Shown one piece after another: positions 1 through 64,000 of a DNA stretch of 64,000 nucleotides. Source of the stretch: Mesorhizobium sp. M7A.F.Ca.US.006.01.1.1 (lineage in GTDB: Bacteria; Pseudomonadota; Alphaproteobacteria; Rhizobiales; Rhizobiaceae). The notes beneath the pieces were generated by a model, which saw nothing but the letters and a program-made list of their open reading frames with translations, ran no database searches and had not been told where the DNA came from. Made by a program: the position numbers and the translations under genes. The DNA lies in contig NZ_RZQL01000005.1 of NCBI RefSeq assembly GCF_003997935.1, positions 1 to 64,000 on the forward strand. Direction: 5' to 3'. Within the stretch, counting starts at the first letter, position 1. Each line of letters begins with the position of its first letter.

Positions 1-1
1 G

Positions 2-187
2 CCCAAGGGCATCGTCGGCATGTGGGACAGTTGGCGCGGCAACGCCAGGGCGTTGCGAGCAGCTTCGATTGCCGAGGAAGCCGGCAGCGACCCCGACGTC
101 CCGCCGCCGGCGAAAATCGTTCGCGGCGAGGCGAGAAAGCCTGGCGACTGGTCCGCCAGCAACCCCGAACCGCAGCCGGCGGAGTGA
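2..187 (+). CDS. urtC: Urea ABC transporter permease UrtC, C-terminal end (partial)
   Basis: An open frame enters from the left edge and stops with TGA at 185-187, 6 bases before urtD. The 61 visible residues are hydrophilic (start PKGIVGMWDSW, end NPEPQPAE) and look like the cytoplasmic tail of a LivM-type permease. The assignment rests mainly on position: two ATPase genes of the UrtD and UrtE types follow directly, and urt operons run urtA-B-C-D-E. The role would be one of the two membrane subunits of the high-affinity urea importer. Only the tail is visible, so membrane segments cannot be checked. Confidence 0.7.
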   Translation, partial: PKGIVGMWDSWRGNARALRAASIAEEAGSDPDVPPPAKIVRGEARKPGDWSASNPEPQPAE

Positions 188-193
188 GCGACC

Positions 194-940
194 ATGTCAA
201 AGTCGAACACGATCCTTTATCTCGACGGCGTCTCGGTCTCCTTCGATGGCTTTCGCGCCATCAACAATCTGTCGCTGGTGCTCGACAAGGGCGAGATGCG
301 CGCCATCATCGGCCCTAACGGCGCGGGCAAGACGACGATGATGGACATCGTCACCGGCAAGACGCGGCCCGATGAAGGCGAAGTGTTCTTCGACGGCCAA
401 GTCGATCTGACCAAGCATGATGAGGCCGAGATCGCCATGATGGGCATCGGCCGCAAGTTTCAGAAGCCGACCGTGTTCGAAAGCCACACGATCGAGGAAA
501 ACCTGATGCTGGCGCTGAAGGGACCGCGCTCGATCTTCCCGGCGCTGTTCCATCGCCGCTCGGTCGCCGAGACGCGGCAGATCGATGACATCCTCGGCAT
601 CATCCGGCTTGGCGACAAGCGTGACGAACTGGCGGCCAATCTCAGCCATGGGCAAAAGCAGTGGCTCGAGATCGGCATGCTCCTGGCGCAGGACCCGAAA
701 CTGCTTCTGGTCGATGAGCCCGTCGCCGGCATGACCGATGCCGAGACCGAGGAAACCGCGCGGCTGCTCAAGGATATCGCCCGCGACCATTCGGTCATCG
801 TCGTCGAGCACGACATGCATTTTGTGCGCGAGCTCGGCGTCAAGGTCACCTGTCTGCATGAAGGCTCGGTGCTGAGCGAAGGCACACTCGATTTCGTGTC
901 GGCGGACGAGCGTGTCGTCGAAGTCTACCTGGGGAGATGA
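194..940 (+). CDS. urtD: Urea ABC transporter ATP-binding protein UrtD
   Basis: This 248-residue protein is an ABC ATPase of the LivG/UrtD branch. Visible motifs are Walker A GPNGAGKT at residues 40-47, the signature LSHGQ at 150-154, Walker B LLLVDEP at 170-176 and the switch histidine at 206 (VVEHD). The LSHGQKQWLEIGM form of the signature and the VAGMTDAE stretch after Walker B are typical of UrtD rather than amino-acid LivG. It would power urea uptake together with UrtE, UrtB and UrtC. It starts 6 bases after urtC and belongs to the same operon. Confidence 0.93.
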   Translation: MSKSNTILYLDGVSVSFDGFRAINNLSLVLDKGEMRAIIGPNGAGKTTMMDIVTGKTRPDEGEVFFDGQVDLTKHDEAEIAMMGIGRKFQKPTVFESHTIEENLMLALKGPRSIFPALFHRRSVAETRQIDDILGIIRLGDKRDELAANLSHGQKQWLEIGMLLAQDPKLLLVDEPVAGMTDAETEETARLLKDIARDHSVIVVEHDMHFVRELGVKVTCLHEGSVLSEGTLDFVSADERVVEVYLGR

Positions 941-942
941 GC

Positions 943-1008
943 ATGGTCTGGCGGGTGCAATTCCATCACTTCGATCTGTCGTTCCTGCGGTTCTGGAAAA
1001 GGCGCTGA
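943..1008 (+). CDS. Possible 21-codon ORF between urtD and urtE
   Basis: The 69-base gap between urtD and urtE holds an ATG ORF that exactly fills it. It is preceded by GGGGAG at 931-936, a good ribosome-binding site with 6-base spacing, and its TGA ends one base before the urtE ATG. The peptide starts MVWRVQFHHFDL and ends FLRFWKRR, so it is aromatic and basic. It may be translated to couple urtD to urtE, or it may be chance. I do not recognise the peptide, and its conservation is unknown to me. Confidence 0.3.
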   Translation: MVWRVQFHHFDLSFLRFWKRR

Positions 1009-1009
1009 C

Positions 1010-1705
1010 ATGCTCGAAGTTTCCAATGCCACGCTGCACTACGGCGCCGCCCAGGCGCTGCGCGGCGTGTCGCTGAAGGCGGGCGCTGGCAAGATCACCT
1101 GCGTGCTCGGCCGCAACGGCGTCGGCAAGACCAGTTTGATGAGATCGATCGTCGGCCACCATCGGCTGACGAGCGGAAGCGTTGCCTTCGAGGGGAAGGC
1201 GCTCGACCGGAGCGCGGCGTATGACCGCGCCCGGTCGGGCATCGCATTCGTGCCGCAGGGCAGGGAGGTCTTTCCGCTGCTCACCGTGCGGGAGAACCTG
1301 GAATCAGGCTTCGCGCCGCTGAAACGGGCCGACCGCAACATTCCGGCGCATGTCTTCGAATTGTTCCCGGTGCTGAAGCAGATGCTCGGCCGTCGCGGCG
1401 GCGATCTTTCCGGCGGCCAGCAGCAGCAGCTCGCTATCGGCAGGGCATTGGTGATGCGGCCGAAGCTGCTGGTGCTCGACGAGCCGACCGAGGGCATACA
1501 GCCGTCGATCATCAAGGACATCGGCCGCGCCATCCGCTATCTGCGCGACCAGGCCGGCATCGCCGTGCTTTTGGTCGAACAATACCTCGATTTCTGCCGC
1601 GAGCTCGCCGACGAGGTCAACATCATGGATCGTGGCGTGATCGTCCATACAGGCCCGGCTGAAGATCTGGACCGGGCTGATGTGCGGAAGTTCCTTACCG
1701 TCTAG
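1010..1705 (+). CDS. urtE: Urea ABC transporter ATP-binding protein UrtE
   Basis: This 231-residue ABC ATPase is of the LivF/UrtE branch. It has Walker A GRNGVGKT at residues 34-41, signature LSGGQQQQLAIGRAL, Walker B LLVLDEP, and the phrase PTEGIQPSIIKDI after Walker B, which is characteristic of UrtE. It is the second ATPase of the urea importer and the last gene of the urt operon. Length is normal for the family. No clear rho-independent terminator is visible after the TAG; the following 269 bases to the next gene hold no other recognisable feature. Confidence 0.93.
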   Translation: MLEVSNATLHYGAAQALRGVSLKAGAGKITCVLGRNGVGKTSLMRSIVGHHRLTSGSVAFEGKALDRSAAYDRARSGIAFVPQGREVFPLLTVRENLESGFAPLKRADRNIPAHVFELFPVLKQMLGRRGGDLSGGQQQQLAIGRALVMRPKLLVLDEPTEGIQPSIIKDIGRAIRYLRDQAGIAVLLVEQYLDFCRELADEVNIMDRGVIVHTGPAEDLDRADVRKFLTV

Positions 1706-1974
1706 AATCGGCGGTGAACTTTAGTTGGCGATCCGAAGTTCTTGGCAAGTTCAATATTTCTCCATCCGATCATCTGCGTCTCTGGCACGCCGAGCATCGC
1801 GTGCTAGTCTTTTCCTTGGCTTTGTGAGTCGGCCGCTTCCGTATCAGTCTGGTTATCGCAGATCGAGGAGCACGGCCAATGCCGGGCAAGTTTCACGCAA
1901 GCAAGGCTGCCTAGCTTCCCTCCTGCGATCTCTGTCGTTCAAACGCGTTTGGGCACACAGGCTAAGGGACAGCC

Positions 1975-2151
1975 ATGGAACGTTACGTCGAGGATTACCA
2001 GAAGCGGCGGCTTATCGAACGTGTCGATATCATCGCTGCCATCAACATCTTGAGATCACAGGGCTGCGACTACGACGATCTGATCGAGGAGATCACCAAG
2101 GTCTTCTATGTGGATCTGGATGCATTCAATGAAATCGTGATGGCGGCCTAA
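1975..2151 (+). CDS. Small conserved-type hypothetical protein (58 aa)
   Basis: This 58-residue ORF starts MERYVEDYQKRR and is acidic and alpha-helical in character, without a signal peptide or membrane segment. AAGGGA lies five bases before the ATG, a convincing ribosome-binding site. Codon use follows the GC-rich third-position pattern of the neighbours, which supports a real gene despite the small size. I know of no function. It stands alone after the urt operon, and its stop codon nearly touches a dispersed repeat starting at 2153. Confidence 0.6.
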   Translation: MERYVEDYQKRRLIERVDIIAAINILRSQGCDYDDLIEEITKVFYVDLDAFNEIVMAA

Positions 2152-2152
2152 A

Positions 2153-2237
2153 GCAATACGGGGAAAAGTGTGAGGCGCTTTCCCCGGAGAATTGCATCAG
2201 ACAGCTCGCCGTTTCTTGAAACGGTGAAACGCTCTGG
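2153..2237. repeat. Dispersed rhizobial intergenic palindrome, family A copy 1
   Basis: The core 2153-2195 is an imperfect palindrome bounded by GCAAT and ATTGC around GGGGAAAAGTGTG and CTTTCCCC. The adjoining stretch to 2237 contains CGTTTCTTGAAACG and GCTCTGG. The reverse complement resembles the element at 27453-27551 over its whole length, so these are two diverged copies of one repeat family. I recall elements like this as frequent in rhizobial intergenic regions; copy number needs a genome search. Confidence 0.7.
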
Positions 2238-2280
2238 AAGTCGCATCGCTCGTCGTGATCGTGCTGGCACAAATGCGCGA

Positions 2281-3432
2281 TCAGCCTGCGCGCCTGAACG
2301 GAGAGGCGGTGACGCGGTTGCGGCCACTGCGCTTGGCGTCGTAGAGCGCCTTGTCGGCGGCGTTGAGCACCTTGTCGAAGCCGAGGCCTTCCTTGGTGCC
2401 GAAAGCAAATCCGGCACTGACCGTGCATATCAGCGAACCCGTCTCGGTTTCTATGCACTGCGCGGCGAAAGCTGCCCGTATGGCCTCGGCGGTGGCCTCC
2501 ACCGTTTCGGGCAAGGTCCGCTTCAGCACCAGCGCGAATTCCTCGCCGCCCATACGCGCGGCGACGTCGGCCGGGCGGAGATTGCCGGCGAGTTCCCGTG
2601 CGAACACCTTCAGCACCTCATCGCCGGCGGCGTGGCCGAATTCGTCGTTGATGGCCTTGAAGTTGTCGAGATCGAAGACGACCACCGCTGTGAAGGCGCC
2701 GACCGGCGCATCGCCGTGCAGGTCGAACAGGGCGCGGCGGTTGAGCAGGCCGGTCAGCGGGTCAGTCAGGGCATTGTGGCGGTGGTGCCGGGCCAGGCGT
2801 CCCTGGTTCAGGGCCAGGGAAAGCGCCCCGATCCCGGTCATGCTGGCGATGACGATGATGAGGCTCAGTTCCTCGGCCCAGTTGCTTGGCGCATGTCCAA
2901 GGACCAGCTTTCCATCCAGGGCTAAAACCATGGCGCAGAGAGCGAAGGATGCGGCCGTGGCAGAATAGAGCGCGGTGATACCGATCGTCAGGGCAGGGGC
3001 TTCGTCGCGGCCTTTCCAGTATTCGACCGCCGTTGCGAACAGAAGCAAGGCGGCGAAGGCATTTTCGAACATGAAGCCCAGCCCGTCATAGCCCAGAGCC
3101 ATGGGAGGCAACGTCACGGCCAGCGAAATGGCGCTGCCAAGCACCGTTCGCGGCACTGGCGAGCCGCCGGTTCTGAACTGGTAGGCCGCGCCCAGCATTG
3201 TCGAGAAACCGAGCAGGAGGAAAGCCAGCGTGGCGATGCCGAGCAGGCGCCCGGGCATTTCGATATAGGCGTCATAGACGAAAATATCGCCGACCACGAA
3301 CACCAGGCTGGTCGCCCATGTCAGCAGGAACTTTTCCGAGCGAGCGGTCAGCCACATGCCAAACAATGTCAGGCTCAGGCAGGCAGCGGAAAAACCGACA
3401 GCCAACAGAAGTGAAGTGTAGTCGAGCGACAT
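2281..3432 (-). CDS. Membrane-anchored diguanylate cyclase (GGDEF)
   Basis: This 383-residue protein makes the second messenger cyclic di-GMP from two GTP. The first 210 residues form about six or seven hydrophobic segments, a membrane sensor without an obvious known fold name. A GGDEF domain follows, starting near ALTDPLTGLLNRR (221-233), with metal- and substrate-binding FDLDNFKAIND (253-263) and the active-site motif GGEEF at 295-299. The inhibitory site RPAD sits at 286-289, exactly five residues before GGEEF, so product inhibition is expected. No EAL domain is present. It is a single gene, and the stimulus it senses is unknown. Confidence 0.92.
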   Translation of the reverse strand: MSLDYTSLLLAVGFSAACLSLTLFGMWLTARSEKFLLTWATSLVFVVGDIFVYDAYIEMPGRLLGIATLAFLLLGFSTMLGAAYQFRTGGSPVPRTVLGSAISLAVTLPPMALGYDGLGFMFENAFAALLLFATAVEYWKGRDEAPALTIGITALYSATAASFALCAMVLALDGKLVLGHAPSNWAEELSLIIVIASMTGIGALSLALNQGRLARHHRHNALTDPLTGLLNRRALFDLHGDAPVGAFTAVVVFDLDNFKAINDEFGHAAGDEVLKVFARELAGNLRPADVAARMGGEEFALVLKRTLPETVEATAEAIRAAFAAQCIETETGSLICTVSAGFAFGTKEGLGFDKVLNAADKALYDAKRSGRNRVTASPFRRAG

Positions 3433-3547
3433 GCCCCTCGTCCTTGCCCGCGGCGGCCCAGATCTGCGACTGGTTTAGCTGGATTCATGCAGCAAGGAGG
3501 TATCGATAAGGTTACGACGGTAGCGAAGATGCCATGATTCCGCTGCG

Positions 3548-4375
3548 TCAGGGCACCGGCTGACCTTGGCCCACCCGCTTCATCAGTGCCATGGCGCCGA
3601 AGGGCGCGCGCACCTTGCCCTCGGTGATGAAGTAGACGAACACGTCGCGCGGCTTGACCGGCGCATCGGTCGAAGGATCAGCACGTCGGAGATCGCCCGG
3701 CACCTTACCTTCCGCCCAGGTCTTTACCCGCGCGGCCCATTCATCGAGGCCCTTCTGCGTGTAACAGTCGGGATTGTCGTCGCTACCGGTCTGCAGCCGG
3801 GCATAGACGAAATCGGCGGTGACGTCGGCGATATCTGGATATTTGGCATGGTCGGCGTAGACGATCGCGGCCTTGTATTTTCGGGCAAGTGCTGCGAACT
3901 CCGGCACGACAAAACTGTCGTTGCGGACTTCGAGCGCATGGCGCAGCGCAACGCCGTCCTGCTTTTCCGGCAGCAGTTTCAGGAAGGCTTCGAAATCGTC
4001 CGGATCGAATTTCTTGGTCGGCGCGAACTGCCACAGGATCGGCCCGAGCTTTTCACCAAGTGCCGCAACGCCCGAGCCAAGGAAACGCATCATCGATTCA
4101 CCGGCCTCGCCCAGCACGCGCCGGTTGGTGACGAAGCGGTTGCCCTTCAGCGAATAGACAAAGCCCTCCGGCGCCTCGCTGGCCCATTTGACGAAGGTCG
4201 GCTCCTTGAAGCTGGAATAGTAAGTGCCGTTGACCTCGATGCTCGGCACCTGCCGAGTGGCGTAGTTCAGCTGCTTGGCCTTGGAAAGCTTATCGGGATA
4301 GAAGGACTTGTCCCAAGGCTCGAAGGTCCAGCCGCCCATGCCGGCGCGGATTGTTCCCGATGATTTGGTCACCAT
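3548..4375 (-). CDS. DUF72 family protein (YecE-like)
   Basis: This 275-residue protein matches the DUF72/YecE family: an early GMGGW segment, FYPDKLSKAKQLNYATR, then SIEVNGTYYSSFKEPTFVKWA, and later GPILWQFAPTKKFD. The family adopts a TIM-barrel-like fold, and its biochemical activity has not been settled. Length is normal. The start ATG at 4375 is chosen because the conserved domain begins ten residues later. It reads on the minus strand and is separated from neighbours on both sides, so it is probably monocistronic. Confidence 0.88.
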   Translation of the reverse strand: MVTKSSGTIRAGMGGWTFEPWDKSFYPDKLSKAKQLNYATRQVPSIEVNGTYYSSFKEPTFVKWASEAPEGFVYSLKGNRFVTNRRVLGEAGESMMRFLGSGVAALGEKLGPILWQFAPTKKFDPDDFEAFLKLLPEKQDGVALRHALEVRNDSFVVPEFAALARKYKAAIVYADHAKYPDIADVTADFVYARLQTGSDDNPDCYTQKGLDEWAARVKTWAEGKVPGDLRRADPSTDAPVKPRDVFVYFITEGKVRAPFGAMALMKRVGQGQPVP

Positions 4376-4444
4376 TTTTCTCCGTGTCGCTTGCCAATGG
4401 TTTCGGTTGTTAGCTTGTGTGGGGTCTTTGAAACCGGTCTCCGG

Positions 4445-5848
4445 CTAAACCGCACTATCGGCTGGCCAATCGCCGGACCCGTGCAGGACATTTATCGCCA
4501 TCGTCCCCAGGTTTTGCATACCAGTAACGTCGGAGACATCGAGCCTATCTCCGGAAACGATCAGGAAGCCGCCCGGGGCATGATTGCCGGGTCTCAGTAT
4601 CGGCGGGATCGCTTCGATGCGCCCGAGGCGGAGAGAGCTCACGGAGCCAGGGCACAAGCCGGCGCGATAATGCACCAGGAGATCAGGCAGATCCGCGGCC
4701 CGTGAGCCTGCATGCTGGCTAGCCGCCCTGTCAATCATTGCGACAACGGGTTGTCCGGTCTGATCGTCCCTCAGTTCCATCAGCAGGGTTTCTACCAGAT
4801 CGAGTATTCTTGACCGTTCCGCGTCGACTTGACCGTCCTTGAAAGCCACAGCCGGATTGATACGAAAAGCGGTGCAGTTCTCGTTGTAGGGCAGCATTTC
4901 GCAAAGCGGCCACCAGCGCCGGTCTTCAAGCTTCACGACATGCCGCACAAACCGCGTCCAGCGCGACTCGCCAAGTATCCGATTTGCCCGGTTGACGACC
5001 TCCGGCATCAGGTGAGCAAGGGAAGCGTTCGGCTGCATCGCGGTCGTCGAGAAGACAATGATCTGAGTGCCGGAGCCGGCCGCCGCCGCGAGATCACCGA
5101 TAGCTCCGTCAATGTCGCCTAGAATCGTCTCGATTGGTGTGCCGAGCCGTTCGTTGCGGCTCGGATCGAACTCCGGATCAACCTCGTTGACGAGGTCCCA
5201 AAGCGAATGGCCGGCGCAGTGCGCTTCCTTGAACCCGACGATAAACAGATCCCATGCATCGCTGCCAAGATAGTGCAGAGCGGCGGCACGTTTCTTGGCG
5301 ACTGCAACGCGCAAATTGGCAAGGACGTCGGCCGCCTCTGCGTCGTCCAATGGGCCGTCATGATCACATTGGCTCGGCGGCGCTGCGCCAAAGCGCGCAA
5401 CAACCTCGCCTGCAAGGGCCGCCGGATAGCTCTTTGGCTCCTGGAAATAACGTCCATGCACAAGCCAGTCGGCCAAATGGATGCCGTTGAGCTGCCTTGG
5501 GAGGCGGCATTTCGGAATGTCGAACACGCCGATTCTAAGGCTCGGCGCTGTCTCCCAAAACGTTTCGCGGTCAACCTCATCGGTGCAGATCATGCCGAAC
5601 CTGCCGCTGCGAAGCCGCTGCAGATAGTGATAGCGTCCATGTTCACCCATACCGGCCGCGTATTGGAATGAGGCCCACAGGGTGTCATCCGTGGCTCCCG
5701 CATGCGCGGTGAGATATTTGACCCTCCCACGTGCGCGCAGCGATGTGAGGTTGGGGAGCAGGCCGTTTTGGCTCAACCTGTCGACCAGACTCCCGTCCGC
5801 ACCGTCGAGTGCCACCATGAGAATCCGTGCGGTCACGCTGTTCCCCAA
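4445..5848 (-). CDS. Alkaline-phosphatase superfamily protein (type I phosphodiesterase-like)
   Basis: The 467-residue product begins with ILMVALDGADGSLVDRL and NGLLPNLTSLRARG, the first metal-binding strand and following helix seen in type I phosphodiesterase / nucleotide pyrophosphatase enzymes. A second recognisable part is the stretch around IIVFSTTAMQPN (roughly residues 258-270). It has no signal peptide, so a cytoplasmic hydrolase acting on a phosphodiester or sulfate ester is the best guess; the substrate is unknown. The frame opens at a TTG (5848); a GTG four codons in (5836) is an alternative start. It is the only member of its transcription unit that I can define. Confidence 0.7.
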   Translation of the reverse strand: MGNSVTARILMVALDGADGSLVDRLSQNGLLPNLTSLRARGRVKYLTAHAGATDDTLWASFQYAAGMGEHGRYHYLQRLRSGRFGMICTDEVDRETFWETAPSLRIGVFDIPKCRLPRQLNGIHLADWLVHGRYFQEPKSYPAALAGEVVARFGAAPPSQCDHDGPLDDAEAADVLANLRVAVAKKRAAALHYLGSDAWDLFIVGFKEAHCAGHSLWDLVNEVDPEFDPSRNERLGTPIETILGDIDGAIGDLAAAAGSGTQIIVFSTTAMQPNASLAHLMPEVVNRANRILGESRWTRFVRHVVKLEDRRWWPLCEMLPYNENCTAFRINPAVAFKDGQVDAERSRILDLVETLLMELRDDQTGQPVVAMIDRAASQHAGSRAADLPDLLVHYRAGLCPGSVSSLRLGRIEAIPPILRPGNHAPGGFLIVSGDRLDVSDVTGMQNLGTMAINVLHGSGDWPADSAV

Positions 5849-5935
5849 GGGCCAAGGGCTCCAACGTCCGGTTGCCGGTGCCGAAGTGAATTCGTTGCGG
5901 ATTGCTCACAATCGTCCTCCCGAATTCACAGTGGA

Positions 5936-6406
5936 TCAGGCCGGCGAAGCCTTGTCGACGACTTTTGCCATGTCGACGAGCACCCATCCTGGCCGGTCGG
6001 GATTGGGCCGGCGACCCGTTTCGTGGAAACCATAGGCCAGATAGAGCGCGATGTTCCGCTCCATCCTGGCGTTGGTGTAGAGCCGGACCTCGGGCAGGCC
6101 CCACAGGCGTGTCTGTTTGTCGGCGTGTTTGAGCAAGGTGATCCCGAAGCCCTTTCCCTGAAAATCAGGGGAGACCGCGACGGAGAAGATCATCGCGTGA
6201 TCGTCGTGCCGTTCCAGTGTGAGCACTCCGGCAATTTCGCCGCCGCTCTCCAACACCCACACCTCGCCGCCCTCAATACGCGGCGCATAGTCCTCGGTGA
6301 CGGGGATCGGCGGTGCGCCTAACATTGCAGTGTAAGGCGCATAGGCTGTTTCCGTCAGCGAGACGACGGTTTGGAGATCACCGGCAAGCGCTCTTCTGAC
6401 TGTCAT
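5936..6406 (-). CDS. GNAT-family N-acetyltransferase
   Basis: This 156-residue protein carries the GNAT fold: a beta strand ending IAGVLTLERHDD, then MIFSVAVSPDFQGKGFGITLLKHA, which holds the acetyl-CoA pyrophosphate-binding loop QGKGFG, and a C-terminal LYLAYGFHETGRR motif typical of small-molecule or alanine acetyltransferases. The substrate cannot be told from sequence. It lies 31 bases downstream of uvrA on the same strand, so it may be read from the uvrA transcript and share its SOS control, which is an inference from spacing only. Confidence 0.87.
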   Translation of the reverse strand: MTVRRALAGDLQTVVSLTETAYAPYTAMLGAPPIPVTEDYAPRIEGGEVWVLESGGEIAGVLTLERHDDHAMIFSVAVSPDFQGKGFGITLLKHADKQTRLWGLPEVRLYTNARMERNIALYLAYGFHETGRRPNPDRPGWVLVDMAKVVDKASPA

Positions 6407-6437
6407 TCAAAAGCTCTCCAGGCGCCAACCGGTCCGA

Positions 6438-9359
6438 TCACTCCGCCGCTTCGCGCTTGCCTCCGGGGCGGCGCTCCAGCAGTTCCTTGAGGAACTGGCC
6501 GGTGTAGCTGCGCTTTTCGCGCACGATCGCTTCCGGCGTGCCGGAGGCGACCAGTTCGCCGCCGCCGTCGCCGCCTTCGGGGCCGAGATCGAGCACCCAG
6601 TCGGCGGTCTTGATCACCTCGAGATTGTGCTCGATGACCACCACCGTGTTGCCTTGGTCGACCAGTTCGTGCAGCACTTCCAACAGCTTGGCAACGTCGT
6701 GGAAATGCAGGCCGGTGGTCGGCTCGTCGAGGATGTAGAGCGTCTTGCCGGTCGCCTTGCGCGACAGCTCCTTGGCCAGCTTGATGCGCTGCGCCTCGCC
6801 GCCGGACAGCGTCGTCGCCTGCTGGCCGATATGGATGTAGCCGAGGCCGACCTGCTTCAGCGTATCGAGCTTGTCGCGCACGCCGGGCACGGCGGCGAAG
6901 AAGTCGACACCTTCCTCGACCGTCATGTCGAGCACGTCGGCGATCGACTTGCCCTTGAACACGACGTCGAGCGTCTCTCTGTTATAGCGTTTTCCGTGAC
7001 AGACGTCGCAAGTGACGTAGACGTCGGGCAAAAAGTGCATCTCGATCTTGATGACGCCGTCGCCCTGGCAGGCCTCACAGCGGCCGCCCTTGACGTTGAA
7101 GGAGAAGCGTCCCGGCTGGTAGCCGCGCGCCTTGGCTTCCGGCAGGCCGGCGAACCAGTCGCGGATCGGCGTGAAGGCGCCGGTATAGGTGGCGGGATTC
7201 GAACGCGGCGTGCGACCGATCGGCGACTGGTCGATGTCGATGACCTTGTCGAGGAATTCGAGGCCCTCGATGCGGTCGTGGTCGGCCGGATGTTCGCGCG
7301 AGCCCATGATGCGCCGCGAGGCGGCCTTGAACAGCGTCTCGATGAGGAAGGTCGATTTGCCGCCGCCGGACACGCCGGTGACGGCGGTGAAGGTGCCGAG
7401 CGGTATTTCGGCGGTGACGTTCTTCAGATTATTGCCGCGCGCTCCGACGATCTTGAGGCGGCGGTTCTTCTTCGCCTCGCGCCGCACGCCGGGCGTCGCC
7501 ACTTCGAGCGCGCCCGACAGATATTTGCCGGTGATCGAATTGGGATTGGCCATGACCTGCTGCGGCGTGCCCTGGGCGATGATCTCGCCGCCATGGATGC
7601 CGGCGGCCGGGCCCATGTCGACGACATAGTCGGCATGCAGGATTGCGTCTTCGTCATGCTCGACGACGATCACCGTGTTGCCGATGTCGCGCAGGTGCTT
7701 CAGCGTATCGAGCAGGCGCGCATTGTCGCGCTGATGCAGGCCGATCGACGGCTCGTCCAGCACATAGAGCACGCCGGTGAGGCCGGAGCCGATCTGCGAC
7801 GCCAGCCGGATGCGCTGGCTCTCGCCGCCCGACAGCGTGCCGGAATTGCGCGACAGCGTCAGGTAGTCGAGCCCGACATCGTTGAGGAAGCGCAGCCGCT
7901 CGCGGATCTCCTTGAGCACCCGCACCGCGATCTCGTTCTGCTTGTCGTTGAGCGACGCCGGCAGGTCAGTGAACCACTGGTCGGCCTTGCGAATGGAAAG
8001 CTCGGTGACTTCGCCGATGTGCCTGCCGGCAATCTTCACCGCCAGCGACTCGGGCTTCAGCCGATAGCCCTTGCAGGCCGGGCAGGGCGTCGCCGACATG
8101 AAGCGCTCGATCTCTTCACGCATCCAGGCGGATTCGGTCTCTTTCCAGCGCCGCTCCAGATTGGGAATGACGCCTTCAAAGGTCTTGGTGGTCTTGTAGG
8201 AGCGCAGGCCGTCATCATACTGGAAGGTGATCTCGCGCTCGCCGGTGCCGCGCAGGATGGCTTCCTTGGCCTCTTCGGACAAATCCTTGAACTTGTCGCC
8301 GAGCTTGAAGCCATAGGCCTTGCCCAGCGCTTCAAGCGTCTGCGCGTAATAGGGCGAGGTCGACTTCGCCCACGGGCTGACGGCGCCGTCGCGCAGCGAG
8401 ATGTTTTCGTCCGGCACAATCAGATTGCCGTCGATGGCGCGCTGGCTGCCGAGACCGTCGCAGGTCGGGCAGGCGCCGAACGGGTTGTTGAACGAGAACA
8501 GCCGCGGTTCGATTTCCGGAATGGTGAAGCCGGACACCGGGCAAGCGAACTTTTCCGAGAACAGGATGCGCTCATGCGTCTCGTTCTTCGATTTGTTGAC
8601 GGAATCCTCGCCGGTCTGGCTGGAATCCAGCGGCTTGTCGGCGAATTCGGCCACGGCAAGCCCATCGGCCAGCTTCAGCGCCGTTTCGATGGAATCGGCA
8701 AGCCGTGTTGCCAGATCGCCGCGCACGACAATGCGGTCGACGACGACATCGAGGTCATGCTTGTACTTCTTGTCCAACGCCGGCACGTCGGCGATTTCGT
8801 AGAAGACGCCATCAACCTTGACGCGCTGAAAGCCCTTCTTCTGCAGTTCCAAGAGTTCCTTGCGGTACTCGCCTTTGCGGCCGCGCACCATCGGCGCCAG
8901 GATGAACAGGCGCGTGCCTTCCTCGACTGCCAGCACGCGGTCGACCATCTGCGAAACCGTCTGGCTTTCGATCGGCAGGCCGGTGGCCGGCGAATAGGGG
9001 ATGCCGACGCGCGCAAAAAGCAGGCGCATATAGTCGTAGATCTCGGTGACGGTGCCGACCGTCGAACGCGGGTTCTTCGAGGTGGTCTTCTGCTCGATGG
9101 AGATGGCGGGCGACAGGCCGTCGATCTGGTCGACGTCAGGCTTCTGCATCATTTCGAGGAATTGCCGCGCATAGGCCGACAGGCTTTCGACGTAGCGGCG
9201 CTGGCCCTCGGCATAGATCGTGTCGAAGGCAAGCGACGACTTGCCGGACCCCGACAGGCCGGTCATGACAATCAGGCTGTCACGCGGCAGGTCGAGATCG
9301 ACATTCTTCAGATTGTGTTCGCGCGCCCCGCGAATGGAAAGATATTTATGGTCGGCCAT
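6438..9359 (-). CDS. uvrA: Excinuclease ABC subunit UvrA
   Basis: UvrA finds bulky DNA damage and loads UvrB for nucleotide excision repair. The 973-residue protein has two ABC ATPase modules: Walker [13 protein letters not shown] near the N-terminus and [11 protein letters not shown] in the second half, with signatures [12 protein letters not shown] and [13 protein letters not shown] zinc-binding pair CEAC ... CDVC lies in the second half, and FACPVSGF ... CPTC is in the first. I start at [12 protein letters not shown] (9359) because the UvrA family begins with this strand; the open frame upstream to 9416 is not family-like. A LexA box lies 152 bases upstream of this start. Confidence 0.97.
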
Positions 9360-9510
9360 AGCCGGTCGCCGCCTCAGAATCTGGAATTTCCTGGAATGGC
9401 AGGTTTTCCCGGCCATCCCCTATGTAGGTAGTTTTGCCGCCACGTCGAGAGACGCCACAATTCCCGACCAAAGCGTTTAACCGTCTTTCGCGTGAACGGG
9501 CAAGCGGAAA

Positions 9511-9525
9511 GAACAAAGGCCGAAC
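9511..9525 (-). promoter_or_regulatory. LexA (SOS) box upstream of uvrA
   Basis: The plus strand reads GAACAAAGGCCGAAC, which is GTTC-N7-GTTC on the uvrA strand. This is the direct-repeat LexA operator known in alphaproteobacteria. It sits 152 bases before the uvrA start, a normal promoter distance with a leader. A further GAAC at 9494-9497 is not in phase. SOS control of uvrA is well known in this class. Confidence 0.8.
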
Positions 9526-9764
9526 ATGCTCCTGACAAAGCTGTGCAAAAACTGACCTGCACGTAACCTCCTAGCGATCACATTTTTCGGTAACCGGCTA
9601 TTGACGGTTGACGCGACGGACCCAGGGGCGCAGTCTCCAGCAGTCAACGAAGCCGGCCGTCTTTCGATGGCCTCGCCGCCCAGAGGCGGCCTGCGAGACG
9701 CCGCAGGCATTTGCGATTTGTGCTTCGAATTGACAACAATCGCAACGGACAGAGGAGCGGAGCT

Positions 9765-9824
9765 ATGACGCCACCGGATCGTCCCCCAGGGTTCCAGTTG
9801 TCACTGGAGCCGAGGCAGGCATAA
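9765..9824 (+). CDS. Possible 19-codon ORF (peptide or leader)
   Basis: An ATG at 9765 is preceded by AGAGGAG at 9751-9757, a near-perfect ribosome-binding site with 7-base spacing, and is followed by 19 sense codons and TAA. The peptide starts MTPPDRPPGF and ends SLEPRQA. It has PPD and PPG, tripeptides known to stall ribosomes in the absence of EF-P. No plus-strand gene follows before a terminator near 10018, so it would not be the leader of a protein gene. Reality as a translated ORF is unproven. Confidence 0.35.
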   Translation: MTPPDRPPGFQLSLEPRQA

Positions 9825-9980
9825 GTGCCAGGGTTCAGCGTTTTCGCCAGCCGGCAAACCGTGACCTGCCATCTCTCGTAAAAATCAGAGACTGCTAGTC
9901 GGATCGTCGGCTGAATGCCGCGGTGCATCCGAAATCAAACGCCGGCAGTACACTCCCGGTAAAATTGGATTTGAGATCCA

Positions 9981-10025
9981 AAAAGGCCCCGTCCGTTTGC
10001 CCAAGGCACGGCGGGGCCGTTTTAT
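9981..10025. terminator. Bidirectional rho-independent terminator
   Basis: GGCCCCG at 9985-9991 pairs with CGGGGCC at 10012-10018. The stem is preceded by AAAA and followed by GTTTTATTT, so it can stop transcripts in both directions. On the minus strand it follows the gene at 10071-10373; on the plus strand it would end the transcript from the 9765 region. Confidence 0.75.
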
Positions 10026-10070
10026 TTGGGGACTGTCTCGTTGACGATAGGCGCAACGCAGCACGCATTG

Positions 10071-10373
10071 TCAGTGACGCGGCGGCCCGATCGAGCCGGC
10101 ACCGACATCGACGGTGATGCTGCCGGAAATCCTGACATCCGTATCGCCGATCTTGAACTGACCGTAGCCGTTGCCGGGAAACGCGTCATCGGGTTCGGGC
10201 TTGGGAGCCGGCGTGGCGATGCGGTAGCCACCGGACACGCCGGGCAGGGCGCTTTTTTGCGTCGACGGCGAACTGTTCTCGGCAAGCGCCGCGCCGCTGA
10301 TGAAGCCCGCAATGGCGAGCGCAGCAACGGCGATGATGCGGTGCAATGATCTGGACGAATGAGTGTCGGTCAT
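10071..10373 (-). CDS. Secreted hypothetical protein (100 aa)
   Basis: The 100-residue product begins MTDTHSSRSLHRIIAVAA, with a basic start, a hydrophobic core (AVAALAIAGFISGAAL) and a signal-peptidase site near ALA-EN, so export to the periplasm is expected. The mature part is short, rich in Gly and Pro, and ends in a beta-strand-like DVRISGSITVDVGAG. The frame stays open further upstream, but this ATG is chosen because it places the signal peptide at the N-terminus. Function unknown. Confidence 0.65.
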   Translation of the reverse strand: MTDTHSSRSLHRIIAVAALAIAGFISGAALAENSSPSTQKSALPGVSGGYRIATPAPKPEPDDAFPGNGYGQFKIGDTDVRISGSITVDVGAGSIGPPRH

Positions 10374-10462
10374 CCCAAGACTATAGTGGCGCGCCGCCGA
10401 TGGAACCAGACCGGCATCGTCAAATCTTCGACAGCCGGCCGGACTCCAATCCGGCCCTGGCT

Positions 10463-11068
10463 TCAAGCCGCCTTTTTTCGCGTGTCGAAAACATGGTCGA
10501 CGATGCCCCATGCCTGGGCCTCGCGGGCGGTCATGAAGTGGTCGCGGTCCAGCGTGCGCTCGACCTCTTCATAGCTGCGGCCGCAATGCTGCGCGTAGAG
10601 TTCGGCCATGTGCCGTTTCGTCCTGCCGATGCGCTCGGCATGACGCTGGATGTCGGAGGCCTGGCCCTGGAACCCGCCCAGCGGTTGATGCAGCAGGATG
10701 GTGGCGTTCGGCAGGGAAATCCGACGTCCCGGTGTGCCTGCCATCAGCAGGAACGAGCCCATCGATGCGGCAAAACCCATGCATACGGTCGACACCGGGC
10801 AGCTGATATACTGCATCGTGTCGTAGATGGCGAAGCCGCTGGTCACCACTCCGCCCGGCGAGTTGATGTAGAGCGAGACCTCCTTATCGGGATTGTCCGA
10901 TTCCAGCGATAGCAGCTGCGCGCAGACCAGCGCCGAGATGTCATCGTTGATCTCGCCGTTGATGAAGATGATACGCTCACGCAGCAGCCGCGAAAAGATG
11001 TCGAAGGCGCGTTCGCCGCGGCTCGATTGCTCGATGACCATGGGCACCAGACTGGCAACACCGCTCAT
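10463..11068 (-). CDS. clpP: ATP-dependent Clp protease proteolytic subunit paralogue
   Basis: This 201-residue serine peptidase has the complete ClpP triad: Ser102 in GFAASMGSF, His127 in ILLHQPLGG and Asp176 in LDRDHF. The oligomer-forming and substrate-binding segments (INSPGG at 69-73, SGFAIYDTM) are intact. ClpP rings degrade proteins delivered by ClpX or ClpA. There is no clpX or tig beside it, so this is probably an accessory isoform rather than the main clpP that usually precedes clpX and lon; alphaproteobacteria often carry several. The convergent-free neighbourhood suggests an independent promoter. Confidence 0.93.
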
Positions 11069-11089
11069 TTTTCTTCTCCGATTTTCGTA

Positions 11090-11578
11090 TTATGCCGCGC
11101 GCAGAAGGCGCGGTGCGTTCGCGGCGATGGGCTTTCCGCCTGCGCGCAAACCGAGCGAAAGCCGGCAGCCGGCGCCTGCCATGGCGACAGCAGGCATGGC
11201 CTTGCGGGCAAAGCCGTCATGGACGACACGCAGATGCGTGCCGCCGGAAACGGTTCGGGCAAGTGTGAAGGTGACGGTACTGTCGAGCGGATCCTGCCTG
11301 ACTGCGTCGCCCGGCTGCTCCCGCCAGGAATAGCGCAGCAGCTTCTCGGGTTCGGCGTCGAGGATTTCGCATTCGATCGGCGCGCCCGTCCCGGCGAAGG
11401 CAAAACGGTTGCCGATCTCGGGTCTCATGTCGTTCGGCATCATCCAGGCGGCGAGCAGCTCCGGTACGGTCAGGGCCCGCCACACCTTTTCCGGCGGCTC
11501 GGCAAGGTCGTACTCGAACTCGAGCGCATCCGTGGCGTCGCTTTGGCTCTCGTTGGTCGTCGATCCCGCCTTCTTCAT
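11090..11578 (-). CDS. SRPBCC / AHSA1-domain protein
   Basis: The 162-residue protein has the START-like AHSA1 fold: EFEYDLAEPPEKVWRALTVPELLAAW near the N-terminus, then IECEILDAEPEKLLRYSW and TVTFTLARTVSGGTHLRVVHDGF. Family members bind small hydrophobic ligands or act with stress genes, and the ligand here is unknown. Its ATG overlaps the stop of the upstream ArsR gene (ATGA), so the two are translated together. ArsR-AHSA1 pairs are a common arrangement in which the regulator controls the partner. Confidence 0.85.
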   Translation of the reverse strand: MKKAGSTTNESQSDATDALEFEYDLAEPPEKVWRALTVPELLAAWMMPNDMRPEIGNRFAFAGTGAPIECEILDAEPEKLLRYSWREQPGDAVRQDPLDSTVTFTLARTVSGGTHLRVVHDGFARKAMPAVAMAGAGCRLSLGLRAGGKPIAANAPRLLRAA

Positions 11579-11889
11579 TGATCCATGTCCTTCAAAACCG
11601 CCTTCAGCCTTTCGATGCGCTCCGGCCAGAAGGTCCGGTAGCGTTCGATCCAGGAGAGCAAGGGGGCGAGCCCCTGCGGATCGGCGCGGTAGAACGCGTT
11701 ACGGCCCGCACGCCGCTCGACCACCAGGCCTGCGCCACGCAGCACCGCCAGATGCTGCGACACCGCCGGTTGCGACACCGTCATGCCGGTGCGCAATTCC
11801 GACACGCTCATCTCGCCGGCGGCCAGCCGCTCAAAGACGGCACGGCGCGTCGGGTCGGCCAGTGCGCGAAAAATCTCTGCTTCGATCAT
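11575..11889 (-). CDS. ArsR-family transcriptional regulator
   Basis: This 104-residue winged-helix protein shows the ArsR pattern: MIEAEIFRALADPTRRAVFERLAAGEMSV, recognition helix SQPAVSQHLAVLRGAGLV, and the wing RRAGRNAFYRADPQGL. No cysteine pair of the metal-sensing kind is visible, so a non-metal signal is likely. It is translationally coupled to the AHSA1 gene. Length matches the family. It probably represses its own operon; no clear operator is recognised in the 226-base gap to ssb. Confidence 0.9.
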   Translation of the reverse strand: MIEAEIFRALADPTRRAVFERLAAGEMSVSELRTGMTVSQPAVSQHLAVLRGAGLVVERRAGRNAFYRADPQGLAPLLSWIERYRTFWPERIERLKAVLKDMDQ

Positions 11890-11973
11890 GCCAAAAGCAT
11901 AAGTGCATACTTATTGATTTGGCAAGCGGTCTTTTCAAACCCATATGAACGGCTCCGGCATTGCTGCCATTCC

Positions 11974-12002
11974 TTGACAATAAGTAGCGATGCGGATAAG
12001 AA
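11974..12002 (+). promoter_or_regulatory. Predicted ssb promoter
   Basis: A consensus -35 TTGACA lies at 11974-11979. A weak -10 (TAAGAA, 11997-12002) follows after 17 bases and overlaps the LexA box at 12000-12014, as expected for a repressed SOS promoter. It is about 115 bases upstream of the ssb start. Confidence 0.55.
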
Positions 12003-12014
12003 CGAAAAGGGAAC
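12000..12014 (+). promoter_or_regulatory. LexA (SOS) box upstream of ssb
   Basis: The sequence GAACGAAAAGGGAAC fits GAAC-N7-GAAC, the alphaproteobacterial LexA operator. It overlaps the predicted -10 element of ssb and lies 101 bases before the ATG. With the uvrA box it marks two SOS units in one region. Confidence 0.78.
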
Positions 12015-12115
12015 AAAAACCTTGTGGGTAAAGGCAGCCATGGCAAGCGGCGATCGCCTGCAGCCTGTAAGGTGCTGCGACAAAAATTTGTTTCGGATGA
12101 GCGCGGAGAAATATC

Positions 12116-12637
12116 ATGGCGGGTAGCGTCAACAAGGTCATTCTGGTCGGCAATCTCGGCGCGGATCCCGAAATCCGTCGCCTGAATTCTGGTGAGCCGG
12201 TCGTCAACATCCGCATCGCCACATCGGAAAGCTGGCGCGACAAGAATTCCGGCGAGCGCAAGGAAAAAACCGAGTGGCACAACGTCGTCATCTTCAATGA
12301 GGGCATCGCCAAGGTGGCGGAGCAGTATCTGAAGAAGGGCATGAAGGTCTATGTCGAGGGCCAGTTGCAGACGCGCAAATGGCAGGACCAGACCGGCGCC
12401 GACAAGTACACGACGGAAGTCGTTCTGCAGAAATTCCGCGGTGAGCTGCAGATGCTCGACGCGCGCGGACAGGGTGAAGGCGGCCAGGTTGGCGGCTACG
12501 CCGGCGGCGGCAGCAGCCGTGGTTCCGATTTTGGCCAGTCCAGCCCAAGCGAAGGCTTCAATCGCGGTGGTGGCGGTGCCAAGAGCGGCGGCGGTGGCGG
12601 TTCGTCGCGCGAACTGGACGACGAGATTCCGTTCTGA
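12116..12637 (+). CDS. ssb: Single-stranded DNA-binding protein SSB
   Basis: SSB coats single-stranded DNA in replication, recombination and repair. The 173-residue protein has an N-terminal OB fold ([18 protein letters not shown] through about residue 110), a Gly/Ser/Gln-rich linker of some 55 residues, and the acidic C-terminal tip DDEIPF that binds partner proteins. It reads from a LexA-controlled promoter and ends at a strong terminator, so it is a single-gene unit. The usual neighbour uvrA is present but about 2.7 kb away with other genes in between. Confidence 0.97.
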
Positions 12638-12680
12638 TCGCAACAGCAGATGTTATTTTTGGCTTAAGTCAAACATTGCG

Positions 12681-12716
12681 CCCCGAGAGTCCTTCATGGA
12701 CTTTCGGGGTTTTGCA
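12681..12716 (+). terminator. Rho-independent terminator of ssb
   Basis: CCCCGAGAGTCC pairs with GGACTTTCGGGG (12 base pairs with one G-T) around a TTCAT loop, followed by GTTTTGC. It begins 43 bases after the ssb stop. Confidence 0.85.
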
Positions 12717-12772
12717 TTGTCGAACTGAACGCTGACATGGCGATCAACGAAATATGGCGAAGGACGAGTTCG

Positions 12773-12994
12773 ATGAAAGCACGCGTAAAATGGGTCGAGG
12801 AACGCACCTTCGTCGGTGAATCCGGCAGCGGCCACAATGTCGTGCTCGGAACCAAGGGCCGGGCACTCTCCAGCGACAAGGTGAAACGGGCAATCGACCT
12901 CTCGATAGAAAAATATTGCTCGGCCTCAGCGATGCTTGCCAAGACCGCCACGATTACCCACGATTTCGAGGTCATCGACACGACGGCGAAATAG
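12773..12994 (+). pseudogene. OsmC-family gene with internal deletion
   Basis: The 73-residue ORF joins the two ends of a YhfA-type OsmC protein. Residues 1-26 (MKARVKWVEERTFVGESGSG ...) match the family start, and residues 27-73 (KGRALSSDKVKRAIDLSIEK ...) match its last third. About 60 central residues are missing, including the helix with the first redox cysteine (GGCS in relatives); only the second, in EKYCS, remains. The frame is open across the junction, so it arose by an in-frame deletion. A peroxide-reducing function is unlikely. AAGGACGAG supplies a ribosome-binding site, so it may still be translated. Confidence 0.7.
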
Positions 12995-13027
12995 GACCGC
13001 CTTCGGGATTCTCGTCGCGTCGGCCGT

Positions 13028-13657
13028 TCAGCCCGCCATCAGCGCCTTGATGCCGTCGGCGACGAACTGCACGGCCAGTGCCGCCAGGATGACGCCGAGC
13101 AGACGAGTCAGGATCGAGCGGCCGGTCTGGCCGAGAATGCGGTCTATGCGTTCCGACAGGACGAACACCAGATAGGTGATGGCGAGGCAGACGAAGATGA
13201 TGCCGACCAGTGCCGCCTGCGCGGCAAAGCCTTGAAACGAGCCGGAAAGCAGCACTGTTGCCGAAATGGCACCGGGGCCGGCGATCAGCGGGATCGCCAG
13301 CGGGAAGGCGGCGATGTTGTGGATCATGTCCTTGGTGATGGCGACGTCGCCGATCTTTTCCTTGCGGTCCTGCCGGCGCTCAAACACCATTTCGAAGGCG
13401 ATGAAGAACAGCAGGAAGCCGCCGGCGACGCGGAAAGCCGGCAGCGTGATGCCGAACACCGACAGGATCGAGGCGCCGGCAACCGCAAACAGCGCCATCA
13501 CAAGGAAGCCGATGATCGAGGCGCGGACGGAAACCTGCTGGCGCTCCTCGCGGTTCATGCCGCGTGTGACGGCGAGGAACAGCGGCGCCAGGCCGGGCGG
13601 ATCGATGGTCACGAGAATGGTGACGAAGGCGTTGAACAGGCTGTCGAAACTCGGCAT
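13028..13657 (-). CDS. MarC-family integral membrane protein
   Basis: This 209-residue protein has six hydrophobic segments and the MarC family pattern: FVTILVTIDPPGLAPLF in the first segment, FLLFFIAFEMVFERR, and FPLAIPLIAGPGAISATVLL. MarC proteins are inner-membrane proteins of unsettled function, once thought linked to antibiotic resistance. I start at the ATG at 13657 because GGGAGGG lies just upstream; a GTG at 13672 opens the same frame. The gene is alone on this strand. Confidence 0.9.
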   Translation of the reverse strand: MPSFDSLFNAFVTILVTIDPPGLAPLFLAVTRGMNREERQQVSVRASIIGFLVMALFAVAGASILSVFGITLPAFRVAGGFLLFFIAFEMVFERRQDRKEKIGDVAITKDMIHNIAAFPLAIPLIAGPGAISATVLLSGSFQGFAAQAALVGIIFVCLAITYLVFVLSERIDRILGQTGRSILTRLLGVILAALAVQFVADGIKALMAG

Positions 13658-13811
13658 CTCTGACCCTCCCACCGGGCCGTGCCCGTACCAGAATATTGGT
13701 AGAGCAAAGCCCGTTCGGTGGGAACCGTTCGTGAGAAAGTGGTTGATGCGGGACAGAGGGGGGCGCGAAGGATCGCGACGCTTTTATTCCGTGCTGCTGC
13801 AATCCTCGGTA

Positions 13812-14345
13812 TCAAACCACTCGGCGGCGCGCCAGGAACTCGACTTCCAGCCGCCATGTCGCGCCATTGTCGTGCGAGCGCTCACCCAGCCATCGGAAGG
13901 AGTTTTCGGTGATGCGGGAAAAACTCCAGCGCACCGATGAACCGGTGCCGTCGGCGCCCACTTGCACGATCGTGTCACCCTCGGCGCGGCCGAGCTGGCG
14001 GCTGAAATACTGGTTGCGCGGGTCGCTCCAGAAGATGTGCCAGGCATCCGCGCCGGGATCATAGACGCGCAGCGTCGTGCCATAAAAAGTCCATTTGCCG
14101 AGCGAAGGCTGGGAGCCAGTGTCCCGCGCGGGCAGGATCCAGACGTCCTGGATCGCCCGGCCTTCCAGCACCCAGCCGAAATGCACCTCGCCACGCCCGG
14201 TCAGCACCGTGCCGTCCTCGAGGTGGCGCGAGGCGTCAAACATCCAGGCGCCGACGAAGCGGCCGTAAAGGCCCAGTTTTTCGGCAAGCCCTTCGATCGG
14301 TCCGGGGTTATGCAGGGCTTCGGCAAACGAAGATTGATCGAACAT
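13812..14345 (-). CDS. Hypothetical protein (177 aa)
   Basis: The protein begins MFDQSSFAEALHNPGP and is rich in Trp and aromatic residues in beta-strand context (FVGAWMFDASRHL, VHFGWVLEGRAIQDVWIL, AWHIFWSDPRNQYF). This pattern suggests a small lipocalin-like or DUF1579-like barrel, but I cannot name the family with confidence. It has no signal peptide. It is divergent from the AraC regulator at 14431, and such a pair often shares control, so the regulator may act on this gene. Confidence 0.75.
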   Translation of the reverse strand: MFDQSSFAEALHNPGPIEGLAEKLGLYGRFVGAWMFDASRHLEDGTVLTGRGEVHFGWVLEGRAIQDVWILPARDTGSQPSLGKWTFYGTTLRVYDPGADAWHIFWSDPRNQYFSRQLGRAEGDTIVQVGADGTGSSVRWSFSRITENSFRWLGERSHDNGATWRLEVEFLARRRVV

Positions 14346-14430
14346 GGTTGTGGCCTCTTCTTGTCAGGAGACTGGGAGGAGTAGGCCCAGACGGGGTTCT
14401 GGGCTTGGGAAAAATTGCTATATTCCGGTC

Positions 14431-15273
14431 ATGACAGCGACCACGCATACACTCGCATCCGGAGCCGGCTGGCATGTGACGGATGTGATCTGCACGGCTA
14501 GCGCCGGCGACCGGCCGTTCGAGGAAGCGCATCAGGATTTCTGCGTCGCTGCGGTCACCAGCGGCACGTTTCGCTACTGCGCCCAACAAGGCACGGCGAT
14601 GCTGGCGCCCGGCGCGCTCCTGCTCGGCAATCCCGGCACATGTTACGAATGCGGGCACGAGCATGGCAGCGGCGACCGTTGCCTTTCGTTCCATTTCAGG
14701 CCGTCCTACATGGAACGGATCGCGGCTGGCGTGCCGGGCGCCAGGAAACTGGCCTTCGAGACGGCGCGCCTGCCGCCTTCGCCGGTCCTGGCGCCACTCC
14801 TGGCCGAGGCGGAAACCGCGCGCGAGACGGCCGACATCGACGCCTTCGAGGAACTTTCCCTGCGCATGGCCGGTGCAGCCGTGGCTACAGCCTCTGGCGC
14901 TACGCGTGTCAGGCGCGCACCAAGCCGCCGCGATCAGAAGCGGGTGGCTGAGGCAGTGCGGCGGATCGAATTGGACGCCGACGGACCGGTCTCGTTCACA
15001 GAGCTTGCCAGTGAAACAGCGACCAGCCCGTATCATTTCCTGCGTATCTTCCGACAAGTCGCGGGCATGACGCCCTACCAATTCCTGCTCAAGACCCGGC
15101 TGCACAGGGCCGCGGTGCGGCTGCGCATGTCCAACGATGCGGTCTCGGCTATCGCTTTCGACGCTGGCTTCAACGATCTGTCGACCTTCAATCGTCGTTT
15201 TCGACGGATCATGGGGGAGACGCCGGGCCAGTATCGCAGCCGCCGTGGGGCATGGGCCGTTTCTGCTTCGTGA
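14431..15273 (+). CDS. AraC-family transcriptional regulator
   Basis: The 280-residue protein has an N-terminal cupin-like sensing half (roughly 1-150, with FCVAAVTSGTFRYC and CYECGHEHGSGDRC, rich in Cys and His) and two C-terminal helix-turn-helix motifs. These run from VAEAVRRIELDADG to the end and include SPYHFLRIFRQVAGMTPYQF and VSAIAFDAGFNDLSTFNRRF, the AraC signature. The ATG at 14431 is chosen because the sensing domain begins there; the frame is open upstream to 14344 and overlaps the divergent gene. The inducer is unknown. Confidence 0.88.
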   Translation: MTATTHTLASGAGWHVTDVICTASAGDRPFEEAHQDFCVAAVTSGTFRYCAQQGTAMLAPGALLLGNPGTCYECGHEHGSGDRCLSFHFRPSYMERIAAGVPGARKLAFETARLPPSPVLAPLLAEAETARETADIDAFEELSLRMAGAAVATASGATRVRRAPSRRDQKRVAEAVRRIELDADGPVSFTELASETATSPYHFLRIFRQVAGMTPYQFLLKTRLHRAAVRLRMSNDAVSAIAFDAGFNDLSTFNRRFRRIMGETPGQYRSRRGAWAVSAS

Positions 15274-15410
15274 ATCGGCCCCGTGCCCGCAAAGGCAGAC
15301 ACGCAGGCTTTTGCGTCGGGGCGGCGAAAACCGCCTTGGCCATATCGTCGCAATCACTGGTATCCATTTGAAATTACCACCGAAATGACACTGGAAAAGT
15401 GCCGTGAAGG

Positions 15411-15438
15411 TTGGAGTTTCGGGCTTGCTTCCTATATA
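15411..15438 (+). promoter_or_regulatory. Predicted gyrA promoter
   Basis: TTGGAG at 15411-15416 and TATATA at 15433-15438, with a 16-base spacer, make a plausible housekeeping promoter. It ends 36 bases before the gyrA TTG, so the leader is very short. The rest of the 200-base gap holds nothing else I recognise. Confidence 0.5.
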
Positions 15439-15474
15439 AGCCTCAAGTGATTCCTGATTAGATTGTGATCCGAT

Positions 15475-18276
<2,802 letters not shown>

Positions 18277-18304
18277 GTCCGGCACCCAGGTTTTGACATA
18301 GCAA

Positions 18305-18324
18305 CGCCGGCCAGTTGGCCGGCG
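18305..18324. other. Hairpin after gyrA
   Basis: CGCCGGCCA and TGGCCGGCG form a near-perfect stem with a two-base loop, 29 bases after the gyrA stop. No T-run follows on either strand, so it is a stable hairpin of uncertain terminator function. Confidence 0.4.
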
Positions 18325-18345
18325 CGGCAGCAAGTTCAGGCTTTA

Positions 18346-18498
18346 TCAGTAGTGGCGATATGGCTTGCGCGGGCCGAAGCCTTCGAAGCGCTTGGTGTTT
18401 GCCTTGACGCGGATGCGTTGTGCCTCCTGATGCAACCCAAATACGGTGGCGATCAGCATGGCGACGGTCATTGCGGTGGCGAGCATGTAGATCAGCAT
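18346..18498 (-). CDS. Small membrane protein (50 aa), hypothetical
   Basis: A 50-codon ORF on the minus strand starts MLIYMLATAMTVAMLI, one membrane helix of about 20 residues, followed by a strongly basic tail ending RKPYRHY. AGGAG lies nine bases before the ATG, a convincing ribosome-binding site. The one-helix plus basic-tail design is typical of real small membrane proteins. It is convergent with gyrA and divergent from coaD. The plus-strand frame over the same bases is not gene-like. Function unknown. Confidence 0.6.
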   Translation of the reverse strand: MLIYMLATAMTVAMLIATVFGLHQEAQRIRVKANTKRFEGFGPRKPYRHY

Positions 18499-18692
18499 GT
18501 GCGTGTTCTCCTGCGCCTAACAACGGTTAGATGGGGTTTTGGTTTCATCTTATTAAGGTGCAACCTAGTGAACGCTGAGTGAAGGCTTCGTGATCAGCGT
18601 GTTCATCTGTCGTTCATGTGCCGGAAAAGGTTCACGGCCGGCGCGCCGATCGGATTTGCCTTTGCGTGAGAGGCTCGTTAGAAGCACCTGCC

Positions 18693-19193
18693 ATGACTGA
18701 ACGCATCGCCCTCTATGCCGGCTCTTTCGACCCGCTGACCAACGGCCATCTCGATGTGCTGAAGGCCTCGCTGGCCGTGGCCGACATCGTCTATGCGGCG
18801 ATCGGCATCCATCCGGGCAAGCAACCGCTGTTTTCCTTCGAGGAGCGGGTGAAGCTGATCGAGACGGCGACGAAGGCGGAATTTGGCAGCGACGGCGCCC
18901 GTATCAAGGTCGTCGCCTTCGACGGGCTGGTCATCGACGCGGCCAGGAAGCACGGCGCCTCGATCATGATCCGCGGCCTGCGCGACGGCACCGACCTCGA
19001 CTATGAGATGCAGATGGCCGGCATGAACGAGACCATGGCGCCTGAGCTGCAGACGGTTTTTCTGCCCGCCAGTCCTTCGGTACGCACCATTACCGCCACA
19101 CTTGTTCGCCAGATTGCCTCGATGGGAGGCGACATCCGCCCCTTCGTGCCGGCGGCGGTTGCCGGTGCGCTCACCGCAAAATTCGCGAAATAA
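18693..19193 (+). CDS. coaD: Phosphopantetheine adenylyltransferase
   Basis: CoaD makes dephospho-CoA from 4'-phosphopantetheine and ATP, the fourth step of CoA synthesis. The 166-residue protein has the nucleotidyltransferase motif [10 protein letters not shown] at residues 9-18, the substrate segment [18 protein letters not shown], and the second ATP motif [14 protein letters not shown] near the end. The start is set at [12 protein letters not shown] because the family begins there. It heads a probable operon with two cyclophilins, queA and tgt, with short gaps throughout. Confidence 0.96.
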
Positions 19194-19209
19194 GATCCGG
19201 GAGATAGAT

Positions 19210-19797
19210 ATGCAGCTGAAAAAGCTTGCCTCGTTCCTCATTGTGCTTGCGGGTCTCGTGACCTCGTCTGTTTCGGCCTTCGCCGCCGACCCGGAAAACA
19301 CCATGATCGTCACGCTGAAGGACGGCGACGTCACCATTGCGCTGAGGCCCGATTTGGCGCCAAAGCATGTCGAGCAGATCAAGAAGCTGGTGCGCCAGGG
19401 CGCCTATGACAACGTCGCCTTCCACCGCGTCATAGACGGCTTCATGGCGCAGACCGGCGACGTCAAGTTCGGCAACATCAAGAAGGGTTTTAGCGCTCAG
19501 GCCGTCGGCACCGGCGGTTCCGATCTGCCCGACCTGCCGGCCGAATTCTCGCAGACCGAACACTACAAGCGCGGCGTGGTCGGCATGGCCCGCTCGCAGG
19601 ACCCCAACTCCGCCAATTCGCAGTTCTTCATCATGTTCGCGCCGGCGCCGCCGCTCGATGGCCAGTACACCATCGTCGGCAATGTCGTCAGCGGCATGGA
19701 ACTGGTGGATCACATCAAGAAGGGCGACCAGGCGGACAATGGCACGGTCTCCGATCCCGACCAGATGATCAAGGTGCGCATCGCCGCAGACAAGTAA
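19210..19797 (+). CDS. Periplasmic peptidyl-prolyl isomerase, cyclophilin type
   Basis: The 195-residue protein has a signal peptide (MQLKKLASFLIVLAG ... AFAA) cleaved near residue 24, then a cyclophilin domain. Recognisable parts are NVAFHRVIDGFMAQTGD, holding the catalytic arginine, the acidic loop around GGSDLPDLPAEFS, and ANSQFFIMFA. It speeds proline isomerisation in folding exported proteins. It is followed 40 bases later by a cytoplasmic paralogue, a tandem duplication in which one copy kept a signal peptide. Confidence 0.94.
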   Translation: MQLKKLASFLIVLAGLVTSSVSAFAADPENTMIVTLKDGDVTIALRPDLAPKHVEQIKKLVRQGAYDNVAFHRVIDGFMAQTGDVKFGNIKKGFSAQAVGTGGSDLPDLPAEFSQTEHYKRGVVGMARSQDPNSANSQFFIMFAPAPPLDGQYTIVGNVVSGMELVDHIKKGDQADNGTVSDPDQMIKVRIAADK

Positions 19798-19837
19798 AAT
19801 TGTCAAATAACTCTGTTTTCTCAAAAGGATATCTGAC

Positions 19838-20350
19838 ATGGCCGAAATCAAGGACCGCGAGAACGCGCTCATCATGGAAACGACCAAGGGCAAGGTCGTC
19901 ATCGAACTTTTCCCCGAGCTGGCGCCCGGCCATGTCGCCCGCATCAAGGAACTGGCCAGGGAAGGCGCCTATGACGGCGTGGTTTTCCACCGCGTCATCG
20001 AAGGCTTCATGGCGCAGACCGGCGACGTCAAGTTCGGCAATTCCAGCAAGCCTTCCTTCGCGCCGTCCCGCGCGGGCATGGGCGGCTCTGAAAAGCCGGA
20101 TTTAAAGGCCGAATTTTCCAACGCCAACCATGCTCGCGGCACCTGCTCGATGGCCCGCTCGCAGAACCCGAACTCGGCCAATTCGCAGTTCTTCATCTGC
20201 TTCGACGATGCCGCCTTCCTCAACCGCCAGTACACGGTCTGGGGCCAAGTCATCGAAGGCATGGACAATGTCGACAAGATCAAGCGCGGCGAGCCGGTGC
20301 AGGATCCCGACAAGATCGTGTCGCTGAAGGTCGCGGCCGACGTCAAGTAA
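19838..20350 (+). CDS. Cytoplasmic peptidyl-prolyl isomerase, cyclophilin type
   Basis: This 170-residue cyclophilin lacks a signal peptide and is therefore cytoplasmic. It has GVVFHRVIEGFMAQTGDVKFGNSS, GMGGSEKPDLKAEFSNANHARGTCSMARS and ANSQFFICFDDAAFLN, the family core with catalytic Arg and Phe residues. It shares long runs with the upstream paralogue, which supports tandem duplication. It lies in the coaD-queA-tgt gene row. Length matches short PpiB-type enzymes. Confidence 0.94.
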   Translation: MAEIKDRENALIMETTKGKVVIELFPELAPGHVARIKELAREGAYDGVVFHRVIEGFMAQTGDVKFGNSSKPSFAPSRAGMGGSEKPDLKAEFSNANHARGTCSMARSQNPNSANSQFFICFDDAAFLNRQYTVWGQVIEGMDNVDKIKRGEPVQDPDKIVSLKVAADVK

Positions 20351-20362
20351 GGGCAAACGACA

Positions 20363-20812
20363 ATGATGGGCGTCGTCTGGTCGCTTCTCGGCATCCTGTC
20401 CGGCGCCTTCATTGCCATTCAGGCGCCGATCAATTCGCAGCTGGCGCGCGGCCTGGGCCTCCCGGTCGCGGCGGCTGCGTTTTCGTTCCTGTCGGGCGCG
20501 ATCGTGCTCGGCATCATCTCCGTTACGGTGGTGAAGCTGCAAGGCATCTCGCTCGACTGGAAAGCGCCGGCACCCTGGCTGTTCGTGGCCGGCGGCATGC
20601 TCGGCGGTTTCTATGTCACGCTGTCGACTATCCTCACGCCACGCATCGGTGCCGCTGCGCTGATGGCATTTCTGGTCGCCGGCCAGTTGCTGGCCGGCAT
20701 GCTCATTGACCGCATCGGCTTCCTCGGCGTCGCGGTGCGTGAAATCTCGCTCGGCCGCATCGCCGGCGCGGTGCTGCTGCTGGCCGGAGCGCTGCTCGTC
20801 CGGCTCTACTGA
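20363..20812 (+). CDS. YdcZ-like (DUF606) membrane protein
   Basis: The 149-residue protein has five hydrophobic segments and begins [32 protein letters not shown], the pattern of the DUF606/YdcZ half-size transporters of the DMT superfamily. Such proteins often act as dimers; the substrate is unknown. Its TGA overlaps the queA ATG by one base (TGATG), so it is translated with queA. It has no obvious link to queuosine formation. Confidence 0.82.
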
Positions 20813-21954
20813 TGCGCGTCGACCTCTTTGACTTCGATCTGCCGGAGGAGCGCATCGCGCTTCGCCCGGCGGAGCCGCGCGACAGCGCCAAGATGCTGGT
20901 GGTCAAATCAGGCGAAGGGTTCGACGACCGCAGGGTTGGCGATCTGCCGTCCATGCTCAGGGCCGGCGACGTACTGGTGTTCAACGACACCAAGGTCATT
21001 CCAGCGCAGCTCAAAGGCATCCGGCGGCGGGGCGAGGCGACGGCGCAGGTCGAAGCCACGCTGCATATGCGCATGGCACCGGACCGCTGGCTGGCCTTCA
21101 TGCGGCCGGGCAAGCGCATTGCCGCCGGCGACCGCATCCATTTCGGCCATGACGGCAATTCCTGTTTCCTCGGTCAGCTCGACGCCACGGTGATCGAGAA
21201 AGGCGAGGGCGGCGAAGCACTGCTTGGCTTCGACCTGTCGGGACCTTTCCTCGACGAGGCGCTGCACGCGGTCGGCCACATTCCGCTGCCACCCTATATC
21301 GCCTCGAAGCGTGACGATGACGAACGCGACCGGGCCGACTACCAGACCATCTATGCCCGCGAGGAAGGGGCCGTCGCGGCTCCGACAGCGGGCCTGCATT
21401 TCACCCCGGAGCTTTTTGCAGCGCTTGACGCCAAGGGCATCGAACGCCGCTTCGTCACCTTGCATGTCGGCGCCGGCACGTTCCTGCCGGTGAAGGCGGA
21501 CGACACCGCCGACCACAAGATGCATGCCGAGACCGGTTCGGTCAGCGCGGAAACAGCCGGCGCGCTGAATGCGGCCAAGGCGAGGGGTGGGCGCATTGTC
21601 GCCGTCGGCACGACCTCGCTGCGTCTGCTGGAGAGTGCGGCGCGTGAGGACGGTACTCTGGCTGCGTGGTCCGGTCCGACCGATATCTTCATCACGCCCG
21701 GCTACCGTTTTCGCACCGCCGACGTGCTGATGACCAATTTCCATCTGCCGCGCTCGACGCTGTTCATGCTGGTTTCGGCCTTCAGCGGCCTCGACACGAT
21801 GCGCGCGGCCTATGCCCATGCCATAGAGAACCGTTACAGGTTCTATTCCTATGGCGACGCAAGCCTGCTTTTCCGAGCGGAGACAAGCGACCGCCAGTCG
21901 CTCGACAATCAGGCGCCGGACGCCCCGATCCACGACAAGGAATTCAATGGCTAA
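20812..21954 (+). CDS. queA: tRNA preQ1-34 S-adenosylmethionine ribosyltransferase-isomerase
   Basis: QueA transfers the ribose part of SAM to 7-aminomethyl-7-deazaguanine in tRNA to form epoxyqueuosine. The 380-residue protein shows [54 protein letters not shown] and [15 protein letters not shown], and [15 protein letters not shown] near the end, all family hallmarks. It overlaps tgt by eight bases, so the two steps of queuosine formation are coupled in translation. Confidence 0.97.
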
Positions 21955-23077
21955 GCCGTTCAGCTTCAAGGTTCTGGCAACCGACGGCAAGGCGCGGCGC
22001 GGTGTGATCGACATGCCGCGCGGCGAAATCCGCACGCCGGCCTTCATGCCGGTCGGCACTGGCGGCACCGTCAAGGCGATGTATATGGACCAGGTGCGCG
22101 GTGTCGGCGCCGACATCATCCTGGGCAACACCTATCATCTGATGCTGCGACCCGGCGCCGAGCGTGTGGCGCGGCTCGGCGGCTTGCATGAATTCGCGCG
22201 CTGGCCGCATCCGATCCTGACCGACAGTGGCGGTTTCCAGGTGATGTCGCTGTCGAAGCTGAGAAAGCTGACGGAAAAGGGTGTCACATTCCGCTCGCAT
22301 ATCGATGGCGCCGCCTACGAGATGTCGCCGGAGCGGTCGATCGAGATCCAGGGATTGCTCGATTCCGACATCCAGATGCAGCTCGACGAATGCACGGCGC
22401 TGCCGGCCGAGATGAAGGAGATCGAGCGCGCCATGGAGCTGTCGCTGCGTTGGGCCGAGCGCTGCAAGACGGCGTTCGGCGACCAGCCGGGCAAGGCGAT
22501 GTTCGGCATCGTACAAGGCGGCGACAATGCGGCGCTGCGGGTGCGGTCGGCGCAGGCGCTGAGCGCTATGGAGTTGAAGGGCTATGCGGTCGGCGGCCTG
22601 GCCGTCGGCGAGCCGCAAGCGGTGATGCTCGAGATGCTCGACATCACCTGTCCGGAACTGCCAGCGGATAAGCCGCGCTATCTGATGGGCGTCGGCACGC
22701 CTGACGATATCCTGAGATCGGTGGCGCGCGGCATCGACATGTTCGACTGCGTGATGCCGACACGGGCCGGCCGGCACGGCCTTGCCTATACAAGGCGCGG
22801 CAAGGTCAATCTGCGCAACGCTCGCCATGCCGACGATCCGCGCCCATTAGACGAGGAAAGCGACTGCCCGGCCGCCCGGGATTACTCACGCGCCTACCTG
22901 CATCATCTGGTGCGCTCGCAAGAAGCGCTCGGCGCCATGCTTTTGACGTGGAACAACCTGTCCTACTACCAGAAACTGATGCAGGACATCCGCGCTGCGA
23001 TCGAGGCCGGCACCTTCCAAGCACGCGGCGCGGAAATCACCGAGGGCTGGGCGAGGGGCGATATCCCGTTGCTGTGA
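21947..23077 (+). CDS. tgt: tRNA-guanine transglycosylase
   Basis: Tgt swaps guanine 34 of tRNA for preQ1. The 376-residue TIM barrel has [11 protein letters not shown] with the catalytic aspartate, FGIVQGG and [10 protein letters not shown] for substrate binding, and [16 protein letters not shown] around the nucleophile. The zinc site is unusual: the family motif C-x-C-x2-C is S305-D-C307-P-A-A, so only one cysteine and the later histidine (LHHL) remain. The start ATG at 21947 is chosen because it lies where the family begins and inside the queA end; the frame opens earlier. Confidence 0.96.
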
Positions 23078-23081
23078 GGCC

Positions 23082-23501
23082 TTAAGTGCTGAGCGAATTC
23101 GAGGCGCGAAGGCTGCAGCCGGTGATCTGGAACGTGCCGTCGGGCTGTTGCTGCAACGTGTAGACGGCTTCGTAATCCTTGCCATCGGGGCCGACGATCA
23201 GCACCTGCTGGACGATCGAACCCGGAGCGGTCTCTTCGACCTTGCCGAAGGAATAGGTCTGCGGCTTGCGCACCGGCGGATAGCCGTTGGTCACCATGTT
23301 CATGAAGGCATCGACGGTCGGGAAGATCCGCTTCACATTCGGGGCGGCGAAGCTGTAGGCGGTGGCGCCGTCATTGGCGATGAGGGCCTTTAGCTGACCG
23401 TCGATGACGGACTGGCCTGCCTTGATCTCGGCATCGCCGGCCAATGCCGACGACGCGAAGAGGAATGGAACGACTGCGATTGCGAAAAATGCGCGGCGCA
23501 T
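23082..23501 (-). CDS. DUF4864 family secreted protein
   Basis: The 139-residue product has a signal peptide (MRRAFFAIAVVPFLFASSALA) and a mature domain of the DUF4864 type: IDGQLKALIANDGATAYSFAAPNVKRIFP and PQTYSFGKVEE, with a final ITGCSLR. The family folds like a small SnoaL/NTF2-type cone and is usually periplasmic in alphaproteobacteria. The function is unknown. It converges with tgt with four bases between the stops. Confidence 0.82.
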   Translation of the reverse strand: MRRAFFAIAVVPFLFASSALAGDAEIKAGQSVIDGQLKALIANDGATAYSFAAPNVKRIFPTVDAFMNMVTNGYPPVRKPQTYSFGKVEETAPGSIVQQVLIVGPDGKDYEAVYTLQQQPDGTFQITGCSLRASNSLST

Positions 23502-23765
23502 GGCCTGTCTCCGTTATCCCGCGAAATATCTTCCCTCGAAATGGCGCTGTCCGAAGGCGCATCATAACATACGCTTGGCAGCGCATCGCGGTTTCAGCGA
23601 TCGCGAATAATCGATGGCGATCGGCGGCAGGTTGCATGCTGGTGTAGAGCTGCGGAAGATCGCCGCCCAGGCCTGGGCCGGCTGAGTACGGATTCCAGCG
23701 CTTGAAAGCCCGCCTCCAGTCTGCCAGAAGGGCCGCTGGACTTGGACGTTTAGCGGGACGAAGCC

Positions 23766-24002
23766 ATGAAGGCGTTTTTCGTGCAGATCAAATGTGAGTT
23801 GGGCAAATCCTATGAGGTTGCCAGCGCGCTTGCCGATGCCGAGATCGCCTCGGAAATCTACTCCACCGCCGGCAACTACGATCTGCTCGCCAAATTCTAT
23901 GTCGATGACGAGGAAGACGTGGGCCATTTCGTCAACGAAAAGGTGCAGATTCTCCCCGGCATCAAGGACACGTTCACCGTCGTCACGTTCCGCGCATTTT
24001 AG
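23766..24002 (+). CDS. Stand-alone AsnC/Lrp ligand-binding (RAM) domain protein
   Basis: This 78-residue protein matches only the effector-binding domain of Lrp/AsnC regulators: MKAFFVQIKCELGKSYEVAS, EIYSTAGNYDLLAKFYVDD, and FTVVTFRAF at the end. The DNA-binding helix-turn-helix is absent. Such single-domain proteins bind amino acids or modulate Lrp oligomers, but a partner is not known here. It stands 150 bases before the ATP-grasp gene on the same strand and may be separate from that operon. Confidence 0.85.
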   Translation: MKAFFVQIKCELGKSYEVASALADAEIASEIYSTAGNYDLLAKFYVDDEEDVGHFVNEKVQILPGIKDTFTVVTFRAF

Positions 24003-24167
24003 CCACCGAGCGCGTGTGCCCGGGCACGAGGCAAAGGCTGATCAAGGTGATATTTCAGCTGCCTCAATTTTAGGCAGGCGCAACATACTGATCGCCCGTA
24101 TCTCCCAAATCACCGATTACGCTTGATTTTCTCCGGCGACGCCAGTGAAATGGCGTCACAGGGGAGT

Positions 24168-25586
24168 ATGCGATTGGCAGCGTTCGATGAAATGCTTCCG
24201 GAAGTCTCCGGATTGAGAAGACCGTATTCGGCTTATGATCGCTGGCTGAAGGAGCAGGATCCAGCCAGGTTGACCGAGAAGATGCAGGACGCCGAGCGCG
24301 TCTTCCGCAAGACCGGTATCACCTTCGCCGTTTATGGCGAGCAGGAAGCCTCCGAGCGGCTGATCCCGTTCGACATCGTTCCCCGCATCATTTCAGGCAA
24401 TGAATGGCGGCGCCTCACGCAGGGCATCGAGCAGCGCGTGCAGGCGCTGAACGCCTTCCTCGACGACATCTACCATCGCCAGGAAATCCTGCGCGCAGGC
24501 CGCGTTCCCAGGGAATTGATCGCCAGGAACGAGGCGTTCCTGCCGGAAATGATAGGGGTCAGGCCGCCGGCCGGCGTCTACACCCACATCATCGGCGTCG
24601 ACATCGTCCGCATCTCGGAGGACGAATTCTACGTGCTGGAGGACAATGCGCGCACACCGTCGGGCGTTTCCTACATGCTGGAGAACCGCGAGACGATGAT
24701 GCAGCTGTTCCCCGAGCTGTTCCAGAAGATCAAGGTACGGCCGGTGGAGAATTACCCGCAGCTTCTGCGCCAGTCGCTGGCGGCGGTGCGGCCGCAAAGC
24801 ACCAAGGGTGCGCCGACCATTGCGGTGCTGACGCCCGGTAGTTTCAACTCCGCCTATTTTGAACACGCTTTCCTCGCCGACCAGATGGGCGTGCAGTTGG
24901 TCGAAGGCCAGGACCTGCGCGTGGTCGATGGCCATGTCGCCATGCGCACGACCGAAGGCTACAAGCAGATCGATGTGCTTTACCGCCGCGTCGATGATTC
25001 CTTCCTCGACCCGCTGACGTTCCGTCCGGACTCCGCTCTTGGCATACCCGGCATCATGGATGTCTATCGCGCCGGCAACATCACCATCGCCAATGCGCCG
25101 GGCACCGGCATTGCCGACGACAAGGCGATCTATTCCTACATGCCCGAGATCATCGAATTCTACACCGGACGCAAGGCGATCCTCGGCAACATTCCGACCT
25201 GGCGCTGCTCGGAGCCGGACAGTCTGAAATACGTGCTCGAACACATCGACGAGCTGGTGATCAAGGAAGTCCACGGTTCCGGCGGCTACGGCATGCTGGT
25301 CGGGCCTGCGGCAACCAAGAAGGAATGCGAGACGTTTGCCAAGAAACTCCAGGCAAAACCCTCGAATTATATCGCCCAGCCGACGCTGGCGCTGTCGACG
25401 TGCCCGATCCTGACGGAAAAGGGGCTGGCGCCGCGCCATGTCGATCTCAGGCCCTATGTGCTGGTCTCCGACCGCATCCAGATCGTGCCCGGCGGCCTGA
25501 CCCGCGTCGCGCTCAAGGAAGGCTCGCTGGTGGTGAACTCGTCGCAGGGCGGCGGCACCAAGGACACATGGGTGCTGGATGACTGA
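24168..25586 (+). CDS. Circularly permuted ATP-grasp protein (COG2308 type)
   Basis: This roughly 472-residue protein belongs to the circularly permuted ATP-grasp type 2 family. Visible blocks are RRPYSAYDRWLKEQDPARL, RLIPFDIVPRIISGNEWRRL, EDEFYVLEDNARTPSGVSYMLENRE, VKEVHGSGGYGML and TLALSTCPILTEKGLAPRHVDLRPYV, the ATP- and metal-binding parts. ATP-grasp enzymes form amide bonds from a carboxylate and an amine. It is the first gene of the Anbu cluster. The start is uncertain: ATG 24168 has AGGGGAG just before it; ATG 24150 and TTG 24123 are in frame upstream. Confidence 0.88.
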   Translation: MRLAAFDEMLPEVSGLRRPYSAYDRWLKEQDPARLTEKMQDAERVFRKTGITFAVYGEQEASERLIPFDIVPRIISGNEWRRLTQGIEQRVQALNAFLDDIYHRQEILRAGRVPRELIARNEAFLPEMIGVRPPAGVYTHIIGVDIVRISEDEFYVLEDNARTPSGVSYMLENRETMMQLFPELFQKIKVRPVENYPQLLRQSLAAVRPQSTKGAPTIAVLTPGSFNSAYFEHAFLADQMGVQLVEGQDLRVVDGHVAMRTTEGYKQIDVLYRRVDDSFLDPLTFRPDSALGIPGIMDVYRAGNITIANAPGTGIADDKAIYSYMPEIIEFYTGRKAILGNIPTWRCSEPDSLKYVLEHIDELVIKEVHGSGGYGMLVGPAATKKECETFAKKLQAKPSNYIAQPTLALSTCPILTEKGLAPRHVDLRPYVLVSDRIQIVPGGLTRVALKEGSLVVNSSQGGGTKDTWVLDD

Positions 25587-25607
25587 TTTTCGTTTGAAGG
25601 TTTTTGT

Positions 25608-26549
25608 ATGCTTTTAGGCCGCACCGCCAACGGGCTCTATTGGATGAATCGCTATATCGAGCGGGCGGAAAACATGGCGCGCTTGGTCGATGCCGGCCTG
25701 CGCATGGCGCTGACCCGCACCCAAAGCGCCTCGGAAGAGTGGAATTCGGTGCTGCTCAGCGCTGGGTCCGACGTCACCTTCAGCCAGAAATATTCTGACT
25801 ATACCGCCGCCAATGTCGCCGACTTCCTGTTGCGCGACACATCGAACCCGTCGAGCACGATGGCGTCGATCGAGACGGCCCGCAACAATGCCCGCATGGT
25901 GCGTACCGCGCTGACGCGCGAAACCTGGGAAAGCATCAACGAAGCCTGGATGTCGCTGAAGCGGATGCTGGCCAGGCCGATCGACGAGCGTGACCTGCCC
26001 AGCGTACTCGACGCGATCAAGCGCGAGACGGCGCTGATCCGCGGCTCATTCTACGGCACCATGCTGCGCAACGAGATCTTCGACTTCTCGCAGCTCGGCA
26101 CTTATGTCGAGCGCGCCGACAACACGGCGCGCATCCTCGACGTGAAATATTATGTGCTGCTGCCGTCGATCTCCTGGGTCGGCTCGACGCTCGACAATTA
26201 TCAGTGGGAATCGATCCTGCGTTCGGTCTCGGCGCATCGCTCCTATCGCTGGGTCTACGACGCTGATTACAAGCCGACCAACATTGCCGACTATCTGATC
26301 CTCAATGTCCGCATGCCGCGTTCGCTGATGTTCTGCTATCGCTTCCTGTCGGAGCATCTGAAATTCCTCGGCGACGATTACGGCGAACGCCATGCCTGCC
26401 ACGCAACAGCCGAGAAGACGCAGACAATGCTGAGAGCCGGGTCGATCAAGGGCATATTCGACGCCGGGCTGCATGAATTCCTAGCCAATTTCATTCGCGA
26501 CAACACCAAGCTGGGCGAAGAGATCGCACAAGATTATCGGTTCAATTGA
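25608..26549 (+). CDS. Alpha-E domain protein (COG2307, DUF403)
   Basis: This 313-residue protein, nearly all alpha-helical, is of the alpha-E family: RTANGLYWMNRYIERAENMARLVDAGLRM at the start, LLRDTSNPSSTMASIETARNNARMVRTALTRETWE and SYRWVYDADYKPTNIADYLILN later. It has no known catalytic motif and is thought to act with the permuted ATP-grasp partner. It begins 21 bases after that gene with a GAAGG ribosome-binding site. Its stop codon runs into a dispersed repeat (26548-26618) before the transglutaminase gene. Confidence 0.9.
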   Translation: MLLGRTANGLYWMNRYIERAENMARLVDAGLRMALTRTQSASEEWNSVLLSAGSDVTFSQKYSDYTAANVADFLLRDTSNPSSTMASIETARNNARMVRTALTRETWESINEAWMSLKRMLARPIDERDLPSVLDAIKRETALIRGSFYGTMLRNEIFDFSQLGTYVERADNTARILDVKYYVLLPSISWVGSTLDNYQWESILRSVSAHRSYRWVYDADYKPTNIADYLILNVRMPRSLMFCYRFLSEHLKFLGDDYGERHACHATAEKTQTMLRAGSIKGIFDAGLHEFLANFIRDNTKLGEEIAQDYRFN

Positions 26550-26618
26550 GCATGGTCCCGAAAGGTGGGAGCCGGTTTTCTCAGACAAACGAAACCGTTT
26601 GTCCGGAGATCGTGCTCA
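26548..26618. repeat. Dispersed rhizobial intergenic palindrome, family B
   Basis: The element begins GAGCATGGTCCCGAAA and ends CGTGCTC, so its ends are inverted repeats. It contains a second perfect hairpin, GACAAAC-GAAACC-GTTTGTC. It fills almost the whole gap between the alpha-E gene and the transglutaminase gene, 16 bases before the latter. It is similar in design to palindromes I recall from many rhizobial intergenic regions. Confidence 0.65.
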
Positions 26619-26634
26619 CAAACGGAATAGAAGC

Positions 26635-27429
26635 ATGCGGCTGAAGATCACCCATCGGACCGAATACCGCTACGATGCGCCGGTGCACTATCTGTTGCAG
26701 CGGCTGCGGTTGCTTCCGGTTAGCGGGTCGACGCAGACCGTTCTGTCCTGGGCTCTGGCGATCGAAGGCGCGCGCGAAGAGGTTCGCTTCGTCGACCATT
26801 TCGGCAACGACACAAGGCTGTTGAGCGTCGAGGGTGAGCGCGACTTCATCACTGTGGAAGCATCAGGCGAAGTGGTGACGCGCGACACCGCGGGTGTCTC
26901 GGGACCACACCAGGGCTTTACGCCGCTCTGGCTGTACAGCCATGAGACACCATTGACGACGATCGGCAGCGGTGTTCGCGATCTCGCCACATCGGTCGGC
27001 AAGGGCAGCGACATTGAAAGGCTGCACCGGCTGATGGCTGTCATCGGCGAGCGCGTTGTATACACGCCCGGCACCACCAATGCGACGACGCCGGCAGAGG
27101 AAGCCTTGACGCTCAAGACCGGGGTCTGCCAGGATCATACCCATATCTTTGCCGCCGCCGCCCGCGCCATGGGCTTTCCGGCCCGCTATGTCAGCGGCTA
27201 TCTGATGCTGGATGCGACGGTCGAGCAGGCCGCAAGCCATGCCTGGGCCGAAGCGCATGTTTCTGGACTCGGCTGGGTTGCCTTCGATGCCGCCAATGGC
27301 ATCTCGCCCGACGAGCGTTATGTAAAGGTGGCGACGGGCCGCGATTACCGCGACGCGACGCCGGTGTCGGGAATTCGGCTGGGACAGGCGGAAGAACAGC
27401 TTGCGGTCACCGTCACCGTGGAGCAGTAA
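26635..27429 (+). CDS. Transglutaminase-like cysteine protease (COG1305)
   Basis: The 264-residue protein has an N-terminal beta domain (MRLKITHRTEYRYDAPVHYL, the bacterial transglutaminase-like N-terminal region) followed by the catalytic core. The triad is Cys165 in KTGVCQDHTH, His202 in SHAWAEA and Asp218 in WVAFDAANG. Such enzymes cleave or transfer acyl groups at amide bonds. It is the third gene of the Anbu cluster. The ATG at 26635 is chosen because the conserved N-terminal strand starts there; the ORF is open upstream into the repeat. Confidence 0.92.
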   Translation: MRLKITHRTEYRYDAPVHYLLQRLRLLPVSGSTQTVLSWALAIEGAREEVRFVDHFGNDTRLLSVEGERDFITVEASGEVVTRDTAGVSGPHQGFTPLWLYSHETPLTTIGSGVRDLATSVGKGSDIERLHRLMAVIGERVVYTPGTTNATTPAEEALTLKTGVCQDHTHIFAAAARAMGFPARYVSGYLMLDATVEQAASHAWAEAHVSGLGWVAFDAANGISPDERYVKVATGRDYRDATPVSGIRLGQAEEQLAVTVTVEQ

Positions 27430-27452
27430 TCCTCGCAAGATTGCTGCCGAGC

Positions 27453-27551
27453 GATTCATCGTTTCAAGGAAACGCCGAACCGCTCTATCCCCTTGTTTTA
27501 ACGCAATTCCGGACGGAAAACCGCTTCACACTTTTCCTGGAATTGCTCTAG
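27453..27551. repeat. Dispersed rhizobial intergenic palindrome, family A copy 2
   Basis: This element contains CGTTTCAAGGAAACG, GCTCTATCCCCTTGTTTT and the palindromic end GCAATTCCGG ... CCTGGAATTGC around CACACTTTTCC. It is a better preserved, opposite-orientation relative of the copy at 2153-2237. It occupies nearly all of the gap between the transglutaminase and Anbu genes and ends 10 bases before the Anbu start. Confidence 0.72.
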
Positions 27552-27561
27552 AAGAGATCCC

Positions 27562-28293
27562 ATGACCTATTGCGTTGGCCTGAAGATCGACCGCGGGCTC
27601 GTGTTCATGTCGGACACGCGTACCAATGCAGGCATGGATTCGATCTCCACCTTTCGCAAGATGCATGTCTGGGAAGAGCCGGGCGAGCGCGTCATCGTTT
27701 TGATGTCGGCGGGCAATCTGGCGACGACGCAGGCCGTGGTTAGCCTACTTGACGAGCGCACCAAGGCGATTTCCGAAAGACATTCCACGCTGCTTGAAAC
27801 GCCGTCGATGTACCAAACGGTCCGCATTGTTGGCGACACGGTCAAGGAGGTCATCGCCAATTCGTCACCCGCTGGCGAGAAGGCGGATTCCTATTTCAAT
27901 GCGTCCTTCATCCTCGGCGGCCAGATCAAGGGCAGCGAGCCGCGTCTGTTCATGATCTATCCCGAAGGCAATTTCATCGAATCGACCGATGACACGCCGT
28001 TCTTCCAGATCGGCGAGACCAAATACGGCAAGCCGATCATCATCCGCGCCTACGAAAGGACGATGAGCCTGGCCGAGACGGTGAAGCTGCTTTTGGTGTC
28101 GTTCGATTCGACGTTGAAGTCGAACCTGTCCGTCGGCTTGCCGCTCGACCTGCTCTTCCTGGAGAAGGACGCCTTCAAGGTCGGATTGAAGAAGCGGATC
28201 GGCCAGGACGACCAGTATTACCGCACGATCTCGGACGGCTGGTCAAATGCGCTGAAGACGGCCTTTGCCAGCCTGCCGGATTTCCCTGGCTAG
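27562..28293 (+). CDS. Anbu proteasome-like protease
   Basis: Anbu (COG3484) is a bacterial relative of proteasome beta and HslV subunits. The 243-residue protein starts MTYCVGLKIDRGLVFMSDTR; removal of Met exposes Thr1. Asp17 (FMSDTR) and Lys32 (FRKMH) complete the usual catalytic set by my count. The middle has VIVLMSAGNLATTQAVVSLL, the family core. It lacks a dedicated ATPase gene beside it, unlike HslU with HslV. It is the fourth gene of a cluster with ATP-grasp, alpha-E and transglutaminase genes, a known association. Substrate unknown. Confidence 0.93.
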   Translation: MTYCVGLKIDRGLVFMSDTRTNAGMDSISTFRKMHVWEEPGERVIVLMSAGNLATTQAVVSLLDERTKAISERHSTLLETPSMYQTVRIVGDTVKEVIANSSPAGEKADSYFNASFILGGQIKGSEPRLFMIYPEGNFIESTDDTPFFQIGETKYGKPIIIRAYERTMSLAETVKLLLVSFDSTLKSNLSVGLPLDLLFLEKDAFKVGLKKRIGQDDQYYRTISDGWSNALKTAFASLPDFPG

Positions 28294-28397
28294 GGCGCGC
28301 CCGCCATTCGCTGGCGGTTGCATATATTTCACGCGTTAATTAATAAAAGAGACCAGCCGCGAAGGATGGTAGCGATGGATCATGTCGGGAGGACAGG

Positions 28398-29807
28398 ATG
28401 AACAATGATGATTTCCGGCAATGGTCGCGGCGCGCCGCCGACTGGGGCGCTGACTATCGCAACACTCTGCGCGACCGCCCCGTGCGGCCGCTGGTAGAAC
28501 CCGGCGCCATTTCTAGAAGCATAGAGGTTTCGCCGCCCGAAGACGCCGAACCGATGGACCGGATCTTCGCCGATTTCGAAGAGAAGATCCTGCCGGGAAT
28601 GACGCATTGGCAGCATCCGCGCTTCTTCGCCTATTTCCCGGCCAATGCGGCGCCGGTCTCGGTGGTGGCGGAATATCTGGTTTCGGCGATGGCCGCGCAA
28701 TGCATGCTGTGGCAGACGTCGCCGGCGGCGACCGAACTCGAAACCCGCACCGTCGACTGGATGCGCCAGGCGCTCGGTCTGCCCGAAGGCTTCGCCGGGG
28801 TAATCCAGGATTCGGCCTCGTCGGCGACACTGGCCGCGGTGCTGACCATGCGCGAACGGGCGCTTGACTGGCAAGGCAACAAACAGGGCCTGGCAGGGCA
28901 GGCGCGGCTGCGCATCTATTCCTCCGACCAGGTGCATACTTCGATCGACCGGGCGATCTGGGTGTCCGGCATCGGCGAGGACAATCTCGTGCGCATTCCT
29001 GTCGGCGGCCGCTTTCGCTCAATGGACACGGCAGCGCTCGAGGCGGCAATCGTCGCCGACCGGGAAGCCGGCATGCTGCCGGCGGGCATAATCGCTTGCG
29101 TCGGCGGCACCAGCACCGGCGGCACCGACGACATCGCGGCGGTGGCAGAGGTGGCGCGGCGGCATGGGCTTTATCTCCATGTCGATGCCGCCTGGGCGGG
29201 ATCAGCGATGATCTGTCCGGAATATCGGCATTTCTGGACAGGCGTCGAAGGCGCCGATTCGATCGTCTTCAATCCGCACAAATGGCTGGGCGCCCAGTTC
29301 GACTGCTCGATCCAGTTCCTACGCGACCCCGAAAGCCATGTGAGGACGCTGGCCATCAAGCCGGATTATCTGAAGACGCACGGTCATGACGGCATCATCA
29401 ACTATTCCGAATGGTCGGTGCCGCTTGGCAGGCGATTTCGCGCGCTGAAATTATGGTTCCTGCTGCGCGCCCATGGCCTGGAGCGCCTGCGCGCGATGAT
29501 CCGCAATCATGTCGCGTGGAGCGAAGGACTGGCAGCGCGGCTGGCGAGGGAGCCGGATTTCGAGATCGTCAGCGAACCGATGCTGTCGTTGTTCTCGTTC
29601 CGGCACAAGACCGTAACCGACGCGGACGAGCACAATCTGCGCCTTGTCAATGCGATCAACGACGATGGCCGCATCTACCTGACGCAGACGAAGGTTGATG
29701 GACTGATCGCAATTCGGTTCCAAGTCGGACAGTTCGAGGCGACCGCCGCCGATGTCGAGACGGCTTTTGTGGTGGTTACTGAAATCGCACGTAGCTTGGA
29801 TCGCTAA
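28398..29807 (+). CDS. PLP-dependent amino acid decarboxylase, group II
   Basis: The 469-residue protein is like aromatic-L-amino-acid and tryptophan decarboxylases. Key parts are FFAYFPANAAPVSVVAEYL (77-95), SDQVHTSIDRA with His180 that stacks on the cofactor, HVDAAWAGSAM with Asp263, and NPHKWLGAQFD with the cofactor lysine at 295. It would turn an amino acid into its amine and CO2; the exact amino acid cannot be told. A GGGAGGA ribosome-binding site lies close to the ATG. It may be separate from the glp genes that follow after 78 bases. Confidence 0.88.
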   Translation: MNNDDFRQWSRRAADWGADYRNTLRDRPVRPLVEPGAISRSIEVSPPEDAEPMDRIFADFEEKILPGMTHWQHPRFFAYFPANAAPVSVVAEYLVSAMAAQCMLWQTSPAATELETRTVDWMRQALGLPEGFAGVIQDSASSATLAAVLTMRERALDWQGNKQGLAGQARLRIYSSDQVHTSIDRAIWVSGIGEDNLVRIPVGGRFRSMDTAALEAAIVADREAGMLPAGIIACVGGTSTGGTDDIAAVAEVARRHGLYLHVDAAWAGSAMICPEYRHFWTGVEGADSIVFNPHKWLGAQFDCSIQFLRDPESHVRTLAIKPDYLKTHGHDGIINYSEWSVPLGRRFRALKLWFLLRAHGLERLRAMIRNHVAWSEGLAARLAREPDFEIVSEPMLSLFSFRHKTVTDADEHNLRLVNAINDDGRIYLTQTKVDGLIAIRFQVGQFEATAADVETAFVVVTEIARSLDR

Positions 29808-29838
29808 TTTCATTAGCCGGCTTATGCCTTTTCATCGG

Positions 29839-29874
29839 TTTCGTTTTCGACTATAGACAAGAAAAACGAAAACG
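29839..29874 (+). promoter_or_regulatory. Predicted operator in front of glpR
   Basis: TTTCGTTTTCG at 29839-29849 and AACGAAAACG ending at 29874 form an inverted repeat with arms CGTTTTCG (29842-29849) and CGAAAACG (29867-29874). CTATAGA lies between them as a possible -10. It ends 11 bases before the glpR ATG, so it could allow autoregulation. The TTTCG unit recurs in the glpD promoter. Confidence 0.5.
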
Positions 29875-29885
29875 GGAGGTTGCCC

Positions 29886-30653
29886 ATGTATCTGTCGCCG
29901 CGCCATGCCGAGATTATCCAGATGGCCAAGGATCATGGCCGCGTGCTGGTCGATGATCTGGCCACCCACTTCAATGTGACGCCGCAGACCATACGCAAGG
30001 ACCTCAACGATTTGTGCGACCAGCGGCTGCTCTCGCGCATCCATGGCGGCGCGCTGTACCCCTCCGGCATCGAGAACATGGAGTATGAGGCGAGACGCAA
30101 GATCGCCGCCGACGAGAAGGAGGCGATCGGCCGTGCGGCAGCCAGGCTGATCCCCGACAACGCCTCGCTGTTCATCAACATCGGCACCACGACCGAGTCG
30201 GTCAGCAAGGCACTGCTCGATCACAACGGTCTCATGGTCATCACCAATAACATCAATGTTGCCAATAGGATGCGGATATATCCGTCGATCGAAGTGGTGA
30301 TCGCCGGTGGTGTCGTGCGCGGTTCCGATGGCGGTGTGGTCGGCGAGGCGGCGGTCGACTTCATCAGGCAGTTCAAGGTCGATTACGCGGTGATCGGCGC
30401 ATCCGCCATCGACCATGACGGCGCCTTGCTCGACTTCGATTTTCGCGAGGTCAAGGTGGCGCAGGCGATCATCGCCAATGCAAGGCATGTCATCCTGGTT
30501 TCCGACCAGACCAAATTCGAGCGAACCGCACCGGTGCGCATCGGCCATCTGTCGCAGGTCAACACCTTCATCACCGACCGTTGCGACATCCCGTCAGTGC
30601 GCAAGATCTGCCAGGAGGCCGAGGTTCAGCTGATCGAGACGTCGCTCGCCTAG
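29886..30653 (+). CDS. glpR: DeoR/GlpR-family repressor of the glycerol regulon
   Basis: The 255-residue protein has a DeoR-type helix-turn-helix at 1-60: RHAEIIQMAKDHGRVLVDDLATHFNVTPQTIRKDLNDLC with the recognition helix TPQTIRKDL. The C-terminal sugar-phosphate sensing domain has INIGTTTESVSKALLD, TNNINVANRM and DHDGALLDFDFREV. It would release DNA on binding glycerol 3-phosphate. Position 127 bases ahead of glpD and the shared TTTCG motifs support the role. The frame opens two codons earlier at TTG, but ATG 29886 is preferred. Confidence 0.88.
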   Translation: MYLSPRHAEIIQMAKDHGRVLVDDLATHFNVTPQTIRKDLNDLCDQRLLSRIHGGALYPSGIENMEYEARRKIAADEKEAIGRAAARLIPDNASLFINIGTTTESVSKALLDHNGLMVITNNINVANRMRIYPSIEVVIAGGVVRGSDGGVVGEAAVDFIRQFKVDYAVIGASAIDHDGALLDFDFREVKVAQAIIANARHVILVSDQTKFERTAPVRIGHLSQVNTFITDRCDIPSVRKICQEAEVQLIETSLA

Positions 30654-30686
30654 CCGGTTTTCACCTGATATCACGCGCCCGTGATA

Positions 30687-30735
30687 TTTCGTTTGACATT
30701 CGTTATCATTTCGAAATAATTCCGACACGGTTTCG
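30687..30735 (+). promoter_or_regulatory. glpD promoter with five TTTCG motifs at 11-bp steps
   Basis: Motifs TTTCG, ATTCG, TTTCG, TTCCG and TTTCG start at 30687, 30698, 30709, 30720 and 30731, each exactly 11 bases from the next, so they lie on one face of the helix. A promoter is embedded: TTGACA at 30693-30698 and AATAAT at 30715-30720, spacer 16 bases. GlpR binding would block RNA polymerase. The start of glpD is 44 bases after the last motif. Confidence 0.7.
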
Positions 30736-30779
30736 TAACAGCCCAAAAATGGTGCAATGCGAAATCGCTGGAGGAATTT

Positions 30780-32306
30780 GTGGACGCATCTCCGATCCGT
30801 GACATTTTCGTCATTGGTGGCGGCATCAATGGCTGCGGTATCGCCCGCGATGCCGTTGGGCGTGGCTTTTCCGTCTTTCTCGCCGAGATGAACGACCTCG
30901 CCAGCGGGACCTCCTCGGGCTCGACCAAGTTGATCCATGGCGGCCTGCGCTACCTCGAATTCTACGAATTCCGCCTGGTGCGCGAGGCGCTGATGGAGCG
31001 CGAGGTTCTGTGGAAGAACGCGCCGCACATCATCTGGCCGATGCGCTTCGTGCTGCCCTATGCCAAGGGCCTGCGCCCGGCCTGGCTGATCAGGCTCGGT
31101 CTCTTCCTCTACGACCACATTGGCGGGCGCAAATTGCTGCCCGCGACCCGGACGCTGGACATGGCCAGGGATCCGGCCGGCAAACCCTTGAAGCCGCTGT
31201 TCAAGAAGGCCTTCGAATATTCGGATGGCTGGGTCAATGACGCGCGGCTGGTGGCGCTGAACGCACGTGATGCCGCCGACCGCGGCGCAACGGTCCGCAC
31301 CCGCACGAAAGTGACCGGCGCGCGCCGCGAAAACGGCTTGTGGACGATCCAGATCGAGGATCTGCAGACCGGCGAGACCGAGGAGATCAAGGCGCGACTG
31401 CTGGTCAATGCCGCCGGCCCCTGGGTCGATCATGTGCTTTCCGGCGTCGTCGGCCTCAACGATGTGCACAATGTCCGTCTCGTGCAGGGCAGCCACATCG
31501 TCATCGCCAAAAAATTCGACGATCCGCGCGCCTATTTCTTCCAGAACAGGGATGGCCGTATCATCTTCGCCATTCCCTACGAGGAGGAGTTCACCCTGAT
31601 CGGCACCACCGACCAGGATTATCCCGGCGATCCGCATGACGTGAAGATCAGCGACACCGAGATCGATTACCTCTGCGCCGCGGCCAGCGAATATTTCGCA
31701 CAACCGGTCAAGCGCTCGGACATCGTCTGGACCTATTCGGCCGTCCGTCCGCTTTATGATGACGGAGCCTCCAAGGCGCAGGAAGCGACGCGTGACTATG
31801 TGCTCAAGGCCGATGGCGGCGAGGGCGCCGCCCCGATCGTCAACGCCTTTGGTGGCAAGATCACCACCTATCGCCGGCTGGCGGAATCGATGCTGGAAAA
31901 GATCGAGGGTTTTCTTGGCAAACGCGGCAAGCCGTGGACGGCAAACGCGCCGTTGCCGGGCGGCGATTTCCCGGCCACCGGTTTCGATGCCGAAGTGGCG
32001 AAACTGAAGACCGCCTATCCATTCCTCGATGCGCGCCTGGCTCGCCGGCTGACCCGGCTCTATGGCACCCGCGCAAGGATGCTGTTGGGGCTGGCCAAAT
32101 CGAACGTCGATCTCGGCCGCAACTTCGGCGCCGATCTCTACGAGGCCGAGGTGCGCTATCTCGTTCAAAACGAATGGGCTGTCACATCGGAAGATGTGTT
32201 GTGGCGCCGGACCAAGCGCGGTCTGCATCTCAGCCGCGAGCAGGTGGCGGCTCTCGATGAATTCATGCACGGCATAAGCCGGCGCCATGAAGCGGCTGCC
32301 GAATGA
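30780..32306 (+). CDS. glpD: Glycerol-3-phosphate dehydrogenase, FAD-dependent
   Basis: GlpD oxidises glycerol 3-phosphate to dihydroxyacetone phosphate and passes electrons to quinone at the membrane. The 508-residue protein has the FAD-binding GGGINGCGIARDAVGRG near the N-terminus, SGTSSGSTKLIHGGLRYLE, VRLVQGSHIV and GTTDQDYPGDP. It starts at GTG with a strong GGAGGA ribosome-binding site. It is the first structural gene of the glp unit, and its promoter carries the phased TTTCG array. Length is normal for the family. Confidence 0.96.
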   Translation: MDASPIRDIFVIGGGINGCGIARDAVGRGFSVFLAEMNDLASGTSSGSTKLIHGGLRYLEFYEFRLVREALMEREVLWKNAPHIIWPMRFVLPYAKGLRPAWLIRLGLFLYDHIGGRKLLPATRTLDMARDPAGKPLKPLFKKAFEYSDGWVNDARLVALNARDAADRGATVRTRTKVTGARRENGLWTIQIEDLQTGETEEIKARLLVNAAGPWVDHVLSGVVGLNDVHNVRLVQGSHIVIAKKFDDPRAYFFQNRDGRIIFAIPYEEEFTLIGTTDQDYPGDPHDVKISDTEIDYLCAAASEYFAQPVKRSDIVWTYSAVRPLYDDGASKAQEATRDYVLKADGGEGAAPIVNAFGGKITTYRRLAESMLEKIEGFLGKRGKPWTANAPLPGGDFPATGFDAEVAKLKTAYPFLDARLARRLTRLYGTRARMLLGLAKSNVDLGRNFGADLYEAEVRYLVQNEWAVTSEDVLWRRTKRGLHLSREQVAALDEFMHGISRRHEAAAE

Positions 32307-32348
32307 AGAGGGGTTTGAGCTGATGCGGAAGGCCTGGGAGGAGGCGTC

Positions 32349-33428
32349 ATGCTGGAACTGAGAAACGTCACCAAGACGGTCGGTGCGGTCGAGCATATAA
32401 GCGACGTGTCGCTAACGCTCCAGCACGGCTCGCTCAACGTCCTGCTCGGGCCGACGCTTTCCGGCAAGACCAGCTTGATGCGGCTGATGGCCGGCCTGGA
32501 CGTGCCGACCTCCGGTTCGATCTGGTTCGACGGCCAGAATGTCACCGGCGTGCCGGTGCAGAAGCGCAAGATCGCCATGGTCTACCAGCAGTTCATCAAC
32601 TATCCGGCGATGACCGTCTATGAGAACATCGCTTCGCCGCTCCGGGTGGCTGGCACCGATCAGGCGAAGATAGACAAGGAAGTGCGCCATGCCGCCGCAC
32701 TTCTCAAGCTGACACCCTATCTCGACCGCACGCCGCTCAGCCTGTCCGGTGGCCAGCAGCAGCGCACCGCACTGGCGCGCGCCATCGTCAAGAACGCCAG
32801 CCTGGTGCTGCTCGACGAACCGCTCGCCAATCTCGACTACAAATTGCGCGAGGAACTGCGCGCCGAATTGCCCCGGATCTTCGCCGCCGCCGGCACAATC
32901 TTCGTCTATGCCACGACCGAGCCGCACGAAGCGCTGCTGCTCGGCGGCAACACGGCGACGCTTTCCGAAGGGCGGATCACCCAGTTCGGACCGACCATCG
33001 ACGTGTTCCGCAAGCCGGTTGATCTGGTGACGGCCAAGACTTTCGCCGACCCGCCGCTCAACACCATCGTGCTGGCCAAGAAAGGGGGGGATTTCCTGCT
33101 TGAGGGCGGGGTCAAACTGCCGGTGCCCGCCGATCTCGCCGGCATTGCCGATGCCATGTACACGGTCGGTTTTCAGCCGCATCACCTGTCGCTCGATCTG
33201 CCCAATCCCGCCGCTGTCCCGGTGCGCGCCAAGGTGACGATCACCGAGATCACCGGCTCGGAAAGCTTCATCCATCTCGATTTCGCGGACGCACGCTGGG
33301 TGATGCTGACCCACGGCATCCGCGACTTCGAACCCGACGCCGAGATCGAGGTGTTCATCGATCCGCGCCATATCATGGTTTTCGACGAGCACGGCCGCGC
33401 CGTGGCCGCGCCGAAGCTGGCGGCTTGA
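32349..33428 (+). CDS. glpS: Glycerol ABC transporter ATPase GlpS
   Basis: The 359-residue ABC ATPase belongs to the MalK-like importer group with a C-terminal regulatory domain from about residue 240. Walker A is GPTLSGKT (34-41), signature LSGGQ (132-136), and Walker B LVLLDEP (152-158). The H-loop is degenerate: the usual VTHDQ stretch reads ATTEP with Thr190 in place of the switch histidine. It pairs with GlpT, which has the opposite pattern. It would drive glycerol import across the inner membrane. GGAGGAGG lies before the ATG. Confidence 0.93.
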   Translation: MLELRNVTKTVGAVEHISDVSLTLQHGSLNVLLGPTLSGKTSLMRLMAGLDVPTSGSIWFDGQNVTGVPVQKRKIAMVYQQFINYPAMTVYENIASPLRVAGTDQAKIDKEVRHAAALLKLTPYLDRTPLSLSGGQQQRTALARAIVKNASLVLLDEPLANLDYKLREELRAELPRIFAAAGTIFVYATTEPHEALLLGGNTATLSEGRITQFGPTIDVFRKPVDLVTAKTFADPPLNTIVLAKKGGDFLLEGGVKLPVPADLAGIADAMYTVGFQPHHLSLDLPNPAAVPVRAKVTITEITGSESFIHLDFADARWVMLTHGIRDFEPDAEIEVFIDPRHIMVFDEHGRAVAAPKLAA

Positions 33429-33438
33429 GGGGAAAGAG

Positions 33439-34506
33439 ATGGCGCGCATAGACGTCAACCATGTCAGGCATTCCTATCTGCCCAACCCGCAGAAGGACGC
33501 CGATTTCGCGCTCAGGGAAGTGCACCACACCTTCGAGGACGGCGGAGCGTATGCGCTGCTCGGGCCATCGGGCTGCGGCAAGACCACGCTGCTCAACATC
33601 ATTTCGGGATTGCTGCATCCCTCGCACGGCCAGTTGCTGTTCAACGGCAAGGACGTGACCAATTTGTCGACGCAGGAGCGCAATATCGCGCAGGTGTTCC
33701 AGTTCCCGGTCATCTACGACACCATGACCGTCTACGACAATCTGGCCTTCCCGCTGCGCAATCGCGGCGTGCCGGAAGCCGATGTCGACCGCAAGGTGCG
33801 CGAGACGCTGGAGATGATCGACCTGGCGTCCTGGGCGAAGAAGAAGGCGAGGGGCCTGACCGCCGACCAGAAACAGAAGATATCGCTCGGCCGCGGGCTG
33901 GTGCGCTCCGACGTCAACGCCATCCTGTTCGACGAGCCGCTGACCGTCATCGACCCGCATATGAAATGGGTGCTGCGTTCGCAGCTGAAGCAACTGCACC
34001 GCCGCTTCGGCTACACCATGGTCTATGTGACGCACGACCAGACCGAGGCGCTGACCTTCGCCGACCAGGTCGTGGTCATGTATGACGGCGGCATTGTGCA
34101 GATCGGCACGCCGGCCGAATTGTTCGAACGGCCACGCCACACTTTTGTCGGTTATTTCATCGGCTCACCCGGCATGAACGTCATGCCGGTGGCGATCGAC
34201 GGCAAGACGGCGACGCTCGGCTCGCAGCGCATCGAACTGCCGGGCGCGCCAAAAGCAGGCAGTGGTGCCATCGAGCTTGGTATCCGTCCCGAATATGTTC
34301 GGCTCGGCCGCGACGGCATGGCCGTGCAGGTCAGCAAGGTCGAGGATCTCGGCCGCCACAAGGTGGTGCGCGCCAAGCTCGAAGGCCGCGATATTGCTGC
34401 CGTGATCGGCGAGGACGAGACCGTGCCCGCCGATCCGAAGGTGCGGTTCGACCCGGCCGGCATCAACATCTATGCCGATTCCTGGCGCGTCGAGATGGGG
34501 GCATAG
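33439..34506 (+). CDS. glpT: Glycerol ABC transporter ATPase GlpT
   Basis: The 355-residue ABC ATPase has Walker A GPSGCGKT (42-49), Walker B AILFDEP (161-167) and an intact switch histidine at 199 (YVTHDQTEAL). Its signature is degenerate: LTADQ (140-144) stands where LSGGQ is usual. GlpS has the good signature and the bad H-loop. A C-terminal OB-like regulatory domain follows from about residue 240. It starts 10 bases after glpS and its stop precedes glpP directly. This GlpT is not the glycerol-3-phosphate antiporter of enterobacteria. Confidence 0.93.
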   Translation: MARIDVNHVRHSYLPNPQKDADFALREVHHTFEDGGAYALLGPSGCGKTTLLNIISGLLHPSHGQLLFNGKDVTNLSTQERNIAQVFQFPVIYDTMTVYDNLAFPLRNRGVPEADVDRKVRETLEMIDLASWAKKKARGLTADQKQKISLGRGLVRSDVNAILFDEPLTVIDPHMKWVLRSQLKQLHRRFGYTMVYVTHDQTEALTFADQVVVMYDGGIVQIGTPAELFERPRHTFVGYFIGSPGMNVMPVAIDGKTATLGSQRIELPGAPKAGSGAIELGIRPEYVRLGRDGMAVQVSKVEDLGRHKVVRAKLEGRDIAAVIGEDETVPADPKVRFDPAGINIYADSWRVEMGA

Positions 34507-35373
<867 letters not shown>

Positions 35374-35374
35374 G

Positions 35375-36289
35375 ATGAGCGGCGCCAACGAGAGAGCCGA
35401 TAGAGTGAGCGAGACCACAGCAGCGGGCAAACTGGCGAGCACACTCTCGCAGGATCAGGTCGCCCGGCTGATGCGCAAACGCGGCGAGGAATCGCACTGG
35501 TGGTGGATCGTGCCGACGGTCTACATCATCGTGCTTTTGCTGCCGATCTACTGGCTCATCAACATGAGCTTCAAGACCAATGCCGAGATCGTTTCCTCGC
35601 TGACGCTCTATCCGCACCAGCCTACGATCGCCAATTACGTCACCATCTTCACCGACGCCTCCTGGTATTCGGGCTACATCAACTCGATCACCTATGTGGT
35701 GATGAATATGGTGATTTCGGTGGCTGCCGCGCTGCCGGCGGCTTACGCCTTCTCGCGCTACCGCTTCCTCGGCGACAAGCACCTGTTTTTCTGGCTGCTG
35801 ACCAACCGCATGGCGCCTCCGGCGGTGTTCGCTCTGCCGTTCTTCCAACTCTACTCGGCCTTCGGCCTGATCGACACCCATATCGCAGTGGCACTGGCGC
35901 ACTGCCTGTTCAACGTGCCGCTGGCGGTGTGGATCCTCGAAGGCTTCATGTCGGGCGTGCCGAAGGAAATCGACGAGACCGCCTATATTGACGGCTATTC
36001 GTTCCCGCGCTTCTTCGTCAGGATATTCATGCCGCTGATCGCGAGCGGCATCGGCGTCGCCTGCTTCTTCTGCTTCATGTTCTCCTGGGTGGAATTGCTG
36101 ATTGCCCGCACGCTGACCACCACCGACGCCAAACCGATCGCCGCCACCATGACCCGCACCGTTTCGGCCGCCGGCATGGACTGGGGGCTGCTCGCCGCCG
36201 CCGGCGTGCTGACGCTGATTCCTGGCGCGCTCGTCATCTGGTTCGTCCGAAACTACATCGCCAAGGGCTTCGCCCTGGGGAGGGTGTGA
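35375..36289 (+). CDS. glpQ: Glycerol ABC transporter permease GlpQ
   Basis: The 304-residue MalG-type permease has a hydrophilic N-terminal part of about 45 residues, then six membrane segments, beginning WWIVPTVYIIVLLLPIYWLI. The EAA-type loop reads ETAYIDGYSFPRFFVRIFMP. It starts one base after glpP. The final residues IAKGFALGRV are typical of MalG-type permeases. The name is shared with, but unrelated to, the periplasmic phosphodiesterase GlpQ of E. coli. Confidence 0.93.
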   Translation: MSGANERADRVSETTAAGKLASTLSQDQVARLMRKRGEESHWWWIVPTVYIIVLLLPIYWLINMSFKTNAEIVSSLTLYPHQPTIANYVTIFTDASWYSGYINSITYVVMNMVISVAAALPAAYAFSRYRFLGDKHLFFWLLTNRMAPPAVFALPFFQLYSAFGLIDTHIAVALAHCLFNVPLAVWILEGFMSGVPKEIDETAYIDGYSFPRFFVRIFMPLIASGIGVACFFCFMFSWVELLIARTLTTTDAKPIAATMTRTVSAAGMDWGLLAAAGVLTLIPGALVIWFVRNYIAKGFALGRV

Positions 36290-36291
36290 CC

Positions 36292-36579
36292 ATGAATTTC
36301 GACCTTACCTGGATGGCGTGGACGTGGCCGACGGCGGCCTTTTTCGGGACCATTCTTCTGCTGCTTTGCGGCATGGCGGCGTGGGAATACGCCTCGCCGG
36401 GCGGCAATCCACGCGTCGGCGTCCTGCGCTTCGAGACGACACGCGGCGACCGTCTTTTCCTGTCGCTGCTTGGCAGCGCCTTTATCCATCTCGCTTGGCT
36501 GGGTCTTGTCGGATCCAACCTGTGGTGGGCTCTCGCTCTCTCCGTGGTCTACGCCGTTGGCGTGTTCCGCTACGTATAG
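36292..36579 (+). CDS. glpU: DUF2160 membrane protein GlpU
   Basis: The 95-residue product has about three hydrophobic segments (WPTAAFFGTILLLLCGMAAW, LFLSLLGSAFIHLAWLGLV, WWALALSVVYAVGVFRYV) and matches the DUF2160 family, which is found almost only in glycerol ABC transporter loci. It starts two bases after glpQ and lies before the binding protein. It is probably an accessory membrane subunit of the transporter; its role is not established. The ATG at 36292 is preferred over an upstream GTG that lies inside glpQ. Confidence 0.88.
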   Translation: MNFDLTWMAWTWPTAAFFGTILLLLCGMAAWEYASPGGNPRVGVLRFETTRGDRLFLSLLGSAFIHLAWLGLVGSNLWWALALSVVYAVGVFRYV

Positions 36580-36659
36580 AGGGGGAAACTGTTGGAGCGA
36601 CCGCGTGCCGGCGACCGCTCCAGATCGCGCTTGAAACCTTAAAACAGTGGAGGAAACAC

Positions 36660-38387
36660 ATGCGAAGGCAATTTTTAACATCAACGACTGCCCTTGTCCT
36701 GTTGCTCGGGGTTGGCAATGCCTATGCCGGAATGGACGAGGCAAAAGCTTTCCTGGACAAGGAAATCGGTCCGCTTTCGACGCTCGACCGCGCCGGCCAG
36801 GAAGCCGAAATGCAGTGGTTCATCGATGCCGCGAAGCCTTTCGCCGGCATGGATATCAAGGTGGTTTCGGAAACCATCGCCACGCACCAGTATGAATCGC
36901 AGGTGCTGGCCCCGGCCTTTACCGCCATCACCGGCATCAAGATCACGCATGACGTCATCCAGGAAGGCGACGTCGTCGAGAAGATCCAGACCCAGATGCA
37001 GACCGGCCAGAACCTTTATGACGGCTGGGTCAACGATTCCGACCTGATCGGCACCCACTGGCGCTACCAGCAGGTGCGCAACCTGACCGACTGGATGGCG
37101 GGTGAGGGCAAGGACGTCACCAACCCGAACCTCGACTTGAAGGACTTTATCGGCACCTCGTTCACGACGGCTCCGGACAAGAAGCTCTACCAGCTTCCCG
37201 ACCAGCAGTTCGCGAACCTCTACTGGTTCCGTTACGACTGGTTCAATGACGAGAAGAACAAGGCGGACTTCAAGGCCAAGTACGGCTACGACCTCGGCGT
37301 TCCCGTCAACTGGTCGGCCTATGAGGACATCGCCGAATTCTTCACCGGCCGCGAGATCGACGGCAAGAAGGTCTATGGCCACATGGACTACGGCAAGAAG
37401 GACCCGTCGCTCGGCTGGCGGTTCACCGACGCCTGGCTGTCCATGGCCGGCAATGGCGACAAGGGCCTGCCGAACGGCCTGCCGGTTGACGAGTGGGGCA
37501 TCAAGGTCGACGAGAATTCGCGTCCGGTTGGCTCCTGCACGGCGCGCGGCGGCGACACCAATGGCCCGGCCGCCGTCTACTCGATCCAGAAATATCTCGA
37601 CTGGCTGAAGGCCTACGCTCCGGCGGAAGCCCAGGGCATGACCTTCTCTGAGTCCGGCCCGGTTCCGGCTCAGGGCGCGGTCGCGCAGCAGATCTTCTGG
37701 TACACCGCCTTCACCGCCTCGATGGTCGATGCCGGCGCCAAGGCGGTACTGAACGACGATGGTACGCCCAAGTGGCGCATGGCGCCGTCGCCGCATGGCG
37801 TCTACTGGAAGGACGGCATGAAGCTCGGCTATCAGGACGTCGGCTCCTGGACGCTGATGAAGTCGACCCCGACCGACCGCGCCAAGGCCGCCTGGCTCTA
37901 CGCGCAGTTCGTCACCTCGAAGACCGTCGACGTGAAGAAGAGCCATGTCGGCTTGACCTTCATCCGCGAGAGCACGATCCACGACAAGAGCTTCACCGAG
38001 CGGGCTCCGAAGCTCGGCGGCTTGATCGAGTTCTACCGTTCACCGGCCCGCGTCCAGTGGTCGCCTACCGGCACCAACGTGCCTGACTATCCGAAGCTGG
38101 CACAGCTCTGGTGGCAGGCGATCGGCGATGCGTCGTCGGGCGCCAAGACGGCGCAGGAAGCGATGGATTCGCTCTGTGGCGAGCAGGAAAAGGTCATGAG
38201 CCGTATCGAGAAGTCGGGCGTCCAGGGCGATATCGGCCCGAAGATGGCCGAAGAGCATGACCTCGCCTACTGGAACGCCGACGCGGTCAAGAATGGCAAT
38301 CTCGCTCCTCAGCTGAAGATCGAGAATGAGAAGGAAAAGCCGATCACCATCAATTACGACGAACTGGTGAAGAGCTGGCAGAAATAA
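36660..38387 (+). CDS. glpV: Glycerol ABC transporter solute-binding protein GlpV
   Basis: The 575-residue protein is a periplasmic binding protein with a signal peptide (MRRQFLTSTTALVLLLGVGN) cleaved near AYA-GMDEA. It is long for a family 1 binding protein, usual length being 400-450. Blocks include ITGIKITHDVIQEGDVVEKI, LYQLPDQQFANLYWFRYDWF and VYWKDGMKLGYQDVGSW. It would capture glycerol and hand it to GlpP/GlpQ. AGTGGAGG lies before the ATG. A strong hairpin follows the stop, before glpK. The frame is open further upstream over glpU, but that part is not family-like. Confidence 0.93.
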   Translation: MRRQFLTSTTALVLLLGVGNAYAGMDEAKAFLDKEIGPLSTLDRAGQEAEMQWFIDAAKPFAGMDIKVVSETIATHQYESQVLAPAFTAITGIKITHDVIQEGDVVEKIQTQMQTGQNLYDGWVNDSDLIGTHWRYQQVRNLTDWMAGEGKDVTNPNLDLKDFIGTSFTTAPDKKLYQLPDQQFANLYWFRYDWFNDEKNKADFKAKYGYDLGVPVNWSAYEDIAEFFTGREIDGKKVYGHMDYGKKDPSLGWRFTDAWLSMAGNGDKGLPNGLPVDEWGIKVDENSRPVGSCTARGGDTNGPAAVYSIQKYLDWLKAYAPAEAQGMTFSESGPVPAQGAVAQQIFWYTAFTASMVDAGAKAVLNDDGTPKWRMAPSPHGVYWKDGMKLGYQDVGSWTLMKSTPTDRAKAAWLYAQFVTSKTVDVKKSHVGLTFIRESTIHDKSFTERAPKLGGLIEFYRSPARVQWSPTGTNVPDYPKLAQLWWQAIGDASSGAKTAQEAMDSLCGEQEKVMSRIEKSGVQGDIGPKMAEEHDLAYWNADAVKNGNLAPQLKIENEKEKPITINYDELVKSWQK

Positions 38388-38425
38388 GACTGTTCTAAGC
38401 GGGCGTCTGCGCCCGTGTGACATTG

Positions 38426-38452
38426 GGGGAGGCGGCATCTTGCCGTCTCCCC
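38426..38452 (+). terminator. Hairpin between glpV and glpK
   Basis: GGGGAGGCGGCA and TGCCGTCTCCCC pair over 12 bases with one G-T wobble and a three-base TCT loop, then TGTTTGTG. The T-run is weak, so it may be a partial terminator or an mRNA end stabiliser. It would give more binding protein than kinase. Confidence 0.6.
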
Positions 38453-38484
38453 TGTTTGTGTAAAAGACTAAGCGGGGAGGCATA

Positions 38485-39978
38485 ATGACCGGATACATCC
38501 TTGCCATCGACCAGGGCACGACTTCGACCCGGGCGATCCTGTTCGACGGCGAGATGAAGGTCGCCGGCAGCGGGCAAAAGGAATTCGCCCAGCACTATCC
38601 GGCCTCCGGCTGGGTCGAGCACGATCCCGAGGATATCTGGGAGAGCGTCGTATCGACCGTGAAGGTGGCGCTGAAGAAGGCCGGCCGGAGTGCATCCGAA
38701 GTGGCCGCGCTCGGCATCACCAACCAGCGCGAAACCGTCGTCATCTGGGACAGGACGACCGGCAAGCCGATCCACAATGCCATTGTCTGGCAGGACCGGC
38801 GCACCGCGCCGCTGTGCCAGAAACTCAAGAAGCAGGATCTGGAAAAGACATTCACCAAGAAGACCGGCCTGCTACTCGATCCCTATTTCTCCGGCACCAA
38901 GATCGCCTGGATGTTGGACAAGGTGAAAGGTGCGAGAAAACGCGCCGAGAAAGGCGAACTGCTCGCCGGCACCATCGACAGCTTTCTGATCTGGCGGCTG
39001 ACCGGCGGCAAGATCCACGCCACGGACGCCACCAACGCCTCGCGCACGCTGGTCTACAACATCGCAGAGAATGCCTGGGACGACGAGCTACTGTCGATCC
39101 TCAACATCCCGGCAAAAATGCTTCCCGAGGTAAAAGACTGTGCCGATGACTATGGAATCACGGAGAAAAATCTCTTTGGCGCCGAGATAAGGATCCTCGG
39201 GGTTGCCGGCGACCAGCATGCCGCGACCATCGGCCAGGCCTGTTTCGAGCCAGGCATGATGAAGTCGACCTACGGCACCGGCTGCTTTGCGCTGCTCAAC
39301 ACCGGCAGCGACCTGGTGCGTTCGAAGAACCGGCTCTTGACCACCATCGCCTACCGGCTGAATGGCAAGACGACTTATGCACTGGAAGGCTCGATCTTCA
39401 TTGCCGGTGCTGCGGTGCAATGGTTGCGCGACGGCATCAAGGTGATCGGCAAAGCCGAGCAGAGCGGCAAGCTGGCTGATGAAGCCGATCCGACCCAAAA
39501 CGTCTACCTGGTGCCGGCCTTTGTCGGGCTCGGCGCACCGCATTGGGACGCAGAGGCACGCGGTGCCATTTTCGGGCTGACGCGCAATTCCGGCCCGGCT
39601 GAGTTTGCCCGCGCCGCGCTCGAATCCGTCGCCTACCAGACACGCGACCTGCTCGACGCCATGCGCAAGGATTGGAAAGGCGCTTCGGCCAAGACCGTGC
39701 TGCGGGTTGACGGCGGCATGGTGGCGTCGGACTGGACCATGCAGCGGCTGGCCGACATTCTCGATGCCCCGGTCGACCGCCCGACTATTCTCGAGACGAC
39801 CGCGCTGGGTGCCGCATGGCTGGCCGGCTCGAAGGCGGGCGTGTGGCCGGAAGCCAGGAAGTTCGCGAAAAGCTGGGCACTTGAACGGCGCTTCAAGCCG
39901 GACATGGATGGCTCCGTGCGCGTAGCCAAGCTTGCTGGTTGGCGCGATGCTGTGCGCAGGACGCTGAGCGTGTCATAA
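38485..39978 (+). CDS. glpK: Glycerol kinase
   Basis: GlpK phosphorylates glycerol, trapping it in the cell. The 497-residue FGGY kinase has [15 protein letters not shown] at the start, [25 protein letters not shown]-type [21 protein letters not shown] for ATP binding, and [18 protein letters not shown] near the end. Length is normal. It ends the glp unit in which GlpR, GlpD and the GlpSTPQUV importer precede it, so glycerol can be taken up, phosphorylated and oxidised by genes from one locus. GGGGAGG precedes the ATG. Confidence 0.97.
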
Positions 39979-40003
39979 CCGATTGTCTAATGGGGCGTGA
40001 GCA

Positions 40004-40168
40004 ATGCAGCCAGACTGGTATCCTGCTTGGAGCGACGAGGCTATCGAACAGCTGAAGGCCAAGAATGACCGCTTGGAGAAAGAGTTGCAACTCGGCCACT
40101 GGTCTCGCTACGATTATGACATCGAGACCAGAAGGCTTTTGTTTCCAACAGCGGAGAAATCAAAGTGA
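40004..40168 (+). CDS. Small hypothetical ORF 1 (54 aa) of a coupled trio
   Basis: This ORF starts MQPDWYPAWSDEAIEQLKAK and continues as a charged helix of heptad character (NDRLEKELQLG), suggesting a coiled coil. Its TGA overlaps a GTG start (GTGA) of the next ORF. It is the first of three tiny ORFs in an overlapping row. I know no function. It has lower GC than its neighbours, which hints at foreign or decaying origin, but it may also be a real small protein. Confidence 0.4.
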   Translation: MQPDWYPAWSDEAIEQLKAKNDRLEKELQLGHWSRYDYDIETRRLLFPTAEKSK

Positions 40169-40260
40169 CCGCAGAGGTCCAGATTGCCGGGTCCACGAGC
40201 GCTAAGTCGCAGAGTTGGCTCTGGCCTGGGCAAATTCAAATTGGCCCGAAGACGTTATGA
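40165..40260 (+). CDS. Small hypothetical ORF 2 (31 aa) of a coupled trio
   Basis: The GTG at 40165 overlaps the previous stop by four bases and the 31-codon ORF ends in an ATGA overlap with the next. The peptide begins MTAEVQIAGSTSAK and ends IGPKTL. The double overlap is the chief evidence. Without conservation data it remains weak. Confidence 0.3.
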   Translation: MTAEVQIAGSTSAKSQSWLWPGQIQIGPKTL

Positions 40261-40475
40261 TCGACGCAAAGCGGATTCGATCCTTCGGCGAGACAAATAG
40301 CATCGACGAACTGGCCCAGTCTTACGTGACGGATGTCGATGACGACCTGGAAGTGCTTGGTTGGGAACTGAGCGCCGCGGCGGTTCGAATTTGCGACGCC
40401 CTTGGAGCATATCGCTCACCTTCGGAAGGCGATGCACGTTTTTACATCATCAAGACCACCAGTTGGGCTGGCTGA
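40257..40475 (+). CDS. Small hypothetical ORF 3 (72 aa) of a coupled trio
   Basis: The 72-residue product starts MIDAKRIRSFGETNSIDELA, is acidic (SYVTDVDDDLEVLG) and ends YIIKTTSWAG. Its ATG overlaps the TGA of the 31-codon ORF, so translational coupling is plausible. It has no signal peptide or membrane helix. I know no family. It lies 278 bases downstream of glpK and converges with the BA14K gene. Confidence 0.45.
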   Translation: MIDAKRIRSFGETNSIDELAQSYVTDVDDDLEVLGWELSAAAVRICDALGAYRSPSEGDARFYIIKTTSWAG

Positions 40476-40547
40476 TGCTGGCTCCCATAGACCCGCGACA
40501 AGTTTTGGCACGGGTCTACTCGTCAGCTATTGGCACTCACTCGCAAA

Positions 40548-41033
40548 TCAATAGGGCGAACGGCACTCCTTGCGAGGGCCGTAATTCGGCTGGAACGTGT
40601 TGTCCGAAGCACGGTAGCTGCGATAGTGGTCGTAGCACCACTGGACGTGGGCGTTGCCTGCATAGACGCGGTTGTTTTCGTTGTTGATGATGGCGCCGGT
40701 AATCAGGGCGCCGGTAGCGAAGGCCGCAAGCGGGAACCAGTAATCGCCATGGCGGCGATAGCCGGGGCGATATTCGCGATAGCCCCGATGGCCGTTCCAA
40801 TACGCGCCGCGATTGCGGGAAAAATTACGGTCACGCGAAAAACTGCGGTCACGCGAAAAATTGCGATTGTAGCGGTCCTTGCGCCACTCCCGATACTGGA
40901 CCGTCTGCACATCCGGCACCGCGACCTGGGATTGCGGCACATAATTCGGTTGGGCGTTCACCGACACGGCCTCCGCCGCAACGAATGTGACGGTGAGAGT
41001 GGCCGCCAGCAAGCTCGTTGTGATTCTGTTCAT
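40548..41033 (-). CDS. BA14K-family lectin-like secreted protein
   Basis: The 161-residue product has a signal peptide ([20 protein letters not shown]) and a middle part with repeated [14 protein letters not shown]-like units rich in Arg, Asn and Tyr. After a hydrophobic stretch ([17 protein letters not shown]) the end carries the BA14K motif [19 protein letters not shown] and [12 protein letters not shown]14K was first described in Brucella as an immunogenic, lectin-like surface protein. The ATG at 41033 places the signal at the N-terminus; the frame extends upstream. Confidence 0.87.
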
Positions 41034-41290
41034 TGGTCTTCTCCTCGATGGTTTGGCGGACGTCCCCGTGTCGGGAAAACGAGCGGCGCATACAATTGTT
41101 CCCCAGACCGGATGCCGCAGGCAGCCAGAAATGGCAGTGTTCCTTGGCTGTTCTCCGATCGGCGATGCGTCGGACAAGTGTCGCAATGGGGCGAAGCCAC
41201 CCCTGTTTGCGAGCCCTCTTTTTCCGGTTGACCGGTCGAGGCACTCTCCCTATGTTCCGCGCAATTTCGAGGGCCGCCTTTCGCCCGCGG

Positions 41291-41366
41291 GAGCGCGTAG
41301 CTCAGCCGGTAGAGCAACTGACTTTTAATCAGTAGGTCTCGGGTTCGAACCCCGACGCGCTCACCA
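41291..41366 (+). tRNA. tRNA-Lys (anticodon TTT)
   Basis: The 76-base sequence folds as a cloverleaf: acceptor GAGCGCG with CGCGCTC, D arm AGCTCAGCCGGTAGAGC, anticodon arm ACTGA-CTTTTAA-TCAGT with anticodon TTT, and T arm CGGGTTCGAACCCCG. The discriminator A is followed by an encoded CCA. It reads lysine codons AAA and AAG. Confidence 0.97.
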
Positions 41367-41405
41367 AAATCGTTCTAGATCCACTATAGCTGCGGGGAGA
41401 AGCCG

Positions 41406-41876
41406 TCAGCGCTTCCAGAAATCACGGTGCGGTGCGAGCATCTCGTCGGCGATTTCTGGGAAGGGGCCAAAGACCTCGATCTTTTTCTGGCCGGAGTCGA
41501 GGACGGTGCGCGAAGAGAGGCTCAGCGTCGGATTCTCCGCGTGATCCCTGGTGAGCGCCAGGAGCTCGGTCTCCTCGACCCCGTAAACCAGCCGCCCGAT
41601 ATTGGCCCAATACATCGTACCGGCGCACATGGCGCACGGCTCGAAGGTTGAGACCAGCGTGCATTGCCACAGGAACTCCGGCTCGTAGGCAGCCGCCGCG
41701 CGCCGGGCGAGCTCCGTCTCGGCATGGCGCACCGTGTCGAGATTGCCCTGCCGCATCAGCACGCGGTCGTCCGGTCCGACCAGAACGCAACCGAACGGAT
41801 GATGCCCATGCGCCGCCGCCTCGCGCGCGACCGCGTCGGCGGATCGAAGGTGGGCGAGCATTTGATCGCGTGTCAT
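41406..41876 (-). CDS. Nucleoside deaminase (CMP/dCMP-type zinc enzyme)
   Basis: The 156-residue protein has the zinc deaminase motifs HAETE (catalytic Glu and first zinc His) and PCAMC (two zinc Cys), with FGCVLV upstream. The region LYEPEFLWQCTLVSTFEPCAMC and YWANIGRLVYGV point to the guanine/adenosine deaminase branch (GuaD/TadA-like), although the exact substrate is unclear. The tRNA-specific TadA is not certain here, since typical TadA parts are not evident. It ends 40 bases after the tRNA-Lys gene and is a single gene. Confidence 0.88.
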   Translation of the reverse strand: MTRDQMLAHLRSADAVAREAAAHGHHPFGCVLVGPDDRVLMRQGNLDTVRHAETELARRAAAAYEPEFLWQCTLVSTFEPCAMCAGTMYWANIGRLVYGVEETELLALTRDHAENPTLSLSSRTVLDSGQKKIEVFGPFPEIADEMLAPHRDFWKR

Positions 41877-42131
41877 GGCGAACTCCTATCATGCCGACAT
41901 CCACCCGATGAGCGGCGCTGAGGCGAGATTGCTGCCAAGGGACGCGAGTGGCAATTGCCAACCTTCACTTGAGGCCTTTGCGTCGGGATCTCAGATCTTT
42001 GCCCACAATCGCCGACCGGTCTTTGTGTCGAACAGATGAGCGCAGGCGCGGCAAAAAGCGGAAAGCCGGATGAAAAGGCCAGCCTCACCGAGCTTCTCGA
42101 AGCAGTTCGGCGGCGCGAAATGCGAACAGCG

Positions 42132-43292
42132 TCAGACGGAAGGCTCCCCGAACACCAGCGAAACATTGCCTCCGGCATGGCGCTCGAGGCGGCCGGCGAG
42201 GTCGAGTTCCAGCAGCACCATGAAGACCTGGGCCGGATGCAGGCCGGTGTGGCGGATGATCTCGTCGACCGACACTGGCGTCGGGCCGAGTGCCTCCATG
42301 ACGCGGGCGCGGTCGTTTTCGCCGGGCGGTGGCGTGGCCAAGAAGTCGGGCGGCTCTTCGAACGGCGGCACGTCGGGCGCTCGCATGCCGGTCAGCGGGG
42401 CGATTGCCCTGGAAATATCCGATGCCTCGGTGACCAGGGTGGCGCCATCTTTGAGCAGGCCGTTGGTACCGGCGGCGCGTGGATCGAGCGGCGAGCCCGG
42501 TACGGCGAAGACCAGTCGGCCCATTTCGCCGGCAAGCCTGGCGCTGATCAGGGAGCCCGAGCGTTGCGCTGCCTCGACCACCACCAGCCCAAGGACCGCA
42601 CCCGCGACAAGGCGGTTGCGGCGCGGGAAATCCTGGGCGCGCGGCTGCCAGCCGAACGGCATTTCCGAGATAATGGCGCCGCGCTCGGCGATTTCCTCGC
42701 ACAGGCCGGCATTTTCAGGCGGGTAGGGCAGGTCGAGGCCGCCCGCCAGCACCCCGATCGTGCCGGTCGCAAGACTGCCCTGATGCGCCGCGGTGTCGAT
42801 GCCGCGCGCCAGGCCGGAGACGATTGCGTAGCCGTCGCGGCCGAGGTGGGCTGCAAGCATGCGCGCCATCTTGATGCCGGCCAGCGACGCGTTGCGTGCC
42901 CCGACGATGGCGACACCCGGCAGCCGAAAGACGGCGGCATTGCCCTTGACCGCCAGCAGCGGCGGCGGATGGTCCATGTTGCGCAATAGGGATGGGTAGT
43001 CTGCTTCACCGATCCCGACAAAGCGGGCGCCGGCCTTTCCGGCTAGTTCCAGTTCGGCCTCGGCTTCGGCAACGGAAGGGATGCGAGCGATCCTGATGGC
43101 GCCGCCCGAAATCATCAGTTCCGGCAATACCTCCAGCGCCGCCTCGGCCGAACCGAAACGGTTGATGAGGTCGCGAAAGGATGCGGGGCCGACATTCTGG
43201 GTGCGGATCAGCCGCAGCCAGCTCAGCCGCTGCCGGTCGCTGAGACGCGGCCCGGCGGTCGGCCCACTCACCACGGCGGCAGGCTCGCTCAA
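42132..43292 (-). CDS. dprA: DNA-processing protein DprA
   Basis: DprA protects incoming single-stranded DNA and loads RecA in transformation. The 386-residue protein has an N-terminal helical region ([20 protein letters not shown]), a Rossmann core with [36 protein letters not shown] and [11 protein letters not shown], and a C-terminal winged helix near [17 protein letters not shown]. It starts with TTG, overlapping the plsY stop as TTGA. dprA is present in many bacteria not known as competent. Length is normal. Confidence 0.95.
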
Positions 43293-43876
43293 CCCTTGGC
43301 TCCGATCTTGCCTTCGGTGCCGGCAAGCAGGCGCGAAATGTTTTCCCGGTGCTTGATGAAAACGATGATGCTCATCACCACGAACAAGGCCGCATTCTGC
43401 GGCGTGCCCAGGACATAGAGGGCGATCGGCACGATGACCGCCGCTGTAAGCGCTGCCAGCGAGGAATAACGGAACAGGAAAGCCATCACCAGCCAGACGA
43501 CGGCGAAGATCAGGGCCACCTGCCAGGCAAGGCCGATCAGCACACCGAGATAGGTGGCGACGCCCTTGCCGCCCTCGAAACCGAGCCAGACCGGGAAGAG
43601 ATGACCGAGAAAGGCACCGAGACCGGCCCAGATCGCCAGGTTAGGCGCGAAATGGCCTGCTATCAGCACGGCGGCCGTGCCCTTCAGCGCATCGAGCAGC
43701 AGCGTCGCGGCGGCAAGGCCCTTGTTGCCGGTGCGCAGAACATTGGTGGCGCCGATATTGCCGGAGCCGATCTTGCGCACATCGCCAAGGCCGGCGGCGC
43801 GGGTGAGCAGGAGCCCGAAAGGAATCGAGCCCAGGAGATAGCCAAACACGAGCGCTGGGATGAGGCTGTAAGTCAT
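43289..43876 (-). CDS. plsY: Glycerol-3-phosphate acyltransferase PlsY
   Basis: PlsY transfers acyl from acyl-phosphate to glycerol 3-phosphate, the first step of phospholipid synthesis. The 195-residue membrane protein shows [31 protein letters not shown] (active site with GSGNIG) and [21 protein letters not shown] (phosphate-binding), as in PlsY. It has about five membrane segments. It is translationally coupled to dprA, a pairing often seen in alphaproteobacteria, and follows pyrB and the dihydroorotase homologue on the same strand. Confidence 0.96.
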
Positions 43877-43933
43877 TGTTTCCCCGCATTCCCCCCTGGC
43901 TGACCGGGTCAGGCGCGATGCGCGGTGGCCGGC

Positions 43934-45220
43934 TCAGACGGAGAACACTGTGCGGCCCGCAACCAGCGTTTGCAAGACCTTGCCTTGCAGCCGCGCACCT
44001 TCGAAACAGGTGTTTTTCGAACGCGAACGAATGCCGCTCTCACTGACGATCCAGGGTTCGTCGAGATCGACAAGCGCAAGATCGGCGACAGCACCCGGCT
44101 TCAGCGTGCCGCCGGGCAGTCCGAACAATCTTGCCGGAGCGGTGGACAAGGTCTCGATCAGCCTCAGCAACGGCACATCGCCATTGTGGTAGAGCCGCAA
44201 TGCGGCGCCCAGCAGCGTCTCCAACCCGATGGCGCCAGCCGCCGCATCGGCGAAGGGCAGGCGCTTGGTGTCGACGTCCTGCGGATCGTGCGAGGAGACG
44301 ATGATGTCGATCGTGCCGTCCCTGACCGCCTCGATCATCGCCAGCCGGTCTTCCTCGGCACGCAATGGCGGTGTCAGACGGAAGAAGGTGCGGTATTCGC
44401 CGACGTCATTTTCATTGAGCGACAGATTGTGGATCGCAACGCCTGATGTGACGGCCGCGCCATCGGCTTTCGCACGCGTCACGGCGTTTGCCGCCATCGC
44501 CGTCGAGATCTTTGCTGCGTGGTACGAACCGCGCGTCAGCCGCGCCAAAGCCAGATCGCGTTCCAGCGGGATGGATTCGGCTTCGCGCGGAATGCCGGAA
44601 AGGCCGAGCCAGCTGGCGTAAAGGCCTTCATTCATCACGCCGGACGAACCGAGGTCCGCATCCTGCGTCTCATGCACGATGGTGGCGCCGAAGTCGCGCG
44701 CATAGGTCAGCGCGCGGCGCATCACAAGCGCGCTCGATATGGTGTGGCGGCCATCGGTGAAGGCGACGGCGCCGGCTTCGCGCAGCAGGCCGAACTCGGT
44801 CATCTCGCGCCCGTCGAGGCCCTTGGTGATCGCCGCAGCCGGAAAGACGTTGACGCTTGCCGTGTCCTTGGCGGTGCGCAGCACGAACTCGACCAGCGCG
44901 ACATTGTCGATCACCGGGTCGGTGTCGGGCATCATGACGATGGAGGTGACACCGCCGGCCGCCGCCGCGACACTTGCCGACGCGATGGTTTCGCGATGCT
45001 CGCCGCCCGGCTCGCCGATGAAGACGCGGCCGTCGATCAGGCCTGGAATGATCGCCTTGCCGGCGCAGTCGATGACGGTTGCGCCCTCGGGCGCGCCCTG
45101 GTTAAGCGCCGCCTTGCCGGCGGCAACGATCTTGCGGCCATCGACGATGACGGCGCCGACTTCGTCGATGCCGCGCGACGGGTCGACGATGCGGGCGCGC
45201 TCAAAGACCGCTATGCTCAT
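43934..45220 (-). CDS. Dihydroorotase-like protein, probably non-catalytic (PyrC', PyrX)
   Basis: The 428-residue protein has the dihydroorotase fold, with [20 protein letters not shown] where active enzymes have an HxH zinc motif (DxHxHLREPG). Both histidines are replaced (GRVF), while later ligands remain: His in IVHETQD, His in [12 protein letters not shown] and Asp in SSHDPQD. It is probably the inactive partner of aspartate carbamoyltransferase, as known in Pseudomonas. Its ATG overlaps the pyrB stop (ATGA), supporting complex formation. The true dihydroorotase would be elsewhere. Confidence 0.86.
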
Positions 45221-46176
45221 GCGCCGCGGCCCTCTTGATTACGGCGCGGGTCAAGCAGCGCTTCCATGACCGCCATACGCACGGCAACGCCCATCTCGAC
45301 CTGTTCCTGGATGACGCTTTGCGGGCCATCGGCGATTTCCGAGGCGATCTCGACGCCGCGGTTCATCGGCCCGGGATGCATCACCAGCGCGTCGTCCTTG
45401 GCCGCCTTCAGTTTCTCCGCATCGAGGCCGAAATAGCGGAAATATTCGCGCACCGAAGGCACGAAGGCGCCTTCCATGCGCTCGCGCTGCAGGCGCAGCA
45501 TCATCACCACATCGGCGCCCTTGAGGCCCTCGGCCATCGAACGGGTGACGATGACGCCCATCTTCTCGATGCCGGTGGGCAGCAGCGTCGACGGTGCGAC
45601 GACGCGCACCTGCGCGCCGAGCGCGTTGAGCAGCATGATGTTGGAACGCGCCACGCGCGAATGCAGGATGTCGCCACAGATGGCGACGATGAGCTTCGAC
45701 AGCGGACCTTTGGCGCGACGGATGGTCAGCGCGTCGAGCAGCGCCTGTGTCGGGTGCTCATGCGCACCGTCGCCGGCGTTGACTACCGAGCAGCCGACCT
45801 TCTGCGCCAGAAGGGCGGCCGCACCGGCCGATTGGTGGCGGATGATCAATATGTCGGGCCGCATCGCATTCAGCGTCATCGCCGTGTCGATGAGCGTTTC
45901 GCCCTTCTTCACCGAAGAGCTTGCCACCGACATGTTCATGACATCGGCGCCGAGTCGCTTTCCGGCCAGTTCGAACGACGACTGTGTGCGCGTCGAGGCT
46001 TCATAGAAGAGGTTGATCTGTGTGCGGCCGCGCAACGTCGAGGTTTTCTTCTCGGACTGCCGCGAGATCGCGACCGCCCGGTCCGCCCTGTCGAGCAACA
46101 GCTCGATGTCGGCGGGGGAAAGGTCGCGGATGCCCAGAAGATGGCGATGAGGATAGGGGGACGAAGCGTCGGTCAT
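45217..46176 (-). CDS. pyrB: Aspartate carbamoyltransferase catalytic subunit
   Basis: PyrB condenses carbamoyl phosphate and aspartate in pyrimidine synthesis. The 319-residue protein has the carbamoyl phosphate motif [23 protein letters not shown] being the binding site, then [14 protein letters not shown] and [13 protein letters not shown]. It is of the type that works with a dihydroorotase-like partner and lacks a pyrI gene. Its stop overlaps the partner gene start. A divergent gap of about 190 bases separates it from the AidB-like gene. Confidence 0.97.
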
Positions 46177-46369
46177 CTCAAGGCGCTGCTATAGGGTGGA
46201 GACTTTGCGGCTGCAAGCGTCAGCTTTGCATTGGAGCCGTTCTCCTCAATTTTTTCGTGTAGATGGCCGATTGTGTCGGCCGGTATTTTCATCGCGCGCG
46301 CTGCATGGCTTGGCTATATCTAGCCGACAGCCTCGGATTCGTGGCTTTCTGACGATAGAAGGATTGGGC

Positions 46370-47998
46370 GTGACCGACGACGTGACGAACCAGCCGCCGC
46401 CGCTGACAGGCGGCAACGCCTGGCGGGGCGATCCGTTGCTGATCCAGCTCGCGGAGCGTTTTTCCGATCCGGTGCGCAAGGATCTCGACGGTCTCGGCCG
46501 TTTCGTGCTGACACAGGAGGCGCAGGAACTGGCGCGCCTCGCCAATGTCGAGACGCCGAAGCTCAGGACGCATGATCGCCAGGGACGGCGCATCGACGTG
46601 GTCGAGTTCCATCCCGCCTATCACGCCTTGATGCGACGCTCGGTGGCCAACGGGCTGCATTCCTCGGTGTGGGAGAACGGCGACACCGAGATCGGCCGCC
46701 GCCATCAGGTCCGTGCCGCCCGGTTTTATCTGACGGCGGAGCTGGAGACCGGGCATCTGTGCCCCATCACCATGACCAACGCGTCGCTGGCGGCCTTGAT
46801 GGCCAGCCCAAAACTGTTTCGCGAATGGGCGCCGCGCGTGACGACGCGCAAATATGACCAGAGCCAGAAGCCGCCGGTCGAGAAGACCGGGCTGACGCTC
46901 GGCATGGGCATGACCGAGAAACAGGGCGGCACCGATGTGCGTGCCAATGTGACGAGGGCGGAACGCGCCGGCAGCGGGTTTTATCGCCTGACCGGACACA
47001 AATGGTTCATGTCGGCGCCGATGTCGGATGCGTTCCTGGTGCTGGCGCAGGCGCCGGAGGGGCTGTCGTGCTTCCTCGTGCCGCGCGTCCTCGGTGACGG
47101 CTCGGGCAACGGCTTCCGCTTCCAGCGACTGAAGGACAAGCTCGGCAACCGTTCCAACGCATCCTCCGAAGTCGAATTCGTCAATGCCATCGGCGAGATG
47201 GTCGGCGAACCGGGTGCCGGCGTGAAGACGATCATGGACATGGTCACCCTGACCCGGCTCGATTGTGCCATCGCATCGTCGGCGATCATGCGCGCGGGCC
47301 TCGCCGAGGCCGTTCATCACGCGCGCCATCGTCAGGTGTTCGGCTCGACGTTGATCGAGCAGCCGTTGATGCAGCGCGTGCTGGCCGACATGGCGCTCGA
47401 TGTCGCCGCCGCCACCGCGCTGTCGTTCCGGCTGGCGCGGTCCTTCGACGAGGCGGCGAGCGACCGCGGCGAGGCGGCGTTTGCCCGCGCCATGACGCCG
47501 GTCGTCAAATACTGGGTCTGCAAGATCGCACCGCCGCTGCTCTATGAGGCGATGGAGTGCCTCGGCGGCAATGGCTATGTCGAGGAGGCGCCACTCGCCC
47601 GCTACTATCGCGAGGCGCCGGTCAACGCGATCTGGGAAGGCTCGGGCAATGTCATGGCGCTCGACGTGCTGCGCGTTCTTGGCCGTGCGCCCGGCCTGTT
47701 CGAGGATGTGCTGGCCGGCATCGACCGTGATCTCGGCGCCGGCGGACGCGGCACGATCGGCGTGCTGAAGGCGGCGATGCAGGTCGCTTCAACCGACGAA
47801 GGTTCGGCCCGGCTGCTGACCGAGCAGCTGGCACTGTCGGCTGCGGCGGCGGAATTGCGCCGTCTGGGGGCAGGGCGGATCGCCGACGCTTTCGTCGAGA
47901 CGCGTTTGGCCGGCCAATGGCGCAACACCTATGGCATGCTCGATTCGCGCCACGATGCACGCATGATCATCGACACGCTCTATCCGCCGGTAAACTGA
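46370..47998 (+). CDS. AidB-like acyl-CoA dehydrogenase family protein
   Basis: The 542-residue flavoprotein matches the AidB subfamily by length (E. coli AidB has 541) and by sequence: TPKLRTHDRQGRRIDVVEFHPAYHALM, GHLCPITMTNASLAAL, MGMTEKQGGTDVRANVT, and ECLGGNGYVEEAPLARYYRE near the end. AidB binds DNA and FAD and is induced with the adaptive response to alkylation. The GTG at 46370 follows AAGGA with good spacing; the frame is open upstream without family similarity. Function in this organism is an inference. Confidence 0.88.
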   Translation: MTDDVTNQPPPLTGGNAWRGDPLLIQLAERFSDPVRKDLDGLGRFVLTQEAQELARLANVETPKLRTHDRQGRRIDVVEFHPAYHALMRRSVANGLHSSVWENGDTEIGRRHQVRAARFYLTAELETGHLCPITMTNASLAALMASPKLFREWAPRVTTRKYDQSQKPPVEKTGLTLGMGMTEKQGGTDVRANVTRAERAGSGFYRLTGHKWFMSAPMSDAFLVLAQAPEGLSCFLVPRVLGDGSGNGFRFQRLKDKLGNRSNASSEVEFVNAIGEMVGEPGAGVKTIMDMVTLTRLDCAIASSAIMRAGLAEAVHHARHRQVFGSTLIEQPLMQRVLADMALDVAAATALSFRLARSFDEAASDRGEAAFARAMTPVVKYWVCKIAPPLLYEAMECLGGNGYVEEAPLARYYREAPVNAIWEGSGNVMALDVLRVLGRAPGLFEDVLAGIDRDLGAGGRGTIGVLKAAMQVASTDEGSARLLTEQLALSAAAAELRRLGAGRIADAFVETRLAGQWRNTYGMLDSRHDARMIIDTLYPPVN

Positions 47999-48179
47999 CC
48001 CGCGACCATCGCAAATCCACAGTTTTGAGGCGTTGGTGGGTATCCTCACGCGTATTGCTAATTGCTGTTAACCTTAACAAATGGTTTCCGTTGCGATGGT
48101 GAGCGGCAAGGCCCACTGTTCCGGCGCAAGCAGGCATGGTTCGGAGTGGCCGTCTCTGCTTTGCGAAGCAGGAACACCG

Positions 48180-48749
48180 ATGCGACAGGTACTGACCTCT
48201 TTTCTGGCCTTGCACTGGGCAATTGTTTTCGCCCTGCTTGCGCTCGTCTGCATCGACGGAAACCGTGGTGTGGCGGCGGCGCTCGGCGTGCTGGGTGCCA
48301 CAATCGAGGGTACCCGCTTCGTCAACCTCGACAATTTCGTTGTCGTGGCGCCGCTAGCCACCGCATTGCTTTTCGTCGCGGTTCTGTTTTTCTGGGCCTT
48401 TGTCGAAGCCCTGGTCAACGGCGCGACCAGCGCGGGCGCCGACAGCGTTGCCCGCATCGCCTTCATCTGCGCCTCCGGCGTGTTGTCGCTGATTGTCATC
48501 GGAGGTGCTGCGCAAGGCATCAACGGGCTGTTCATGGCTGTCGCCGTGCAACTGGCAGCACTTCTGGCGTCCTATGTCGCCATGCTTGCCGAACGGCGGT
48601 CCGTGGTTGCGGCAGCGGCTCCGGGCGAAGGCGAGATCCATGCCATCGCGCACGGCATGGCAAAAGCCGCGGCCCACAATTCACTGCTTTCACTCATATC
48701 AGGCCGAACGGTGTCCAAGACCGGCTCCCATCCCAGGGGAGGCCGCTGA
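48180..48749 (+). CDS. Hypothetical membrane protein (189 aa)
   Basis: The 189-residue product begins MRQVLTSFLALHWAIVFALL and has about four hydrophobic segments to residue 150, then a charged tail with AERRSVVAAAAPGEGE. I cannot name the family. Its stop overlaps the next start (TGATG), so it is coupled to the DUF6105 gene. AGGAAC precedes the ATG. The competing frame over the same bases has no membrane pattern and is rejected. Confidence 0.72.
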   Translation: MRQVLTSFLALHWAIVFALLALVCIDGNRGVAAALGVLGATIEGTRFVNLDNFVVVAPLATALLFVAVLFFWAFVEALVNGATSAGADSVARIAFICASGVLSLIVIGGAAQGINGLFMAVAVQLAALLASYVAMLAERRSVVAAAAPGEGEIHAIAHGMAKAAAHNSLLSLISGRTVSKTGSHPRGGR

Positions 48750-49090
48750 TGCGCTACATCTTCGGATTCTGGGCGGCGCCGATGGCGATTTTCTGGGGCT
48801 GGTTCTATCTGTCGGCCAATGACATCAATTTCGGCTACACGATGCTCAGCCGACAGATGCACGACTTCTTCTTCCAGCTCTATGGTCAGATGCTCGGCAT
48901 CGATCCGGCGATCATCCCCGGCATGGTGGCGAAGACGTGCGTCTTCGACGGGTTGCTGCTGATGGCGCTTTGGGCCTTCCGCCGTCGCCGCGAAATCGCC
49001 GGCTGGGTCAGACAGCGCTGGGCGGGTCCGGTTCCCTTCGAGCGGATGCGTGGAGCGACTGAAGCCGGTCCAAAACTCCCTGCAGAATAA
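48749..49090 (+). CDS. DUF6105 family membrane protein (113 aa)
   Basis: The 113-residue product starts [20 protein letters not shown] and has two hydrophobic parts (4-20 and about 60-80, [18 protein letters not shown]). I match it to the DUF6105 type from memory of rhizobial proteins with the [19 protein letters not shown] core. Function unknown. Its C-terminal 83 bases overlap ruvX, which is read in the opposite direction. Confidence 0.7.
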
Positions 49091-49514
49091 ACGCGGCTGC
49101 CGCCGAATCGATCTTGCCGGCGCGCTTGCGGCGCGAGAAATCCATCTCGATCAGCGTCCTTTCGGCTGCGACCGTCGATAGCCTTTCATCCCAGAGCACG
49201 AAGGGCAGGTCGCTCATCTGTGCCATGTTACGGACGAAGGCGCGCGATTTCTGCGCACGCGGACCTTCCGAGCCGTCCATGTTGATCGGCAGCCCAATCA
49301 CCACCGCGCCGGCGTTCTCCTTCTGCAACAAGGCGAGCAGCACCGCCGCATCGAGCGAGAATTTCCTTCGCATGATGACCGGGCGCGGATGGGCGAAGGA
49401 AAACCTCTGGTCCGAGACCGCGACGCCGATCGTCTTGTCGCCGAGGTCAAGCCCCGCCAGCGTCTTGCCGCCGGTCAGCCGCGCCGGCAATTCTTCGATC
49501 GTGATAATGCCCAC
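49008..49514 (-). CDS. ruvX: Putative pre-16S rRNA nuclease / Holliday junction resolvase homologue RuvX (YqgF)
   Basis: The roughly 168-residue RNase H-like protein has [38 protein letters not shown] and [19 protein letters not shown], with the family acidic residues. YqgF processes 16S rRNA precursors in E. coli; a junction-resolving role is also proposed. I start at GTG 49514, seven codons ahead of the conserved [10 protein letters not shown], with GAAGGA nearby; ATG 49592 is an alternative that would add 26 residues. The end overlaps the convergent DUF6105 gene by 83 bases. Confidence 0.9.
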
Positions 49515-49636
49515 CGGCCGTCCTTCGCCTTTCACCACCAGGTGTTTTGTCAAACGCGTGGCGGACAAGTAACCCTTTGATCTCGGGGCCATCGGCGTTC
49601 TATCCTTTGGCAAGCCAAAAATCGAGGAATGCATTC

Positions 49637-50344
49637 ATGAAACTGACCTGGTACGGCCACTCGGCCTTTCGTATCGAAACTGCTGATGCCAAGATCCTCA
49701 TCGATCCCTACCTGATCGGCAATCCGTCCTGGACGGGTGGCTGGGAGGGCCCGGCCGAGGGGATCACGCATGTTCTGCTGACGCATGGCCACAGCGACCA
49801 CATCAGCGGCGCGGTGGAAGTGCTCGGCAAAAGTGGCGCCCAACTGGTCGCCAATTTCGAGATCTGCATGTATCTCGTCGGCAAGGGCGTCAGCGACAAG
49901 AAGATCAATCCCGGCAACATCGGCGGCACCGTCGATTGCGGCAGCTTCACCACCACTTTCGTCCAGGCGCTGCACTCATCCTCGTTCCCGGGCGAGGGCG
50001 GCCAGAACACCTATCTCGGCAACCCCGGCGGCCTCGTCCTGCATTTCCCGGAAGACAAGACGCTCTACCACATGGGCGACACCGACATCTTTTCCGACAT
50101 GGCGCTGATCAACGAGTTGCACGAACCGAAGATCGGCATCGTGCCGATCGGCGACCGCTTCACCATGGGCGGTGCGGTGGCGGCACTTGCCTGTCGGCGC
50201 TTCTTCAAATTCGACACCGTGGTTCCCTGTCACTTCGGCACGTTTCCGATGATCGACCCGACCGCCGACAAGTTCGAGGCCGGCCTGGAAGGATCCGGTG
50301 TAAGGGTGGCGTTGCCGAAAATCGGTGAGACGATTACGATCTAG
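49637..50344 (+). CDS. UPF0173 metal-dependent hydrolase (metallo-beta-lactamase fold)
   Basis: The 235-residue protein has the metallo-beta-lactamase pattern: [42 protein letters not shown] with the HxHxDH zinc motif, [15 protein letters not shown], and [13 protein letters not shown]. It matches the UPF0173 group of cytoplasmic hydrolases whose substrate is not firmly known. The ATG at 49637 is chosen because the fold begins there; it is divergent from ruvX. Confidence 0.92.
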
Positions 50345-50369
50345 ACGCAGCTAAAGTGGAAACAAATCC

Positions 50370-50786
50370 ATGGTGTTGGGGCGATCTCTTTGCGTTTCGA
50401 TGTTTGTCGCGGCGTCGCCCGCGCTCGCCGCGGATGATTTCATCGAAGGTGTCTACCTTCAGTCCGAAGAGCTTTGCACGCAGGCCAAAAAGGACACGCT
50501 GCAAGCACTGATCGACGCCGGCAACATCGTGCTTTCGGCGCACGGCCTGCAGAGCGTCGAATACAATTGCGAGTTCCTGCAGATCAGCAAGGCGACCGCT
50601 TCGCCGAGCTGGGCGGTGACGGCCATCTGCCAGGAACCGGGCTATGTCTTCCCGGACGTCCTCTCGGTGACGCAAATGAACGCCAAACAAGTCGATCTCG
50701 TTTCGGTCCGGCCGGCTGGCGACGAGAGCGAAGCAAGCGGCAACAGCGGCAGCTACTATCTGTGCGAGGGCGTTGCCCTGCCATAG
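50370..50786 (+). CDS. Secreted hypothetical protein (138 aa)
   Basis: The 138-residue product has a short signal peptide ([21 protein letters not shown]) and a mature domain with four cysteines in pairs (SEELCTQ, EYNCEFL, TAICQEP, YLCEG), which suggests disulfide bonds in the periplasm. No known family comes to mind. It lies 25 bases after the UPF0173 gene on the same strand. Ribosome-binding support is weak. Confidence 0.65.
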
Positions 50787-50907
50787 ACGCATTCTGTGGA
50801 CCGACGACGGACGGGCCGCCACCACAGCCTGGTCTGCCGCACGATGCATGTTGCGCAGCGCGCGCGGCGCCGCTATAGCCCGAACTGGTTTTCCCCGAGG
50901 CAGAAAC

Positions 50908-51195
50908 ATGTCCGTAGATCTTCAGACAGTGAAGCGCGTCGCGCATCTCGCCCGCATCGCGGTGAGCGAAGAAGATGCCGAACGCATGACCGGCGAGCTG
51001 AACGCCATCCTTGGCTTCGTCGAACAGCTGAACGAGGTCGATGTTTCCGGCGTCGAACCAATGACCTCGGTGACGCCGATGGAGATGAAGAAGCGCAGCG
51101 ATGTCGTCACCGACGGCGGCAAGGCAGACGACATCGTCGCCAACGCGCCGGCGACCGAAGAGAATTTCTTCCTCGTGCCGAAGGTCGTGGAGTAA
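50908..51195 (+). CDS. gatC: Aspartyl/glutamyl-tRNA amidotransferase subunit C
   Basis: GatC is the small scaffold subunit of GatCAB, which amidates Glu-tRNA(Gln) and Asp-tRNA(Asn). The 95-residue protein starts [20 protein letters not shown] and has [19 protein letters not shown] and FFLVPKVVE, as in the family. The gene is followed by a GNAT gene and then gatA. ATG 50908 is chosen by family match; the open frame runs further upstream. Confidence 0.95.
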
Positions 51196-51203
51196 ACCGG
51201 CCG

Positions 51204-51659
51204 ATGGCAATCGACATCGCCATTGAAACGCCACTGCAGGACGATGTGCGCGGTCTGGTCGAGGAACTCAACGAGACCTTGCTCGAACTGACGCCGCCGG
51301 AGCATTGCTACCATTTGACGGTCGAGCAGATGGCCGGTGTGGATACGACCGTCTTCATCGCCCGCGACAGCGGCCTGGCCATCGGCTGCGGCGCGCTGAA
51401 ACGCCATGACTGCGCCATCGGCGAGGTCAAGCGCATGTATATCAGGCCTTCGCATCGCGGGCAGAAGATCGGCGCGAAAATCGTCGAGCGAGTCGAGGCG
51501 CTGGCGCGCAATGAGGGGCTGAAGCGCCTGGTGCTGGAGACGGGCGATCGTCATCCCGCGGCGTGGACAGTCTACGAACGCGCCGGGTTTTCGCGCTGCG
51601 GCCCGGTGCTGGATTATCCCGATTCCGAGTGGTCGGTGTTTTACGAAAAGAGCTTTTGA
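51204..51659 (+). CDS. GNAT-family N-acetyltransferase between gatC and gatA
   Basis: The 151-residue protein has GNAT motifs [20 protein letters not shown] (strand 4) and [20 protein letters not shown] with the RGQKIG acetyl-CoA loop, and [15 protein letters not shown] near the end. It starts eight bases after gatC and its stop overlaps the gatA start (TGATG), so it is translated with the amidotransferase. The substrate is unknown. Whether it acts on the Gat complex or on tRNA is speculative. Confidence 0.9.
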
Positions 51660-53224
51660 TGAGCGACCTGACCCAACTGACGATTTCACAGGCCCGCGCC
51701 AAGCTGCGCGGCAAGGAAATCACCGCGACCGAGATCACCGAGGCCTATCTCTCGGCCATCGATCGCGCCAATCCTGCGCTCAATGCCTATGTCGCGGTGA
51801 CCGGAGACAAGGCGCGCGACATGGCCAAGGCGTCCGACGCAAGGCTGGCCAAGGGCGAGAGCGGTGCGCTGGAAGGCATCCCGCTCGGGATCAAGGACCT
51901 GTTCGGCACCGAAGGCGTCCATACGCAGGCCTGCAGTCATGTTCTCGACGGGTTCAAGCCGCGCTACGAATCGACCGTTACGTCAAATTTGTGGGCCGAC
52001 GGCGCCGTCATGCTGGGTAAGCTCAACATGGACGAGTTCGCCATGGGCTCTTCCAACGAGACGTCCTACTATGGCCCGGTCATCAATCCGTGGCGGCGTT
52101 CGCGCCTCGACACGGTGGTGATGCCGACGACGCATCAGGGCGACGGCGGCTTCGTCTCGGCCGGTGGCACCAGGACCGCGCGCAGCCTGGACAATGCGCA
52201 GCTGGTGCCGGGCGGTTCTTCAGGCGGTTCGGCAACCGCAGTCTCCGCCTTCCTGTGTGCCGGCGCGACCGCGACGGACACTGGCGGTTCGATCCGCCAG
52301 CCGGCCGCCTTCACCGGTACGGTGGGCATCAAGCCGACCTATGGCCGCTGCTCGCGTTGGGGCATCGTCGCCTTCGCCTCGTCGCTCGACCAGGCCGGAC
52401 CGATCGCGCGCGACGTACGCGATGCCGCGATCCTGTTGAAGTCGATGGCATCAGTCGATCCGAAGGACACGACGTCGGTCGACCGGCCGGTGCCGGATTA
52501 TGAGGCGGTGATCGGCAAGCCCATCAAGGGCATGAAGGTGGGCATTCCCCGGGAGTACCGCGTTGACGGCATGCCCGAAGAGATCGAAGCGCTGTGGCAG
52601 AAGGGCATTGCCTGGCTGAAGGACGCCGGCGCCGAGATCGTCGACATTTCCCTGCCGCATACGAAATACGCTCTGCCCGCCTATTACATCGTGGCGCCGG
52701 CCGAGGCTTCGTCCAACCTCGCCCGCTATGATGGCGTCCGCTACGGCTTGCGCGTGCCGGGCAAGGATATCGTCGACATGTATGAGAAGACCCGTGCCGC
52801 CGGTTTCGGCCGCGAGGTCAAACGCCGTATCATGATCGGCACCTATGTGCTGTCGGCCGGCTACTACGACGCCTACTATCTGCAGGCGCAGAAGGTGCGC
52901 AATCTGATCAAGCGGGATTTCGAGACTGTCTTCGCCGCCGGTGTCGATGTCATCCTGACCCCGGCAACGCCGTCCGCCGCCTTCGGCGTCGCCGACGAGG
53001 ACATGGCTGCCGACCCGGTCAAGATGTACCTCAACGACATCTTCACGGTCACCGTGAACATGGCCGGCCTGCCGGGCATCGCCGTACCTGCCGGGCTCGA
53101 CGCCAAGGGCCTGCCGCTCGGCCTGCAACTGATCGGCCGGCCGTTCGATGAGGAAACCCTGTTTCAGACCGCTGCCGTCATCGAGCAGGCCGCAGGCACG
53201 TTCCAGCCGGAGAAGTGGTGGTAG
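51659..53224 (+). CDS. gatA: Aspartyl/glutamyl-tRNA amidotransferase subunit A
   Basis: GatA supplies ammonia from glutamine for tRNA amidation. The 521-residue amidase has the catalytic Lys80 (GIKD), the Ser segment PGGSSGGS (184-191) and the nucleophile Ser211 (TGGSIRQPA). About 30 extra residues (roughly 147-180, around [14 protein letters not shown]) interrupt the region before PGGSSGG; most family members lack them. Its start overlaps the GNAT gene by one base. gatB is not next to it, so it must lie elsewhere or nearby outside this window. Confidence 0.96.
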
Positions 53225-53239
53225 GGACGTCGCTCGTCT

Positions 53240-53316
53240 AGCGCATGCCCTGAAAGTCGGAATCGATTTTCGGAAGGATCCTGCGCAAAATCAAAGTGTT
53301 AGCGTCCTTTGAGCGC
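53240..53316. repeat. Dispersed rhizobial intergenic palindrome, family C
   Basis: The element has ends GCGCATGCCCTGAAAGTCGG and CCTGCGC that are inverted repeats, with GATTTTCGG inside, followed by AAAATCAAAGTGTTAGCG. This resembles a palindrome I recall as very frequent in rhizobial intergenic regions. It fills most of the gap between gatA and the YdcF gene. Confidence 0.6.
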
Positions 53317-53349
53317 CCACGCCCCCGCGGCGCTGCAATGGGGTGAGCG

Positions 53350-54141
53350 ATGTTCTTCTACCTTTCCAAGATCTTCTGGTTCTTCATCCAGCCGCTCAAC
53401 CTGGCGATCTTCCTGCTGCTGGCGGGACTGCTCGCGGCCATGATCGGGCGCCGGCGGCTGGCGGCCACCGGCAGCGTGCTGGCATTTCTGGTCCTTGCGC
53501 TGTCAGCGTGGACGTCGCTCGGCGCCATGATGCTCAATCCGCTGGAAGAGCGCTTCGCGCGCCCGCCGCTGCCGGAAAAGGTCGACGGCATCGTCGTGCT
53601 CGGCGGCGGCTTCGAGGGCGCCATCAATCTGGCGCGCGCCGGCTATGAGCTGAACAGCAGCGGCGATCGGATGGTCGAGACCGCGATTCTCGCCCGGCGC
53701 TTTCCCACCGCCAAGGTGGTCGTGTCCGGCGGCACCGGCGCGTTGTTTCTTGATGGCGAGGGTGATGCCGCAACCGCGCCGCGCCTGCTCACCGCGCTTG
53801 GGGTGCCCGCCGATCGTCTGATCCTGGAGAACAAGTCCCGCAACACCTATGAGAACGCGGTCTTCACCAAGGAGTTGGTAACGCCGAAGCCCGGCGAGAC
53901 CTGGCTGCTGGTGACCTCGGCCTTCCATATGCCGCGCGCCAAGGCGCTGTTCGACAAGGCCGGCTTTGCAACCGTTCCCTGGCCGGCCGACTATCGCACC
54001 TCGGGCAAAGAAGGCATCGGCCTGTTCCGCGACAATCCAGCCGATTCGCTGCAAGCCACCACCATGGCCATCCGCGAATGGATCGGGCTTTTTGCCTACT
54101 GGCTGTCAGGCCGGATCGATCAGCCTTTTCCGGGCGGCTGA
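53350..54141 (+). CDS. YdcF-family (DUF218) membrane protein
   Basis: The 263-residue protein has two N-terminal hydrophobic segments, then the DUF218 domain: VDGIVVLGGGFEGAINLARA, VVVSGGTGALF, LILENKSRNTYENAVFTK and LVTSAFHMPRAKALFDKAG. YdcF-type proteins bind SAM or act in envelope (ElyC/SanA) functions; the role here is unknown. Its end overlaps the DUF599 gene by 22 bases, convergently. Confidence 0.9.
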   Translation: MFFYLSKIFWFFIQPLNLAIFLLLAGLLAAMIGRRRLAATGSVLAFLVLALSAWTSLGAMMLNPLEERFARPPLPEKVDGIVVLGGGFEGAINLARAGYELNSSGDRMVETAILARRFPTAKVVVSGGTGALFLDGEGDAATAPRLLTALGVPADRLILENKSRNTYENAVFTKELVTPKPGETWLLVTSAFHMPRAKALFDKAGFATVPWPADYRTSGKEGIGLFRDNPADSLQATTMAIREWIGLFAYWLSGRIDQPFPGG

Positions 54142-54833
54142 CCGATCACCGCCTGCCTGGCGGCCGAGAAGAACTGGCGCCGCACCAGAACGGCCAGCAG
54201 CAACAGCGTCGACAACACGAACACCATCGGGTCGACGAACCAGCCGAGATAACCGATCGAGAAGAACACGCCGCGCAGGCCGGAGTTGAAGTGCTTTCCG
54301 GCCAGCATGTTCATTTGCGCCGCACGCCACACCGCCGTTTCGGTGACCGGATTGCGCGAGGCTTCGCCATGCGGGATCGGCACGGCGCCGATCAGGATCG
54401 TGCAATAGTTGAACAGCCGGTACGCCCAGCCGAATTTGAAGAACGAAAACGCCAGGATCAGCACCAGCCCGAACACCTTTATCTGGAAGGCCGCGCGCGA
54501 CGGGGCGCCACCCAGGGGCAGGTCGCTGAGCACTTCAAGAACCCGGTCGGACGCGCCGAGCAGGGCAAAACAGCCGCCGATTGCAATCAACGAGCTGGAG
54601 GCGAAGAAGGCGGTGCCTTGCTGCAGGCCGCTCATGATGGCGGTGTCGACGATGCGGATCTCGCGCTCGGCCATGGTCCGCATCCAGGCTTGCCGCTGTG
54701 CATTCATCGCCGTCGTCAGCGACACGCGGCTGACCAGCTTGCCATCGGAGGCAAACGTGTGCAGCAGCCACGCGACGAGGAAGAAGGCCAGCGCCGCGAG
54801 ATCGGCTGTCGAAAGATCGAGGGAATCGCCCAT
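54120..54833 (-). CDS. DUF599 family membrane protein
   Basis: The 237-residue protein has four or so membrane segments, starting with LSTADLAALAFFLVAWLLHTF. The blocks NAQRQAWMRTMAEREIRIVDTAI and FASSSLIAIGGCFALLGAS match the DUF599 family. Function unknown. The end overlaps the YdcF gene, read the other way. Confidence 0.88.
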   Translation of the reverse strand: MGDSLDLSTADLAALAFFLVAWLLHTFASDGKLVSRVSLTTAMNAQRQAWMRTMAEREIRIVDTAIMSGLQQGTAFFASSSLIAIGGCFALLGASDRVLEVLSDLPLGGAPSRAAFQIKVFGLVLILAFSFFKFGWAYRLFNYCTILIGAVPIPHGEASRNPVTETAVWRAAQMNMLAGKHFNSGLRGVFFSIGYLGWFVDPMVFVLSTLLLLAVLVRRQFFSAARQAVIGQPPGKG

Positions 54834-55011
54834 GGCCTGAATTTATCACATTCAGCGCGATCGCTTCGATGTCCGCATACAGCGATCGCACCAATGTCGC
54901 TGCCGGAGCAAACAAGGTCGGCGGGTGCAGCGCCGCGATTTCCAAAAGAGCGGAAACATCGTGGGAATTCCTATATGTAGTCCTCGACCCGACTCCAGGA
55001 GACAACGCCGC

Positions 55012-56415
<1,404 letters not shown>

Positions 56416-56491
56416 AGGCTGGCCTAAACTGCCACTGTGGAGAAGTCGATCAGGCCGTTGACGCACCCGCGCGCCGGTCTAACCTTAAGCG

Positions 56492-56929
56492 ATGTCTCTC
56501 AATCTCATAAAACTCTGTGTCGGCTGCGACAGCGTCGAAGACCTCGAAGAGTGGATCGCCTTTCGCCTCGACGAGCGGCGGCGCGCCGGTGAGCCGGTCG
56601 AGCAGTATCACACCACCCGCATGATGCCGACGCGCGGCGCCGAGGTCACCGATGGCGGCTCGCTCTATTGGGTGATCAAAGGCAATGTGCAGTGCCGCCA
56701 ACTGATCACCGAGATCCGGCCGTTCACCGACAGTGAAGGCATCGGCCGCTGTCACCTGATTCTCGACCCCGAGGTTGTTCGAACCGACTGGCAGCCGCGC
56801 CGGGCCTTTCAGGGCTGGCGCTATCTGAAGCCGGCCGACGCGCCGCTCGATCTGGGCAAGGGCAAGGCCGGACTGATCGAGATGCCGCCGAAACTCAGGC
56901 GCGAGCTTGCCGATCTGGGCCTGCTCTGA
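56492..56929 (+). CDS. DUF1489 family protein
   Basis: The 145-residue protein starts MSLNLIKLCVGCDSVEDLEE and has YHTTRMMPTRGAEVTDGGSLYWVIKG and RPFTDSEGIGRCHLILDPEVV, as in the alphaproteobacterial DUF1489 family. Function is unknown. It has no signal peptide or membrane part. It is followed 84 bases later by the VWA-domain gene. Confidence 0.88.
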   Translation: MSLNLIKLCVGCDSVEDLEEWIAFRLDERRRAGEPVEQYHTTRMMPTRGAEVTDGGSLYWVIKGNVQCRQLITEIRPFTDSEGIGRCHLILDPEVVRTDWQPRRAFQGWRYLKPADAPLDLGKGKAGLIEMPPKLRRELADLGLL

Positions 56930-57013
56930 CCCCAGGGTGGCATCACCGTCTGGCCCTTTGTGCCACCCGATGTGGGGCTTGCAAGCGATGTAACAACGCC
57001 ACATCTTGTTTTC

Positions 57014-57745
57014 ATGAGCGACAAGAAGCAGTTCGTGCCCGCGAGGGCCAATCCTGCGCCGATCAAGCCTCAATCCAACGCCGGCGAGATCGACGACTTC
57101 ATTCGTCAGGCGAGGACACTTGCCGCGTCGGCGACCGGTTCGGGCAGGCTGATCCTTGCCCTCGACGCGACGATGAGCCGCCAGCCGACCTGGGATCTGG
57201 CCTGCACGCTACAGGGCCAGATGTTCGACGCCGTCGGCAAGGCCGGAACCCTCAGCGTGCAACTGGTTTATTTTCGCGGTCTCGGCGAGTGCCGTTCGTC
57301 CGCTTTCGTGAGCGACACCAATGCCTTGAAGCAGCTGATGACGCAGATCGAATGCCGCAGCGGTCACACCCAGATCGGCAAGGTGCTGACGCATGCGTTG
57401 AAACAGACAGCAACCGCCAAGGTCAATGCGCTGGTCTATATCGGCGATGCGATGGAAGAGGATATCGACGATCTGGCCGAAAAGGCCGGCAGCCTCGGCC
57501 TGCATGGCGTTCCTGTCTTCGTCTTTCAGGAAGGCCGTGATTCCAGCGCGGAGAAGGCGTTCAAGGAGGTTGCGCGGCTGTCCAAAGGGGCATGGTTCCG
57601 ATTTGATCGGCGGGCTGCCGCGACCCTGGCAGGACTGCTTTCGGCTGTCGCCGTGTTTGCGACCGGCGGATTGAAGGCGCTCGAAGCGAGGGGCAGGCCG
57701 GAAGACCGGCTGATGATCGAGCATCTGCGGGGCGGCGGAAAATAA
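57014..57745 (+). CDS. VWA-like domain protein
   Basis: The 243-residue protein starts MSDKKQFVPARANPAPIK and has a von Willebrand A-like core at about 45-200. The metal site is degenerate: LALDATMSRQPTWD has Thr instead of the first Ser in DxSxS. ALVYIGDAMEEDIDDL holds a second acidic part. VWA proteins form protein-protein contacts in larger machines. The stop overlaps the start of the J-domain gene (TAATG), so the pair works together. ATG 57014 is chosen since upstream residues lack pattern. Confidence 0.8.
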   Translation: MSDKKQFVPARANPAPIKPQSNAGEIDDFIRQARTLAASATGSGRLILALDATMSRQPTWDLACTLQGQMFDAVGKAGTLSVQLVYFRGLGECRSSAFVSDTNALKQLMTQIECRSGHTQIGKVLTHALKQTATAKVNALVYIGDAMEEDIDDLAEKAGSLGLHGVPVFVFQEGRDSSAEKAFKEVARLSKGAWFRFDRRAAATLAGLLSAVAVFATGGLKALEARGRPEDRLMIEHLRGGGK

Positions 57746-58443
57746 TGGGCGCAATCATCGCTTTTGTCGCGTTGCTTCTGCTGCTTCTCGGCGCGGTGAC
57801 GATCTTTCTGCGCGCCGAGCCGGCGAAACTGGCGGGCACGCTGCGGACGCTCGGGCCGGCTCTTCTGGCAGTTGTCGGCGTCGCCGTGCTTGTGGTCGGC
57901 CGTGAAGGCATCGGCGGCATGATCCTCACCGCGGCAATTGCCTGGTATGGTTCCATGCGCATGAAACGCCAGCCGGCCGGGCTTGCGCCAGGCAAACGCT
58001 CGACGGTGCGCACAGCGGCATTGGAAATGGAACTCGATCACGATACCGGCCGCCTCGAAGGACTGGTCCTGGCTGGTCGCCACGAAGGGAAGATGCTTGG
58101 CGCGATGGAGCTGGCGGAGTTGAAGCATCTCTACCAGGAGCTCACCGGCGATCCGGAGAGCCGGCAGTTGCTAGAGACGTATCTTGACGGCAGATTTCCC
58201 GTCTGGCGCAAAAACACTGAGACGAACGGTGGCGAAGGGCTGGGTGTTGCGCCAGGTCCGGGCGCCATGACTAAGGAGGAGGCCTACAAGGTCCTTGGTC
58301 TTGAAGCGGGGGCCGCCGCGGCGGATGTCCGCAAGGCGCACCGCCGCCTGATGCAGCGCCTGCACCCCGATATCGGCGGCACGTCTTTCCTGGCGGCGCG
58401 GATTAACGAAGCCAAGGACGTCTTGCTCTCCAATCACAACTAG
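57745..58443 (+). CDS. Membrane-anchored DnaJ-domain protein
   Basis: The 232-residue product begins with a hydrophobic part (AIIAFVALLLLLLGAVTIFL) and a second (GPALLAVVGVAVLVV). The C-terminal 60 residues form a J domain: EEAYKVLGLEAGAAAADVRKAHRRLMQRLHPDIGG with the HPD motif. It is a DjlA/TIM14-like co-chaperone that would recruit DnaK to the membrane. It is coupled to the VWA gene, whose product may be a partner. Confidence 0.88.
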   Translation: MGAIIAFVALLLLLLGAVTIFLRAEPAKLAGTLRTLGPALLAVVGVAVLVVGREGIGGMILTAAIAWYGSMRMKRQPAGLAPGKRSTVRTAALEMELDHDTGRLEGLVLAGRHEGKMLGAMELAELKHLYQELTGDPESRQLLETYLDGRFPVWRKNTETNGGEGLGVAPGPGAMTKEEAYKVLGLEAGAAAADVRKAHRRLMQRLHPDIGGTSFLAARINEAKDVLLSNHN

Positions 58444-58489
58444 TCTCCTTCGATGCAGAACTTTTCCGGGAGATGACTTCCACGCCGTC

Positions 58490-59899
58490 CTACTGCTGGA
58501 CGGCGTAGCACTCGATGTTCTTCTTCTTCAAAGCGGTGCAGGCCTTCCAGGCGGCGGTCTTCGAACCGAAGCCGCCGAAGCGGGCGCGGTAGTAGGTGAC
58601 GCCATCCTTGTCGAAGGCGACGGTGAAGCCGGACGCGTCGGCCAGCACCTTGGGTGCCTGCTTGGTGGTCTTGTCGAGGAAGGCCTGGGCCTCGGACTGC
58701 TTTGGCGACGAGGCGACCTGAATGGCCCAGCCCGACGGCACCGACGCCGTATTGACCGGATCGACGGCCGCTGGCGTTGGCTCGGCATAGGCAGCGACGA
58801 CCTGGGCCGCGGCAACCTGAGGCGCCGACACGATGACGGTCTTGACCTTTCTGGTCTTGACGACGGGGGCTGCTTCTTCGGCCTGCGCGGTATCGTCTTC
58901 CGCGACCGTGGCGTCCTCGGCAACAGTGGCGTCGTCCTGCGCCATAACAGGCTTGTCATCGGGCGTCGGAGCGTCGTGCTTGGGCAGAAGAACCTTGGCA
59001 AGGGCGGTGATCGGGTTGTTGCCGCCAGCCTTGGCTACAAGATCGCCACCGCCGCGAGTCGATGCCCTCGGCAGATAGGTATTGATCAAGCTGGCCATCT
59101 GATTGTCGCGGCTGCCGCCGGAGCTTCCGCCCATGACCACGCCGACGATGCGGCGATTGCCGTCGGAAACCGACGAGACGAGGTTGAAGCCGGAGGCGCG
59201 GGTGTAGCCCGTCTTGATACCGTCGACACCCTTGATGCGTCCAAGCAGGCGGTTGTGGCCGTTGATGCGCTGGCGCCCGTAGAGAAAGGAGCGCTGCGAG
59301 AAATAGCCGTAGTACTGGGGAAAATGCTCGCGCAGCGCGATGCCGAGCGTCGCCATGTCGCGCGCGGTGGTGAACTGGCCGGGATCGGGCAGGCCATTGG
59401 CGTTGCGGAACACGGTTCCGTTCATGCCCAGCGCACGCGCCTTGGCGGTCATCATGCGGGCGAAAGTGGTTTCATTGCCGCCGAGCATTTCGCCGAGCGC
59501 GGTGGCCGAGTCATTCGCCGACTTGGTGACGATCGACAGGATCGCGGTCTCGACCGTGACCGAACCGCCGGGCTTCACGCCAAGTTTCGTCGGCGCCTCG
59601 GCGGAGGCCTTGGCGGAAAACACCACTGGCGAGTTCCTGCTGATCTTGCCCTTCGCCATCGCTTCGAAGGTCAGGTACAGCGTCATCATCTTGGTCAGCG
59701 AAGCCGGATAGCGCCTGCCATTGGCATCTGCGGAGTAAAGCACCTTGCCGGTCTTGGCATCCACGACGATGGCCGCCTGCCTGGCCGCCAGCGACGAGGC
59801 AACGTCGCCCAAAACGAATGTCATCGCCAAGGCGATGATCATCATCGTTTTGAGAGGGGAGGTGGATTTGGAAACGATGCCCAACAACGCCTTACGCAC
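58490..59899 (-). CDS. D-alanyl-D-alanine carboxypeptidase with SPOR domain
   Basis: The 469-residue penicillin-binding protein trims peptidoglycan stem peptides. It has a signal peptide (ALAMTFVLGDVASSLAA), the active-site motif SLTK, the second motif SAN (KSANDSATALGE) and KTG (DGIKTGYTRASGFN). A Pro/Ala/Val-rich linker leads to a C-terminal SPOR domain (GWAIQVASSPKQSEAQAFLD), which binds denuded glycan at the division site. I start at GTG 59899, preceded by GGGAA; a longer frame reaches 59941. Length is greater than plain DacC owing to SPOR. Confidence 0.94.
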   Translation of the reverse strand: MRKALLGIVSKSTSPLKTMMIIALAMTFVLGDVASSLAARQAAIVVDAKTGKVLYSADANGRRYPASLTKMMTLYLTFEAMAKGKISRNSPVVFSAKASAEAPTKLGVKPGGSVTVETAILSIVTKSANDSATALGEMLGGNETTFARMMTAKARALGMNGTVFRNANGLPDPGQFTTARDMATLGIALREHFPQYYGYFSQRSFLYGRQRINGHNRLLGRIKGVDGIKTGYTRASGFNLVSSVSDGNRRIVGVVMGGSSGGSRDNQMASLINTYLPRASTRGGGDLVAKAGGNNPITALAKVLLPKHDAPTPDDKPVMAQDDATVAEDATVAEDDTAQAEEAAPVVKTRKVKTVIVSAPQVAAAQVVAAYAEPTPAAVDPVNTASVPSGWAIQVASSPKQSEAQAFLDKTTKQAPKVLADASGFTVAFDKDGVTYYRARFGGFGSKTAAWKACTALKKKNIECYAVQQ

Positions 59900-60095
59900 T
59901 GGTACTTCCCTTGGATTTCTTCGTTGCGTTGGAGGCGGCAAAGGGTCCTGCCTCGCTTCCGGTCAAGCTACCGGCGCAGCGTTACCAATCCGTTTATGGT
60001 AACCGCCGCGTTCACCATTTTCTTCGGGCTTGAAGCTCTCTTTATTCGATTTTTAGCCATTGGCTGCGCAGGCGGGTCCGAAAACCCGTGAAATC

Positions 60096-60139
60096 TTGAC
60101 TTTTGTGCGACGCACAATATATTATCTTGCATTGCACAA
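60096..60139 (+). promoter_or_regulatory. Phasin promoter with two TGC-N3-GCA operator sites
   Basis: TTGACT (60096-60101) and TATATT (60118-60123) with a 16-base spacer form a strong promoter. Site 1, the palindrome TTGTGC-GAC-GCACAA (60103-60117), sits between the two boxes; site 2, TTGCATTGCACAA (60127-60139), lies just after. Both have TGC-N3-GCA, like the operators of PhaR repressors that free phasin genes when polyhydroxybutyrate accumulates. Confidence 0.6.
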
Positions 60140-60184
60140 GGGCGCCCCGAAGAAGGACGCCTCAACCGTCAAGGGAATCGTGAA

Positions 60185-60514
60185 ATGACCCAGACCTATG
60201 AGGACTTCAGCAAATACGGCAAAGAGTTCGCCGACACCCGATTGAAGAGCTTCGCGTCGCTCTCCAAGGGCGCACAGGCGATTGCCACCGAGGCTGGTGA
60301 ATACACCAAGAAGAGTTTTGAAACCGGCAGCGCCACTGTGGAGAAGCTGTTTTCAGCCAAGTCGCTGGAAAAGGCGATCGAGATCCAGTCGGATTATGCC
60401 AAGCAGTCCTATGAGGCGTTCGTCGCCGAGGCCACCAAGATTGGCGATCTCTATGCCGAACTCGCCAAGGAAGCTTACAAGCCATTCGAATCGATCGTTG
60501 CCAAGGCGAAGTAA
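60185..60514 (+). CDS. Phasin family protein
   Basis: Phasins coat polyhydroxyalkanoate granules. The 109-residue product starts MTQTYEDFSKYGKEFADTRL, is an amphipathic helix throughout, and matches the family by FETGSATVEKLFSAKSLEKA and IQSDYAKQSYEAFVAEATKI. It has no signal. It ends at a strong terminator, so it is a single gene, and the promoter carries PhaR-like sites. The name phaP is avoided because several phasins usually exist. Confidence 0.92.
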   Translation: MTQTYEDFSKYGKEFADTRLKSFASLSKGAQAIATEAGEYTKKSFETGSATVEKLFSAKSLEKAIEIQSDYAKQSYEAFVAEATKIGDLYAELAKEAYKPFESIVAKAK

Positions 60515-60573
60515 TTTCCCCCGGGCGAACTAATTTCGCCTGACGTGACCCAGATTCAGCCTTTGAACCCGAG

Positions 60574-60609
60574 AAAAAGCCCGGCCGCGGAAATGTGGCC
60601 GGGCTTTTT
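60574..60609 (+). terminator. Rho-independent terminator after the phasin gene
   Basis: GCCCGGCC (60579-60586) pairs with GGCCGGGC (60597-60604) and is flanked by AAAAA and TTTTT. It lies about 60 bases after the stop. No gene is seen between it and the clpS start apart from a leader of 160 bases. Confidence 0.9.
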
Positions 60610-60771
60610 CGTGTCAATTTCCGTTGCAGAGCCTCGCGCCCCTTCACGATTGCGAAAATCGTCCAAGTTTGGTGACCTAGCCATATTGTCAGCTAACCAG
60701 AAGGGCTTAAAATCGTACATCGAACACCTACATGTCGAACTCGCATGGGGAATCGAAAGAGGCAGGAATAC

Positions 60772-61140
60772 GTGACTTCAGGTTTGACTGCCACGAGACG
60801 AGTGGTGCGGATGCAAGACGGCGACGGTAACGGCAATGGGGCCGGCCGTGGGACGGCTGTCATCACGCGCACCAAAACCAAGACCAAGAAGCCCAGCCTT
60901 TATCGGGTCCTCATCCTCAACGACGACTACACTCCGATGGAGTTCGTGGTTCACGTGCTGGAGCGTTTTTTCCAGAAGGATCGCGAAGCCGCCACACGCA
61001 TCATGCTTCATGTTCACAATCATGGAGTGGGCGAGTGCGGGGTCTATACATTCGAGGTGGCCGAGACCAAAGTGTCCCAGGTCATGGATTTCGCCCGACA
61101 GAATCAGCATCCGCTGCAATGCGTGATGGAGAAGAAGTGA
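60772..61140 (+). CDS. clpS: ATP-dependent Clp protease adaptor ClpS
   Basis: ClpS brings N-degron proteins to ClpA. The 122-residue protein has a variable N-terminus, then the core from about residue 45: [40 protein letters not shown] and [19 protein letters not shown] 60772 is preferred since AGGA lies five bases before it; ATG 60811 and ATG 60745 are alternatives. It is followed by clpA after six bases. This is the common clpS-clpA pair. Confidence 0.93.
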
Positions 61141-61146
61141 GGTAAC

Positions 61147-63615
61147 ATGCCGGCTTTCTCCCAAGGCCTGGAAAAGGCGCTTCACCAGGCGCTGACGCTC
61201 GCCAATGAGCGGCACCATGAATATGCAACCCTAGAACATCTGCTGCTCGCGCTCATCGACGACACCGAGGCGGCCGCCGTCATGCGCGCCTGCAATGTCG
61301 ATCTCGATGAGCTCAAGCACACGGTTCTCACCTATATCGACACCGAGCTGGACAACCTCGTCACCGGTTACGACGAGGACTCCAAGCCGACGGCCGGTTT
61401 CCAGCGCGTCATCCAGCGCGCGGTGATCCATGTGCAGTCGTCTGGCCGCGAGGAAGTGTCGGGCGCCAATGTGCTCGTCGCCATCTTCGCCGAGCGCGAG
61501 AGCCATGCCGCTTATTTCCTGCAGGAACAGCAGATGACCCGCTACGATGCGGTCAACTACATCTCGCACGGCATTGCCAAGCGTCCGGGCGCGTCGGAGA
61601 CACGCTCGCCGCGCGGCGCCGATGACGAGCAAGGCGGCCAGAACGGCGCCGAGCCGCAAGAGGAAGGCGGCAAGAAGAAGCAGCAGCAGGACGCGCTGAC
61701 GGCTTATTGCGTCAATCTCAACAACAAGGCCAAGGCCGGCAAGATCGACCCGCTGATCGGCCGCGAGTCCGAGATCAACCGCACCATCCAGGTGCTGTGC
61801 CGCCGCTCCAAGAACAACCCGCTCTATGTCGGCGACCCCGGCGTCGGCAAGACGGCGATCGCCGAGGGTCTGGCCAAGCGCATCGTCGAGGGCGACGTTC
61901 CTGAAGTGCTGCACAACGCCACCATCTTCGCGCTCGACATGGGCACGCTGCTCGCGGGCACGCGCTATCGCGGCGATTTCGAGGAACGGCTGAAGCAGGT
62001 CGTCAAGGAGCTCGAGGACTATCCTGGCGCCGTGCTGTTCATCGACGAGATCCACACGGTCATCGGGGCAGGAGCAACATCAGGCGGCGCCATGGACGCG
62101 TCCAACCTGTTGAAGCCGGCGCTGTCGTCGGGTGCGATCCGCTGCATCGGCTCGACCACCTACAAGGAATTCCGCCAGTTCTTCGAAAAGGACCGTGCTT
62201 TGGTGCGGCGTTTCCAGAAGATCGACGTCAACGAACCGACCATCGAGGACGCGATCGAGATCATGAAGGGCCTCAAGCCCTATTATGAGGAGTTCCACAA
62301 GGTGAAGTTCACCAACGAGGCGATCAAGGCCTCGGTGGAGCTGTCAGCACGTTACATCAACGACCGCAAGCTGCCGGACAAGGCGATCGACGTGATCGAC
62401 GAGACCGGCGCCTCGCAGATGCTGGTTCCGGAAGCCAAGCGCAAGAAGACCATCGGCATCAAGGAGATCGAGGCGACGATCGCCACCATGGCCCGCATCC
62501 CGCCGAAGACGGTTTCGGCCGATGACGAGAAGGTGCTGCAAGGTCTCGATATCGAGCTGAAGCGCGTCGTCTATGGCCAGGACACGGCAATCAGTGCGCT
62601 GACCTCGGCGATCAAGCTGGCACGTGCCGGCCTGCGCGAACCGGAGAAGCCGATCGGCTCCTACCTGTTCTCCGGCCCGACCGGCGTCGGCAAGACCGAA
62701 GTGGCCAAGCAGTTGGCCGCGTCGCTCGGCGTCGAGCTGATCCGCTTCGACATGTCGGAATATATGGAACGCCACACCGTCTCGCGGCTGATCGGCGCGC
62801 CTCCCGGTTATGTCGGCTTCGACCAGGGCGGTCTTCTGACGGACGGCGTCGACCAGCATCCGCATTGCGTGCTGTTGCTCGATGAGGTCGAGAAGGCGCA
62901 CCCGGACCTGTTCAACATCCTGTTGCAGGTTATGGACCACGGCAAGCTGACCGACCACAACGGCAAGCAGATCGACTTCCGCAATGTGATCCTGATCATG
63001 ACCACCAATGCTGGTGCGTCGGATGCGCAGCGCGCGGCGATCGGCTTCGGCTCGACCAAGCGCGAAGGCGACGATGTCGAGGCGATCAACCGGCTGTTCA
63101 CGCCGGAATTCCGCAACCGTCTCGATGCGATCATCCCGTTCGGCTCGCTGCCGGTGCCGGTCATCCATCAGGTGGTGCAGAAGTTCGTCATGCAGCTCGA
63201 AGCCCAGCTTTCCGAGCGTGGCGTCACCTTCGACCTGTCGGCGGATGCGATCGCCTGGCTCGCCGACAAGGGCTATGATGAGCGCATGGGAGCGCGGCCG
63301 CTTGGCCGTGTGATCCAGGAGCACATCAAGAAGCCGTTGGCCGACGAGGTGCTGTTCGGCAAGCTCAGGAAGGGCGGCACGGTGCGCGTCACCGTCGAGA
63401 AGAAGGAAACCGGCGAGACCGGCCTGAAGCTCGAATCACTGGCCGACGAGGCGCCGGTGAAGCCGAAGAAGGAAGAGCCGGAAGAAACGCCGAAGCCCAG
63501 AAAGGCCGTAGCGAAGAAGCCGGCGGCCAAGAAGCTGGTGGCGCAGAAGCCCGAAGCCAAGGGCAAGGACGGCGGCAAGCGCAGTCTCGTCCCGCAACTG
63601 CCCAGAAAGAACTGA
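61147..63615 (+). CDS. clpA: ATP-dependent Clp protease ATPase subunit ClpA
   Basis: ClpA unfolds proteins and feeds them to ClpP. The 822-residue protein has an N-terminal Clp domain, then two AAA modules: Walker [14 protein letters not shown] and [16 protein letters not shown], Walker [10 protein letters not shown] and [13 protein letters not shown], and the ClpP-contact region after the second sensor. A basic Lys/Pro/Ala-rich tail of about 60 residues ([16 protein letters not shown]) is added at the C-terminus, longer than in E. coli. It is coupled to clpS and ends at a terminator. Confidence 0.96.
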
Positions 63616-63630
63616 CCTTGAGGAAAGTCG

Positions 63631-63656
63631 AAAAAGCCCCGGAAACGGGGCTTTTT
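63631..63656 (+). terminator. Rho-independent terminator after clpA
   Basis: GCCCCG (63636-63641) and CGGGGC (63646-63651) pair around a GAAA tetraloop, flanked by AAAAA and TTTTT. It starts 15 bases after the clpA stop. Confidence 0.92.
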
Positions 63657-63674
63657 CATTGAACGAGGAAACAC

Positions 63675-64000
63675 ATGGCCGGGCAGGTCATCATTCTGAA
63701 CGGTGCACCGCGATCGGGAAAAACAAGCGTCGCCAAGGCTATTCAGGAGCGCTTCGATGGCGTCTGGATCAATCTCGGCGTCGACGTCTATGAGCAGGCT
63801 ACACCGGCACGCTATCGGCCTGGGATAGGATTGCGGCCCGGTGGCGAGCGTCCGGACCTTGAGGCCCTCGTGCCCGGATTGTACGCCGCGCTCTACGAAT
63901 CGATCGCCGCCCACAGCCGGCTGGGGCTGAATGTCGTGGCGGATGTCGGCCATCACGATGCCTATTCGAAGCCACTTCAGATTCTGGCCGATTGCGCGCG
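63675..64000 (+). CDS. Chloramphenicol phosphotransferase-like protein (partial, runs off the edge)
   Basis: The frame starts MAGQVIILNGAPRSGKTSVA and remains open to the end of the window, giving at least 108 residues. GAPRSGKT is a Walker A motif, and VWINLGVDVY and LGLNVVADVGHHD match the CPT/kinase family that phosphorylates chloramphenicol or related small molecules. GAGGAA lies six bases before the ATG. The end is missing, so activity cannot be judged; a general P-loop kinase is an alternative. Confidence 0.75.
   Translation, partial: MAGQVIILNGAPRSGKTSVAKAIQERFDGVWINLGVDVYEQATPARYRPGIGLRPGGERPDLEALVPGLYAALYESIAAHSRLGLNVVADVGHHDAYSKPLQILADCA

Follow-up and report, generated by a model that had tools for sequence, protein, structure and literature searches.

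A predicted structured small RNA with an embedded Pro-Pro-Asp reading frame beside uvrA in Mesorhizobium, with related copies in other genera

What does the gene-poor DNA next to uvrA of Mesorhizobium sp. M7A.F.Ca.US.006.01.1.1 encode, if it encodes anything? The segment in question spans positions 9417 to 10070 of the window, i.e. the whole stretch of 64,000 nucleotides that was analysed (contig NZ_RZQL01000005.1), and is flanked by uvrA, which lies on the minus strand and comprises Pfam UvrA domains, and by further minus-strand genes including ClpP. The initial annotation had proposed a dual-function small RNA or a regulatory peptide gene missed by standard annotation, and had named a lack of conservation of the open reading frame (ORF) or of the structure in close relatives as one of the points that would refute it, the other being the lack of a transcript. 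Both were found to be conserved, and the proposal is therefore supported, with transcription remaining an inference.

The first supportable plus-strand gene downstream of the element is ssb, starting at 12116, which bears out the claim that no plus-strand gene follows. The ORFs in between are all located on the minus strand, namely an unnamed ORF (10071-10511), ClpP (10463-11068), an AHSA1-type gene and an ArsR-type gene. The small unnamed ORF adjoins the RNA, showed no Pfam match at E 0.001 and has a start that, in our own reading, looks signal-peptide-like; weak relatives of it adjoin uvrA in some other genera.

Based on its sequence, the element looks like an RNA gene reaching from 9643 to about 10022, with a predicted length of about 380 nt, that combines promoter, 5' domain, Shine-Dalgarno region, ORF, hairpin, 3' domain and terminator. 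The features are as follows:

9511..9525, no strand assigned: GAAC-N7-GAAC, a direct repeat on the uvrA side, presumably LexA-box-like (sequence).
9608..9636, plus strand: predicted sigma-70-type promoter with TTGACG (9608-9613), 17 nt and CAGTCT (9631-9636); conserved TTGAC/CAnnnT pair.
9643..9734, plus strand: 5' domain, a closed multi-branch fold from the predicted 5' end (fold of 9643-10022; covariation).
9754..9762, plus strand: Shine-Dalgarno region GGAGCGGAG (sequence; kept in most of the genus alignment).
9765..9824, plus strand: 19-codon ORF MTPPDRPPGFQLSLEPRQA with the stop TAA at 9822-9824; all 70 aligned genus loci have the ATG, and 67 have 19 codons.
9771..9779, plus strand: Pro-Pro-Asp motif, codons 3-5, inside the sole stretch with inferred coding selection (parsimony steps by codon position).
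9790..9811, plus strand: predicted hairpin from ORF nucleotide 26 (stem-start position over 63 diverse loci compared with shuffles).
9880..9936, plus strand: 3' domain, AATCAGAGAC and the predicted helix TCGGATCG...GCATCCGA; strong conservation, part of it matched in several distant loci.
9941..9981, plus strand: two small predicted hairpins ahead of the terminator, of which only the first is in the consensus structure as helix 16 (fold).
9985..10027, plus strand: predicted intrinsic terminator, hairpin and T-run; 4 pairs with two-sided changes (helix 17).

The ORF with a near-ideal ribosome-binding site reported in the initial annotation was recovered, with the GGAG at 9754-9757 preceding the ATG at 9765, and the same holds true for the strong terminator, whose hairpin (9985-10018) is followed by TTTTATTT. 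The extent of the transcript required a revision: while the small RNA candidate as such stands, its start at 9526 does not, and with a predicted start at about 9643 the stretch 9526-9642 would comprise promoter and flank.

Folding and covariation both point to a structured RNA. A stretch of 505 bases folds at -201 kcal/mol compared to -178 kcal/mol in shuffled sequences, which is better than 100 of 100 shuffles (z -3.5), and the first 92 bases from the implied start at 9643 close into one domain. Covariation was determined in an alignment (A1) of 38 of the 40 genus loci left after thinning, which came from 70 loci fetched from the 144 matching genomes; L039 and L041 were left out due to insertions, and the truncated L062 was removed before thinning. 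Among 85 pairs, 97.5% of the cells were paired, and 24 pairs showed two-sided changes compared to a mean of 10.0 (sd 2.0) in shuffles, none of 500 shuffles reaching any of the five measures. These changes included 8 pairs in the hairpins of the 5' domain (helices 3-5) and 4 in helix 16, while in the 3' domain one pair switches from A-U to G-C in 5 of the 38 sequences. Sliding the partners by 1-3 columns decreased the paired cells to 30-41%. The structure was derived from the same 38 sequences, which gives it an advantage when compared to the slid versions; relatedness is not accounted for in the shuffles.

The covariation of paired bases also bears on the possibility that the region is merely regulatory DNA of uvrA, under SOS control and without any RNA gene. 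The GAAC-N7-GAAC box would fit such a role. It precedes the predicted -35 element by about 80 bases, 92 of 126 sequences have such a box no more than 420 nt ahead of the ORF, and it probably belongs to uvrA rather than to the RNA. However, covariation is left without an explanation by this reading, and 10 of the 13 ORF-bearing loci among L131-L150 lack uvrA within their locus, which spans about 3 kb. We regard a purely regulatory DNA as barely credible.

Within the genus, the 651-base region matches 144 of 146 genomes, its own included, where it occurs once. Outside the genus the picture is patchy. Of 297 family genomes searched at the DNA level, 59 matched at E <=0.01, some of them by chance. 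From the matches outside the genus, not all of which were fetched, 45 loci (L076-L120) were obtained, and the ORF is present in 40 and absent from five (L111, L115, L118, L119 and L120); these five matched at E 1e-4 to 0.007, and no uvrA start was seen in the locus. The covariance model R1 found 34 of 397 genomes of the order at E <=0.01. Among the loci L131-L150 taken from the R1 search, M-x-PP-[DG] is present in 13, PPE in one (L147) and neither in 6. With the model R2, which comprises ORF and hairpin, 30 of 397 genomes were found in the order at E <=0.001, 3 of 289 in a sample of the class, comprising the genome analysed here and two that lie outside the order, and 9 of 249 in a sample of the phylum, all nine within its own order. 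Since the covariance models include sequences found earlier, part of these matches arise by construction; alignment A2 comprised 27 of 30 candidates together with L001. The exact pattern was found in 34 loci of named genomes, with titles covering Mesorhizobium, Aminobacter, Aquibium, Pseudaminobacter, Nitratireductor, Aquamicrobium and uncultured relatives, and in the 30 of these loci that hold the uvrA start, uvrA is divergent and at most 900 nt away. In more distant copies this arrangement is often lost. The DNA upstream of uvrA was also inspected in 29 further cases, taken from genomes that the family-wide DNA search had not matched or that lie outside the family; the ORF was present in 4 and, by the pattern used, absent from 25.

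Another family contributes L241 (MTPPDQ) and L245 (MTPPAK), two loci from genomes of 7-8 Mb that belong to a single genus; in both, an ORF follows on the same strand within a few hundred bases. In the own genome, a second site combining GGAG and ATGATCCCACCCGG is located at G000:C247:3425-3448. Plasmid and phage collections contained no similar DNA at E 0.001, and a mobile origin was rejected for lack of any such match.

The conservation of the ORF is confined to its beginning. Its length in the genus deviates from 19 codons in only three aligned loci (12 codons in two, 24 in one). Parsimony steps on a tree, counted for codons 2-5 at codon positions 1, 2 and 3, amounted to 0/1/14 in 68 Mesorhizobium sequences (binomial P 2e-6), to 0/2/10 in 17 loci with their best DNA match in the 3' domain (P 5e-4) and to 3/13/58 in all 126 unique sequences (P 3e-15). 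Codons 7-12 are without third-position bias in the same three sets (24/20/30, 36/24/27 and 149/111/133), and the two prolines at codons 3 and 4 underwent synonymous changes only. In distant loci the constancy of the prolines is partly imposed by the search motif, and the clean check is the Mesorhizobium subset, which was aligned without a motif filter; in the 17 loci the ORF was located by motif and absent in none, L104 having a second match over the ORF. Judged from these counts, coding selection is limited to codons 2-5, i.e. x-P-P-(D/G).

At codon 5, the 126 unique sequences comprise D (107), G (14), K (2), N (1), E (1) and A (1), resulting in PPD or PPG at codons 3-5 in 121 of them and PPK (2), PPN, PPE or PPA (1 each) in the other five. 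An ORF whose stall depends on EF-P would be expected to carry a strong PPX motif at a fixed place, and such a motif is conserved here. The initial annotation had counted two stalling-prone motifs. While PPD is kept in 69 of 70 genus loci, PPG at codons 7-9 is found in 12 of 70 and is not conserved; by this comparison the second motif is incidental. Lysine after Pro-Pro was observed in L239 (MKPPKS, between uvrA and ssb, outside the family) and in L154 (MNPPKS). The smallest form of the ORF, in L152:1097-1188 on the minus strand, consists of MSPPD and an immediate stop.

One could argue that the AUG region is kept as an RNA element, for example a seed or a protein site, without being translated. 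In the predicted fold the AUG is indeed unpaired, the Shine-Dalgarno region only partly. The third-position bias, which is confined to codons 2-5 and appears also without a motif filter, contradicts this, making an untranslated element very improbable. A classic dual-function small RNA, in which the peptide itself acts and the RNA base-pairs elsewhere, would require an ORF under coding selection within a structured RNA, which is met for codons 2-5 only. A translated ORF on a structured RNA has a counterpart in rnTrpL/peTrpL, as far as the accessible part of that source goes (PMC10117765). The C-terminal part of the peptide, in contrast, is not conserved: residues past codon 6 drift, and so does the stop, which lies anywhere from codon 5 to codon 39 among 63 diverse loci. 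We consider an acting peptide quite unlikely. Since coding selection covers codons 2-5 only, the function probably lies in the stalling itself and not in the peptide.

The position of the hairpin within the ORF is in line with such a stall. In 51 of 63 diverse loci the start of the best hairpin falls on ORF nucleotide 25-26, and in all 63 it falls on nucleotide 22-28, compared to 6.6% and 22.9%, respectively, in shuffles of nucleotides 19-74; the search covered the first 74 nucleotides, with a stem start permitted from 13 to 45. The sequence of the hairpin varies among the loci (e.g. GGCTCC, GACCTC, GATCGC, CTTTCAT and GCCCCGCC). Its stem was matched by at most 5% of 40 shuffles in 45 of 63 loci, while in the remaining 18 more than 5% of the shuffles were as good. 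The 63-locus counts, alignment A3 and model R2 were gathered by the ORF motif, and 22 of the 63 loci came from models containing the hairpin; in the 41 loci not found by hairpin-bearing models, the start at nucleotide 25-26 was determined in 33. If Pro4 (nucleotides 10-12) occupies the P site, the ribosome should reach about 15-16 nt further, so that its front edge would lie at nucleotide 25-26. Provided that this general footprint rule applies, the predicted hairpin starts where a ribosome paused at the two prolines would have its leading edge. Sequestration of the Shine-Dalgarno sequence through pairing of GGAG with the 5' hairpin arm (GGCUCC or CCUC) was rejected as a general explanation; it is plausible in many loci and by eye absent in L136, L240, L243 and L244.

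Promoter- and terminator-like sequences accompany the element beyond the window. Of 63 diverse loci, 59 contain TTGAC at a distance of 90-260 nt upstream of the ORF (controls: 7 for the reverse complement, 6 for the reversal), and in 49 of 63 CAnnnT follows it at a spacing of 16-18; when this test was shifted by 12 nt, the count was 1 of 63. Between 8500 and 11000, a simple consensus scan did not report any promoter. Outside the family, 20 loci were tested for a terminator, and 18 have a terminator-like hairpin that begins 194-222 nt past the ATG; L131 and L239 failed, and L137 and L139 were not included. By a rule of length and codon bias, the nearest downstream ORF of the 63 loci lies on the same strand in 24 and on the opposite strand in 19, was not found in 4 and could not be assigned in 16 due to a too short stretch. 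A stand-alone small RNA gene should have its own promoter and terminator and no constant downstream gene, and this is met, on sequence evidence only, with ssb following in part of the loci.

These ssb genes lead to the possibility of a leader or attenuator of ssb that became decoupled in Mesorhizobium, in which the stalled ribosome would alter readthrough into ssb or its translation. Downstream ssb on the same strand was found in 21 of 63 diverse loci, with its start within 500 nt of the ATG in 11, and the interval between uvrA and ssb looks, from the loci compared, like the ancestral place of the element. The close ssb in 11 of 63 loci lowers our confidence in an independent RNA and raises that in a leader. 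However, a leader needs its regulated gene directly downstream on the same strand, which is not the case in the window, where minus-strand genes intervene before ssb, and elsewhere the situation is mixed: the terminator-like hairpin detected in 18 of 20 non-family loci comes ahead of whatever follows, neither ssb nor uvrA is near the element in many loci outside the family, and in L137 ssb lies on the opposite strand. An ssb leader is unlikely, though it cannot be neglected.

Altogether, we assume, with confidence barely above even, that the element is a structured small RNA of about 380 nt, transcribed on its own and containing a stall ORF, and that the stalled ribosome sets the fold, stability or activity of the RNA. 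The conservation and covariation of the RNA, the selection on codons 2-5, the near-fixed spacing between ORF and hairpin, the free stop, the promoter- and terminator-like sequences and the absence of a constant downstream gene are established at the level of sequence comparison. Transcription, the stall, its dependence on EF-P and its effect are inferred. According to the proposed mechanism, a ribosome would load at the strong Shine-Dalgarno site, synthesize fMet-Thr-Pro-Pro and pause once Pro-Pro occupies the P site and Asp (Gly in other loci) the A site, a state that would last until EF-P relieves it. The parked ribosome would cover the start region and abut the hairpin at ORF nucleotide 25-26. 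Its occupancy would report translation capacity (EF-P, initiation, proline) and may determine how the RNA, probably its conserved 3' domain, folds, how stable it is or how active. This domain (9880-9936) is probably the effector part, and no target was identified.

Short fMet-Pro-Pro-X peptides are a common substrate of stalling experiments in vitro. In the accessible part of a study of an efp mutant, PPG and PPD are among the motifs pausing ribosomes without EF-P, only 2.8% of PPX motifs paused significantly and upstream residues matter, and a stall is therefore not certain (PMC4140641). In that source, as far as accessible, the EF-P-dependent PPX motifs, which comprise the same tripeptide as the element, sit inside protein genes, whereas in the element PPX makes up nearly all of the conserved ORF. 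The EF-P-modifying enzyme EpmA was over the cut-off in 11 of 29 genomes with the element and in 12 of 23 without it; a co-occurrence was rejected, no association being observed.

A stall at codon 4 could also act differently, if the four-residue peptidyl-tRNA drops off and the RNA works as a minigene that consumes ribosomes or tRNA-Pro instead of gating a structure. The very short ORFs, one of them only MSPPD, the strong initiation site and the putative stall would be compatible with this, and a minigene with a regulatory effect is known, according to the accessible part of the source (PMC8708949). The covarying 5' and 3' domains and the position of the hairpin, however, would be left unexplained, and we judge a minigene rather improbable. 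As a broader and tentative extension of the stall-gated RNA, which we consider doubtful, the element may represent a family of alphaproteobacterial small RNAs that have as their working part a hairpin-braced ribosome parked on a minimal EF-P-dependent motif, read translation capacity and signal in trans without a cis gene.

A comparison with known systems revealed partial similarities. No Rfam family exceeded the gathering threshold for the window element or for 27 related loci, and below the threshold the window element showed only matches with E >6. In the open-access literature, the string MTPPDS was found in one paper only, on phosphorus ligands, and no description of this RNA was found; supplementary tables and most subscription journals were outside reach. 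The term uvrA was not found in PMC3927594, PMC2573895, PMC2780559 and PMC2873474. The trp attenuator small RNA of S. meliloti with its leader peptide, rnTrpL/peTrpL, is likewise a small RNA with a tiny ORF whose translation matters; it derives from the trpE attenuator, whereas the Mesorhizobium element has no constant downstream gene and keeps only a generic stall motif. Arrest-peptide leaders use longer nascent chains and regulate a gene in cis, in contrast to the four residues of the element and an RNA without a fixed downstream gene. In such leaders, namely RAPP-type peptides and, as far as the accessible part of the source describes it, MgtL (PMC11611912), the stall of the ORF is likewise the function. 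The small RNAs MH_s1-MH_s40 of Mesorhizobium huakuii are likewise conserved intergenic small RNAs of the same genus, and the main text of their description, to the extent accessible, does not mention uvrA or ssb (PMC5596092). Identity with one of them was rejected by weak inference, as none of the 40 seems to fit when its strand and its distance from the SRP RNA are compared with those of the element across 20 other genomes.

Known arrest sequences switch the gene that follows them. If the proposed reading is true, an RNA consisting of a start site, Pro-Pro-Asp/Gly and a hairpin at the edge of the ribosome, with no fixed gene in cis, would be a trans-acting sensor of translation, and the simplicity of the element makes the monitoring of EF-P capacity by bacteria directly testable. 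It would furthermore add an RNA family without a match in Rfam 15 to well-studied plant symbionts and their relatives.
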